Of a DNA stretch of 48,476 nt, positions 1-48,476 are shown one piece after another. Made by a program: the position numbers and the translations under genes. Source of the DNA: a virus; IMG/VR virus record IMGVR_UViG_3300027839_000918, positions 1-48,476 of that record; one strand, written 5' to 3'. The notes beneath the pieces were generated by a model. It was not told the DNA's origin. It made no database searches and saw nothing but the letters and a program-made list of their open reading frames with translations. The first letter of the stretch is position 1; every line of letters begins with the position of its first letter.

Positions 1-1
1 A

Positions 2-2875
2 TCAAAAGCAGAAAAATACCCTGAAATTGTTGGTAAGATAGTTGGTAAGAACGGCAAGACTTATGAAGTCAGAGCATCGGGCAAACGAATAGGCTACTCC
101 AAAGTAGATGCTAGTGGTGAGCTAGTGCGCGGTCGAGACGGAATTGCCTTGAAAATGACACCCGAAGAAATTAAAAGAAAAGGGTTAGCTGAGTTTGATA
201 AAAGCAGAGTTGTTTTTGACGGCGACACTCCAGTTGCATTAGTCTCCGACGAATCCGGCACTGTTGGTTTATGGGTAACAAAGCCGAATCAAAGACAAGG
301 CATCGGGTCTGAATTGTTAGCGCGATTTATGAAAGAAAATCCCAACATGACGTTAGGGAAAATGACACAGGCAGGCGAGAACACCAGTCGTGCTACCTAT
401 CGCAAGCTGTTGACGAGAAACGCTGGCCGTAACCGATATGTGGCGGGTGCAAAGCAAGCCGATAATGTTGCGTCTACTGCCGATGACGCCGCCGCTGCAA
501 AAGTAACAGGAGGGATGACCGAAGATGAATTTATGAAGAAGCATAAAACGGGAGATATTCCATTCGATGCTTACGCCGACACCGAACGGGGAGGCGGGCT
601 TGATCATTTAGTAGGACCAGAGGTAGAGCCACTAACAGAACTACCCGATAATCTTGACGTAACGTATGGTGGAAAACTAGGTCCAAACAAAAAGAAGTAT
701 TACGTTTTTGATGAAACCGGCGTGCGGAAATATGGACGACATGATACCTACGAAGCAGCTAAGGCAGAGGCGTTAGAAAACATTAACATTGAGCGCGGTG
801 TTGGAGGAAAATATCCCGATAAGGTTGGTGAGATAGTTGGTAAGAACGGCAAGACTTATGAAGTCAGAGCATCGGGCGAACGAATAGGTTACAACAAAGG
901 GGATGCTAGTACCGGTGAGCTAATGCGCGATGCCAAGGGTAATCCCATATCAATGACACCCGATGAAATTAAAAAAGCAGGGGTACCTGAGTTTGACCAA
1001 AGCAGAGTTGTTTTTGACGGCGACACTCCAATTGCATTAGTCTCCAACGAATTTGGGTCTGTTGGTTTATGGGTAACAAAGCCGAATCAAAGACAAGGCA
1101 TCGGGTCTGAATTGTTAGCGCGATTTATGAAAGAAAATCCCCACATGAAGTTGGGGAAAATGACACCGGCAGGCGAGAAAGTGAGTCGTGCTGCATATCG
1201 CAAGCTAGCCAAGGGTCAGACCATACTTGCCGAAGTACCTATCGAAAAGATAAATGTAGCTAAGTTGAAAATGTCAAATGATGTTTACGATTTAACGCCC
1301 GGTGATATGGACCCACGGTTATTACACCCAACGCGGCACTCAGGTACAATATCAGCTACGGATTCGGTTGGTAATGCGGTCGGCGCGGTAGACTATCGAA
1401 TAGTGGGTGACGAAGTACACATAAAATACATTGGTGTAAATCCACAATATCGGAGGCAGGGCGTAGGCACGAAACTAATAGAAACGGTAGAATCAAACTT
1501 TGAAGGTAAAACGATTGTTCGCGGCATAACTACTCCCGAAGGTAGCGAATTTCTTGAAGCATACGACAACGCTGTAGAATTGCGTGCGGCTGGACTTGCA
1601 GCACAAAATGATCTTGTAGCCGCAAATAAGGCGGCAGCGCAGGCTACCCGGCAATTGGATAATGTATCTGAAAAAGCTGCTTTAGCTATGGCAAGAGTTG
1701 ATGATAGCGTGGAAACTAAACGATTGAATGGTATCATTAAAAGAGAAGGTATCTACATCGACGATAACACACGAAAAATAAACACAATTGAAAGTAACCA
1801 GAAATCTTTAATGGAGAGAAAAGCTACGGAAATAAATCGTAGAGGTAAGCCACTAAAAACAACTCTTGCAGAGGAAAAAAGGCTTACACGAAATATAGAT
1901 TCTGTACAAAAAGAAATTGAGGCGTCTAAACGTCGCGCACTTAAAGCTAAAAAAGATTTACAGCGCAGGGAATTACATAAGCAACTTCAACTTAAAAAGG
2001 CGCACGAGAAACGGGAGCGTTTGCAAGTTATAAAGAATAGAAGGAAAGTTCAAGATGACAAAATAGTTAAGGCTAAAATACTACGTGAACAAAAGGCGAA
2101 GGATAGGGCGTTAGAAGTTAAACAGTTGGATGAAAAAGTAGTTGTAGCTACCGATAAAAAGAAATTAGATTTAGATACCGCACATACAAAAGCAGAGGCC
2201 GCTAAGGTAGATGATGCAAAACTTGCGCAGACACAAAAAGAAAAACAAGAGGCCCTAGTAAAAGATTTAAAGGCAAAAGCAGACAAACAAGCTGCCGAAC
2301 AAAAAAAGGCACAAGAAGAACATAAACAAAATGAAGAAGATAAGGCTAAAAAAGAAGAATCATTACGATTGGCTAAGATAAAGAAACAGGCCCTTGAGGA
2401 AGAACAAGCCAAGGCGGAGGTGGCCGAAAAAGCACGCATTCAAGCGGAGCAAGATAGCCTTGCCGCAGCACTTAAAAAAATGGAGCAAGATGTACTAGAT
2501 GCAATTGAGGCAGCCACTAATTCAAACCTACGCTTACAAGCACTGGCTTTACAAGCGCGGCAGGAGGCGGCTAAACTCAAAGCGGAAAAAGCATGGTTTA
2601 AATACAAGCAGGCTGCTGAAAGTGCATCGTCTGCAAGTTCACTATCGGATGCCGCAGACGATGAACTTGATTTAACGGAAGAAGCGCTAGAATATCTTAT
2701 AGATGATTTACACGTAGACGTAGTTGCTATGCGAAGACATGCGGCTTCACTGAAACTAGCAGCTATGCGTAAGGCCGACGAATTAGTAGAGGCACAGCTA
2801 GAATATCGAGAAGCCTATTCTATGTTTGAAAAAATGAGTAAATTACGAGAAGTTGAAGAAATGGGGGCGCTATAA
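2..2875 (+). CDS. Virion-associated protein with GNAT-like repeats and long coiled coil (5' end missing)
   Basis: The reading frame is open from base 2, so the gene begins left of the window. Three GNAT N-acetyltransferase-like motif A segments are visible: QRQGIG at about 286-309 and again at 1081-1105, and YRRQGVG at about 1447-1468, each preceded by a V-x-K/N-P strand. The first two belong to a direct repeat about 795 nt apart. From about 1580 to the stop the protein is Lys/Glu/Ala-rich and strongly predicted to be coiled coil. Its place just upstream of the prohead protease and capsid genes suggests a head-associated or ejected virion protein, like the proteins that follow portal genes in many phages. 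Acetyltransferase activity is inferred from the motif only; the substrate is unknown. No MuF motif is seen in the visible part. Confidence 0.7.
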   Translation, partial: SKAEKYPEIVGKIVGKNGKTYEVRASGKRIGYSKVDASGELVRGRDGIALKMTPEEIKRKGLAEFDKSRVVFDGDTPVALVSDESGTVGLWVTKPNQRQGIGSELLARFMKENPNMTLGKMTQAGENTSRATYRKLLTRNAGRNRYVAGAKQADNVASTADDAAAAKVTGGMTEDEFMKKHKTGDIPFDAYADTERGGGLDHLVGPEVEPLTELPDNLDVTYGGKLGPNKKKYYVFDETGVRKYGRHDTYEAAKAEALENINIERGVGGKYPDKVGEIVGKNGKTYEVRASGERIGYNKGDASTGELMRDAKGNPISMTPDEIKKAGVPEFDQSRVVFDGDTPIALVSNEFGSVGLWVTKPNQRQGIGSELLARFMKENPHMKLGKMTPAGEKVSRAAYRKLAKGQTILAEVPIEKINVAKLKMSNDVYDLTPGDMDPRLLHPTRHSGTISATDSVGNAVGAVDYRIVGDEVHIKYIGVNPQYRRQGVGTKLIETVESNFEGKTIVRGITTPEGSEFLEAYDNAVELRAAGLAAQNDLVAANKAAAQATRQLDNVSEKAALAMARVDDSVETKRLNGIIKREGIYIDDNTRKINTIESNQKSLMERKATEINRRGKPLKTTLAEEKRLTRNIDSVQKEIEASKRRALKAKKDLQRRELHKQLQLKKAHEKRERLQVIKNRRKVQDDKIVKAKILREQKAKDRALEVKQLDEKVVVATDKKKLDLDTAHTKAEAAKVDDAKLAQTQKEKQEALVKDLKAKADKQAAEQKKAQEEHKQNEEDKAKKEESLRLAKIKKQALEEEQAKAEVAEKARIQAEQDSLAAALKKMEQDVLDAIEAATNSNLRLQALALQARQEAAKLKAEKAWFKYKQAAESASSASSLSDAADDELDLTEEALEYLIDDLHVDVVAMRRHAASLKLAAMRKADELVEAQLEYREAYSMFEKMSKLREVEEMGAL
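37..408 (+). repeat. Direct repeat copy 1 (GNAT-like unit)
   Basis: Nearly identical in long blocks to 832-1206, for example around 203-245 against 1002-1045. The offset is 795 nt, becoming 798 nt after a one-codon insertion in copy 2. The similarity runs left to the window edge (KYPEIVGKIVG against KYPDKVGEIVG), so the unit probably starts before the window. Confidence 0.9.
832..1206 (+). repeat. Direct repeat copy 2 (GNAT-like unit)
   Basis: Second copy of the unit at 37-408, in frame within the same gene. It encodes a conserved VVFDGDTP segment and the QRQGIGSELLARFMKENP block typical of a GNAT cofactor-binding loop. The third GNAT-like segment at about 1350-1570 is diverged and not part of the nucleotide-level repeat. 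Confidence 0.9.
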
Positions 2876-2876
2876 A

Positions 2877-3092
2877 ATGGATAAGAAGGAAAAAAAAGAA
2901 GGTCAAAAAAAGTATTGGCAATATTTAACAGCGCAATATGAAAAAAGGCAGGGTCAAGATTTGGAAACTCCTTTATTCGCTGCATTAGAGGTAGCTACTC
3001 AACAACTTAAAAAACAAAGAATAGCTGATTTGGGGGAGCGCCCTAAACCTTTACCTAAAAGAAAAACTAAGCGGAAGAAAAAGAAGAAATAA
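2877..3092 (+). CDS. Small basic hypothetical protein
   Basis: 71 residues, starting at the ATG one base after the stop of the preceding gene, with a G-rich stretch just upstream. A TTG further upstream in the same frame would overlap the previous gene and is not needed. The product is very Lys-rich and ends in a run of Lys and Arg, which suggests binding to nucleic acid or to an acidic partner such as the acidic scaffold encoded downstream. I do not recognise a family. Its position in the head module suggests a structural or assembly role. Confidence 0.6.
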   Translation: MDKKEKKEGQKKYWQYLTAQYEKRQGQDLETPLFAALEVATQQLKKQRIADLGERPKPLPKRKTKRKKKKK

Positions 3093-3093
3093 T

Positions 3094-3276
3094 ATGGCTA
3101 CTAAATTAACCGTGGAAGAAATGAAACTTATCTTGACTGAACTTGTAAACAAAAAACCTTTGAGTATCAAAACTCCCGAAGGCCGTGCCCTCAGAAAAGA
3201 ATTTGAACGTGATTTGGAGGATGCCCGAAAAAAGGGGCACGTGTTAGATTTTCCACACGATGGGATGGATAAGTAA
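3094..3276 (+). CDS. Small hypothetical protein, paralog of the next gene
   Basis: 60 residues, ATG directly after the stop of the preceding gene. The pattern T-V-E-E-M-x-x-I-L-x-E ... L-S-I-K-T-P-E ... E-x-x-x-D-L-E-D-A-R matches the product of 3279-3446 along its whole length, so the two are tandem duplicates. Family and function are unknown; probably helical, with a charged C-terminal half. Confidence 0.6.
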   Translation: MATKLTVEEMKLILTELVNKKPLSIKTPEGRALRKEFERDLEDARKKGHVLDFPHDGMDK

Positions 3277-3278
3277 TC

Positions 3279-3446
3279 ATGTTATCGCCTGAAGAACTCG
3301 AGAAAATTTTTATCGAGGCAATGACTAATCAGCCACCTTCGATTACGACTAAGGAGGCGCTATCACAACGTGCCCGGTTTGCATCTGAAATAAAGGAGGC
3401 ACGGGAGCAGAATATAAGGCTAGAAATCCCCTTTGAATGGCCTTAA
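3279..3446 (+). CDS. Small hypothetical protein (55 residues), paralog of the preceding gene
   Basis: ATG at 3279 and TAA at 3444, read directly from the sequence. The product begins MLSPEELEKIFIEAM and ends RLEIPFEWP. It aligns with the 60-residue neighbour: SPEELEKI with TVEEMKLI, PPSITTKEA with PLSIKTPEG, and EIKEAREQN with DLEDARKKG. The conserved pattern and tight spacing make it a real gene despite its length. Function unknown. Confidence 0.6.
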   Translation: MLSPEELEKIFIEAMTNQPPSITTKEALSQRARFASEIKEAREQNIRLEIPFEWP

Positions 3447-3449
3447 TGT

Positions 3450-3465
3450 GTGCAGACGTAGGCAC
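3450..3465. promoter_or_regulatory. 16-bp palindrome GTGC-N2-ACGT-N2-GCAC, site 1
   Basis: Sequence GTGCAGACGTAGGCAC, an imperfect dyad, lying in the gap between the small paralog genes and the prohead protease. It is one of five copies of the same motif, all intergenic. It probably binds a dimeric regulator; the protein is unknown. Confidence 0.65.
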
Positions 3466-3479
3466 CTAAGAATCTGCGG

Positions 3480-3508
3480 TTGCGTGTTTTCTCCTTTTTC
3501 GGTAGACT
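3480..3508 (+). promoter_or_regulatory. Possible weak sigma70-type promoter before the protease gene
   Basis: TTGCGT at 3480-3485, a 17-bp spacer, then TAGACT at 3503-3508. The match to consensus is modest. It starts 15 bp after the palindrome at 3450-3465, so a protein bound there would sit just upstream of the -35. Confidence 0.3.
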
Positions 3509-3544
3509 TTATCGCGAAATTTCAATTCCTTGGAGAGACTACAA

Positions 3545-5098
3545 ATGCCAAGACCGGGAAGGGAACTTTTACACTTAACCGCCCCAGTTGCGCTTTCATC
3601 GGATGATGACTCAACCAATAAGGCAGTCGTCAAAGGATTCGCATCTGTAGAGAAAAGTGAATCAGACAGAAGCGGTGATGTAGTACCGCCAGATGAGTTT
3701 GACATCGAGAAATTTATGGTGTCGCCAACTTTGTTGGTTAATCATAAGTTTTGGTTGGATGATTCCGGTAACGGTATTGCAGCAGGCCGCCCTACGCAAA
3801 TGCACGCGGTTAAAATTGCAGATATCAAAAGCGACAATGAATGGGGAGTTGTTGACTTAAAAACAAAATCACAAGTCAATACATTTCCCAAGGCTCAAAT
3901 CCCCAGCTTAAAACCGGGGGATCGTGGGTTATTCGTTGTCGCCGATGTTACTGTAGACGAAGTAGCAAAAATGGTCCGTAATGGAGAATTAGCTACTTTT
4001 TCTTGGCGCGGTTTGGTGACAGTTGCATATCGTGTAAATGATGTGGGACGAACCGAGCGTGTCTTGACTGACATTGATTTGTATGAGGTGAGTTTAACAC
4101 ACATACCAGATCAAACTTCTGCCCAAGCAGTCGTTGTTAAATCAGCCGATGGAGTAGGGCGCAAGCACCCCTTAAATGTGTATTGCGTAAGACTAGAAAA
4201 AAGTAAGTATGAAAGCGAAGATATAGCACTCGCATACCTTCGCACCCACGATTTACAAACCGACTCTGTAAAAGATGAAAACGGTTCATTTTACGGTTTT
4301 CAGCGCGAGCAATCCGACTTTGACGCCAACCGACTTGTAACGGTGAAAATGGCCGATGGGATACACGTGATTGCGGGACCGCTGAAGCAAGACATCGACC
4401 CTTTTTCTTGGGCGACACGTTCTTTAGGTACCGATGAAACAGAAAAACTCGCTACCTTAAACCCACCAGACAGTAACACAAAGGATACTGATATTATGTC
4501 CGACGATACACAAAAAGAAGATATTGCAAAAGAAGCGGAGGCCCTTGATTCCTTTGGCGATTCTCTCGCAGAGAAAACCGCACAAGGTGTAGCCACCGCC
4601 TTAGCTCCTGTATTTGAATCCTTAACCGAATCCCTAACGGCAATGGGTACGAGTATGACTTCTCTTGTAGAGAAGGCTGTTAATCCATTCCCGCCAAAAG
4701 AGGATGAGGATGAGGAAGAAGACGAAGACGAAAAGCCGGTAGCCAAAAAAGCTAAAAAGAAAGCGGCTGCCGTTGAGGATGAGGATGAGGAAGATGAGGA
4801 AAAAGCCCCTGTTAAAAAACAGGCAAAAAACGGAAAAGAAGAAACGGAAAAGGAAAAACAGGAAGTTGGAAAATCTGCCAACTTCGACGAAGTTATGGGA
4901 GTTCTTAACGCTTTGGCCAACAACTTGAAATCTACACAAGATCAAGTTGTTGATATTGCTAAAACTGCGGATGGTTTGTCCAAGGCTACCCCCAATGATA
5001 TTGGGAGAGATGAAAGGTTGGCTGTAGAAAAGTCTGCCGGACACGACCCCAATTCCGTTTTTGATTCTGCCTTTCCATTCATAGGCGGAATTTCCTAG
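3545..5098 (+). CDS. Prohead protease fused to acidic scaffold
   Basis: 517 residues from the ATG at 3545, which has GGAG at 3532-3535; the in-frame TTG at 3530 lies inside that binding site and is not the start. The N-terminal about 200 residues resemble HK97/XkdF-type prohead proteases (serine, family S78): FASVEKSESDRSGDVVPP, the probable catalytic His in LVNHKF, a probable catalytic Ser in ATFSWRGL, and YEVSLTHIPDQTSA matching the usual EVSxVxxPA block. The C-terminal 200 residues are highly charged, with two tracts of alternating Glu and Asp separated by Lys/Ala-rich stretches, typical of a scaffold or delta domain. It should act in procapsid assembly and be cleaved during maturation. 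The major capsid gene follows directly. Confidence 0.8.
   Translation: MPRPGRELLHLTAPVALSSDDDSTNKAVVKGFASVEKSESDRSGDVVPPDEFDIEKFMVSPTLLVNHKFWLDDSGNGIAAGRPTQMHAVKIADIKSDNEWGVVDLKTKSQVNTFPKAQIPSLKPGDRGLFVVADVTVDEVAKMVRNGELATFSWRGLVTVAYRVNDVGRTERVLTDIDLYEVSLTHIPDQTSAQAVVVKSADGVGRKHPLNVYCVRLEKSKYESEDIALAYLRTHDLQTDSVKDENGSFYGFQREQSDFDANRLVTVKMADGIHVIAGPLKQDIDPFSWATRSLGTDETEKLATLNPPDSNTKDTDIMSDDTQKEDIAKEAEALDSFGDSLAEKTAQGVATALAPVFESLTESLTAMGTSMTSLVEKAVNPFPPKEDEDEEEDEDEKPVAKKAKKKAAAVEDEDEEDEEKAPVKKQAKNGKEETEKEKQEVGKSANFDEVMGVLNALANNLKSTQDQVVDIAKTADGLSKATPNDIGRDERLAVEKSAGHDPNSVFDSAFPFIGGIS
4496..5098 (+). CDS. Possible nested scaffold protein from an internal start
   Basis: An in-frame ATG at 4496 (MSDDTQKED) with AAAGGA at 4480-4485, about 10 nt upstream, could start a separate 200-residue product equal to the acidic C-terminal part of the protease gene. 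Lambda C/Nu3 and other phages use this arrangement to make excess scaffold. The evidence here is the start context and the clean domain boundary only. Confidence 0.4.
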   Translation: MSDDTQKEDIAKEAEALDSFGDSLAEKTAQGVATALAPVFESLTESLTAMGTSMTSLVEKAVNPFPPKEDEDEEEDEDEKPVAKKAKKKAAAVEDEDEEDEEKAPVKKQAKNGKEETEKEKQEVGKSANFDEVMGVLNALANNLKSTQDQVVDIAKTADGLSKATPNDIGRDERLAVEKSAGHDPNSVFDSAFPFIGGIS

Positions 5099-5137
5099 TC
5101 CGTTTTTTCAGGAAGTTTTTTACAAGGGATTTGATTT

Positions 5138-6142
5138 ATGTCGAATATGGAAATCAAACTTCCGCTGCGAGAACTTATGAGCAAGAGCGCGGTTGATTCG
5201 TCCTCTTTGCCCAATAGCGTTCTCAATCGGGAGCAAGCGAATCGATTTATTGACCTCGTTGTCAATGAGTCTGTACTTTTACCAAAATGCCGAACGGTAC
5301 GAACCAATCGTAACAAAGGCGAAATCAACAAACTCGATCTTGGAACGATTGTCACCGAAGGTGCGCACACCACAAGCAGCGCATCAACACGAGTCCCCAC
5401 TGAATCGGTTGTGACTTACGACTGCGAAAAATATCGTAGTGCGTTCGATCTGAAAACCGATTTCATGGAAGACAATTTGGAGCGCGCCGGAATTCGTGAC
5501 ACGCTTCTAAGTATGTTTTCAAAAAGAATTGCCATCGATACGGAGTTGGCTGCCATTGAAGGTGATGACTCTTTATCGACTGGTGACGCCCAGACTGCCG
5601 AGAATAATCTTCTTGGTGTAAATGATGGTTGGAAATCCATTCTTACTGGCCGCGTTCCGGCTGCACAGCAAATCGATTCTGCCGGCGCAGCGCCTTCTAA
5701 AGTTTTGTATTACGACATGAAGCGACAGATTCCGTCTCGTTATCGGGCAGCCAAGCCTAATTATGTTTGGGTGGTTCCATCGGGACCGTTTGACAAGTGG
5801 AAACTTGATTGGAGTGACCGCGAGACTGCTGGTGGTGATTCTGCTTTGAGTCAAGGACTGGCTCCAGGCCCTTGGGGAATTCCTATGTTGGAAGTCCCCT
5901 TGATGCCCGAAGATTTGACGTATGGCACAGCCGGTGTAGATGGTTCGCAGATTTGGCTAACGCCACTTCAAAACTTGATTTATTTTGTCCAACGTGACAT
6001 CACGATTGAGTTTGATCGTCAGCCCCGCGCCGATGTTTGGGAAGTGACTATTCATTTCCGCGTCGATTTCGAGGTTGAAAATAGTCAGCTTGCGGTTATT
6101 GCTAACAACGTGGCAATGAGCGGCAACGATTACACTGGTTAA
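5138..6142 (+). CDS. Major capsid protein (HK97 fold)
   Basis: 334 residues with AAGGG about 9 nt before the ATG. The product has the makeup of HK97-type major capsid proteins: an N-terminal arm (ANRFIDLVVNESVLLPKCRTV), an E-loop-like segment (GTIVTEGAHTTSS), a spine-helix region (LERAGIRDTLLSMFSKRIAIDTELAAIEGD), and a C-terminal P-domain strand pattern ending VTIHFRVDFEVENSQLAVIANNV. It follows the protease-scaffold gene and is followed by a strong terminator, as expected for the most abundant virion protein. Its N-terminal arm is short, consistent with a separate scaffold rather than a long fused delta domain. Confidence 0.85.
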   Translation: MSNMEIKLPLRELMSKSAVDSSSLPNSVLNREQANRFIDLVVNESVLLPKCRTVRTNRNKGEINKLDLGTIVTEGAHTTSSASTRVPTESVVTYDCEKYRSAFDLKTDFMEDNLERAGIRDTLLSMFSKRIAIDTELAAIEGDDSLSTGDAQTAENNLLGVNDGWKSILTGRVPAAQQIDSAGAAPSKVLYYDMKRQIPSRYRAAKPNYVWVVPSGPFDKWKLDWSDRETAGGDSALSQGLAPGPWGIPMLEVPLMPEDLTYGTAGVDGSQIWLTPLQNLIYFVQRDITIEFDRQPRADVWEVTIHFRVDFEVENSQLAVIANNVAMSGNDYTG

Positions 6143-6172
6143 TTTTAGCTAGTCTAAGTCCGTCAATTTTAG

Positions 6173-6214
6173 GACTAGGCGGGCGCGTTTTAACGTCCCG
6201 CCTAGTCTTTTTTT
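6173..6214 (+). terminator. Strong intrinsic terminator after the capsid gene
   Basis: An 11-bp perfect stem, GACTAGGCGGG (6173-6183) with CCCGCCTAGTC (6197-6207), followed by seven T. The next start codon is only 13 nt beyond the T run, so downstream genes depend on read-through from upstream. Confidence 0.9.
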
Positions 6215-6227
6215 GTGTGGGGGATAT

Positions 6228-7409
6228 ATGCGGGGATTCGACACGCTACCACAAACGGACGCCCCCAATTACAAACTACCGGACGATTGGACCGGTATGA
6301 AAATTTGCTTGAAGTGGACCGGGGGTGTAGGTGATGTTTTAATGGCAGTGGGAGGCGCAGCACTTGCCTTAAAAAAAAAGGATTGCCATATTACCGCTTG
6401 TGTAATGCCTCATCATGTCCCCCTAATCGAAAAATTAGAGGGCGTTGACACGGTTATTCCCGGCGTGAAACTAAATCAGATTCAAGTACGAAACTCGTTT
6501 GAAGTTATTATCGATTTTGCATTTTCAATTAACAACTCAAAAGAAATACGAAAGGGAAAATACTATGAATTATTAAGTAACCACATCGGATTGAATTTAA
6601 GTCCCGGTAGATTTAAGTCAATATTGCGGAAGGATAAATCCAAGACAGATAAAAAATCAGTACACATTCACCCATCCGCAAGTAACCCCAATAGAAGATG
6701 GGACGATGCAAAATGGAAAAATGTAGCATATAAGTTGAGGGATTGGGGATACCATGTTGTGTGGATAGGTACCAAAGATGAGTACGGTTTTTCTGACGAT
6801 AGAATAACTAAATTAAGCGACACTTCCGATGATCTAGTTTGGCAAGTAGAACAAATTGCAGATTCCGCAGATTATTTTATAGGATGTGATTCAGGGTTTG
6901 CGCACGTTTGCGGTTTGTTAGGCATCCAGGGGCTAGTTTTATTCTTTACTACGGATTCCGAAAGTGTAATTGGTATGTACCCATCGATGCGGGGATTAGA
7001 TTGTTATGCCGCGTTGGGGGCATATCCTACTAGAACTTTAAAATCGCATTGTGCGGTGGGGTCTAGGTGTTCAAATTCCATGACAGCAAACGATGTTCTA
7101 CGGAACTGCCAAATCCCTATAATAGAGGAACTAGAAATGCCTCGCGATTTAACTCCTGCAAATCAATTACAAATTGGAATATGCGGTGCTACTGCGCAGA
7201 CGGACGTTATTGCAAATTTTCTTGCTCAGAGTTGTCGAGTTGAAATTTTAGATGTTTATCCAGAATACGACGACGAGTTTGATATCTTCGTTGAAGTAAG
7301 CGACGACAAGGTAAAAATAATTACGCCCGGCGGGATCGAAGCAACTGTAAACGCAAACCATCCCGAAAATATAAAAAGAGCAATCCGAGAAATTTTAGGC
7401 CGAGGATGA
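6228..7409 (+). CDS. Glycosyltransferase, GT9/heptosyltransferase-like
   Basis: 393 residues from the ATG at 6228, with GGGGGA just upstream. The N-terminal Rossmann-like half begins MKICLKWTGGVGDVLMAVGGAALAL, the GD-containing loop of ADP-heptose:LPS heptosyltransferases. The C-terminal half has VHIHPSASNPNRRW followed by W-K-N-V-A, and CDSGFAHVCGLLGIQGLVLF, the usual donor-binding region with D-S-G-x-A-H. The last about 80 residues form an extra tail. Lying between the capsid gene and probable head decoration genes, it may modify a virion protein or a host glycan; the acceptor is unknown. It is one of four glycosyltransferases in the window. Confidence 0.8.
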   Translation: MRGFDTLPQTDAPNYKLPDDWTGMKICLKWTGGVGDVLMAVGGAALALKKKDCHITACVMPHHVPLIEKLEGVDTVIPGVKLNQIQVRNSFEVIIDFAFSINNSKEIRKGKYYELLSNHIGLNLSPGRFKSILRKDKSKTDKKSVHIHPSASNPNRRWDDAKWKNVAYKLRDWGYHVVWIGTKDEYGFSDDRITKLSDTSDDLVWQVEQIADSADYFIGCDSGFAHVCGLLGIQGLVLFFTTDSESVIGMYPSMRGLDCYAALGAYPTRTLKSHCAVGSRCSNSMTANDVLRNCQIPIIEELEMPRDLTPANQLQIGICGATAQTDVIANFLAQSCRVEILDVYPEYDDEFDIFVEVSDDKVKIITPGGIEATVNANHPENIKRAIREILGRG

Positions 7410-7415
7410 TACATC

Positions 7416-7655
7416 ATGTCAGCTAAATCGTTTCGATTATTAAACGGGGAGATGCTTGCTTTTGTGTTCACTGTTTTGGTAGTTCTTGCTTCTATTTCGG
7501 CTAGCTACGGTGTAAGCCAACACCAACTAAATAAACACGAAGCAAGGTTAGCGGCTGTTGAACACGATGTAAATAAGAATGAAAATCTTTTAATTAAAAT
7601 TGCTAATGATGTTTCGTGGATTGTTAAACAAATAAAAAAAACAAACGGAGACTAA
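7416..7655 (+). CDS. Small membrane protein with a coiled-coil tail
   Basis: 79 residues, GAGGA upstream of the ATG. One hydrophobic segment at about residues 13-34 (AFVFTVLVVLASISASYGV) is followed by a heptad-like helix (HQLNKHEARLAAVEHDVNKNENLL) and a basic C-terminus. This topology occurs in holin-like or spanin-like proteins and in XhlA-type proteins. No endolysin gene is visible nearby, so a lysis role is only a possibility; a structural membrane-associated role is also possible. Confidence 0.6.
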   Translation: MSAKSFRLLNGEMLAFVFTVLVVLASISASYGVSQHQLNKHEARLAAVEHDVNKNENLLIKIANDVSWIVKQIKKTNGD

Positions 7656-7659
7656 CAAG

Positions 7660-7956
7660 ATGGCAACCGCCGGCACATTCACAACGTCAACAGCGGCAGC
7701 GGGATTTTTTTCCGATGCTGACGGCGTAACTACGATTCGATGCGTTAATAATGATTCGTCAAATTCGATTGATATAAACGTGGAAGGGCTACACGCTGCT
7801 GGCGAGTATTACCGACTAGCCCCCAAGGGATCGGGAAACTCCCATATCGCAGAATTTACGATTGCCCCGCTTGGTATTAAATCGGCAACTGCAAAATCAA
7901 CAGCGGCGACCCCCGAACTGCTTTATGGCGTTGTCTCTATTGACCCGAGGAGCTAG
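7660..7956 (+). CDS. Small beta-rich protein, paralog 1 of 3 (possible capsid decoration)
   Basis: 98 residues rich in Ser, Thr, Ala and Gly. It shares the core V-x-G-L-H-A-x-G-E-Y-x-x-L and FTIAPLGIKSATAK with the product of 8354-8656, and a looser C-terminal pattern with that of 7960-8349. The size, beta-strand character and location between the capsid and connector genes suit a head decoration or cement protein. No named family recognised. Confidence 0.6.
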   Translation: MATAGTFTTSTAAAGFFSDADGVTTIRCVNNDSSNSIDINVEGLHAAGEYYRLAPKGSGNSHIAEFTIAPLGIKSATAKSTAATPELLYGVVSIDPRS

Positions 7957-7959
7957 ACA

Positions 7960-8349
7960 ATGGCAATAGTTGGAGCGTATGGAGGAACCGCCGGTCAAAT
8001 TAGTTTTGATTCGGGGGATGGTAATGTAAAAATTATGTCGATTCCCGATGGCGCAACTTCCGTGACCGTTAAGAACACATCTAACGCTGCGCAGTTTGGA
8101 TTTGTTTGGATTCCCGGCATTCATCGCGTTGAAGATGGGCAGACTGGGATAGCATACGCACAGTGGGCCTATTTGTTTGCACCGGTTATTGGCGTGACTA
8201 CCGATAACACCTTTACGCTTCGTCCGAACGGAATAAAAGAAGTGTGGGCTAGGACTTCGGCTGGCGGGGGCTACCCTTGCACGCTTTCGTTTGGAGTAAC
8301 CGAAAAAGCAATCACAACTAACTACACAACTCGCAGAGATTGCAGGTAA
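7960..8349 (+). CDS. Small beta-rich protein, paralog 2 of 3
   Basis: 129 residues, starting 3 nt after the preceding stop, with a GAGGAG binding site inside the previous coding end. It shares with its neighbours the S-V-T-V-K-N-T-S strand and the C-terminal block TFTLRPNGIKEVWART, equivalent to FTIRPRGIKKITAK in paralog 3. It is longer in the middle (VWIPGIHRVEDGQTG). Probably a virion surface protein; the function is inferred from context alone. Confidence 0.6.
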   Translation: MAIVGAYGGTAGQISFDSGDGNVKIMSIPDGATSVTVKNTSNAAQFGFVWIPGIHRVEDGQTGIAYAQWAYLFAPVIGVTTDNTFTLRPNGIKEVWARTSAGGGYPCTLSFGVTEKAITTNYTTRRDCR

Positions 8350-8353
8350 TAAA

Positions 8354-8656
8354 ATGGCAACATTCAGTGCGGGTGACATTTCCGTATCGACAACCGAGAC
8401 AGTTATATGGGAAGATTCCCAAGGTGCTTCATCTGTGTTTATTATGAACGGCACATTTGGGCCGGGCCAAGACTTACACGTTCACGTTGACGGTCTACAT
8501 GCCAGTGGCGAATATGTGAAACTTGGGATGATTGGCTATGGTTCCCAACTTGTAAGCTACGCAGTTTTTACCATACGACCGCGAGGTATAAAAAAGATCA
8601 CTGCAAAGCGTCTTTCGAGTAGTGGCTCCGCATACGTTCACACACTGGAAACATAA
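8354..8656 (+). CDS. Small beta-rich protein, paralog 3 of 3
   Basis: 100 residues. DLHVHVDGLHASGEYVKLG and FTIRPRGIKKITAK line up with paralog 1 (DINVEGLHAAGEYYRLA and FTIAPLGIKSATAK). Three adjacent related genes of similar length point to duplication and divergence, for example to occupy different positions on the capsid lattice or to vary surface contacts. Confidence 0.6.
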   Translation: MATFSAGDISVSTTETVIWEDSQGASSVFIMNGTFGPGQDLHVHVDGLHASGEYVKLGMIGYGSQLVSYAVFTIRPRGIKKITAKRLSSSGSAYVHTLET

Positions 8657-8659
8657 AAA

Positions 8660-8947
8660 ATGTCTCACCAGATCAAATGTACTCTTAGGGTTTACGATGA
8701 AAACTCTAGTGGCTTGCTTAGTCAGTTTGACGAAATGATAGGCAGGTTGTATTCGGTGTCTAGCGATGCAGCGATTCCTAACGTAGAGATTGAAGGTTTA
8801 ACTACGGTTGGTAAGGAATACATTTTAGACGCTGGCTCAGAGGAAGATTGTCATAGGGCAAGGCACGCGTTGCGTTGTAATTGCCCCGCGCCATTTGAAG
8901 TAATGCTGCATCGTTCGCATTGGACAGTTGAAGAACTAGGACACTAA
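8660..8947 (+). CDS. Hypothetical protein in the head module
   Basis: 95 residues, tightly linked to the paralog cluster. It contains VEIEGLTTVGKEYILDAG, weakly reminiscent of the core of the preceding three proteins, and two Cys close together (RCNCPAPFEVML) after a third (EEDCHRARHALRC). I do not recognise a family. Confidence 0.55.
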   Translation: MSHQIKCTLRVYDENSSGLLSQFDEMIGRLYSVSSDAAIPNVEIEGLTTVGKEYILDAGSEEDCHRARHALRCNCPAPFEVMLHRSHWTVEELGH

Positions 8948-8956
8948 GGGGACACC

Positions 8957-9658
8957 ATGGGAAATTATGCAGTTAATGCAGACATTACAGGATTCAAAAT
9001 CGATGGGTCTACAATTGATCTCACGCAATACACTGCCGCAGAAATTACTGCCGAGATAGTTTTTGCCGAAGCTATGATCGATGAAATTTGCGAGGACATT
9101 TTTTACTCAAAAAATGCAACTCATTATTTTGATGGTTTGGGAAATGTAAAGCTATTTTTCTCTCCAAAGGTTAAAGCGAGATTATTAACCATCACATCCG
9201 TAAAAGAATTAGATTTAGATGGCTCAACTGTACTGGATACCTTTGTTGAAAATACCGACTACAAAGCGTATCCGTTTTATCTTGAAACCGCCCGAAGTTT
9301 TAGCGGTGATACACCTCGCCGGCGATTTGGTACGGGGGGACGTTGGCCTAAAGGTCAAAAAAATATTCAGATCATAGGTGCTTGGGGTCATTCTGCGGTC
9401 CCTGCCGATATAAAACGAGCAACTATTCTTTTAACTTTGGAACGGCTAAAACCGGGATCAACAAATCAGACCCCCTCTGAAATTATGCAGTCGGGGTGGG
9501 GTGATTTTCAGGTTACGTTTAAATCCGGTTCTGGGATTGTTAGTGGTCAAGAAACTGGGCTAGTTGAAGTTGATCGGCTTTTGCGTAGACATTACAACGA
9601 CATCGATTTGTTCTTAGTGGTTCCTACCGAGCATGATAGCGGAGGGGGCGCATTGTGA
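8957..9658 (+). CDS. Head-tail connector (HK97 gp6-like)
   Basis: 233 residues with AAGGGGA before the ATG. The N-terminal helices (AAEITAEIVFAEAMIDEICEDIFY), a central beta insertion (THYFDGLGNVKLFFSPKVKARLLTITSVKELDLDG) and helices near IKRATILLTLERLKPG match the general pattern of gp6/gp15-type adaptors that bind the portal ring. The C-terminal EVDRLLRRHYN is also typical. The position, first in the neck block, agrees. The next gene overlaps by 4 nt. Confidence 0.7.
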   Translation: MGNYAVNADITGFKIDGSTIDLTQYTAAEITAEIVFAEAMIDEICEDIFYSKNATHYFDGLGNVKLFFSPKVKARLLTITSVKELDLDGSTVLDTFVENTDYKAYPFYLETARSFSGDTPRRRFGTGGRWPKGQKNIQIIGAWGHSAVPADIKRATILLTLERLKPGSTNQTPSEIMQSGWGDFQVTFKSGSGIVSGQETGLVEVDRLLRRHYNDIDLFLVVPTEHDSGGGAL

Positions 9659-10338
9659 AATCGCGTATTCCGATCCGTGAATTTAATCAAAACATTTCTG
9701 TTGTTCGGAAGATAGAAAGTGATGATGGTTTTGGTGGAATAACGCTTACCAATAGCACTGTTTATTCTAGCCGAAAATGTCGCATTACCACTATGTCGGA
9801 CAAAGACGAGCGCGAGGCTTTTGGATCGGCCAGCGGTCGGTATTGGAACGTGGCCCTAGAAGTATCGCGGGGGGTGGAACGTACTGATTTTATAGTTGTT
9901 CCGTGGGGTACTTATCCTAACATCGAAACGGCGGGAGGTTTACCGGGGGAGTTTCCGCCGAAGGTTGTGATTGGTACACCTGCGGGGGCTAAAACTTTAA
10001 TTTGGTATCATGCCGATTCAAAATATAGTGATGCGAATGCAAACAACGACCCCGCAAATATTTACACGGTTCATTGGGCAGGTTCAAATTGGAGATTCAT
10101 AGATACGGTTGCCGGAACCACTTATAATTTTAGTACCGATTATGAACAGCATCATAACATTTTTAATTTGAATTGGGTTACTACGGTGACCGGTGGTGCC
10201 TATTCGGTTACTTCACAAACCGGAGCTATCCGCGATTATCGTATTGTGTTTTTTCGGCACGTTAAAGATGATCGTGGAGGACTCCACCATACAAGTTTAA
10301 TTATGGAATTAGACCAAATCGACAACGAGGACGAATGA
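9655..10338 (+). CDS. Head closure / head-tail joining protein
   Basis: 227 residues, starting at a GTG that overlaps the previous stop (GTGA). The first about 65 residues (ISVVRKIESDDGFGGITL ... VYSSRKCRITTMS) have the pattern of the phage head-tail joining family, which is usually about 110 residues. This protein is twice that length, with a Trp/Tyr-rich insertion in the middle and a C-terminal strand ending RIVFFRHVKDDRGGLHHTSLIMEL. Assigned from position and the N-terminal pattern. Confidence 0.55.
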   Translation: MKSRIPIREFNQNISVVRKIESDDGFGGITLTNSTVYSSRKCRITTMSDKDEREAFGSASGRYWNVALEVSRGVERTDFIVVPWGTYPNIETAGGLPGEFPPKVVIGTPAGAKTLIWYHADSKYSDANANNDPANIYTVHWAGSNWRFIDTVAGTTYNFSTDYEQHHNIFNLNWVTTVTGGAYSVTSQTGAIRDYRIVFFRHVKDDRGGLHHTSLIMELDQIDNEDE

Positions 10339-10899
10339 ATGGCTTTAAGTAGTGGCATCACGGTGACGTTGAATAAGTCCAGAGTTGAGAAAGCAATATT
10401 TAAATTGTCGCTGGACGTTCCCAAAATAGTAGGCGCTGCGATGTACACCACGGGATTTGCGGTGCTACGCCCTTACGGCCAACAATTACTACGAAAGAAC
10501 AAAACTATTTATAGTGGTGCTTTGAGACAAAAATTAGCGGTACGTTCTAAAGTAGCCACCGAAGCCGAAGGCTTACCTACAATTCAGTTTGGCTCTTTTG
10601 GGGTAGCCTATGGCATATATGTAGAGGAGGGGTCAAAACCTCGATCCGTCAGTAGGTCAGAATTTACAAACTTAATTTTGTATATGCACCGCACTATTCT
10701 TAAAGGTGAAAGGGGTGATGATGCGGAGGCACAAGCGATTGCTTTAGCGCAGGCAGCCGCAGACACTATTGAACGCGAGGGTAACAAGGCGCACCCGTTT
10801 TTGATGCCTACGTGGAAGGCAAATAAAAATAAATTTTGGAAGGGAACTTTTAAGCGTATTCGAGCTTCAATGAAAAAGAAACACGGTACCGAGGGTTAA
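10339..10899 (+). CDS. HK97 gp10-like tail completion protein
   Basis: 186 residues starting at the base after the previous stop. It has the family pattern of gp10-like proteins: a long N-terminal helix, RKNKTIYSGALRQKLAVRSK, a strand region GVAYGIYVEEGSKPRS, and the hallmark C-terminal HPFLMPTWKANKNKFWKGTFKRI. It is expected at the head-tail junction. Confidence 0.7.
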   Translation: MALSSGITVTLNKSRVEKAIFKLSLDVPKIVGAAMYTTGFAVLRPYGQQLLRKNKTIYSGALRQKLAVRSKVATEAEGLPTIQFGSFGVAYGIYVEEGSKPRSVSRSEFTNLILYMHRTILKGERGDDAEAQAIALAQAAADTIEREGNKAHPFLMPTWKANKNKFWKGTFKRIRASMKKKHGTEG

Positions 10900-10902
10900 T
10901 AA

Positions 10903-11379
10903 ATGGGGAAGCAAAAACAGTTAATAAAGCAAGTTGTAGAAAAATTACGCACCGATACCGGTGGCGCAGACCGTTTGGTTGAGTTGACAAAGCACCGCGC
11001 AAATCGTATCCGAATAGGGCGTAATTTTGCACCTCGAAAAGATAACACGCCCTATCTTGGCGTATCTATCACAGCCTCTACGCCTATCAATGAAAATGCA
11101 ACTTTTATCCAGACTGCGCGACTTCGTTTTAACGTGTACGCCAGAACTGAATTGACCGCATTTGATATAGCGGATAGAATCGAAGTTTTGCTTGATGATG
11201 AATCAGGCACAAATAAATCGTATTATGATTTTTCGGGATCATTGGTGGGGGAAGTAAGCACACGATCATCAAGGCTAAAAGAGCGAAGCGAGCCTGAATT
11301 AGACAACGACACGGAAGTATGGAACATTTTTGTAGAGGCCGATGTTATTTGGGCATCGTCGCCTTGTCCTACCCCCTAA
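10903..11379 (+). CDS. Tail terminator-like protein
   Basis: 158 residues. An alpha/beta pattern with an N-terminal helix (LIKQVVEKLRTDTGG), central strands (TPYLGVSITASTPI, ARLRFNVYARTE) and a helix (AFDIADRIEVLLDDE) resembles tail terminator proteins (SPP1 gp17 / DUF3168-like). It sits between the gp10-like gene and the tail tube gene, as in other siphoviruses. Confidence 0.55.
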   Translation: MGKQKQLIKQVVEKLRTDTGGADRLVELTKHRANRIRIGRNFAPRKDNTPYLGVSITASTPINENATFIQTARLRFNVYARTELTAFDIADRIEVLLDDESGTNKSYYDFSGSLVGEVSTRSSRLKERSEPELDNDTEVWNIFVEADVIWASSPCPTP

Positions 11380-11400
11380 AAATCAAATGGAGTTTTTCTA

Positions 11401-11880
11401 ATGGGAACGTCAACCAATATTATAATTGGTGCGGCGACTGTAACCGTTAATGGTTCGGATGTGGGTTACACAATGGGTGGAACTACGATTCGATACGAAC
11501 CAGAAGTGCGGGACATTTTCGCCGATCAAGAATTAGGTGTTGTTCGTAAGTCACGAACCGCCGAGCGTATGTACGTTGTAACTACACTCCTTGAAATTAC
11601 TCTCTCACAACTTCGTATGGCATTTATGATACCTCATGCGCAATTGTCGGGAAGTACCCACCTAACTTTAGGTTATTCAGATGCCTGTTGGGTCGAGGAG
11701 AGTCTGCTAGTTCTTTCCGGCAAGTCGCCGGGATGTGGTACGCGAACATTTACTTTTAACAAAGTCACAACTCTTAATTCCAAAGAGTATAACATGACAC
11801 GAGAAGAAGAAACCGCGTTTGAGGTAGAATTTGAGTGCCTAAAATCAGGTGGATCATTTGGTAATATTGTAGACTCATAA
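11401..11880 (+). CDS. Major tail tube protein
   Basis: 159 residues with GGAG before the start. The pattern VTVNGSDVGYTMGGTTIRYEPEVRDIFADQELGVV, with an early ring-contact loop and a later AFEVEFECLKSGGSFG strand, is typical of siphovirus tail tube subunits that share the Hcp/gpV fold. It lies between the terminator-like protein and the assembly chaperones. Confidence 0.7.
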   Translation: MGTSTNIIIGAATVTVNGSDVGYTMGGTTIRYEPEVRDIFADQELGVVRKSRTAERMYVVTTLLEITLSQLRMAFMIPHAQLSGSTHLTLGYSDACWVEESLLVLSGKSPGCGTRTFTFNKVTTLNSKEYNMTREEETAFEVEFECLKSGGSFGNIVDS

Positions 11881-11893
11881 GAAAGGAGACAAA

Positions 11894-12118
11894 ATGGCTA
11901 GTTCTGAACTTGGTAGTTTTGTTGATATTGAGTTGACTTCTTTGGGAATCAATACCAATGCCGAGGTACACACTTTTAGGATACCGGGTGAACGCCGAGG
12001 AAGCTCGCAGCTAAAGGCTGTTTTGGTATCGCTGCAAGCTGCTTTAAAACGACAGTGGATTTCTCGTAAGCGAGTTAGACACGATGCTCTTAGGTTGCTC
12101 CGTGAAGGGGCATTGTAA
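11894..12118 (+). CDS. Hypothetical protein in the tail module
   Basis: 74 residues with a strong AAAGGAG binding site. The N-terminal half is mixed; the C-terminal half is helical and basic (ALKRQWISRKRVRHDALRLLREGAL). I do not recognise it. The palindrome at 12124 follows directly after its stop codon. Confidence 0.5.
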   Translation: MASSELGSFVDIELTSLGINTNAEVHTFRIPGERRGSSQLKAVLVSLQAALKRQWISRKRVRHDALRLLREGAL

Positions 12119-12123
12119 ACAAG

Positions 12124-12139
12124 GTGCATACGTCTGCAC
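12124..12139. promoter_or_regulatory. 16-bp palindrome GTGC-N2-ACGT-N2-GCAC, site 2
   Basis: Sequence GTGCATACGTCTGCAC in the 49-bp gap before the gene at 12168. The flanking bases extend the dyad to G-GTGC...GCAC-A. No clear -10 or -35 is placed at normal spacing around it. Confidence 0.65.
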
Positions 12140-12167
12140 ATGATTTTTTTTACAGGAGATTTTTATT

Positions 12168-12551
12168 ATGGGTAACACATACCCTATTGGTAGCTTAACA
12201 GTTACTCCGTCTTTCTCAGGCACGCCGGATAACGTGACATTCACTTTGAGTGGGACGAATGTTGGTTTGCTTACAACCACAAAGTTGATTCGTGCGGCAC
12301 TTCTGGACGGTATCGACCAATGGCTTGTTACTAATTCTGCGCAGCTTGTTACAAATAGCGTAGTGGTGGGTAACGACCCTACCGATACTTTCGGTGGTTC
12401 CGATCTTCGCCCCGGTGCGCTCCCCGGTAACGGTGGTAATCAATTAGCGTGGACTTTTTCTGGCCTCGCCGTGGACACGCCTTCGGTTGTTACCACTAGT
12501 TTAACGGTTGCTCCAATCACTGCCGCTATTCCTTATGCCGATGTAATCTAA
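12168..12551 (+). CDS. Probable structural protein, beta-rich
   Basis: 127 residues with an AGGAG binding site 11 nt before the ATG. It is rich in Thr, Val, Gly and Ser, with several short beta-strand-like segments (SLTVTPSFSGTPDNVTFTLSG, TTSLTVAPITAAIPYADVI) and few charged residues, which suggests a virion surface or tail tube accessory protein. It has its own upstream gap with the 16-bp palindrome, so it may be expressed separately from the preceding tail genes. No family recognised. Confidence 0.55.
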   Translation: MGNTYPIGSLTVTPSFSGTPDNVTFTLSGTNVGLLTTTKLIRAALLDGIDQWLVTNSAQLVTNSVVVGNDPTDTFGGSDLRPGALPGNGGNQLAWTFSGLAVDTPSVVTTSLTVAPITAAIPYADVI

Positions 12552-12581
12552 ACTGGTTACGATTGTTACGGAAAGTAAAGT

Positions 12582-12923
12582 ATGGATACGATGCAAGAAA
12601 CCCCACCCCCTACGGGGGCCAAACAAGAAATTGAGAATGAACTTATTGTTAGCTCTCAATTTAGAACAAAAGATATAGACCAAGCGGCTTTTATTTGGTG
12701 TCAATGTGATGCAAAGTTAGAGCGGCTTGAAGGTAAAACAGGGAGAGGGACAACCATATTTTTTGTGTTCCTGCTCCCCTTGGATGAACGCAATCTAGCA
12801 AAGCTAATTATTGATTATGCAAACGGTGATACAAGAGTAGAACCAAAAAAGTATTGTCAACAGCAGGAAACTTTGCGGGATATGCTACACGATAGCCTTA
12901 GAGCAAGAGGAAAGAAAAAGTAA
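12582..12923 (+). CDS. DUF5659-like hypothetical protein
   Basis: 113 residues. FRTKDIDQAAFIWCQCDAKLERLE ... TTIFFVFLLPLDERNLAKLIIDYANGDTRVEPKKYC follows the pattern I recall for DUF5659: a T-K-D start, a phenylalanine-rich strand, then W/Y-x-N-G and a conserved basic residue. Such proteins occur in many phages with unknown function. The stop overlaps the start of the next gene (TAATG). Confidence 0.55.
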   Translation: MDTMQETPPPTGAKQEIENELIVSSQFRTKDIDQAAFIWCQCDAKLERLEGKTGRGTTIFFVFLLPLDERNLAKLIIDYANGDTRVEPKKYCQQQETLRDMLHDSLRARGKKK

Positions 12924-13426
12924 TGACTACCACTACGACAAACAAAGTTACCGAACAAGCCACGAGAATAGTTAATAGTGGGAAACAAATCACACTAAAA
13001 AGACTAGGTGGTGTTACGGTACGGGAACTATCTTTAGAAGATGTGTTAATACTTAGCCAGGAGTTATCTGAAGTGCTGCAAGCACTTCAAGACCCAAGTA
13101 CCGCCAGTGACACATCTGATGGTATGGGCGTTATTGTTTCGCTTATGAAAACTCCCGCAACTTCTCGAGCAATTAGGTTAGTCGCTGCGGCTACTACTAA
13201 CCGTGAACCCGCCGAGTTTGAAAATTTAGGCGTAGGTGATTGGCTGCGTTGGGCTAATGCTTTCAAAGAAGTAGCGGATTGGGAGGAACTAAAAGACCTT
13301 TTTACCCAACTGGTGCCAAAAAATCTATTCGGGGACAATTTGACCACCAGTCAATCGGTGAACACATCGCAGAACTCGTTGACCGATTCGCCAGCGAATA
13401 CGGGTGGACTTCCAAAACGATCTTAA
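12923..13426 (+). CDS. Tail assembly chaperone, short form (G-like)
   Basis: 167 residues. A mostly helical protein located directly before the tape measure gene, the standard place for G/GT-type chaperones. The segment ISLKRLGG-type start (ITLKRLGGVTVRELSLEDVLILSQEL) and the helical block AIRLVAAATTNREPAEFENLGVGDWLRWANAFKEV fit. The last about 35 residues (TTSQSVNTSQNSLTDSPANTGGLPKRS) are low complexity, as expected when the more important reading frame is the overlapping -1 frame. Confidence 0.75.
   Translation: MTTTTTNKVTEQATRIVNSGKQITLKRLGGVTVRELSLEDVLILSQELSEVLQALQDPSTASDTSDGMGVIVSLMKTPATSRAIRLVAAATTNREPAEFENLGVGDWLRWANAFKEVADWEELKDLFTQLVPKNLFGDNLTTSQSVNTSQNSLTDSPANTGGLPKRS
13318..13324 (+). 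promoter_or_regulatory. Slippery heptamer for -1 ribosomal frameshift
   Basis: A AAA AAT in the zero frame of the gene at 12923 (codons CCA AAA AAT CTA). A -1 slip enters the frame that stays open to 13638. A small hairpin (TTGAC 13340-13344 with GTCAA 13350-13354) lies about 15 nt downstream, a little far for a classical stimulator. Confidence 0.8.
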
Positions 13427-13638
13427 AATGTACCCTTTACCAACTAAGGAATTATTCGGAAGCGCTACGAAATAGAGAGTATGCAAAGACAGTATTATGG
13501 CTAACAATGATGCGCGTTTCACAGGGCGATCAAAAGGACGTAAAAACTTTTGTACGCGATATAACCCCACCCGAAAAAGAACGTAAAACAAAGAAGCCTG
13601 TACGTATCCCCGAAGGGTTTTTGTACACTAAGGAATAG
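13324..13638 (+). CDS. Tail assembly chaperone frameshift extension (T-like part of GT)
   Basis: This frame has no ATG before its middle (MM in LWLTMMRVS) and overlaps the G-like gene by about 100 nt, so it is best read as the -1 frameshift extension. The fusion would be about 134 residues of the G-like protein plus 104 residues starting SIRGQFDHQSIGEHIAEL, about 238 in all. The extension is helical and basic (SKTILKCTLYQLRNYSEALRNREYAKTVLWLTM), similar in character to T domains that contact the tape measure. It ends 6 nt before the tape measure start. Confidence 0.75.
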   Translation, partial: SIRGQFDHQSIGEHIAELVDRFASEYGWTSKTILKCTLYQLRNYSEALRNREYAKTVLWLTMMRVSQGDQKDVKTFVRDITPPEKERKTKKPVRIPEGFLYTKE

Positions 13639-13644
13639 TCAAGG

Positions 13645-17499
<3,855 letters not shown>

Positions 17500-17501
17500 C
17501 A

Positions 17502-17879
17502 ATGGGATTTGCTGTATTAAATGGTTCAAACTTGCCACCTCAATTTTCATATCGACCGTATGCTGCGGGTAAGCGCCAAACTGTGACGCAAACCGCAAAT
17601 GCGGTAGTGGTGCAAACGTCGAATCCCCAATATATTGCGGGGGACGATTTTATAGATTGGAATATCGATGCGGGTTACCCTTCAGAGTGGCAGACTTTAT
17701 CTGATTTATATTATACGTCTACGCCATCTTTATATTCTTTTACGGGTTATTGGGGAGATGCCTACACGGTTTTGTTTTGGCAACTTAATCAACCCACGGT
17801 GAAGGGGCGCACGTTCGATATGTCGGGTCAGTTTCGTATCATGTCTATCATTTCTTTAACCTCCGCAACTTGTAGCTAA
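17502..17879 (+). CDS. Distal tail or minor tail protein
   Basis: 125 residues, GGGAGG upstream inside the end of the tape measure gene. The conserved-looking block SEWQTLSDLYYTSTPSLYSFTGYWGDAYTVLFWQL ... GRTFDMSGQFRIMSI is a beta-rich domain with many aromatic residues. The position right after the tape measure fits a distal tail or tail tip component. No certain family. Confidence 0.55.
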   Translation: MGFAVLNGSNLPPQFSYRPYAAGKRQTVTQTANAVVVQTSNPQYIAGDDFIDWNIDAGYPSEWQTLSDLYYTSTPSLYSFTGYWGDAYTVLFWQLNQPTVKGRTFDMSGQFRIMSIISLTSATCS

Positions 17880-17882
17880 ACA

Positions 17883-18965
17883 ATGGGAAACTATACATCT
17901 TTTGTAATTCAATCGCTGTACGCTTACTTTGAATTTCCAACTAAGCGGTGGCGTACTGATTATCTTTTGCGCACATCGTGTGACGATGCGGATGTTGATG
18001 AGGTAGACCCCGCACCGGAAACCCAGGAGCCATCGACGACCTACGGATACGGTGACGATGGCCAAAAAGATCGCGGTGGCGACAGCGGCGGCGGCGGTGG
18101 AGGAGGTGGCGGTGGCGGCGGTGGCGGCGGTGGCGGTGCGTGTCCTCCTTGCGGCGCAGACGTAGAACCGGGTGGCCCGGCTGAGGTGGCTTTAAAATGG
18201 AAAGCGGTAGAAGGTGCGAGTAAATATATTGTTCAATTTTCGACGCACAGCCCCTTTAGCGGTACTGTACGCAATCTAAGACCCCAGGGTGGTGGTTCGG
18301 CAAGAGTTGACGCGCCGGAAACTTCTTACATGCTAAATATTGGGCGCGACATTGCACACGGTCAGCGAATATGCTGGCGGGTTACTGCGAAGGGTGGGTT
18401 AGGTTTTTCTACTCAAGCGTCACCCGTTCGGTGTTTTAATTATTGCCCGCAAGATGCCCCCAAGCCTAACGACGAAGGTGATACGTGTTGTAAAGAAATC
18501 GATGTTAAGTTAGAGGTCACGGGTCCAGAAAAAATGAAGTGCATGAGTGATTTTCAAACATTCAATGCGGAAGTGGATTGGGTTAAAAAAGATGATCGAG
18601 GAAATACACTAGCTTCAGTGGAATCCGCAGAATTTACCATAGAGGGTGGTGAGGGTATCCAAGATAAAGTTTCGGTGTTGGCGTCTATGGGAGAACCTTT
18701 TAAAAAACAATGTATCTTATCAACCACGGGGGATGGTAGCGATGCTGAGCAGTTTACGTTTAAATTGGTTTACACTGTAAATTTTAGTTACCTACCCACT
18801 GCTGCTACTTTTGAATGTAGATTTGAAAAAGAAATGACGGTGGACTGCGTGGCGCCCAGCTATGACCCACTTCAGGCATCTCCCTTTTTGTTGCTACCTA
18901 GCATCGGTTTGTATGCGCTGGTAACTAGCGGTGGTACTCCCCAGTGGATGCCAATTTCTTGTTAA
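17883..18965 (+). CDS. Tail tip or fibre protein with polyglycine linker and FN3-like domain
   Basis: 360 residues. The first about 35 residues are aromatic-rich. An acidic linker leads to 17 consecutive Gly (residues 69-85) and then CPPCG. Residues about 98-195 have a fibronectin-III-like pattern (ALKWKAVEGASKYIVQFSTHSPFSG ... RICWRVTAKGGLGFSTQASPVRCF). The last about 150 residues form another beta-rich Cys-containing domain (CCKEIDVKLEVTGPEKMKC). The Gly run probably acts as a flexible spacer. A receptor-contact or tail-surface role is inferred from position. Confidence 0.6.
   Translation: MGNYTSFVIQSLYAYFEFPTKRWRTDYLLRTSCDDADVDEVDPAPETQEPSTTYGYGDDGQKDRGGDSGGGGGGGGGGGGGGGGGACPPCGADVEPGGPAEVALKWKAVEGASKYIVQFSTHSPFSGTVRNLRPQGGGSARVDAPETSYMLNIGRDIAHGQRICWRVTAKGGLGFSTQASPVRCFNYCPQDAPKPNDEGDTCCKEIDVKLEVTGPEKMKCMSDFQTFNAEVDWVKKDDRGNTLASVESAEFTIEGGEGIQDKVSVLASMGEPFKKQCILSTTGDGSDAEQFTFKLVYTVNFSYLPTAATFECRFEKEMTVDCVAPSYDPLQASPFLLLPSIGLYALVTSGGTPQWMPISC
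18087..18137 (+). repeat. GGN codon run encoding 17 glycines
   Basis: An uninterrupted run of GGC, GGT and GGA codons in the gene at 17883. A shorter GGTGGC run occurs at about 17441-17463 near the end of the tape measure gene. Such tracts may change length by replication slippage; any change in multiples of 3 nt keeps the frame. Confidence 0.9.
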
Positions 18966-18974
18966 AGGTAAGCT

Positions 18975-20234
18975 ATGGGCACGTTACGAATCGACCCGGT
19001 TACTGGTTGCTTATGCGAGTGCCCAGAAGGTGCGTGCCCTGAATCTGGAAATGGCACGTATGGTTCGCCTACGGCGTTTGCAGATTTGAATTATAACGAA
19101 TGGTACATTAGGACTGTTTCTTCGTTAAGCGGTGGTGCCGGCCCTTCGATGTACTTTCTAAAACCGCAATCAACCGCGAATCTTGGCGGTGGGTGTAGCT
19201 CACCATCGTATGCTTACCGAGTCATCGAAGAAGCGGGACCGGATTTATGCACCAGCGGTTCCTACGGACACCCAAAATGTCAATACAGAGTAAAGCTAGA
19301 AGATGCCGGCGATTGCGATTGGGACGCCCGATTATTTCTAACTCGATTGATGACCGGCAAAATTAAAGTGGACTATGCGGTAGGTTCTTCGTCATGCGGT
19401 CGATATACGATTTTCCATCATAATCTAGTTGGTCCCGGTGGTACCGACCGAACCAGCTTGCCGGCGAAAGATAATTACGGCGTTTACCATATTGGAAACA
19501 GCGGAAGCGACGATAACGATGTGTCGTTTGCGGGGTGTTGCAGCGGCGGTCCTATTTGGAATTTAGGTACAAAAACTTCTACCGTTGCGGCAAGCGGTAC
19601 GTTTTCGGGTACTACGTTTGATTCGGGATTTGCAATCGAAGTAGACGCCCCTTCTTATGTGCAAGATCAACCAACAACTTTTTTAGCGGTTAGTACCGGA
19701 CCTAACACCGCAGATTCTACAGACCTTTGGCGACCGGGAATTTATGCCGATATTTTGATTGGCGCGCCGCTTCAGCAAATGATTTTAAAGGTTCGCGCCG
19801 CTGAAACGGGAACGTATAAACTAAAAGTGTGGGCGGGGTGTTTTAGTTTAGGTGTTTTCAATGCAACAATTACAGTGGGTAAAGTTTCGATGGATATTAG
19901 CGCGAAGATTGGCAGCGGCGCATATACCACGATGATTACAAATTTTGAACCACAACCAACATGGACGCCTAGTACGGGTGACCCCACCATTGATAATTAC
20001 GCTGGACCGACTGGCACCGTAGGCGGTCCCGATGTAGCGGGGAATGAACTCACAACGGGTGGACCGTGGGCAGAGGAATCTAGCGGTACTTTGTCGCTTA
20101 CCGCTGGCGATATTGTAACTGTTAAATGCGAACGCGCTTCTAAGTGGGCTACGTGGAATCCCGGCGGGAGCGCAACATATCGAGACTTGTGGCGAGAAAA
20201 AGCACTTAGCGCGGTGGGGTTAATAAAACAATGA
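18975..20234 (+). CDS. Cys-rich tail protein
   Basis: 419 residues with AAGGTAAG before the ATG. The N-terminal half contains many Cys (CLCECPEGACPESG, GGGCSSPSY, DLCTSG, CDWD, SSCGRY, FAGCCSGG), suggesting disulfides or metal sites in the assembled particle. The C-terminal half is beta-rich with Thr, Ser and Gly (LKVRAAETGTYKLKVWAG). It lies with tail genes and next to the glycosyltransferase island, whose enzymes might modify it. No family recognised. Confidence 0.55.
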   Translation: MGTLRIDPVTGCLCECPEGACPESGNGTYGSPTAFADLNYNEWYIRTVSSLSGGAGPSMYFLKPQSTANLGGGCSSPSYAYRVIEEAGPDLCTSGSYGHPKCQYRVKLEDAGDCDWDARLFLTRLMTGKIKVDYAVGSSSCGRYTIFHHNLVGPGGTDRTSLPAKDNYGVYHIGNSGSDDNDVSFAGCCSGGPIWNLGTKTSTVAASGTFSGTTFDSGFAIEVDAPSYVQDQPTTFLAVSTGPNTADSTDLWRPGIYADILIGAPLQQMILKVRAAETGTYKLKVWAGCFSLGVFNATITVGKVSMDISAKIGSGAYTTMITNFEPQPTWTPSTGDPTIDNYAGPTGTVGGPDVAGNELTTGGPWAEESSGTLSLTAGDIVTVKCERASKWATWNPGGSATYRDLWREKALSAVGLIKQ

Positions 20235-21196
20235 TATATCGTGACGCTATCGCCCTTATAGGGTCCGACCGACTAGCCTATTTTCAACAGGTTGTGCAGA
20301 CGATTTCACGTAATAAAGATATTGAGAAATTGGATATATTTTTATTCTTAGATCGATCTTTACGGGAGGATGCCAACAAAATAATGAGGCAGCATGTTGA
20401 CGCGGTTACTCAGTACCTACCACAAGCTACTATTATCAGGCGAGAAGAAAATTGGGGGTGCGGAAAAAACATAATAGATGCTAGGCGGCATCTGTTTGAT
20501 CGGCTAGGCTATGACAAAGTTTTTATCGTTGAAGATGATATGCTTTTGTCGGACACCTATTTTTCGTATTGTCTTAATCTTTTAAATTGGGGCCGCGAAA
20601 GATACGGTAATATAGGCGCGGTTCAGGGGTGGTACAAATGTTTTTTATCTAAGGAAGAAAAATTAAAATGGTTGGGTGTGGTGCGGGCAACCTTTATATC
20701 AAATTGGTGGGGTTATGTAATTACGCACGAATGCTGGAACGATATTCGGGGGTATGTATATGAGTTTGAAAATGATAATTTGAATTGTAATTATTGGGAC
20801 CGAGATCACAAGAAAATTGTAAAGTGGTTTAAGTCTAAATTTATTTCTGTTGCACGGAAACCTAATCAGTTTTTAGTTGATACCGATTGGGAACATGCCC
20901 GTAATAAAGTAGTGCAAAGTCCCCCCACGGGGCAGGATGCTATAACTTCGCTTGCTATGCACGCCACCGGTTACGTTAGACTTGCGCCGGTTGTAAATAG
21001 GGGTCAATATGTTGGCGAAGTAGGAATCCATATGCACCCGAATTGGTTTAGGCGGGAAAGATTTAATGAAGTAGTTTTACACCCTTTTTCGGGGGATGCT
21101 ATGTGCCATTCGTTTAAACCATTTTCAGACGACATGGTGAAATATTTAAAGGAAAGTCCATCACCCATAGAGGGTCTGCGTATGGTGACACAATGA
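20231..21196 (+). CDS. Glycosyltransferase, GT-A fold
   Basis: 321 residues; ATG overlaps the previous stop (ATGA). The N-terminal Rossmann-like half has KLDIFLFLDRS, ATIIRREENWGCGKNIIDA and YDKVFIVEDDMLLSDTYFSYCLNLL, the D-x-D type motif (EDDM) of metal-dependent GT-A enzymes, similar to GT13-like and GT2-like enzymes. SNWWGYVITHECW and the later H residues could form the acceptor side. It is translationally coupled to both neighbours. The acceptor is unknown; a tail protein is likely from context. Confidence 0.75.
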   Translation: MIYRDAIALIGSDRLAYFQQVVQTISRNKDIEKLDIFLFLDRSLREDANKIMRQHVDAVTQYLPQATIIRREENWGCGKNIIDARRHLFDRLGYDKVFIVEDDMLLSDTYFSYCLNLLNWGRERYGNIGAVQGWYKCFLSKEEKLKWLGVVRATFISNWWGYVITHECWNDIRGYVYEFENDNLNCNYWDRDHKKIVKWFKSKFISVARKPNQFLVDTDWEHARNKVVQSPPTGQDAITSLAMHATGYVRLAPVVNRGQYVGEVGIHMHPNWFRRERFNEVVLHPFSGDAMCHSFKPFSDDMVKYLKESPSPIEGLRMVTQ

Positions 21197-21492
21197 ATGA
21201 ACAAAATATGGACTGGAGTCACAACAATAAATCATTTATTGAAAAAACTTTTACGTTTGCAAAAGCATTATTAGTTGGGAAAGATGTTTCCGCAGATCAA
21301 ATAAAAAAGCGGCTTGAAATCTGCGCCACCTGCGACCTTGTAAATGTATCGGCTGAAGGTTCGATGCTATGTGGTATTTGCGGCTGCAAACTACGTGAGC
21401 AAGGTTTACACAATTTGGCTAGGTACGAAGAAACGCCCGAATACGGATGCAAGCACCCCAATGGTTCCCGGTGGAAAGAACGCGGAGTATGA
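21193..21492 (+). CDS. Small Cys-rich zinc-ribbon-like protein
   Basis: 99 residues; ATGA overlap with the preceding glycosyltransferase. KKRLEICATCDLVNVSAEGSMLCGICGCKL gives C-x2-C, then C-x2-C-x-C, and a further Cys (YGCKHPNG), consistent with zinc binding. Sandwiched between two glycosyltransferases with coupled starts, it may be a partner of one of them. I recall similar short Cys motifs beside phage glycosyltransferases but cannot name a family. Confidence 0.6.
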   Translation: MNEQNMDWSHNNKSFIEKTFTFAKALLVGKDVSADQIKKRLEICATCDLVNVSAEGSMLCGICGCKLREQGLHNLARYEETPEYGCKHPNGSRWKERGV

Positions 21493-21498
21493 CATAAA

Positions 21499-23262
21499 GT
21501 GAAAATTGCAATCGTCGGTGAATCGCCTTGCAATCCGTCAGGATTTGGCCAGCAGGTTAGGATGCTCGTAGATGGTTTTTCTAGGCATGGTCACAATGTT
21601 TCGTGCGTGTCGGTTGCTTGGACGGACGAAACCTTAGACCATATCGATGAGTGGCGATTACCCAACATTCGTGATTTGGACAAAGTTGATGCGGCATTAT
21701 CTTTAATCAATCCCGATGTAGTAATTTGTTTTTGGCATACATCCGGCGTACAGGATTTTACATCGCTTAAATATCCCCCCGGTAATTGTTTAGTTTTTTA
21801 CTGGCTACCGTGGGAAGGCAGCACACTACCACCCGATAGCGAAGATTATTTTAAGCGCGTTGAGTCGGGGCGCATGGTTCATCTTTCAAACTTTGCGCAT
21901 GAGCTATGGGTTAATCACGTACAAACTAGCGAGGTTATACCGCACGGGGTAGACCCTAAAATCTTTTCACCTGATTACGCTACAAATCCTCTTGTTCAGC
22001 GCCAACTTTTAGTATCCAAATGGCGCGAAAAATTAAATGCACCTATCGATATCAACGATATAATTATTTTAAGTGTGGACCGAAACATATGGCATAAAAG
22101 GTGGGACGCCTCTTTTGACTTTATAAAAAAGTTACAAACAAAAACAGAAAAAAGAATCCGTTTTATTGCGCACACCAAAAAAATAGAAAAGGGTGTAAAA
22201 CCTGTTGATGGCTACGATTTACCCGCACTTGAAAAGACGTATGGATTAGATAAGGGAACTGTAATTTATACCAATTTTGATTGGATGCGGGGTTTACCCC
22301 GATCCGATATGGCAGACCTTTATCGAGTTGCTGATTTAAGAATTTCAATGTCACAAGGCGAGGGTTTTGGAATCCCCACAATTGAAGCGTCTATGTGTGG
22401 ATGCTTACAGATTGTAAACAATACAACTACGATGCCCGAACTATTCCCCGAGGGTAGCCCATGCCTTGCTGCTCCTGCAATGTCGGAATCGAAACGAGGT
22501 GTTTTGTATCAAGTACCTAATGTAAACGCGATGGTAGGCCGCGCTCATAGATTATTATTTAAAGCTACGGATAAGGTTAGGTCTCAAATAGTTCATTCCA
22601 ATTATAAACACGCACTTGCACATTTTACATCTGAAAAGATGGTATCCGCATGGTTGAAATTGATAGATACTAATTCAAATTATCCCGATTCAAACCGCTG
22701 GTATAGATTCCGTGACGGGTACGAAACAAATCATCACGCTGAGCGCGACAATTACCATATGGCGCAGGTGCTAACTAAGTTTGGAGACGATTCTAAAGTT
22801 TTAGAATTAGGATCATTTACGGGTAAATTTATTGAGTCCTGTATTTCAAGTGGCTTGTTTGTACACGGAATTGAACCAGATGTTGCCGCGTTTGAATTAA
22901 GCAGCAATAAATCAAAACTACTTTCTCGCAATATTTCATTTTTGGACGAATGGCCCGAAACTGATATAATTGTGGCAACCGATTTTTTAACTCTGTATCC
23001 TACAAACAAAGCGAAAGAAATTTTGGAGCTAGCCGCTTCTCGGGGTAAGTGGATCGTAATACGAAATAAGCCTCTCTATCGGAAAGGTAAAATTACGTAC
23101 GACTTAAAGTGGGCAGATAAGTTTTTAGAGGGGCTAGGTTCTGGCCGCAGATATGATTTAGAAAAGGTTATCTGTTCGCGATGGTTCAAAGAATTTTCGC
23201 ACGAAATTTGGCAAACGAAAGAGAGTTGGGAAGACGTACTCATTCCCCCAGGATTTGAATAA
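21499..23262 (+). CDS. Glycosyltransferase (GT4-like) fused to a SAM methyltransferase-like domain
   Basis: 587 residues, from a GTG start with GGAG about 11 nt upstream. Residues 1 to about 390 are a GT-B glycosyltransferase: MKIAIVGESPCNPSGFGQQVRMLVDGF at the N-terminus, IPHGVDPKIF in the middle, and MSQGEGFGIPTIEASMCG, the E-x7-E type donor site of GT4. Residues about 400-587 contain SAM-binding motif I-like VLELGSFTGKFIESC followed by VHGIEPD, and an ATDFL segment, as in class I methyltransferases. The fusion suggests sequential addition and methylation of a sugar. It lies between tail protein genes. Confidence 0.8.
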   Translation: MKIAIVGESPCNPSGFGQQVRMLVDGFSRHGHNVSCVSVAWTDETLDHIDEWRLPNIRDLDKVDAALSLINPDVVICFWHTSGVQDFTSLKYPPGNCLVFYWLPWEGSTLPPDSEDYFKRVESGRMVHLSNFAHELWVNHVQTSEVIPHGVDPKIFSPDYATNPLVQRQLLVSKWREKLNAPIDINDIIILSVDRNIWHKRWDASFDFIKKLQTKTEKRIRFIAHTKKIEKGVKPVDGYDLPALEKTYGLDKGTVIYTNFDWMRGLPRSDMADLYRVADLRISMSQGEGFGIPTIEASMCGCLQIVNNTTTMPELFPEGSPCLAAPAMSESKRGVLYQVPNVNAMVGRAHRLLFKATDKVRSQIVHSNYKHALAHFTSEKMVSAWLKLIDTNSNYPDSNRWYRFRDGYETNHHAERDNYHMAQVLTKFGDDSKVLELGSFTGKFIESCISSGLFVHGIEPDVAAFELSSNKSKLLSRNISFLDEWPETDIIVATDFLTLYPTNKAKEILELAASRGKWIVIRNKPLYRKGKITYDLKWADKFLEGLGSGRRYDLEKVICSRWFKEFSHEIWQTKESWEDVLIPPGFE

Positions 23263-25772
23263 TGGCAAATTTTATAAATTTAGTTTCTTGGAATGTTTCG
23301 TGTGCAATTCACGGTGAATATTCTGCGGGTATGTCGGTTGTAGACAAAGACGACGAATACGATGTAACCTCTCATTGGTCCCCTATTTCTTGCACGTTAG
23401 AAGCGACTGCACCTACGATCCAGGCGGCAGGTGTGGCCACCTCTGACGTAGCCGGGTCTATTCAACACGTGTACGGGATCATTGAAAGTATATCAAGCAC
23501 TGAGGGTATCAGTGAAAAAACAAAAAGTTTTAAGGTGGTGTCGTTTTTTTCTCGCCTACAAAACAAACCCGTTATCGAACATGGCACCGGTACTATCCAA
23601 TCTATTCTAAATACGATTGCACTTGGCGATTGTGGGATGCCCGCAGACTTGTTTGATTTTTCTGCTGTGCCTACGCAGTACACGTACACTGGAATTATCA
23701 AAGGTGAAAATGTATTAACTGAAATGAGAAGGTTGGCGCAGGCTGCCACGTGTTACTTATTTGTAAACGAACAAGGTAAACTAATTGTTGCTCCGTGGAA
23801 GGATGCCGGTTCCTCCGTCGATTACACGATTCCCCCCGCTTTTATTATCGGCGCTGGTAAAGAACTAACCCCGAAACCTCCTGCTTCTATTGTAAAAGTG
23901 CGGGGCCAAGATTTAGGATCGGTAGACCCACCGGGGCATTTTATTAGGTCAGCTTCAAAATTAGCTAACGCTAATTTGGGGACGGGTGGTGTTGTTAGGG
24001 CACACCATACAGGAGCATCATCACCAGCAGGTTTGTCACAAGTAACCAAGATTAGTAAGGGTGGGACCATTACCTTACCACCCAACATATGGAACGCCGA
24101 TGCTCCTAAATCAGATGAGCAGGGAATGGGAATGTCGCCGGGGGTGGAAGATGTAGCGTGGAACAGTAAAGGCGAATTGGTAAAAGTTAAAGAAAATGCA
24201 ACCCGCGAAAATTTTACTCCTTCCGGTTTGGGGGGAGTTGCCGCAACTAATTTTATTACTGCTACCGCTGTTTCAGGGCAGGGTATTTTTGGCCGTAAAA
24301 TTTTAATTATATGTAACGCGGTGCCAACTGCGGCGTCTATATCGGTCAGGACTCGAGGGCAAAGAATCACTGTTACGTTTGAAAGTGGCACCGCTGATTT
24401 GGACGCAATCATAGCGGCAATAAACGCAAATGTGGCGGCTGCAAAACAGGTGACTATGTCGGGTGTTGGAACGTCTGCGGTTTTAAATAGGTTTACTTTC
24501 TTTTTGGATGATGGGGAAACAATAGATCGTGATGAAGAATTAGAATATGGTATGGAGGCTACTTCGGTGGGATATCGACCTCCAGAAGACCTCGGGAAGT
24601 CGGGGGCGGTACGTTTCGGTGACTACAAAACAAAAACAGATTTAGACCTTAGAGCGCTTCGAGATTTTGAGAGTGGTGAGGAGGTACACAAAGCCGGTTT
24701 TCCTGCCGGTGGCGCTAGGGCCGGCCAGTCCGATGACGATATGCAATCAGATGAACCCGACCCGCTCAGAGTGGAGGCGAGTTTAGGTGATTGTAATGTT
24801 CTTACCTTTGCAGGCATTGCAAGAGAAGAAGTCGATAATGAATACATTGCATCCAATTCTCAAGCTGACTTAGTAGCCATTCGATATATCAACGAAGTGG
24901 ATTTAGATAGAAATTCGTACAAAGTAGACATGGTGTACAATCCAAACATAAAGTTAAATGATGTTGTACAATTTGACCTACCCCAAACAGGCGTTACGAT
25001 ACGGGGGCCGGTTGTCGATATGACAATAAATTATGCTGCAAATCCGCAAGCTACCATGTCGATAACGGTTCAAAATGTTTTATCGTTAGGCAACGATCCA
25101 CCTTCTTCTAATCTTATTACTTTCCCAGACATTCCATATATGGGAGGGCAGGTGTGGGTAGATAAATTTTCTAAGGCATTCAAAGCTAACTATTCTGCAA
25201 ACACTATTGCAATAGGTGCAGGCACTCCCTGCGTTATCACGGACACTGCGAACGGATTCGTGGACGCAGGCTTTATTGCCAACCAGTGGATTTATATTAC
25301 AAATTCTGCGCATCCAGAAAACATAGGGAGATTTCAAATCGCATCATTATCCGCAGGTACTCTTACGATGCGGGCAAATGATACGCTAATATCGGAAGCG
25401 GCAGGGCGTACCCTACAACTACGTCATGCGGCTGCTGAGCCTAGCGAGTTTCAATATGTCCGTGCGTTAGCCGGAACCATTGTACTTAATATGAAAGATT
25501 CGGGGGTTGCCCGGTTTGCACAGCAGACGATAGCCACTATCATAGGCAAAACATATAAATTCAAATTCTCTGCGAATCGTGTTAGCGGCGTAACTGCTTT
25601 AGTTTTTACATATGGTACCGGTTCTGCTACTATTACCCCTGCAACAGAACAAACTTTACTTGAGTATGAATATTCACACATTGCCTCCTCGATTTCTACA
25701 ACTTTAAAATGGGAGGCCACAGGAGAATGTCGGTGGGAGGTGTCTACAGTTGCCGCGCACCGTACTAATTAA
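23262..25772 (+). CDS. Tail hub / baseplate protein
   Basis: 836 residues; start overlaps the previous stop (TAATG). The N-terminal about 250 residues resemble hub proteins of siphoviruses that share the gp27-like fold (SRLQNKPVIEHGTGTIQSILNTIALGDCGM, TYTGIIKGENVLTEMRRLAQAATCYLFVNEQGKLIVAPW). The rest is beta-rich with PNIKLNDVVQFDLPQTGVTIRGPVVDMTINY, a common closing segment of such hubs, then about 230 residues ending in a lectin-like or beta-sandwich segment. It is the last clear tail gene before the replication module. Confidence 0.65.
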   Translation: MANFINLVSWNVSCAIHGEYSAGMSVVDKDDEYDVTSHWSPISCTLEATAPTIQAAGVATSDVAGSIQHVYGIIESISSTEGISEKTKSFKVVSFFSRLQNKPVIEHGTGTIQSILNTIALGDCGMPADLFDFSAVPTQYTYTGIIKGENVLTEMRRLAQAATCYLFVNEQGKLIVAPWKDAGSSVDYTIPPAFIIGAGKELTPKPPASIVKVRGQDLGSVDPPGHFIRSASKLANANLGTGGVVRAHHTGASSPAGLSQVTKISKGGTITLPPNIWNADAPKSDEQGMGMSPGVEDVAWNSKGELVKVKENATRENFTPSGLGGVAATNFITATAVSGQGIFGRKILIICNAVPTAASISVRTRGQRITVTFESGTADLDAIIAAINANVAAAKQVTMSGVGTSAVLNRFTFFLDDGETIDRDEELEYGMEATSVGYRPPEDLGKSGAVRFGDYKTKTDLDLRALRDFESGEEVHKAGFPAGGARAGQSDDDMQSDEPDPLRVEASLGDCNVLTFAGIAREEVDNEYIASNSQADLVAIRYINEVDLDRNSYKVDMVYNPNIKLNDVVQFDLPQTGVTIRGPVVDMTINYAANPQATMSITVQNVLSLGNDPPSSNLITFPDIPYMGGQVWVDKFSKAFKANYSANTIAIGAGTPCVITDTANGFVDAGFIANQWIYITNSAHPENIGRFQIASLSAGTLTMRANDTLISEAAGRTLQLRHAAAEPSEFQYVRALAGTIVLNMKDSGVARFAQQTIATIIGKTYKFKFSANRVSGVTALVFTYGTGSATITPATEQTLLEYEYSHIASSISTTLKWEATGECRWEVSTVAAHRTN

Positions 25773-25775
25773 ACT

Positions 25776-26627
25776 ATGGATAAATTTGTTTCCGACTTGT
25801 TTAGTCGCCCCCTACCTATTTCTAATGATGCGCTGGTTGTTTATTTTATTATGCGTAGCGATATAGCCAGGAATGAATCGGTGACATCCCGCATTTTAAA
25901 AGAGGACGGCAAATTGGTTTGTGGTTTGGATGTTCCCACCATTGCGCAAAGATCGGGACTTTCTGAACTCAAAGTAATAACAATGTTTGACCTGCTATCA
26001 AATGTTGGGTGGCTAAAATCCTTTTCTAAAAATACGTATCAGTTGGGGGAGGTTAATAATTTGGTGGTTTATTGGTACGTTGAAGAACTGCCCGAAGAAA
26101 TTCAACCCAAAGAAGACGAAGTGGTAGACGAAATTGTACGACTTGCCAACGAACAAAATAAACGCAGTGAGTCAAAGCGCCCTAAGCAGTTATCCCAAAA
26201 AGTGCAACAAAAGATTGCTGCCGAATCTTTAGGTGGTTTGGTACGAAAAGAAAAAGCCTCTACGCAAGTTCTGACACATTTTTGTACCAAGGTTGAAAAG
26301 TTGTCGGGTCAAAAACCAGACTTAAATTATCAAACAAAATACGTGTATGCCGGGAGGTTGCTTCGATGGTGTAACGAGGACATAAACACCACCAAAGAGT
26401 TTATTGATTGGACGTTGAAAAATTGGAAGTTGCTAAAAGATATTTTCTCTGCGGGTGATTTTCCTACTTGGAATTTACTTTGTACCAAAGCAGTTTTTGA
26501 TAGTGTTTCACGTTTTAGATTAAAGGGAATCCCTACACCTGAGCAGCGCGCCAAAAAGGATACCACCGGGTTAGCGACACGCGCCGATACAAAGGAAATC
26601 GAGGGTGCCAAAGATGCAGGATGGTAA
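25776..26627 (+). CDS. Winged-helix replication initiator-like protein
   Basis: 283 residues. Residues about 20-95 form a winged-helix pattern (ALVVYFIMRSDIARNES, LDVPTIAQRSGLSELKVITMFDLLSNVGWLKSF). A helical C-terminal domain (YQTKYVYAGRLLRWCNEDINTTKEFIDWTLKNWKLL) follows, as in DnaD-like and other phage replisome organisers. The DnaC-like loader gene overlaps its end and a DnaB-like helicase follows, supporting origin recognition or helicase recruitment. Confidence 0.65.
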   Translation: MDKFVSDLFSRPLPISNDALVVYFIMRSDIARNESVTSRILKEDGKLVCGLDVPTIAQRSGLSELKVITMFDLLSNVGWLKSFSKNTYQLGEVNNLVVYWYVEELPEEIQPKEDEVVDEIVRLANEQNKRSESKRPKQLSQKVQQKIAAESLGGLVRKEKASTQVLTHFCTKVEKLSGQKPDLNYQTKYVYAGRLLRWCNEDINTTKEFIDWTLKNWKLLKDIFSAGDFPTWNLLCTKAVFDSVSRFRLKGIPTPEQRAKKDTTGLATRADTKEIEGAKDAGW

Positions 26628-27213
26628 CAAGCAACTACTCATTACCGATCACTATCTGCGCCGATTATCCATCCCAAAAGTACATTGGGACGCCTCGTAT
26701 GAACGCATCCCGATGGGATGCAAGCACCGGGGAACTATTCGGCGATATTTAGATGACATAGAGGCCCATATTTTGACCCCTGCTGGCCTCCTGCTTTTTG
26801 GTGAGTATTCAACCGGGAAAAGTGCAATAGCGTCCCTGTGCCTAAAGGAAGCGGCACGGTGTGGGATTGTTGGGTATTGGATAAGTGCAGGCGACCTACC
26901 CCGCTATCAAATCAATGGTGAGCCTTTTGATGAGGAGGTGAGTTGTTATATTCGAGCATGTTCGGTTCCGCTGTTGGTAATCGATGAATATTTTATGCGT
27001 GCAGAAATGAAGTGGACCGAGGATGCCGTAGATGCCCTTGTAAGGCATCGAGTCGATGACCGGTTATGCACGATCATAACCACCAACCATGCTCCCCCGC
27101 AAATACAGAAGGCTAGGCCAGCCTTAGCCGCAGCATTGCTGGAAGCAGTGTACCCGGTAAAAGTGTCCGGCCACGATTTTAGAAAAGAAATGGGAAAATT
27201 GATTGACATTTAG
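26614..27213 (+). CDS. Helicase loader, DnaC/IstB-like AAA+ ATPase
   Basis: 199 residues from the ATG at 26614 with GAGGG about 8 nt upstream; a GTG at 26605 is a less likely start. Walker A is GEYSTGKSA, Walker B LLVIDEYF, and a sensor-like TIITTNHAPP follows, in the order of DnaC/IstB proteins. It should load the replicative helicase encoded next. It overlaps the preceding gene by 14 nt. Confidence 0.8.
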   Translation: MQDGNKQLLITDHYLRRLSIPKVHWDASYERIPMGCKHRGTIRRYLDDIEAHILTPAGLLLFGEYSTGKSAIASLCLKEAARCGIVGYWISAGDLPRYQINGEPFDEEVSCYIRACSVPLLVIDEYFMRAEMKWTEDAVDALVRHRVDDRLCTIITTNHAPPQIQKARPALAAALLEAVYPVKVSGHDFRKEMGKLIDI

Positions 27214-27231
27214 GTTGTGCCTACGTATGCA
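27203..27231 (+). promoter_or_regulatory. Predicted promoter of the helicase gene, covered by the 16-bp palindrome
   Basis: A perfect TTGACA at 27203-27208, a 17-bp spacer and TATGCA at 27226-27231 as a partial -10. The palindrome at 27217-27232 covers the second half of the spacer and the whole -10, a typical repressor-operator geometry. Confidence 0.5.
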
Positions 27232-27232
27232 C
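27217..27232. promoter_or_regulatory. 16-bp palindrome GTGC-N2-ACGT-N2-GCAC, site 3
   Basis: Sequence GTGCCTACGTATGCAC, flanked to T-GTGC...GCAC-A. Its first base is also a GTG that could be mistaken for a start codon of the helicase gene. Confidence 0.7.
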
Positions 27233-27249
27233 AAAAGGAACAAGAATCT

Positions 27250-28521
27250 ATGGACAGTTTAGGCGCTAGGTTAATTCGCTCGCTATTATCGGCGAAAGAA
27301 ACAACAAAACTTTCCGAGTACCGCATAAATACTTCTGATCTTTTAGGCGATGCTTCCAAAGCTATGGCGTGGGTTTTGGAGTTTGTACGAAAACATGGCG
27401 AGTGGCCATCCCAAAAAATTGTAGAGGAAAATTGTGGTGTCGAGTTGCCCAGCGAAGCAGACCCCCTAGATTATATTTGCGATCAAGTGCGCAAACGGTC
27501 GTTAGGTAAATCGTTAGAAAGTGATTTAAGAAAAGCCGCCGAAAAACTAGAAGGCCGCGACCCCGACGAAGCCATTCGACTTGTAAGCGATGCGGTAATA
27601 AGTCACCGCAAAAAATCGATAATAAAAAGTGATGTAATTAGTTTTCGTGAGTCGGGAAAAAAGCGGATTGAACTATACGATTCGTTGGCGGGGTTAGGTG
27701 GCTACCACGGAGTTGAAACACCGTGGGGGGGTCTCAACGGAATGATTCAAGGGTGGGTGGATGGTACGCTCAACGTAGTAACCGCGATGCAAAATACTGG
27801 CAAAACATGGTTCCTCGGTGTGTGTGCAAATCATGCGCTAAGTTTAGGAAAAAAGGTTGGTTTTATTACACTTGAAATGTCTACACAACGTATTGCCCGC
27901 CGTATGGATTCGATAAAATACAAAGTACCTTTTAAGCATTTACGAAACGGGGACATGGACGATGTAACTGAGGACACTTGGAAGCGGGAAGTGCTACGAG
28001 ACACCACGGGAGAGGGTGACATTTTATTTACCGACAAACAACTTATTCGGTCGGTGGGGGATGCAACATCATTTGTTATGGAATATCGACCAGACATTTT
28101 ATTTATTGACGGTGGGTATCGATTCCAAGCAGCAGGCCGTAGTAATTGGGAGCAGCAAGTTGATGTTGTGCGGAGTTTACAATTATCAGCAGAGTCAACT
28201 AATATTCCGTGGATTGTGTCAACACAACATGGGGATGCAAGTGAAACGGGCAAAGATAAAAAATCATCTACGGCGATGCGGGCATGGGGAGTTAGATTTG
28301 CTAAGGAGTGGGTTACCGATCCTGATGTAGTGATTGGATTGTTTGCCAATGAAGATTTGCGAATTTGTAAGGAGTTAGAAATTTGTTGCCTCAAAATGAG
28401 AGACAATGCGGGAGAATTTCGCAGCGAAATAAAAATAAACTGGGATACCACCGCTATGAATTTTTCAGAAATAGAAGGGGACGCCCCCGAAGATTTGGGG
28501 GAAGCGGTCGTTTCTTTTTAA
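27250..28521 (+). CDS. Replicative DNA helicase, DnaB/RecA-like
   Basis: 423 residues from the ATG at 27250, which has AAGGAA about 9 nt upstream. A GTG at 27217 would extend it, but that GTG is part of the palindrome. N-terminal helices (about 1-130) are followed by a RecA-like domain: PWGGLNGMIQGWVDGTLNVVTA, Walker A AMQNTGKTW at about residues 179-187, LEMSTQRIARRM, Walker B DILFIDGG, and a STQHG switch. This is the fold of DnaB-type hexameric helicases. Neighbours are the loader and the primase. Confidence 0.85.
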   Translation: MDSLGARLIRSLLSAKETTKLSEYRINTSDLLGDASKAMAWVLEFVRKHGEWPSQKIVEENCGVELPSEADPLDYICDQVRKRSLGKSLESDLRKAAEKLEGRDPDEAIRLVSDAVISHRKKSIIKSDVISFRESGKKRIELYDSLAGLGGYHGVETPWGGLNGMIQGWVDGTLNVVTAMQNTGKTWFLGVCANHALSLGKKVGFITLEMSTQRIARRMDSIKYKVPFKHLRNGDMDDVTEDTWKREVLRDTTGEGDILFTDKQLIRSVGDATSFVMEYRPDILFIDGGYRFQAAGRSNWEQQVDVVRSLQLSAESTNIPWIVSTQHGDASETGKDKKSSTAMRAWGVRFAKEWVTDPDVVIGLFANEDLRICKELEICCLKMRDNAGEFRSEIKINWDTTAMNFSEIEGDAPEDLGEAVVSF

Positions 28522-28522
28522 G

Positions 28523-28551
28523 TTGACATTTTATGTGATACGGGATACAGT
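28523..28551 (+). promoter_or_regulatory. Predicted sigma70-type promoter
   Basis: TTGACA at 28523-28528, a 17-bp spacer and TACAGT at 28546-28551, in the gap after the helicase gene. It is followed by a short tandem TTAACCT-like repeat and the start at 28585. Confidence 0.5.
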
Positions 28552-28584
28552 CCACCTTAACCTTTAACCTTTGGGGATTTAACT

Positions 28585-28863
28585 ATGGAAATCACTTTGC
28601 ACGGAAAAGTTGAAGGGCACGAACTTACAAAAAATCTTTTTGCATCGTTTGATTGGCAGGGAGTCTACGAAGAAGAACCGCAAACCTATGATTGCCCCGG
28701 TGGTTGGTCATGGGAATGCCACGAAGTAACGAACGCAAAAGTTTATGATAATTGGGAGTGTACGAAGGGACGCGATGCCACCAATAATCAAATTGAAGAA
28801 ATGACAACTCACGTGACCGATTGGAAACCTCAAGAAGCGTTTGATCGGTCTGATAACGATTAG
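28585..28863 (+). CDS. Hypothetical protein
   Basis: 92 residues, GGGG upstream, downstream of a predicted promoter. Acidic, with Trp and Cys (DCPGGWSWECHEVTNAKVYDNWECTKG). No family recognised. It lies inside the replication module between helicase and primase genes. Confidence 0.5.
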   Translation: MEITLHGKVEGHELTKNLFASFDWQGVYEEEPQTYDCPGGWSWECHEVTNAKVYDNWECTKGRDATNNQIEEMTTHVTDWKPQEAFDRSDND

Positions 28864-28874
28864 GAAGGTGCCAG

Positions 28875-29054
28875 ATGAAATTGATAGTAAAAAAATCACG
28901 CTCAGGCAAGTGGTATATCGGACCATTCAAAAAAACGGATTGTAGGTTTAAGTGGGCGGGACCGTATCCAACTCAGGCCGATGCGAACGAGGATCGACTG
29001 GGGATGGGGCGTTTTATGCGAGGCAGTGGATTATTTGAAAGCAAGAAAAATTAG
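28875..29054 (+). CDS. Small basic hypothetical protein (59 residues)
   Basis: ATG at 28875 with GGAAGG about 6 nt upstream and TAG at 29052. The product begins MKLIVKKSRSGKWYIGPF and ends GSGLFESKKN. The strong binding site, position between two genes and absence of another frame support it. Function unknown. Confidence 0.55.
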   Translation: MKLIVKKSRSGKWYIGPFKKTDCRFKWAGPYPTQADANEDRLGMGRFMRGSGLFESKKN

Positions 29055-29069
29055 GCACGACAAATACGT

Positions 29070-30056
29070 ATGACCTATAACGATTTAATGGTTGTTCTCT
29101 CGAGATTGGGTGTTGCTACCGATTCGATAAGTGCATCACGCCCAAATCAGGTATTGATTCCGTGTGTGCTTGCTAAGTGGATGCACAAGAGCGGTAGCGA
29201 TTCGCACCCTTCGCTAAGCATCCGATACGGCGATGCCGACAAATGGACCGTTTTCAAATGCTTTGCATGTAAGGAGCAGGGGCGACTATGGGAACTTGTA
29301 GACTCTGTGGGCCAATTTACAAACGATTCCGAAATAAAAAATCTATCATTACAACTTGTCGAATCCGATAAGCCTAGCCTTTCTGCTAGATTCTCGAGCA
29401 TGTCCGAATCGTTTGACGATTGGTTTAGATCGACACCCGATGGCATCGCTCGTACTTTAGATGAATTTATATTGGAAAGATTTAAGGTGGCCTACAGCGA
29501 AGAAGTTGCAAGACTTTATTTGCAAAGTCGCAAAGTCGATGAAAAATTGGCGACCCTGTTTGACATAAGATACGATCCACGATCTAACCGTGTGTTATTT
29601 CCGGTGAGAAATAAAAACAAAGAGTTGGTTGGCGCGGTAGGTCGATTACTTGGGGAAGGTGAACCGCGCTATTGGAATTATTTAGGATTCCCCGCCGGCA
29701 ATACACTAGGGGGCATCGAAAAATTGACAACCAATTCCACGTTAATTGTTGTGGAAGGATTTTTTGATTTACTAAGGTGTTATCAATGGGCATCCGACAA
29801 CAACGCCGATGTGGTATGCACGTGGCGTGCTGAAATTTCAAAAACTCAAGCGGGCATCTTGGCAGGACTTGATAAAAATATTCAATGTTGGTATGACCAA
29901 GATGAGGCAGGTTATCGCGGATTCGATGTTATGAAAAAATCCCTAACGGGAGTCTACGGATTGAAACGGGCTAATTGGCCCGAAGCAATAGACGTAGGGG
30001 CAATGTCCCCAAAAAAGTTTGCATCAATTTTTGAATCTCTTAAAGGAGAAATCTAA
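29070..30056 (+). CDS. DNA primase with zinc-binding and TOPRIM domains
   Basis: 328 residues. The N-terminal region has C32, H39/H46 and C64-x2-C67 (FKCFACKEQGRLWELV), a CHC2-like zinc site. The TOPRIM part has LIVVEGFFDLLRCYQW with the catalytic Glu and CWYDQDEAGYRGFD with the D-x-D motif. Length and order resemble short phage primases without a helicase domain. It makes primers for the replisome encoded around it. Confidence 0.8.
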   Translation: MTYNDLMVVLSRLGVATDSISASRPNQVLIPCVLAKWMHKSGSDSHPSLSIRYGDADKWTVFKCFACKEQGRLWELVDSVGQFTNDSEIKNLSLQLVESDKPSLSARFSSMSESFDDWFRSTPDGIARTLDEFILERFKVAYSEEVARLYLQSRKVDEKLATLFDIRYDPRSNRVLFPVRNKNKELVGAVGRLLGEGEPRYWNYLGFPAGNTLGGIEKLTTNSTLIVVEGFFDLLRCYQWASDNNADVVCTWRAEISKTQAGILAGLDKNIQCWYDQDEAGYRGFDVMKKSLTGVYGLKRANWPEAIDVGAMSPKKFASIFESLKGEI

Positions 30057-30764
30057 ATGGCGAAGAAGAAAAAAAAAGCAACTTCCAAACCGTGGGAAGT
30101 AAGTGATGGCGGTTTAGTTGGAAGCGATCTCGGTAGCGATACCGTTAAAAGAGCGGGCAGCGTAACATCTAGATTTTGGTTACCCAAAGGCGAGGAGCGC
30201 CGGATTATTTTTTTAACCGAAGGTGATTCGGCCCGAAAAATTTGGGAACATCAAGTACGGGTGAGCGGTGATTGGCGCAACTGGTTTACTTCGTTGGATT
30301 GGTGTGGGATTAGTCCCGATCCTCTCAAAGACTTTGCGGAAGAAACCGGGATGTTTAAGCGGTACAATGCTTATGTATTTACGATCATCGACACTCACGA
30401 ATTTACAGACCGACAAGGTAACAAACGGAAGAATCTAAAAAAACTTTTACTAGCTAAACGAGATACCGCCGAAATACTAAAACGGTTGTACTTAAAGCGA
30501 GTTGAAAACGAAGAAGGGCTTATGGGCGCTATGTTCGATGTGTATAGGACCAATTCTGATAAGTCTGCTTCGGTTGGCGAGCAATTCGAGTTTGTAAAAA
30601 TGGTAGACCTTAGCGGGTTAGACGATACCGATGAATACGATTACAGTGAAATCTTTGAACCTCAACCGGATCGTGTAGCCGAAGTTGCCGCGCAACTACG
30701 GCGTGAAAATGGATTAGAGGAAACTGCTTCCCCTGAAGGTACGAAGGCCAAAGTAAAATATTAA
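30057..30764 (+). CDS. Probable single-stranded DNA-binding protein
   Basis: 235 residues, ATG directly after the primase stop. A basic N-terminus, a central beta-rich region (SRFWLPKGEERRIIFLTEG, YNAYVFTIIDTHEFTDRQGNKRKNLKKLLLAKRDTAEILKRL) and an acidic segment towards the C-terminus (DLSGLDDTDEYDYSEIFE) fit the general plan of phage gp32/gp2.5-like proteins. Placement between primase and polymerase supports it. The family is not certain. Confidence 0.5.
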   Translation: MAKKKKKATSKPWEVSDGGLVGSDLGSDTVKRAGSVTSRFWLPKGEERRIIFLTEGDSARKIWEHQVRVSGDWRNWFTSLDWCGISPDPLKDFAEETGMFKRYNAYVFTIIDTHEFTDRQGNKRKNLKKLLLAKRDTAEILKRLYLKRVENEEGLMGAMFDVYRTNSDKSASVGEQFEFVKMVDLSGLDDTDEYDYSEIFEPQPDRVAEVAAQLRRENGLEETASPEGTKAKVKY

Positions 30765-30778
30765 AGGGCCTTTTAGGC

Positions 30779-30847
30779 GGGGTGGGGTAACGTAGCGATA
30801 AAGCGTTAGGAATTGGATTTACGCCCAATTCGCTCCACCCCTTTTTT
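30779..30847 (+). terminator. Three-way-junction terminator in front of the DNA polymerase gene
   Basis: Outer stem GGGGTGGGG (30779-30787) with CTCCACCCC (30833-30841), one G-U pair. Inside are two hairpins: TAACG (30788-30792) with CGTTA (30804-30808), and GAATTGG (30810-30816) with CCAATTC (30825-30831). Single G residues join the arms. Six T follow. The polymerase binding site GGAGGA begins only 8 nt later, so no separate promoter fits between. Confidence 0.75.
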
Positions 30848-30865
30848 ATGTCACGGAGGATATCT

Positions 30866-32713
30866 ATGCGCAATGATTTTGTGAAAAATGCGATTGCTTA
30901 CGGTTCATTTGCTTTCGATATTGAACATCCCCCAGAGTTAAATATACACGGCAGCAATTTTAGGTTATCGGGTATTTCTTTTGCTACTTCTGGCATTTCT
31001 TTTTATGAAAAAAACATAGAACGTGCGCTAGGTTATTTGGATGAGTTGTTTGCTACCGATGCCGAGTGCGTAGCATGGAATGGTAAGTATGATTTGAAAG
31101 GCATTCACCAAATTGGGTTTTCCAAGTATCCGAAAAAATTAGTCGATCCTATGGTAGCGCTTAATTTATTAGACGATAACCGAACGCCTCACGAATTAGG
31201 ATTAAAACCTGTTACCTACGATTTGTTTGGGCATAAAATGTCCAATTACGAAGAAGCGTGGGCACACGGTGAAAATTCCGCCGAGTTTTCAAAATATGCA
31301 GCGGAAGATTCTTATTGGACGTTACGTGCTTGGGATTACATGAAACCAAAGTTAGAGGAGCAATCCTTATTAAAATTGTTTGAACGAATTTTGATGCCCG
31401 CAGCCATCGTGTTTACGGACATGGAACGTGCAGGGATTGGGTGGGACTTGCAAGGCGCAAAAAAATTACTACGTGGTTTTCAAATTTTACGGCGAGAGAA
31501 GGAAGAAGAAATCTACTCAGAAATTGGGGAATTAAATATAGATTCGGGGGACCAACTAGCGAAAAGGTTGTTTAACGAATTGGGGTATTCAACCAGCGGT
31601 TTAGAGATGACAAAAAGTGGTAAACGATATTCAGTAGATGCAAAAGCTATGGACAAATTGGCGAAGCGTTTTCCAGTCTGCGAAAAAATTAGAACGTATC
31701 GAACCGCAACGAAAATGATTGGAACATATATCGAACCGCTAACGCGGATGCACTTAGCAGACCCTATGGGGAGAGTACACCCTACCTACTGGTTGGTGTC
31801 GTCTACCGGCAGGGTACGATGTGAAAAACCAAACTTTCAAAATATACCTAAGTGGCTAACGAAGAAAAAAGAATTTTCGCACTTGTCTATTCGTGGGAAC
31901 ATCGTGCCGGCAGAAGGTAGAAAATTAGTTATAGCGGATTTTTCACAAATTGAATTACGATTAGTGGCGCACGTTACAAAAGATAAAAAGTTTTTACACG
32001 CTTATCAATCGTGGAAGTGCCAAGAGTGTAACAACGAAGGCGTATCGACTTCTATTTTGCATCGTTGCCCCGCTTGCGATTCGTTTGAAAATGAAAAGCA
32101 CGGATTCTGGCATGGTTTAGATATTCATCAGCAGACTACTGACATGGTTCCTGCATTGGGGGGCGACCGGCAAAAAGGAAAGACCGCAAATTTTGCTTTA
32201 GTGTATTGCGCCACCGCTTTTCGGTTGTCTTATGAATACCCCGAATTTACGAAGCGACAATGGCAGGAGGTGATAGACCAATATTTTAATAAACATACCG
32301 GGTACGCTGGGGTCCATAGATGGCACCAACAGATGCAAGGCGTGCTGCACAGGAAAGGGGTTTGCGTTGATATATTTGGACGGCGGCGCCGGCTTAACAA
32401 GCACCAAATAAACGGAAATCCTAAACATGCACTTAATCAAATTGTGAATTTTTCGCCTCAGTCCAGCGCTTGTGGGGTCATGTTGTTATCGATGGTGAAA
32501 ATGCGAGAATCATTTTTGGAAAAGGGGTTATGGATGAACGGGGTATGGCCACAAAATATGGTTCACGATGAGGTTGTGTTGGAAGTTGACGAATCAAAAG
32601 TAGACGTTGCAGTAGACATCACCCGTTTACACATGGAAAATTGTGTAGACCTTGTGGTGCCTATTCGCGCCGATATAGATGTGTCGAATAGATGGGTGGA
32701 ATCCGGAGAATGA
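30866..32713 (+). CDS. DNA polymerase, family A, with 3'-5' exonuclease
   Basis: 615 residues from the ATG at 30866, 5 nt after GGAGGA; an upstream in-frame ATG at 30848 lies before this site. The exonuclease domain is intact by motif: D-x-E in FAFDIEHPP, N-x3-D in WNGKYD, and Y-x3-D in KYAAEDSYW. Polymerase motif A is DFSQIELRLVAHV, motif B RQKGKTANFALVYCAT, motif C VHDEVVLEVDE. Two oddities: the Gly usually after the motif B Tyr is Cys, and a zinc ribbon C-x2-C-x12-C-x2-C (C385, C388, C401, C404) is inserted between motifs A and B. It is the replicative polymerase of the module. Confidence 0.9.
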   Translation: MRNDFVKNAIAYGSFAFDIEHPPELNIHGSNFRLSGISFATSGISFYEKNIERALGYLDELFATDAECVAWNGKYDLKGIHQIGFSKYPKKLVDPMVALNLLDDNRTPHELGLKPVTYDLFGHKMSNYEEAWAHGENSAEFSKYAAEDSYWTLRAWDYMKPKLEEQSLLKLFERILMPAAIVFTDMERAGIGWDLQGAKKLLRGFQILRREKEEEIYSEIGELNIDSGDQLAKRLFNELGYSTSGLEMTKSGKRYSVDAKAMDKLAKRFPVCEKIRTYRTATKMIGTYIEPLTRMHLADPMGRVHPTYWLVSSTGRVRCEKPNFQNIPKWLTKKKEFSHLSIRGNIVPAEGRKLVIADFSQIELRLVAHVTKDKKFLHAYQSWKCQECNNEGVSTSILHRCPACDSFENEKHGFWHGLDIHQQTTDMVPALGGDRQKGKTANFALVYCATAFRLSYEYPEFTKRQWQEVIDQYFNKHTGYAGVHRWHQQMQGVLHRKGVCVDIFGRRRRLNKHQINGNPKHALNQIVNFSPQSSACGVMLLSMVKMRESFLEKGLWMNGVWPQNMVHDEVVLEVDESKVDVAVDITRLHMENCVDLVVPIRADIDVSNRWVESGE

Positions 32714-34074
32714 AAATAGCACGATTGAATCGTCTTTTGTGGGTACCAACTAGGACAGTAGATGTGCCAAGTATTAAAGCAGACACCACGGTAGTAACTA
32801 CTAAACCCCATATTGGAAAACCGCGCAAAGTAAGCCTACACGAAATTAAAAACTTTGATGAAGAACAATGGCTAGGTGTCCCACGTAGTTGGGGACTTCA
32901 ACAGGCTTGGTTAGAACATAACATTGTGGATGAAACTGTTTTCCGTAGCCGAGGTTGGCCTGCTATATCTATCGAAAAATATTGGTCGGGGCAGGAGGAT
33001 TCGATAAATGCAATTACTAAAAGTTTTACAGGGGGAACTTTAGGGGCGTTGCTTGAGGCACCTTGTGGATCGGGAAAAACTTTGATGGGTTTGGCGGTAG
33101 CCGCTAATTTGAATACACCTGTTTTAGTTGTCGTGCATAAAGAAGATTTAGCGCACCAATGGCAAAAAACAGCAAAGCGCTGTTTTGGTGCCGTGGATAT
33201 TGGGCATATTCAGCGCGACAAATGGAGTTTCATGGGCAAGCATCTAGTAACAGCAACCGCTCAGACTTTGTATTCTCGCCGACACAAACTACCAAAAAAG
33301 TTTATCGATTCATTTGGTCTGGTTATTTATGACGAAGGCCACCGATATCCCGCAGAAACTTTTGAACACGTTTTACGGATGATGCCCGCAGCGCATAGGT
33401 TAGCCGTGTCGGCTACGTGGCGCAGAAAAGACGGGTTGGAATGCGTGTGGGATTGGCACGTAGGCCGGGTTGAATGGCGCACAGCATCTACAAGGCTTGT
33501 GGGGGAATACGCACAAGTTAAATGGGAAACTAACCTCTACGACAAAATGTTTTTGCAGTACGGGAGGATATCCCATACCCAGTGGGTAACAGCAATTTCT
33601 GAAAATGATAAATACAACGCATGGTTGGCAGACGAATTAACCAGAGGTGCCGAAGTTGGTCGGCGTGTATTGTGTGTAAGTGATAGGGTTGCACACTTAC
33701 AAAATTTACAACATAGAATTCTTGGGAAGGGGCTTGGCGTGACGGTGGGGTTGTATGTAGGGTCAACGGATAAAAAGAAATTAACAATTCACGAATTAGA
33801 AGCAGCTAAGCAATGCGACATAATTTTGGCTACTTACGGAATGATGAGCGAGGGTACTGATATTCCTGCTTTAGACACTTTGTTTATCGGTACGCCTCGA
33901 GTGGATGTAGAGCAAGTGGTAGGGAGGATACAAAGGCACAAGGATGGGAAAAGAAGACTGCTCGTTGTTGACCCAGTTTTCCAAACCAGATACATGAATG
34001 CTTTATGGTATAAGCGACAGCGAATTTACAAACGTCTTGACTTCACGGAGCATCTATCTAATGAAAAAAGCTAA
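32710..34074 (+). CDS. SF2 DNA helicase (UvsW/DEAD-like)
   Basis: 454 residues; ATGA overlap with the polymerase gene. Motif I is EAPCGSGKTLMG, followed by VLVVVHKEDLAHQW (Ia), VIYDEGHRYPAETF (II, DEGH), LAVSATWRRKDG (III) and EGTDIPALDTLFIGTPRVDVEQVVGRIQRH (V-VI). This order is that of SF2 helicases such as UvsW or RadD-like proteins, which act on forks and recombination intermediates. Located with RecA and RusA genes. Confidence 0.85.
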   Translation: MKIARLNRLLWVPTRTVDVPSIKADTTVVTTKPHIGKPRKVSLHEIKNFDEEQWLGVPRSWGLQQAWLEHNIVDETVFRSRGWPAISIEKYWSGQEDSINAITKSFTGGTLGALLEAPCGSGKTLMGLAVAANLNTPVLVVVHKEDLAHQWQKTAKRCFGAVDIGHIQRDKWSFMGKHLVTATAQTLYSRRHKLPKKFIDSFGLVIYDEGHRYPAETFEHVLRMMPAAHRLAVSATWRRKDGLECVWDWHVGRVEWRTASTRLVGEYAQVKWETNLYDKMFLQYGRISHTQWVTAISENDKYNAWLADELTRGAEVGRRVLCVSDRVAHLQNLQHRILGKGLGVTVGLYVGSTDKKKLTIHELEAAKQCDIILATYGMMSEGTDIPALDTLFIGTPRVDVEQVVGRIQRHKDGKRRLLVVDPVFQTRYMNALWYKRQRIYKRLDFTEHLSNEKS

Positions 34075-34465
34075 ACCTAAATCAACGGTGGCGAGGAAAA
34101 AAACAACCTCACCGAAACGACAAACATCTAAGGATCGAAAATTGGTGCCCGCGCAAATTGTGGTGTCAAAAATGTATAAAGATCGGGGGATTGTAACCCA
34201 AGAGGAAGGGGGCATCACTGAAAATATAAACATCGCACCTTTGGTACCCGATACCCCGGTTTGCAGCGTGGAGTATGCTTCGCAAATGACCGTTAATCTT
34301 GGGAACTTTGAATCGGTACAATGTCGGGTAGGTGTGACTCTGCCTGCATACCTAGAAGAAGCAGAGGAGGCATTTCAAGTGGCTCAAAGTTTTGTAGACA
34401 ACAGATTAACGCGGGTTGTAAACGAGATAAAAGACTATAGAGAAAAAGCGCGGGGGGCAGAATGA
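34061..34465 (+). CDS. Conserved hypothetical phage protein
   Basis: 134 residues from the ATG at 34061 with GGAG about 10 nt upstream. A basic Lys/Thr-rich N-terminus (about 30 residues) leads to a domain with MTVNLGNFESVQCRVGVTLPAYLEEAEEAFQVAQSFVDNRL, a pattern I recall from phage replication and recombination modules without an assigned function. It overlaps the helicase end and the recA-like start. Confidence 0.55.
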   Translation: MKKAKPKSTVARKKTTSPKRQTSKDRKLVPAQIVVSKMYKDRGIVTQEEGGITENINIAPLVPDTPVCSVEYASQMTVNLGNFESVQCRVGVTLPAYLEEAEEAFQVAQSFVDNRLTRVVNEIKDYREKARGAE

Positions 34466-35538
34466 CCGTCTCCAGAAAAGTTTCTGACTTTATCGCCAAC
34501 GTAAATAAAACCTACGAAAGCACCATAGTTGAAGTAGGGGGAAAATTTGAAGCGTTGAATATTTCAAAATTTAGCAGCGGCATCTTGTCCCTTGATTGTG
34601 CGCTAGGTGGTGGGTGGCCTTATGGCCGGATTGGGATAATTGCCGGGATGGAAAGTACCGGAAAAACATTGACGGCAATAAAAGCTATGGCCGAGGTTCA
34701 AAAGTACGACCACGACACAAAATTACATAAAGATTTTGTAGACCCCAAAAAGTTTACACCGGGTAGCGCATTTTTTATCGATGTTGAAGGTTCGTTTGAT
34801 CCAGTGTGGGCAGCCGCAAATGGGTTTGATGACACCCACCACGTAGTCGCACGCCCTGAATACAGCGAGCAAGCAATAGATTTTGCAACTTCGGCTATTG
34901 AAGAAGGTTGCTTCGATTTAATCGTAGTTGATAGTATAGCCGCGCTGGCTCCCACAAAAGAACTCGAATCATCATCGGAAGATTGGCAAATGGGTTTAAG
35001 CGCCCGGCTTGTAAATAAAGCGATGAGGAAGTGGGTGGGGAAGCTGAACAAAGCGTCCACGATGTATGGCAGCGCACCTCTCGTTTTATGTCTCAATCAA
35101 TTCCGAATTAACATCGGGCAAATGTACGGCGACCCCCGAGTGTTACCGGGGGGGAAAGGCCAAAGGTTTGCTGCTTCTATCATTCTGTATATGAAATCGC
35201 CCAATTATCAAGATTCAAAAGAAAAAGAATTGTCGCAAGTAAAATTATCGGGAGTAGTTGAAAAAAACAAAGTTGCAATTCCGAATCAAAATTACACGTT
35301 TGGTTTGTATTTGAAGGATGAGGAATTGGCATCGATTGGCGATATCGACAATTTAAAACAAATGCAATCGTTAGGAAAAAAATACGGTTTAATTGTAGTG
35401 GAAGGTGGGAAAGTGAAATTTGGCGAACATACATTTAAAACACAAAAAGCACTTATGGAAAAAATAGGTACCGAACCAGATTTATATCGTTCAATGTGGC
35501 GATCAATTGTAAAAGCGGCCACCGGGAGTATCATATAA
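34462..35538 (+). CDS. RecA/UvsX-like recombinase
   Basis: 358 residues; ATGA overlap with the preceding gene. Walker A GMESTGKT at residues 62-69, FFIDVEGSFDPVWA, Walker B FDLIVVDSIAALAP, and APLVLCLNQFRINIGQMYGDPRVLPGGKGQRFAAS matching the RecA L1/L2 region. Length is close to RecA (about 350). It should form strand-exchange filaments in phage recombination and repair. Confidence 0.85.
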   Translation: MTVSRKVSDFIANVNKTYESTIVEVGGKFEALNISKFSSGILSLDCALGGGWPYGRIGIIAGMESTGKTLTAIKAMAEVQKYDHDTKLHKDFVDPKKFTPGSAFFIDVEGSFDPVWAAANGFDDTHHVVARPEYSEQAIDFATSAIEEGCFDLIVVDSIAALAPTKELESSSEDWQMGLSARLVNKAMRKWVGKLNKASTMYGSAPLVLCLNQFRINIGQMYGDPRVLPGGKGQRFAASIILYMKSPNYQDSKEKELSQVKLSGVVEKNKVAIPNQNYTFGLYLKDEELASIGDIDNLKQMQSLGKKYGLIVVEGGKVKFGEHTFKTQKALMEKIGTEPDLYRSMWRSIVKAATGSII

Positions 35539-36281
35539 TGGCTTACCCACGATTAACTATTGCCCTATCGACTTATGCAACTAATGTTTATGTCGCCAGT
35601 CGATTGCTCGAGTGCATTCGCTCGTTAGAAGCAAGCGGCTTTCCGGGCAGGATTATAGTGGTAGATGACGGATCGAAAGAAAGGCGAAGGGTACGCACAC
35701 TTACAGCCTCATCGGAGCATTCCACCGAACCCGCCAGAACCATGCCGGTTGAATTGTATCAACGAAGTGAAAACGGGGGCATAGCTCGGTGCAAAAATAG
35801 CTGCCTCAAACTTATCGAGGAGGAACCCTACGAAATTGGATTTCTAGCTAATGATGATTTGATTTTTTTTCGTGATTGGTGGGTACCTTATGTGGATGCA
35901 ATACGGATTACAAAGCACCCCCATTTTTGCTGGTCAGATCATACAAAGGGAACGGCTGCATTTAAATTAAATGAATGTGTGGTGTATAAGACGCGCCAAT
36001 TGGATGGTCATTTGATGACGTTTACCCCTCAAGTTATTCAAAAGGTTGGAGGATTTCAGGTGTGCGATTCTAAATGGGGATGGTCACACAAACCGTGGAC
36101 AGATCGAATCAACAGAAAATTCTTTCCGTCAATCAAAAAAGGTCACGGGTTAGATGTGGAAGGTTCTAACAAGGTGGTTTGTTTGCAGCATTCGCCTTCG
36201 GCTATAACTCCCCAAGAAAAAGCAGCCGGACGAAAAGTTAAAATCTTGGAGGAAAAAATGTATGTACCGTTGGAGGAATAA
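35538..36281 (+). CDS. Glycosyltransferase, GT2-like
   Basis: 247 residues from the ATG at 35538, overlapping the recA-like stop by one base. GT2 signatures are present: RLTIALSTYATNVYVASRLLECIRSL, GRIIVVDDGSKERR, ENGGIARCKNSCL and IGFLANDDLIFFRDW (D-D-L as the metal-binding motif). It sits away from the tail glycosyltransferases, inside the recombination module. Acceptor unknown. Confidence 0.8.
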   Translation: MAYPRLTIALSTYATNVYVASRLLECIRSLEASGFPGRIIVVDDGSKERRRVRTLTASSEHSTEPARTMPVELYQRSENGGIARCKNSCLKLIEEEPYEIGFLANDDLIFFRDWWVPYVDAIRITKHPHFCWSDHTKGTAAFKLNECVVYKTRQLDGHLMTFTPQVIQKVGGFQVCDSKWGWSHKPWTDRINRKFFPSIKKGHGLDVEGSNKVVCLQHSPSAITPQEKAAGRKVKILEEKMYVPLEE

Positions 36282-36283
36282 AC

Positions 36284-36649
36284 ATGGCAGCCGGGGACAA
36301 AAAACCTACTGCGCCCCAACTGGGGAATAAAAAGCATTCTTTGAAGTCGAGAACCCTAGCAAGTGAAAAAGCAAGTTCCAAAGAATTAGGGGGGAAGGTG
36401 CAGCCAGCCAGCGGTGCGGGGAAGGCACATAAAGGGGATATAAAGTTGGAACATTTTCTAATCGACAAGAAAGAAACTTCCGCGCAATCTATTTTGGTTC
36501 ACGGAAAAGACCTTACAAAAATAACCAGAGAAGCAGACGGGGAAGGCCGGACACCTGCCTTGCTAATTCAGCTTGAAGGCGTGCCGGCAACTGTTAGCAA
36601 CCAATGGGTGCTTTTACCTATCGCGAAATTTGCGGAGCTATTCAAATGA
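36284..36649 (+). CDS. Hypothetical protein with basic N-terminus
   Basis: 121 residues. The first about 55 residues are Lys, Ala, Ser and Gly-rich and likely disordered; the rest (LEHFLIDKKETSAQSILVHGKDLTKI ... LIQLEGVPATVSNQWVLLPIAKFAELFK) is a small folded part. Its stop overlaps the start of the nuclease gene (ATGA). No family recognised. Confidence 0.5.
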   Translation: MAAGDKKPTAPQLGNKKHSLKSRTLASEKASSKELGGKVQPASGAGKAHKGDIKLEHFLIDKKETSAQSILVHGKDLTKITREADGEGRTPALLIQLEGVPATVSNQWVLLPIAKFAELFK

Positions 36650-37659
36650 CTATATCGAAACTTTTGCATGACATGGATGAAACGCGGAAAAAAGAAAAAG
36701 ACCCTGCACGCTACAAGCATTTGACCAGCGCGGTAAAGTCTTGGATGAAAGCGTGGCCGGCGCAATCAACTTATACGGATGTTTTGCGAGCAAGCCAACT
36801 TTACTTTTTATGCCCCCGAGAATTTGTTTTAAATTATTGGCAACCTAAAGATAATCGTGACTTCAACTACAAATCTTATTTGATGATGACCACGGGAACA
36901 CACCTGCACCATTACATACAAAATTATGTTTTAGGTCCGATGGGTGTGCTGTGGGGCAACTGGGTTTTAACACACAAAAAGCATACGCAAACAGGATTCC
37001 ACCCTGCCCCAAAAAAAGCACTACAGACCATCTGTAAACAAGGTAATTTACCGTGGGCATATGAAGAACTCGATTTTTATGACGAAGGGTATCGCATCGC
37101 TGGGCATATCGACGGTCAACTAGATTTGGCGCGTATCGATTGGTTGCATCATAACTCGGATAAGATGAAAGAAAATCCCGAAGCAGCGTTGCGGGAAATG
37201 AAGAAAATTCCTACCGATGAACGGAACCTAATCAATCTTGAAATAAAAACGTGCGGTTCTTGGGTGTTTGAAAATCTTGTAGACTCAAAGTCAATTCCCG
37301 AGTATTATAAAATGCAAGCCGAAATATATCAGCACGCAACCGGAGTACACAAAACCGCGTTTTGGTACATAAATCGGGACACGATGGACAGCAAGATTAT
37401 TTTGTATGATTACAGCGGGAATTGGTGGAAAGACGCAACTCGCAAGGCAAAAATCGTATGGCAATCAATACGGGATGAGACGTTGCCTATATCGGGTATG
37501 GCGTGCCACACACCGAAGGATAAACGCGCTAAGGATTGTGCGTTTCGTACACCATGTTTTGATGAAATGGACTTCTCCGAATATGTCAGAAAAGGGAAAG
37601 AACAAGCCGAATCGGAGGGACGAAAACTTCTCGATCTTTCCCGCCACACGTTCGATTAA
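36646..37659 (+). CDS. Cas4/RecB-like PD-(D/E)xK nuclease with probable Fe-S cluster
   Basis: 337 residues; ATG overlaps the previous stop, GGAG about 9 nt upstream. Core motifs: HH in GTHLHHYIQ, D in AGHIDGQLDL, E-x-K in INLEIKTC, and the Q-x3-Y type motif in YYKMQAEIYQ. One Cys in the N-terminal part (LCPREF, C56) and three at the end (C287, C298, C304) could bind a 4Fe-4S cluster as in Cas4 and AddB. There is no cas1 or cas2 gene in the window, so a role in phage recombination or DNA end processing is more likely than CRISPR adaptation. Confidence 0.75.
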   Translation: MTISKLLHDMDETRKKEKDPARYKHLTSAVKSWMKAWPAQSTYTDVLRASQLYFLCPREFVLNYWQPKDNRDFNYKSYLMMTTGTHLHHYIQNYVLGPMGVLWGNWVLTHKKHTQTGFHPAPKKALQTICKQGNLPWAYEELDFYDEGYRIAGHIDGQLDLARIDWLHHNSDKMKENPEAALREMKKIPTDERNLINLEIKTCGSWVFENLVDSKSIPEYYKMQAEIYQHATGVHKTAFWYINRDTMDSKIILYDYSGNWWKDATRKAKIVWQSIRDETLPISGMACHTPKDKRAKDCAFRTPCFDEMDFSEYVRKGKEQAESEGRKLLDLSRHTFD

Positions 37660-37888
37660 CGTAAGCGTAGATCACAATATAAGCATCACAAATTTAAAGG
37701 CGGGTTTGGCATATCATTTTTCTCTCGAGAATCAGCAGTGCAGCGAAGGCATTTACAAATCACGGAGTAGGATTAAAATTGATCGCGACGAATGGTTACT
37801 AAAACTTTCGGATGGAACTTTAATTTTAGAAAGCCAGATTATCGCCATTCGCTGTATTGTATTCCACCAAATGCCAAAAAATGAGTGA
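37583..37888 (+). CDS. Hypothetical protein between nuclease and resolvase genes
   Basis: 101 residues from the ATG at 37583, overlapping the nuclease gene by 77 nt. No good binding site is visible, so the start is uncertain. The part after the nuclease stop (ISITNLKAGLAYHFSL ... RDEWLLKLSDGTLILESQIIAI) has normal protein character and fills the only gap before the resolvase start, so I keep it as a gene. Confidence 0.4.
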   Translation: MSEKGKNKPNRRDENFSIFPATRSINVSVDHNISITNLKAGLAYHFSLENQQCSEGIYKSRSRIKIDRDEWLLKLSDGTLILESQIIAIRCIVFHQMPKNE

Positions 37889-38336
37889 CCCCAACTGCTA
37901 CCCTGAGTATGAGGTGTCGCGTACTTTACTTTTGTCTGCGAATGTAAAACCAGAGCCTAAGCAAAGCACCCGCTTTACTTTGTCGGGACATGCGTACACC
38001 GATCCTAAGAAGAAAAAGTATTTGCAGAAATTAGTCCAAGAATTTTTGCGGAAGTTAGATGACAACTTCGCGCCCTTCGAGGGTCAGTTACGGGTGATGG
38101 TAGTTTATACTTTCCCGTGGCGCAAATCAGACGCTAAGGTTGCGCGAAATCAATCTTGGGCATATATGAACAAGCGCCCCGATGTTGATAATCTTTTCAA
38201 GCCAGTGGGGGACGCTTTACAAACTGCCGGAATTATCAAGGATGATGGTCAAATTGTAGAGGCGCTAGCCCGTAAAATTAGGGCCGAATCCCCCGGTATT
38301 TATGTGAGAATTGAGCAGCTAGTGGAACTTATTTAG
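37881..38336 (+). CDS. Holliday junction resolvase, RusA-like
   Basis: 151 residues from the ATG at 37881. It has the family core NKRPDVDNLFKPVGDALQTAGIIKDDGQIVEA, where the Asp residues bind the metal, preceded by VNVKPEPKQSTRF-type and VMVVYTFPW strands. It would cut four-way junctions made during replication and RecA-driven recombination. It is the last gene of the module; a weak terminator and a promoter follow. Confidence 0.85.
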   Translation: MSDPNCYPEYEVSRTLLLSANVKPEPKQSTRFTLSGHAYTDPKKKKYLQKLVQEFLRKLDDNFAPFEGQLRVMVVYTFPWRKSDAKVARNQSWAYMNKRPDVDNLFKPVGDALQTAGIIKDDGQIVEALARKIRAESPGIYVRIEQLVELI

Positions 38337-38345
38337 TACCTTTTT

Positions 38346-38367
38346 AACCTTAAAACAGGGGTTTTTT
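38346..38367 (+). terminator. Possible weak terminator after the resolvase gene
   Basis: AACCTT (38346-38351) with GGGGTT (38358-38363), including two G-U pairs, a 6-nt loop and a run of T. The stem is short and weak. Confidence 0.35.
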
Positions 38368-38412
38368 GTGTCTACTAAAGTCTTGAAGGGTAAATTGTCG
38401 ATATAAAAAGAG

Positions 38413-38441
38413 TTGACAAGGTAGCCCCTACCGGCTAGCAT
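38413..38441 (+). promoter_or_regulatory. Predicted promoter with dyad in the spacer
   Basis: TTGACA at 38413-38418, 17-bp spacer, TAGCAT at 38436-38441. The spacer carries TAGC-N8-GCTA (38422-38437), the same 16-bp dyad geometry as in the promoter at 45193. The 16-bp GTGC palindrome follows at 38460. Confidence 0.6.
38422..38437. promoter_or_regulatory. Dyad TAGC-N8-GCTA, site A
   Basis: Inverted repeat TAGCC / GGCTA with a 6-bp centre, placed between -35 and -10 and touching the first two bases of the -10. A second copy of the same geometry lies at 45201-45216. Confidence 0.5.
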
Positions 38442-38459
38442 CTAGGGACTCCAAACTTT

Positions 38460-38475
38460 GTGCTGACGTAGGCAC
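38460..38475. promoter_or_regulatory. 16-bp palindrome GTGC-N2-ACGT-N2-GCAC, site 4
   Basis: Sequence GTGCTGACGTAGGCAC, flanked to T-GTGC...GCAC-A. It begins 18 bp after the -10 of the predicted promoter, so it lies in the transcribed leader of the gene at 38513 and could block elongation or reinforce repression. Confidence 0.65.
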
Positions 38476-38512
38476 AAACTAAAACTTACTTTTGTGACGG
38501 AGTACAAACATT

Positions 38513-39472
38513 ATGGCGAAGGAAAAATCAATGGCGAAAAGAAAACGAAAAACAGCAACCGAAATTATAGAACCACTGGGCGGGCTATCGATGACCAGCG
38601 ACAAGCTAGTTGAAGTTAGCGGTGTCTGCCTTGACGTTTGGGATGGTTCTGATTCAACCTTTTTACCCATGCTAAAAAAAGATATGTCTGCTAGCGACCG
38701 CAAAAAAGCGGTGCGGGGAATCACTAAGCAGGCGTGTTTACTCGCTGATAAACTTTACGCGGTGATGGGTGAGACTCTGTACGAAATCCGTGAAAATTCT
38801 TACTGGAAAAATTGGACGTATGAAAGCGTCGATGGCTCCGCCGGTGTTAAAATCAAGTTTAAATCTTTTGAAGAATACTTGGAGAAGGAGTGCGAGGTAA
38901 AACGGCGCACTGCTTATTACTATATTAAAGTCTACGAAAAACTTATCGTTGAATTGGGAATACCTCCCCACATCCTTCGGACTGTGGAGTGGTCGAAGGC
39001 CAAAGAATTAGTCCCCTACATGGACAAAGACAACTGGAAAGATTTAATCAAAATTGCGAAGGATAAAACTGTCCGGGGGTTGCGCACATACCTTGCCGAT
39101 TTGGAAGGTGGCGGGGCATTAAAGAGCAAAGCTATCCACACTGATTTAATCAAGCGCTTGAATTTTAATTTAAGTGAAGAACAGCACGAGAACATCTTGC
39201 TCGCTTTTAAGATTGCTGCTAAGACGGCAGAAAGCAGTTCACAAGGAAATCTTTTGGATTTAATCTGCACCTCTTACATTGCAGAATCGCCAGACGATTT
39301 GGATGGCACGGATGGTTTGTTGGTTCAATTAGACCAGTTGGTGCGATCTGTTGAGCGTAACTTCGGTGTAAAATTAGAACTGGTAGAGGGAGGCTCATCT
39401 AAACCGGAATTGATTGGGGCCGGGGTTGGAGAGGGTGGTATAGAAGAATTTTTAGATGAGGAAGAAGTGTAA
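38513..39472 (+). CDS. Possible DNA-binding regulator (DUF3102-like)
   Basis: 319 residues, GGAG about 10 nt before the ATG. Basic N-terminus, then a helical region with ADKLYAVMGETLYEIRENSYW ... FKSFEEYLEKECEVKRRTAYYYIKVYEKLIVELGIPPHILRTVEWSKAKELVPYM, which looks like a helix-turn-helix (R-R-T-A-Y-Y-Y-I-K) and recalls DUF3102/phage ParB-like proteins. The C-terminus is acidic. It stands alone as a single-gene unit with its own promoter, two dyads upstream and a strong terminator downstream, which suggests a regulated, perhaps self-regulating, protein. The family assignment is tentative. Confidence 0.55.
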   Translation: MAKEKSMAKRKRKTATEIIEPLGGLSMTSDKLVEVSGVCLDVWDGSDSTFLPMLKKDMSASDRKKAVRGITKQACLLADKLYAVMGETLYEIRENSYWKNWTYESVDGSAGVKIKFKSFEEYLEKECEVKRRTAYYYIKVYEKLIVELGIPPHILRTVEWSKAKELVPYMDKDNWKDLIKIAKDKTVRGLRTYLADLEGGGALKSKAIHTDLIKRLNFNLSEEQHENILLAFKIAAKTAESSSQGNLLDLICTSYIAESPDDLDGTDGLLVQLDQLVRSVERNFGVKLELVEGGSSKPELIGAGVGEGGIEEFLDEEEV

Positions 39473-39483
39473 CGATCCTCCCC

Positions 39484-39535
39484 GTAGCGTGGGGGTTCGG
39501 TTTATGTGTTTTCCCGTCCCCCGCGTTACTTTTTT
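39484..39535 (+). terminator. Strong intrinsic terminator
   Basis: A 12-bp stem, GTAGCGTGGGGG (39484-39495) with CCCCCGCGTTAC (39518-39529), two G-U pairs, a 22-nt loop and six T. The next start codon is 11 nt past the T run. Confidence 0.85.
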
Positions 39536-39546
39536 ACTTGCAAACT

Positions 39547-40014
39547 ATGTTTGAAAAACAACTTGATGAATTCTATGACTTGCTATCGTCTCCAATTTAT
39601 TTGTACGTTCGCAAAAACTCAGGCAGATATTTTGTAGACAAAATAACAAAACGAGAAGATCGATTTGAGAGGCACCGATATTTGATCGAAGGAAATCAAT
39701 GTTCGTGTCTATCGTGGATGAAAGTGGGAAGGTGTAAACACTTAGAATGGCTGCAAGGAAATTTTGATCGACTAAATGGTGTGCCCGCAGCTACCGCCCT
39801 AGCCGCACTAAATGATCTGGTGCATCGAAGTACAAAGTTGTTTCCCAAGTCGCACAAAAAATGGTGGGTTGGCGCCGATCAAATTTCTGATATAGTAGCA
39901 GCTATCCAGTTAGAAACTATTGAACCTTTGGGATTTTCAAGACTCGTTACTATACAAACTATTAGAAAGTATAAATTAGCTTTTGTTTTTACCTATGAAG
40001 AAGGAGGACACTAG
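39547..40014 (+). CDS. SWIM zinc-finger protein
   Basis: 155 residues from the ATG at 39547; no Shine-Dalgarno is visible in the 11 nt after the terminator, and no other Met is close, so the start is unusual. Residues 52-65 form C-x-C-x8-C-x-H (CSCLSWMKVGRCKH), the SWIM zinc finger, preceded by the usual strand region (YLYVRKNSGRYFVDKITKREDRFERHRYLIEG). The rest is a small alpha/beta domain. SWIM proteins bind DNA or proteins and occur with MoxR-type ATPases and vWA proteins (for example YehQ with YehL and YehP in E. coli, from memory). The next two genes encode exactly such partners. Confidence 0.75.
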   Translation: MFEKQLDEFYDLLSSPIYLYVRKNSGRYFVDKITKREDRFERHRYLIEGNQCSCLSWMKVGRCKHLEWLQGNFDRLNGVPAATALAALNDLVHRSTKLFPKSHKKWWVGADQISDIVAAIQLETIEPLGFSRLVTIQTIRKYKLAFVFTYEEGGH

Positions 40015-40016
40015 AC

Positions 40017-41561
40017 ATGGCAGTTAAATCAGAATCGGCACACGTACCTATCACACTCGGAATCGTTACCTTAGTGGGTACCCCCGACAACGCACGATCC
40101 ATCGTAAACTTTTTTAACATTCAGAATTGCAAAGTTAAAAATTCGGCTACGCTTGATCTAAGTGATAACAGTTGCACTTGCGCAGTCGCTAAGTTTCGCA
40201 AGGTGAAAGGTGAATCGGATGGTAGTGGGTGCCTTCACCAATCGTTGATAAGTAAACCCACCGTGTTCCTTGGACACCACCCGGTGGGCGGTGGCGGGAT
40301 ACGGGGAATGTCTGAAACTGAGTTAGCTACTTGTGAAACACAAGCTATTAGCCGCATGGCCTTTGAAGATGTTTTTGTTGTACTACCTCAAAATGTAGGC
40401 GGTATTTTAGACCCTCACCTACCTGATTGTCACGCTAGCGATCTTTGCAAATATTTATCAGGCACCTCTAATAAGTTATCCGAACTTTATTCGGGTGACT
40501 CAGTGGATTCAACTGAGGTTCACACTATAAATCCGCGCCGGCTTTATCAGGAACTAAACAAAGCTGACTCTTTGCGTGATCCTAGTTTAACTTCAAAATC
40601 GGTAATTAACGCTGGCATGAAAGTAGATGCAATAGTTGCCACCGAGGGGGAAAGTAGATACGATGAGGAACTAACCAGCGGGGATTATTTGCACGATGCC
40701 CCCGCCACGGAAAAAGATTTGGGGGCTACTCCGTGGAAAATATGCAAACGTCCTAACCCTGCTTCCTTCTATGTCCAGCAGGGCGTATGGGAGCAGGGAC
40801 TCCGCGCACTCCATAGGGGCAAAAATGTACTGCTGACTGGTCCCTCGGGATGCGGCAAAACAGAATTAGCGCACCTGCTGGCTAAGTCGTTGGGACTCCC
40901 CACCGAGAGCGTAAACATGGGTGCAACTACCGAACCCCGAGACGTTTTAATAGGTACGGTAGAATTTGATCCTAAGCAGGGCACACACCTTTGTAGGTCA
41001 AGGTTTGCTCGTTTTGTGGGTAATCCATCCGGCATGGTTTTACTTGACGAAATTACACGAGGTGGCCGGGACGCAAACAACATATTACTTCCACTGCTTG
41101 ACCGCCAAGCGTACATTGCAATTGATGAGGAAGAAGGTGGTGCAATAGTTCGTCGAGGTGACAATATGTCCATTGTGGCCACTGCTAACATTGGTATGGA
41201 ATACACTGGGACTGAAGCGCTAGACATTGCTTTGCAGCAACGATTTCAGGTGGTGATCGATTTGTATTTTCCACCCATCGAATGGGAATCAAAAGTGCTA
41301 CAAGGTAGAACCGGAATTGACGCTACATCTGCAAATGTGTTGTGTACAATTGCCAACCAGCAACGAGTGCTGCAAGATGCTGGTGATTTTGTTGCTAATG
41401 TTTCAACCAGAATGTTATTAGAAGCGTCTGAATTAGTTGTCGATGGGTTTGATTTACTTACCGCTTGTCAGTATTCTATACTAAACAATTTTAGTAACGA
41501 TGGTGATGAGGCAAGCGAGCGGTCAAGGATTTTGCAAATCATACAAAAACACGTAGGCTAA
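40017..41561 (+). CDS. MoxR/CobS-type AAA+ ATPase with N-terminal SWIM-like motif
   Basis: 514 residues. Residues 53-74 contain C-x-C-x16-C-x-H (C53, C55, C72, H74), matching the SWIM consensus, so both this and the preceding protein may carry SWIM fingers. The AAA+ core has Walker A GPSGCGKT (275-282), GATTEPRDVLIG, Walker B MVLLDEI (D344, E345), a sensor 1 region SIVATANIG and the later arginine-finger-like region LQQRFQVVIDLYFPP. This order is that of MoxR/CobS-type ATPases, which remodel partner proteins together with vWA proteins. It is translationally close to both neighbours. Confidence 0.8.
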   Translation: MAVKSESAHVPITLGIVTLVGTPDNARSIVNFFNIQNCKVKNSATLDLSDNSCTCAVAKFRKVKGESDGSGCLHQSLISKPTVFLGHHPVGGGGIRGMSETELATCETQAISRMAFEDVFVVLPQNVGGILDPHLPDCHASDLCKYLSGTSNKLSELYSGDSVDSTEVHTINPRRLYQELNKADSLRDPSLTSKSVINAGMKVDAIVATEGESRYDEELTSGDYLHDAPATEKDLGATPWKICKRPNPASFYVQQGVWEQGLRALHRGKNVLLTGPSGCGKTELAHLLAKSLGLPTESVNMGATTEPRDVLIGTVEFDPKQGTHLCRSRFARFVGNPSGMVLLDEITRGGRDANNILLPLLDRQAYIAIDEEEGGAIVRRGDNMSIVATANIGMEYTGTEALDIALQQRFQVVIDLYFPPIEWESKVLQGRTGIDATSANVLCTIANQQRVLQDAGDFVANVSTRMLLEASELVVDGFDLLTACQYSILNNFSNDGDEASERSRILQIIQKHVG

Positions 41562-41593
41562 AATAGATAAACCTTTAAAGGGAGGATAAACAC

Positions 41594-43804
41594 ATGGCAT
41601 GGAATTGGTTTGAACCTATCGATTGGGACGGGGACGGTAGCGATGATTATTACGATTCCTCTATGCACCAACTCGCAACCAACGACTCTATGATGCGCGG
41701 CTCCCGCTTATCTTCGATGTGGGGCCAATATTCGCCCTCGCAAGATCGGGAGACAGCAGAGGCAACCGCGCAGGATATGTTGCGCATTAGAAATGCGGTT
41801 CGTAGTTTGTTAAAAGTACATGGTTTGCCTACCGGCACTTCGATTGAACTAGCAACCATTGGTCAACAGGCTATGGGATGCTGTACCTTTAGGGACCAAG
41901 ACAATAAAGAGCGCCCACTAATTTTATTAGATAAATCTATCTACGATTCTTGTGATGGAGAATATCAAAAAGCGTTAGATATTTATTGTGGAATCGGTTT
42001 ACATGAGGCTAGCCATGCAAATCACACGCGACTACTTTTTGATCTTCAGGATTTAGCAAATAGCGAACGGAAAGAGGACTGGTGTCACGACGAGTTTACC
42101 CGCCCTTTCAATGTAGGCTTAGCCGGTCGTGTCGCAATTTTTGCTGGACTCTTTGAAGATGAGCGAATAGAAAATCTTATACGGAAAGAGTCCCCCGGTT
42201 TTGTCGCATACGTTCAAGCGGCAAAGCGCGCCATCTTTGAAACAAAATCTTTTGGGGAGGCGTTGGGTCTGTGGGACACGGCAAATGATATGGATCGTTT
42301 GACTATGCTTGCCTTTGCATTCATTCGATGCCCCCATGTCGTCAAGGACAAGCAGAAAACATTTTCCCTAATCGATGGCAAGGTACCGTGGGACGATTTT
42401 AGAACCATGTTTGCATCGGTCCCTGCTTCAGAGTCGCAAGTGGTAGTTGCAGCCCGAAAATTAGAGTGCTATTTTGATAAAGCACGGACCCTATACAGTG
42501 ATGCAATTAAAGAGACTTTAGGCGAGACTGCGGAGACACGTAATGATGCGGAGGAAAATATAAAAAGTCTTTCGGAGGATGAGCAAGAACGTCTTAAAAG
42601 GTTGTTGGCTCAATTCGATGCCGATGCCGCCGATAAAGACTATCACCACCAATTGAATGAACTGCAAGATCAAGCAGAGGGCATTCATAAGGAAATTAGC
42701 GGCGATTCGAAAAGTCAAACACCGGAGCAAATTGCCGCCGCGATTAAAGATGACCAATTAAACGATAAAGATGACAGTAAAATTGAAAAGCTGAAAGCTA
42801 ACGAGGAACTTGTTCACGAACTACGAAAGGGGCGATTTAGTTTACTCGATTTACAGGAAGCATTGCGCCAAGCGTCTACGGTTACGGATTGCCTTAATGT
42901 GGCGGAAACGCGGGAAGTCCATCGCAACGAGGAGCAGCGCATAACTTTTCTTGAAGATTGGGAATGGGGTGACATACTACCACGTAAAAATGTTGTAATA
43001 CATCCTAAACCCGACCGTAGCAAATATAAGGTTTACAAAGATTCGGTAGCAGACGAGATACGCCGGATGCAAAACATTTTTCGGTTACGGTTAGGGACTC
43101 GGAAGCACCGCGAAACAGAACGTAAATCGGGGCGTATTCATCGACGCCGGTTAGCTCGCAGCAAATCTACAGATCGATTGTTTTATCGCAAGACGGAAAA
43201 ACAAGATCAAGGGGTGGCCCTATGCTTACTTCTAGACGAATCGGGGAGTATGGGGCGTGCCGAGCGTTTGGGGATGCCGTCGAGTGACAGAGGCCGCAAG
43301 GCAGCCGCCACGTTGCAAATTGCCGTTCTAATGGCCGAAGCATTGAAAGGTGTTCCCGGTGTTGAGTTGGAAGTGTATTCGTACTCGAGTTGCGGTGCTT
43401 CCCACCAGGATAATCAAGTAAAATACCTGTACGGAAAATGCAATCCGGATGCCGCCAGTATTGCAAACTATACTGAGGACGGCATGGAAAATTATGATCA
43501 CCTTGCAATTAAAACTGCGGTGAACTTATTCAAAACAAATACGGTAAACAAACATCGTATGATGATAGTTATTTCTGACGGCCAACCGTGGGGCAACAAT
43601 TACGGCGGGGATGATGCCAACGAAGCGACTAAAAAGGAAGCGTTGGCAGCCGAGAAAGCAGGTGTCAAAATCTTCCACATAGCTATTGAGAATTTCAAAA
43701 ATGATAAAATGTTTAAGCACTCGATTAAGTTTACCGACATACCTGAGTTGATGAACCAGATGCGCCGAATGATAACCCGACTGGTTACGGAGGCTACCGA
43801 ATAA
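41594..43804 (+). CDS. CobT-like vWA protein with N-terminal HExxH metallopeptidase-like motif
   Basis: 736 residues, GGGAGG 10 nt before the ATG. Residues 137-141 are H-E-A-S-H followed by ANHTRLL, and E188/E190/E193 in FEDERIENLI could be the third zinc ligand, so a gluzincin-like peptidase fold is likely. The centre is an acidic, helical linker rich in Asp, Glu and Lys. The C-terminal vWA domain has an intact MIDAS: D548-x-S-x-S (LLDESGSMG), a Thr/Asp region (YTEDGMENYD) and VISDGQPWG. It pairs with the AAA+ gene as CobT with CobS or vWA with MoxR. Confidence 0.8.
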   Translation: MAWNWFEPIDWDGDGSDDYYDSSMHQLATNDSMMRGSRLSSMWGQYSPSQDRETAEATAQDMLRIRNAVRSLLKVHGLPTGTSIELATIGQQAMGCCTFRDQDNKERPLILLDKSIYDSCDGEYQKALDIYCGIGLHEASHANHTRLLFDLQDLANSERKEDWCHDEFTRPFNVGLAGRVAIFAGLFEDERIENLIRKESPGFVAYVQAAKRAIFETKSFGEALGLWDTANDMDRLTMLAFAFIRCPHVVKDKQKTFSLIDGKVPWDDFRTMFASVPASESQVVVAARKLECYFDKARTLYSDAIKETLGETAETRNDAEENIKSLSEDEQERLKRLLAQFDADAADKDYHHQLNELQDQAEGIHKEISGDSKSQTPEQIAAAIKDDQLNDKDDSKIEKLKANEELVHELRKGRFSLLDLQEALRQASTVTDCLNVAETREVHRNEEQRITFLEDWEWGDILPRKNVVIHPKPDRSKYKVYKDSVADEIRRMQNIFRLRLGTRKHRETERKSGRIHRRRLARSKSTDRLFYRKTEKQDQGVALCLLLDESGSMGRAERLGMPSSDRGRKAAATLQIAVLMAEALKGVPGVELEVYSYSSCGASHQDNQVKYLYGKCNPDAASIANYTEDGMENYDHLAIKTAVNLFKTNTVNKHRMMIVISDGQPWGNNYGGDDANEATKKEALAAEKAGVKIFHIAIENFKNDKMFKHSIKFTDIPELMNQMRRMITRLVTEATE

Positions 43805-43805
43805 C

Positions 43806-43997
43806 GTGCCACGAGGCGACCACGTATCGATTTGGTTTGCAAACGAAGATCGATGGTTGTTTGAAACCATCGAAGCGTTACAAGATAGTTTCTTAGACGC
43901 GGGATTGCCTATAAGTAAATCGCAACTTATGGTGGCAATCATAAAATGTGGGATTACAGAATATGCCAAGCAAACGAAAGATAAACTTTCGGAATAA
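43806..43997 (+). CDS. Small RHH-like protein, tandem paralog 1
   Basis: 63 residues from a GTG start one base after the preceding stop. VSIWFANEDRWLFETIEAL ... PISKSQLMVAIIKCGITEY follows a strand-helix-helix pattern like ribbon-helix-helix DNA-binding proteins. It resembles the next gene's product. Probably a transcription factor-like or partner protein; not proven. Confidence 0.5.
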   Translation: MPRGDHVSIWFANEDRWLFETIEALQDSFLDAGLPISKSQLMVAIIKCGITEYAKQTKDKLSE

Positions 43998-44169
43998 AGA
44001 TGAGTGGTTGGTTACGCTTATCGATGGTATTGTAAGCACCAAGAAAAAGTTGGGGTTTAAAACATCGTTTAGTTACGAGTTGGTACGATTAGCGAAGAAA
44101 GGTTTGATTGACAGCGCAGAGGGTGCGGCTATTGATCGAAAAGTGATAGATGATATTGCCAAAGGCTGA
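43963..44169 (+). CDS. Small RHH-like protein, tandem paralog 2
   Basis: 68 residues from the ATG at 43963, overlapping paralog 1 by 35 nt. INFRNKDEWLVTLIDGIVSTKKKLGFKTSFSYELVRLAKKGLIDS aligns with the neighbour's VSIWFANEDRWLFETIEALQ ... SQLMVAIIKCGITEY. Such overlapping tandem copies suggest a heterodimer or duplicate regulators. Confidence 0.5.
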   Translation: MPSKRKINFRNKDEWLVTLIDGIVSTKKKLGFKTSFSYELVRLAKKGLIDSAEGAAIDRKVIDDIAKG

Positions 44170-44419
44170 TCTAAATGATTTTGTAGCGTTTGTTAAACGT
44201 GGGTTTGGCGTGTCGGCTACGCTTCACGATTCCCCAATGCAATCGGAATACGCTCGATTTATGTTAGGGGGCAGATTGTTTATTGTGTCGGCCTATGATG
44301 GCTCTGAAAACTTGTTAGAAATTTTGAGTGGTGACAAAAACGGTTTACAGGAACTTGGGAAAACTTGGATGGCCTACATCTACGACACCGAAAAAGAAGA
44401 TGACGATATAGAACTTTGA
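44150..44419 (+). CDS. Hypothetical protein
   Basis: 89 residues, ATG overlapping the previous gene by 20 nt with a weak binding site. The sequence (LNDFVAFVKRGFGVSATLHD, ARFMLGGRLFIVSAYDGSENLLEIL) suggests a small alpha/beta fold with an acidic tail. No family recognised. Confidence 0.5.
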   Translation: MILPKADLNDFVAFVKRGFGVSATLHDSPMQSEYARFMLGGRLFIVSAYDGSENLLEILSGDKNGLQELGKTWMAYIYDTEKEDDDIEL

Positions 44420-44437
44420 AAGGCCGGAGCGTTAAAC

Positions 44438-44914
44438 ATGAAATCGAAACATATGGGGAATAACCCAGAAGATATGCAAGACATGATCGATGAGTGGAAG
44501 GACATTCAACGGCGCAAATTTCAGGTTGAAGAAGCAGAAAGTCGATTAACACAAAAATTGGAATCGTATGTTGGAGATCAATTAGCGCCTTCGTTTATTT
44601 TCACCGGCATCACTTCGGAGTTGGTACTTAAACCAAGATTAAATGTGACGTATAAAAAAGAGCGAGGTGAAATTCATCCGCTAGAGAAACTACAAACAGA
44701 ATTTCCCGATCTTGCATCGATGGTCCGTGCCAGCTATAGTGAATCCGGTTCAAAGATAAAACTTTTGCTTTTAAAGTACCACGAACCCAACCACGGCAAT
44801 CTCTCAGCTAAGAACACCGCGTTAGCAGAAGAATTGATACAGCACCGAAAAGTTAAAAAAGGTAAGCCTACCATCAGTATTCAGGATGCAAAAAATGACC
44901 CCCCAAGTATTTAG
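44438..44914 (+). CDS. Hypothetical protein
   Basis: 158 residues, GGAG upstream. An N-terminal helix (MIDEWKDIQRRKFQVEEAESRLTQKLESYVG) is followed by LVLKPRLNVTYKKERGEIHPLEKLQTEFPDLASMVRASYSESGSKIKLLL. The pattern is vaguely like proteins that accompany phage recombination systems, but I cannot assign a family. Confidence 0.5.
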   Translation: MKSKHMGNNPEDMQDMIDEWKDIQRRKFQVEEAESRLTQKLESYVGDQLAPSFIFTGITSELVLKPRLNVTYKKERGEIHPLEKLQTEFPDLASMVRASYSESGSKIKLLLLKYHEPNHGNLSAKNTALAEELIQHRKVKKGKPTISIQDAKNDPPSI

Positions 44915-45143
44915 CGATGTTGAGCGCAGGTTAGATGGTTATTGCGTGATGGTGGAAAATCTTTCGGGTTGGAATATTGCACCTGCCCACACGCCGACCG
45001 AGTACGTATTCCGTACGTTTGATGATGCTCTAGATTATGGCGACCAAGCGGTGGGTGACCACATCGGATGGAAAATCATTCCGTTTTTCGTAGGCCGGCG
45101 GCACGAAGAAAAAAACTTTGGGAATTTTAAGTTTTGCCCTTAA
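44895..45143 (+). CDS. Hypothetical protein
   Basis: 82 residues from the ATG at 44895, with AGGA about 8 nt upstream; a start at 44886 is possible. It begins in the end of the preceding gene. VMVENLSGWNIAPAHTPTEYVFRTFDDALDYGDQAVGDHIGWKII is a compact alpha/beta pattern. No family recognised. Confidence 0.5.
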   Translation: MTPQVFSDVERRLDGYCVMVENLSGWNIAPAHTPTEYVFRTFDDALDYGDQAVGDHIGWKIIPFFVGRRHEEKNFGNFKFCP

Positions 45144-45167
45144 AACACGGTGTTTTTGGGGTGTTTT
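45142..45167 (+). terminator. Possible weak hairpin after the gene at 44895
   Basis: AAAACAC (45142-45148) can pair with GTGTTTT (45161-45167), or AAAACA with TGTTTT (45151-45156). There is no clean T run after the longer stem, so terminator activity is doubtful. Confidence 0.25.
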
Positions 45168-45192
45168 CGGACTAACTAAATTAAAGATGGGG

Positions 45193-45220
45193 TTGCAACC
45201 TAGCCGATATAAGCTAAGAT
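45193..45220 (+). promoter_or_regulatory. Predicted promoter with dyad in the spacer
   Basis: TTGCAA at 45193-45198, 16-bp spacer, TAAGAT at 45215-45220. The spacer includes TAGCC and the dyad TAGC-N8-GCTA (45201-45216), as in the promoter at 38413. It would drive the small genes from 45260 on. Confidence 0.5.
45201..45216. promoter_or_regulatory. Dyad TAGC-N8-GCTA, site B
   Basis: The same 16-bp geometry and the same position relative to the -10 as site A at 38422-38437, although the central 8 bp differ. Probably a shared operator or extended promoter element. Confidence 0.5.
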
Positions 45221-45259
45221 GGTGGAGTATCTGACCTATGACTTTTGGAGGACAAACCT

Positions 45260-45460
45260 ATGGACTACTTACAAATTGCCGACATGCTGAACAAACATCC
45301 GAAAGCAGTGCGCCAAGCGGTCGCATACCTTGAGGCTCGCGACACGGTTTTTAATTACAGCGAGACCTCTAGTGGACGGAAGATCTTTTCTTCGGACTGC
45401 ATCGAGAAAATCATTTGTGGATTCGGACTGAACCCCGACGACTACGCAGGGAAGGGCTAA
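45260..45460 (+). CDS. Small HTH protein
   Basis: 66 residues from the ATG at 45260 with TTGGAGGA about 8 nt upstream. YLQIADMLNKHPKAVRQAVAYLEARDTVFNY is a good helix-turn-helix/winged-helix pattern, followed by a short wing (SSGRKIF). It is the first gene after a predicted promoter. It may be a regulator of phage genes and a candidate to bind one of the dyads described here. Confidence 0.55.
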   Translation: MDYLQIADMLNKHPKAVRQAVAYLEARDTVFNYSETSSGRKIFSSDCIEKIICGFGLNPDDYAGKG

Positions 45461-45509
45461 GCTAAACGATTTGTACCTTTTGTAAATCTTTTTGTTGGAG
45501 GACAGAAAC

Positions 45510-46010
45510 ATGATAAACCAAAAACAGTTTATAGATTACGATGCAATCCCGTTAGCCGTTGAGCGTGTGAATGAAATGCGCGCTTGGGTAAATCGGATTG
45601 CGCCTTATGTTAGCGAAGCTATCTTCGGCGCACGACGATTGAAAAGCGACGACCTTGATAAACGAACCCGCGACCGCTTTGAAGAAATTTTGGGTGGGCG
45701 AGATTCGGCAGGTGTGTTTAAAAAACCTAGACACGTTTCGGCGCATATCAACACCAGCTATGGTACGGTGTATTTGGAAGTCCGAACGTCTTTTCCGCTT
45801 CGCGAGGATCGGGCCGGGATAAAGTATTCTGAAATCACGATTCCGTTAAAGTGTGGTGAAGGGAAGTCGATAGCGACTTTCAATATGCACGATCCGCGCA
45901 AAGTTGCGGCGGGTATCAAGCACTACGACGAACTGTACCAAGCCGCTAGGCAAGCGGAAGATACCGCCGATAAAAAGGCTAACGATTACAGCGCGTTTGC
46001 GCTTCGATAA
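45510..46010 (+). CDS. Hypothetical protein
   Basis: 166 residues from the ATG at 45510 with TTGGAGGA upstream, nearly the same leader as the gene at 45260. A helical N-terminus (PLAVERVNEMRAWVNRIAPYVSEAIFG), a beta-rich middle (VSAHINTSYGTVYLEVRTSFPL, YSEITIPLKCGEGKSIATF) and a helical end. No family recognised. Confidence 0.5.
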   Translation: MINQKQFIDYDAIPLAVERVNEMRAWVNRIAPYVSEAIFGARRLKSDDLDKRTRDRFEEILGGRDSAGVFKKPRHVSAHINTSYGTVYLEVRTSFPLREDRAGIKYSEITIPLKCGEGKSIATFNMHDPRKVAAGIKHYDELYQAARQAEDTADKKANDYSAFALR

Positions 46011-46025
46011 AAGGAGGCATTAAAT

Positions 46026-46226
46026 ATGAAATGTTGCATCTGCAATTCTGAAATTGAAAAACAACAATCGTCAGATGGGCGCGTGTTTTGGGACAAGGGA
46101 CACAACCCCGCGCCGGTTATGACGGGAGAGGACGACCGGTGTTGCGGCGATTGTAATTGTGCGATCATCATTCCCGCACGTTTGACAGAAATGGGATTCC
46201 CACAATTTCAATCCGCGAGAAAATAA
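46026..46226 (+). CDS. Small zinc-binding hypothetical protein
   Basis: 66 residues with AAGGAGG before the ATG. Cysteines at CCICNSE near the start and CCGDCNC in the second half could hold one or two zinc ions. No catalytic motif. Function unknown; small zinc proteins are frequent among phage early genes. Confidence 0.55.
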   Translation: MKCCICNSEIEKQQSSDGRVFWDKGHNPAPVMTGEDDRCCGDCNCAIIIPARLTEMGFPQFQSARK

Positions 46227-46237
46227 AACCTTCGTGA

Positions 46238-46279
46238 ACCCCCCGTCCCGTTTTTGTCCTCCTTCTAGGGGCGGGGGGT
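46238..46279 (+). other. Stable hairpin with anti-Shine-Dalgarno-like loop
   Basis: ACCCCCCGTCCC (46238-46249) pairs with GGGGCGGGGGGT (46268-46279), 12 bp with one G-U pair. The 18-nt loop includes GTCCTCCTT, complementary to Shine-Dalgarno sequences such as GGAGGAC before the genes at 45260 and 45510. No T run follows, so it is not a standard terminator. Confidence 0.55.
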
Positions 46280-46308
46280 GTTACGAGACAAAAAGAAGGA
46301 AATAAACT

Positions 46309-46548
46309 ATGGCAAAAGAAAAAACAAGTATCGCGCTTGAAATCTTCGACGTACTTGAAGCCAGTCCGGTGGGCGAAATAATTGTGCGCGGAGAAACTGT
46401 AAAATCGGTAGCTGCGATTGAAAACGAATTGAAGAAGCGCGGTCTACCAGTCGGTGGGTATCTCGCACGAATGATTGACGAAGGGACCGAAGCGGAAGGG
46501 GTGATTCTTACAAAATGCTGCCCCACGTGTTTCGGTCCTCGACCCTAA
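46309..46548 (+). CDS. Hypothetical protein
   Basis: 79 residues, AGAAGGAA upstream. IFDVLEASPVGEIIVRGETVKSVAAIENELKKRGLPVGGYLARMI suggests a small winged or helical fold; it ends with C-C-x2-C (KCCPTCFG), perhaps a metal site. No family recognised. Confidence 0.5.
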   Translation: MAKEKTSIALEIFDVLEASPVGEIIVRGETVKSVAAIENELKKRGLPVGGYLARMIDEGTEAEGVILTKCCPTCFGPRP

Positions 46549-46565
46549 CCACAAGGAAAAACAGA

Positions 46566-46946
46566 ATGGTAAAACACCCAAAAGAAATTATCGCAGATGC
46601 CGTAGCCTACGACACGCAAAAAGCAAACCTAGAAAGGAACCTAACGATCAAGATTGCGAGAATGTCGCAACAGGTCAATTCGATGTTGCCGAAGCTAGAG
46701 GACTTCGATAATGCCAGCGACTACGTGGAAGACTTAAACTGTGTTACGACCGGCGAACTATCGGAACTCGTTTGTGCTATGCAAGATTTAGCTATGGACG
46801 CTACCGATGCAATAGACGCTTTAGAGGCAAAGCAAACTCCGTTTGTTCGCAAAGCAGCACAGAACCTCGATGACTGGAAAGAAGCGCGGGAAGCGGGAGA
46901 AGTCGATTTGAGAACGGCACTTGATATTGGGCTAGGCAATAGCTAA
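46566..46946 (+). CDS. Hypothetical helical protein
   Basis: 126 residues from the ATG at 46566 with AAGGAA upstream. Nearly all helix, with ADAVAYDTQKANLERNLTIKIARMSQQVNSMLPKLEDF and LVCAMQDLAMDATDAIDALEAK, acidic overall. Possibly a coiled-coil dimer. Function unknown. Confidence 0.5.
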   Translation: MVKHPKEIIADAVAYDTQKANLERNLTIKIARMSQQVNSMLPKLEDFDNASDYVEDLNCVTTGELSELVCAMQDLAMDATDAIDALEAKQTPFVRKAAQNLDDWKEAREAGEVDLRTALDIGLGNS

Positions 46947-46986
46947 GAAGTAAAAGAAATGAGAGTATCTTAGAAAGGATAAACAC

Positions 46987-47181
46987 ATGGAAGGTAATAT
47001 CGTTTCACCAGAGGCAAGGCTATGGCGGGGAAAAACGGATACGTGGGTGACAGTCAAATTGTTAATGGCAATGACTCACGATGAGTGGGAGCAATTCGCG
47101 CAGATAAAGTATCCCGGCTACAGAGTGTTAGAACTTACCAAAACCGAAACTATACACGAGGATAAAAACTATGGTTGTTAA
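46987..47181 (+). CDS. Small hypothetical protein
   Basis: 64 residues, AAAGGA upstream. SPEARLWRGKTDTWVTVKLLMAMTHDEWEQFAQIKYPGYRVLELTKTE. It overlaps the next start by 11 nt. No family recognised. Confidence 0.5.
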   Translation: MEGNIVSPEARLWRGKTDTWVTVKLLMAMTHDEWEQFAQIKYPGYRVLELTKTETIHEDKNYGC

Positions 47182-47440
47182 GAAACCTAAACCGCAGCAT
47201 TTCTACATCGATACGAATTTAGGGGAGGGCACTGCTACGAAGCAGGACGCCGGCGAGGTATGGTACATCTCGTTACCACATCAGGTTTTTACCTTTCTAG
47301 GTTCATTACCAGAGGTACGGGCAGAAATCGTGCGTAGGGTAAAATCGCACAACGAAAATGCAGATTCGGACCAGCCTATCTACTCGCGCATTTTTGGTCG
47401 CGGTGTTCCTAATCGCAACGCATTTAAAGTAGGTGGGTAA
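47171..47440 (+). CDS. Small hypothetical protein
   Basis: 89 residues. Basic N-terminus, then IDTNLGEGTATKQDAGEVWYISLPHQVFTFLGSLPEVRAEIVRRVKSH. The start overlaps the preceding gene by 11 nt. No family recognised. Confidence 0.45.
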   Translation: MVVKKPKPQHFYIDTNLGEGTATKQDAGEVWYISLPHQVFTFLGSLPEVRAEIVRRVKSHNENADSDQPIYSRIFGRGVPNRNAFKVGG

Positions 47441-47442
47441 CC

Positions 47443-47676
47443 ATGCAAAATCATCCCGATGAATCGATACCGTGGGTTATCAGGCAGGGTCCACACGCTG
47501 AGTGGGGCGGGGCGTCGATCTGCTGGACTCTACATATGCTCGAGAGTTTTAAAAAGGTAGCCGCAGAACACGCCAAAGGCGATTCACCGAAAGAGCCTTT
47601 TCTATTTGAGGGCAACGAATATCTGCCCGGTTACACCAAGCACCTAATCCAATTCCTTGAAAGTAGGTTGCAATGA
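47443..47676 (+). CDS. Small hypothetical protein
   Basis: 77 residues starting 2 nt after the preceding stop. Trp- and His-containing (PWVIRQGPHAEWGGASICWTLHMLESF). The end overlaps the next start (ATGA). No family recognised. Confidence 0.45.
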   Translation: MQNHPDESIPWVIRQGPHAEWGGASICWTLHMLESFKKVAAEHAKGDSPKEPFLFEGNEYLPGYTKHLIQFLESRLQ

Positions 47677-48080
47677 TACATTGGCAAAAAGTTTTGAAGC
47701 CGATTCGAGACGCGGGGAAAGAGGGTATATCCCGAAAAGACATTGCAGCTAAAACAGGTACGGAAGAAGGCGACTCGGAGTTAGAAATCACGCTTGACTA
47801 TTTGCGATCTAACGGCAAGATTAGGGCAGCGCTTGGACCCACTGAGCAGGGCGGTGTGAGTTTGGTATATCAGATATCAGTACCACGGCGCAGCCGGCGA
47901 GAGGACATAAAACACGACCCAGAAGTAGACGAATTATTTGATCCACCCGAGAAGACAGAGACAGTAAATCAACCCGAAACCCCCCAAGAGAATGTGTCCC
48001 CTTCTCATCGCCTACTGAATAACGACGACACCGAAGGTAGCCCCCGCGACACCAACGACTTAAAAAAAGAACCTCTATAG
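47673..48080 (+). CDS. Winged-helix hypothetical protein with disordered tail
   Basis: 135 residues; ATGA overlap with the preceding gene. Residues 1 to about 70 form a winged-helix pattern (WQKVLKPIRDAGKEGISRKDIAAKTG ... LEITLDYLRSNGKIRAAL ... GGVSLVYQIS). The rest is a polar, Pro/Glu/Asp-rich tail. A DNA-binding role is plausible. It is the last gene in the window and stands before the palindrome at 48120. Confidence 0.55.
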   Translation: MIHWQKVLKPIRDAGKEGISRKDIAAKTGTEEGDSELEITLDYLRSNGKIRAALGPTEQGGVSLVYQISVPRRSRREDIKHDPEVDELFDPPEKTETVNQPETPQENVSPSHRLLNNDDTEGSPRDTNDLKKEPL

Positions 48081-48119
48081 GCAACCTTGCGAAAACGTGC
48101 GAATCCCATAGGGCTGTTA

Positions 48120-48135
48120 GTGCAGACGTCTGCAC
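48120..48135. promoter_or_regulatory. 16-bp palindrome GTGC-N2-ACGT-N2-GCAC, site 5 (perfect)
   Basis: Sequence GTGCAGACGTCTGCAC, identical to its own reverse complement. It is the only perfect copy of the five and lies 39 bp after the last gene of the window. Confidence 0.7.
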
Positions 48136-48305
48136 AAGTCATTTCCAGTCGGTATCAAGTCGGGGAAAACCATCGCGGGGGGAATCTAAAAAACCTTATC
48201 TACTCTATAGGAACTATCCGTGCGTCTTTCGTTTGACACGGTATCCCCGAAGGCATCCCCAGAGAAAAAACCATCTAGCCGGCACTCAGAAACTCTATCT
48301 GAATC

Positions 48306-48343
48306 CATATCTAAACGCTGCCGTTTTCATCTCTAAACGCTGC
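48306..48343 (+). repeat. Two 16-bp direct repeats, period 22 bp
   Basis: CATATCTAAACGCTGC (48306-48321) and CATCTCTAAACGCTGC (48328-48343), 15 of 16 identical, spaced about two helical turns. Iteron-like or paired protein sites are possible. Confidence 0.7.
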
Positions 48344-48390
48344 AAAGATGGTACGAGCATATAAGCCAAAAATGTGCCATTTTGATACAC

Positions 48391-48450
48391 TTTTTTGAGG
48401 CGGCTTTTTTCGACTTTTTTCGACTTTTTCATCCCGCTCAAATCGATTTT
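48391..48450. repeat. Helically phased T-tracts with 10-bp tandem repeat
   Basis: CGRCTTTTTY repeats three times at 48401-48430 with a 10-bp period; another T6 lies at 48391-48396 and a T5 at about 48446-48450. Phased A/T tracts at the helical repeat usually curve DNA. Confidence 0.6.
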
Positions 48451-48476
48451 TCGAGTTGCCAAATCGAGTTCTCGAG

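Follow-up and report, generated by a model that had tools for sequence, protein, structure and literature searches.

MoxR-vWA pairs are widespread and few have known substrates. In group 2.2 jumbo phages a MoxR AAA protein is paired with a vWA protein that has an N-terminal metallopeptidase domain, e.g. ASV44729.1/ASV44728.2, and a role in virion assembly was proposed for the pair (Iyer et al. 2021, PMC7824862). The proposal is based on the requirement for a MoxR-vWA pair in tail assembly of Acidianus two-tailed virus (PMC7824862). In bacteria, AAA-vWA ternary systems are conflict modules (PMC7159879). NorQ/NorD and CbbQ/CbbO are dedicated to NO reductase or rubisco, and E. coli yehL, yehP and yehQ are annotated as MoxR ATPase, VWA and SWIM genes, respectively. 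The label "cobalamin/porphyrin biosynthesis" is attached to much phage AAA/vWA sequence.

The window analyzed here covers all 48,476 bases of an IMG/VR virus record and has genes for head, tape-measure, helicase, primase and DNA polymerase, with the structural genes at about 3.5–17.5 kb. As the initial annotation had stated, three consecutive genes encode a SWIM protein, an AAA+ protein with a SWIM motif of its own and a vWA protein with an HExxH motif. All three open reading frames are intact, on the + strand and arranged head to tail. A second IMG/VR contig has an almost identical copy. The features of the trio are as follows:

39547..40014, + strand: small SWIM zinc-finger protein, 155 aa, ATG start (a TTG start at 39538 is possible)
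39700..39741, + strand: SWIM motif C52-S-C54-x8-C63-K-H65, from sequence and orthologue conservation
40017..41561, + strand: MoxR/NorQ-class AAA+ ATPase, 514 aa, with N-terminal SWIM motif
40173..40238, + strand: SWIM motif of the AAA protein, C53-T-C55-x16-C72-L-H74
40839..40862, + strand: Walker A GPSGCGKT, residues 275–282 of the AAA protein
41594..43804, + strand: vWA protein with N-terminal zincin-like domain, 736 aa (VWA E-value 3.7e-5)
41735..42277, + strand: predicted zincin-like core, residues 48–228
42002..42016, + strand: H137-E138-A-S-H141
42155..42160, + strand: E188-D189, candidate third zinc ligand and its neighbour
43235..43249, + strand: MIDAS DxSxS motif, DESGS, residues 548–552 (D548–S552)

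Like the jumbo-phage pair, the locus has a MoxR-class motor gene adjoining a vWA gene whose product bears a metallopeptidase-like domain at its N-terminus. It is set apart by the SWIM fingers, which the published description of that pair does not mention, by its occurrence in phage records of about 33–105 kb, and by its position, which follows RecA-like, exonuclease and RusA genes and is not tied to virion genes. Phages commonly carry an AAA gene paired with a vWA-metallopeptidase gene, and the 2021 account of jumbo phages (PMC7824862) already includes such a pair, so that novelty does not lie in the peptidase. The SWIM pair, together with the conserved recombination-gene setting, appears to be a new variation on a known phage module; no published description of SWIM fingers with a phage MoxR-vWA pair was found in the literature covered, which leaves most subscription papers outside.

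The SWIM fingers and the AAA+ motor

Divergent relatives of the trio were gathered by alignment-based scans of viral contigs. The phage records compared are approximately 33–105 kb in length, and some of the trio records are fragments. The order SWIM-AAA-vWA is kept in nine phages (the window, L007–L012, L235 and L236), each with an orthologue of the small SWIM gene immediately upstream of the AAA gene. In L013 and L052 the AAA protein bears SWIM and the vWA gene is present, but no small SWIM gene adjoins them. Motif conservation in divergent orthologues of all three proteins exceeds that expected by chance.

Across nine sequences of the small SWIM protein, only C52, C54, C63 and H65 are invariant; the sequences display 16–28% identity to the window protein. 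Pfam SWIM matches three of the nine small proteins (best E-value 6.6e-4), and the window protein scores 13.9 bits, which is below the cut-off of 19.6 bits. Thus assignment of the window protein to SWIM rests on conservation within the family and not on a single Pfam match. A tblastn search of named phages with the small protein gave only one weak match.

The AAA gene starts 2 nt past the SWIM stop codon and has a GGAGG ribosome-binding sequence upstream. Its product matches AAA_5 (E-value 3.6e-17), CbbQ_C (2.6e-12) and phrog_249 (1.7e-22), and displays the features of the MoxR class, i.e. the AAA_5 domain, a CbbQ/NorQ-type C-terminus, Walker A and B motifs and sensor residues. The putative zinc ligands C53, C55, C72 and H74, whose conservation had been set in advance as the point on which the initial annotation could fail, are invariant in 11/11 phage orthologues. 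The doubled SWIM fingers that it described are therefore real and conserved, in the small protein as well as in the AAA protein. A tree built from 145 AAA domains unites the SWIM-bearing AAA proteins in one clade, interrupted only by L169 from Planctomycetota; it was made by a quick method and its deep support is moderate.

The solved relatives of the motor are midasin, CbbQ, NorQ and CobS. NorQ/NorD and CbbQ/CbbO thus include the closest solved AAA relatives besides midasin, and the nearest solved relative of the vWA domain is NorD (E-value 2e-5). Unlike the trio, these systems lack SWIM. The E. coli Yeh set had been named earlier as a bacterial counterpart. Its annotation is confirmed and it likewise has MoxR, vWA and SWIM genes together, but it is only an analogue: YehP lacks HExxH, YehL lacks SWIM, yehM intervenes as a fourth gene, and the phage SWIM profile does not match YehQ, a protein with two SWIM motifs.

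The zincin-like domain and MIDAS of the vWA protein

The N-terminal region of the vWA protein displays an HExxH motif with a downstream Glu, as noted initially. G133, H137, E138, H141, E188 and D189 are invariant across 72 homologues, a set that was selected for carrying HExxH. The better, unbiased figure is therefore that from loci retrieved via the AAA gene alone, where an N-terminal HExxH is present in 46/49 full-length vWA proteins. This frequency and the published jumbo-phage pair (PMC7824862) contradict the earlier view that a built-in peptidase motif is unusual in phages.

An AlphaFold2 model of residues 1–331 (pLDDT 80.8) has E188 in a later helix than HExxH. The predicted topology, i.e. 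a helix, three strands, the HExxH helix and the later E188 helix, is the zincin arrangement, and the core alone is modelled with pLDDT 82.4 and pTM 0.78, a confidence between moderate and high. Structure prediction had been named beforehand as a way to expose HEASH as part of a non-metallopeptidase helix, and the model does not indicate such a helix. Foldseek comparison of the core with the PDB places zincins at five of the six top ranks, none with an E-value below 0.001. The leading ranks, none significant, are SPRTN (6mdx/6mdw, probability 0.77–0.82), selecase (4qhi), a zincin-like protein (3e11) and lethal factor (1pwv); the longer N-terminal model also has no significant match among solved zincins. 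Among viral models, other phage vWA/CobT-annotated proteins are matched with probability near 1 and SprT-like proteins with up to 0.94. Sequence libraries gave no family for the domain: no Pfam peptidase family was matched, PADLOC and NCBIfam were negative, and a PDB sequence profile search gave no relevant relative. Motif and modelled topology fit a zincin, and the domain is a candidate active metallopeptidase.

With SPRTN/SprT, the best-probability zincin matches of the core, the trio would also share the combination of a zinc finger and a zincin near DNA. However, no sequence homology is seen, and SPRTN has no AAA/vWA partner.

Loss of HExxH was observed in L014, in L026, which carries QNAALA at the site, and in a CobT-like cyanophage-type branch (L015–L057); MIDAS and the AAA partner are retained. 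In these relatives the putative active site has been lost naturally. A separate vWA family from Clostridia and phages (L171 6399–8684, L247, L249 and L253) displays HELGH and EDGYIE. An adjoining AAA gene of the trio type was not detected in this family, and a Walker A open reading frame is located upstream.

The AAA gene and its adjacent MIDAS-bearing vWA partner are a MoxR-vWA pair. The MIDAS had been described as intact. This is correct for DxSxS and the later Asp (D662), but the classical Thr is absent and its position is replaced by N633-x-D635, with N633 and D635 invariant in nine vWA orthologues. The N-x-D, the DxSxS and the CobT-type vWA, together with the CobS-like label of phrog_249, are likenesses to CobS/CobT, including those of phages. 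The trio differs from them by the HExxH domain, the SWIM fingers and the lack of CobN, and the window vWA has no match to the TIGR01651 CobT equivalog. CobN is absent from 12/12 trio records, some of which are fragments and for all of which a host CobN could serve. A self-contained cobaltochelatase is thus not supported for those records, and the HExxH domain and missing CobN make the cobalamin/porphyrin label doubtful for much of the family.

A related alternative is a chaperone for insertion of a metal cofactor, where HExxH/E would be metal-binding or structural and the pair would load metal into a phage or host enzyme, as in CobS/CobT or NorQ/NorD. This is rather unlikely, though still a serious alternative. 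It has in its favour the solved relatives, which include NorQ/NorD and CobS, the PHROG label "porphyrin biosynthesis", and the cyanophage-type branch, which keeps the pair despite loss of HExxH. Outside of that branch, however, HExxH, the Glu and the Asp are invariant beyond what the fold would require. No metalloenzyme gene was recognized adjoining the trio, and the CobN result above also speaks against it.

Recombination-gene setting and a domain swap in Planctomycetota

Upstream and downstream of the trio the window has the following features:

34462..35538, + strand: RecA/UvsX-like recombinase, syntenic
36604..37659, + strand: Cas4/RecB-like exonuclease, syntenic
37857..38336, + strand: RusA-like Holliday junction resolvase, syntenic
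38513..39472, + strand: 319-aa protein, phrog_17202, DNA-binding-like and putatively DNA-binding, fourth cassette gene
39484..39537, + strand: hairpin followed by a U run, -25.9 kcal/mol, z -3.66, probable terminator or attenuator
43806..44914, + strand: four small genes of 63, 73, 89 and 158 aa, conserved in several trio phages

Neighbourhoods of the clade were compared all-against-all, and synteny refers to most clade genomes with enough flank. The conserved + strand series is RecA-like gene, short gene, exonuclease, RusA, 319-aa gene, SWIM, AAA, vWA and small genes. The upstream genes were found in 8 (RecA-like), 8 (short gene), 9 (exonuclease), 7 (RusA) and 10 (319-aa) clade genomes; in L052 the AAA-vWA pair is located away from recombination genes. 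Minus-strand ortholog clusters in this comparison are antisense shadow open reading frames of the real genes and were disregarded. The 319-aa protein was assigned no family by Pfam, PADLOC or NCBIfam.

As the hairpin and its U run separate the SWIM gene from the 319-aa gene, the trio may be transcribed or regulated separately, i.e. it may not be co-transcribed with the recombination genes. The hairpin is incompletely listed by a simple terminator scan due to its long loop. Promoter matches here are at chance level.

Three Planctomycetota genomes have pairs of an AAA gene and an HExxH-vWA gene:

L268 7929–11531: pair in G250
L274 6015–9563: pair in G315
L169 4859–8381: pair in G011

In all three the N-terminus of the AAA protein is the middle domain of the 319-aa protein, which replaces SWIM, and the vWA partners retain HExxH and DESGS. 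The cellular version thus exchanges the presumptive SWIM targeting domain for a domain of the neighbouring phage gene. Such pairs are rare, with three found among several hundred Planctomycetota genomes searched. No phage genes were recognized in the sampled flanks, and those of G011 contain cellular genes. The L169 locus was considered as a prophage, but with flanking glycosyltransferase, GH57 and APH genes it is read as chromosomal. A Pup-ligase gene beside the pair in G250 was considered as a link to proteolysis and dropped, as it is not conserved in G315.

Fusion of a domain of the 319-aa gene to the AAA N-terminus links this gene to the motor. The strongest indication that the 319-aa protein may act together with the motor comes from this swap.

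These findings bear on the proposal that the pair acts in virion assembly as a chaperone/protease, remodelling and trimming structural proteins of the head or tail. This role was put forward for the same kind of pair by way of Acidianus two-tailed virus (PMC7824862). For the trio it is rather unlikely, though as serious an alternative as metal insertion: the SWIM-clade genes are located among recombination and not structural genes, related pairs are present in Planctomycetota chromosomes with no phage genes recognized in their flanks, and the pair of Bacteroides phage BS162P1 is near DNA polymerase.

Possible role in remodelling of protein assemblies

The recombination-gene cassette, the domain swap and the absence of CobN point to DNA or recombination complexes rather than to virion assembly or cobalt chelation. 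The reading preferred here, with a probability of roughly 40%, is that the trio forms a motor-driven protease which remodels protein assemblies at phage DNA, where the SWIM fingers and/or the 319-aa protein would provide targeting. The MoxR-class motor would form a complex with its cognate vWA co-chaperone. In one phage clade the motor itself carries a SWIM finger and a second is encoded by the small separate gene, and these and/or the 319-aa protein would bring the motor to DNA or recombinase assemblies. ATP hydrolysis would remodel the bound protein through contact with the vWA MIDAS, and the zincin domain would then clip it.

Points against this reading are that a SWIM domain may have a protein rather than DNA as its partner, that the hairpin may uncouple the trio from the recombination genes, that L052 has its pair away from these genes, and that the core matches no solved zincin significantly and no Pfam peptidase family. 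The SWIM protein SWS1/Shu2 acts with RAD51 paralogues in eukaryotes (PMC6316741), a parallel that fits the proposed mechanism only as an analogy.

A more specific form is that the SWIM fingers recruit the ATP-driven protease to DNA, where it would strip or clip proteins from recombining phage DNA, whether filaments of the recombinase, nucleoid proteins of the host or crosslinked proteins. This form is unlikely, more so than virion assembly or metal insertion. If true, the trio would function like a motor-driven SPRTN, and a few Planctomycetota chromosomes would harbour relatives.

Least probable of the readings considered is a protease for host takeover or counter-defence, which would unfold and cleave a host protein. 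The bacterial conflict modules noted above (PMC7159879) are in line with it, as is the proposal that other phage zincins cut host proteins (PMC7824862). However, the trio is in operon position with core recombination genes and its order is preserved across divergent phages, whereas accessory genes are usually patchier. The PADLOC matches are to generic P-loops only, and no VMAP-type match was found among the cassette proteins in the general libraries used, a search that was not VMAP-specific. Virion assembly and defence had both been named initially as targets; the conserved synteny favours recombination or replication instead.

The trio is a genuine, conserved feature of greater extent than the initial annotation gave. 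In the SWIM clade a predicted protease site, two fingers with a putative targeting role and a conserved linkage to recombination genes occur together, and the question of the substrate is now testable.

Other open reading frames in the window were also observed. Directly 3′ of the trio, the small genes at 43806–43997 and 43948–44169 overlap and are conserved in the clade; they share one homology cluster and thus are apparently tandem relatives. Glycosyltransferase-like genes are located at 35496–36281, between the RecA-like and exonuclease genes, and at 21499–23262. At positions 125–2875 there is a 916-aa open reading frame whose residues ~410–460 are weakly acetyltransferase-like.
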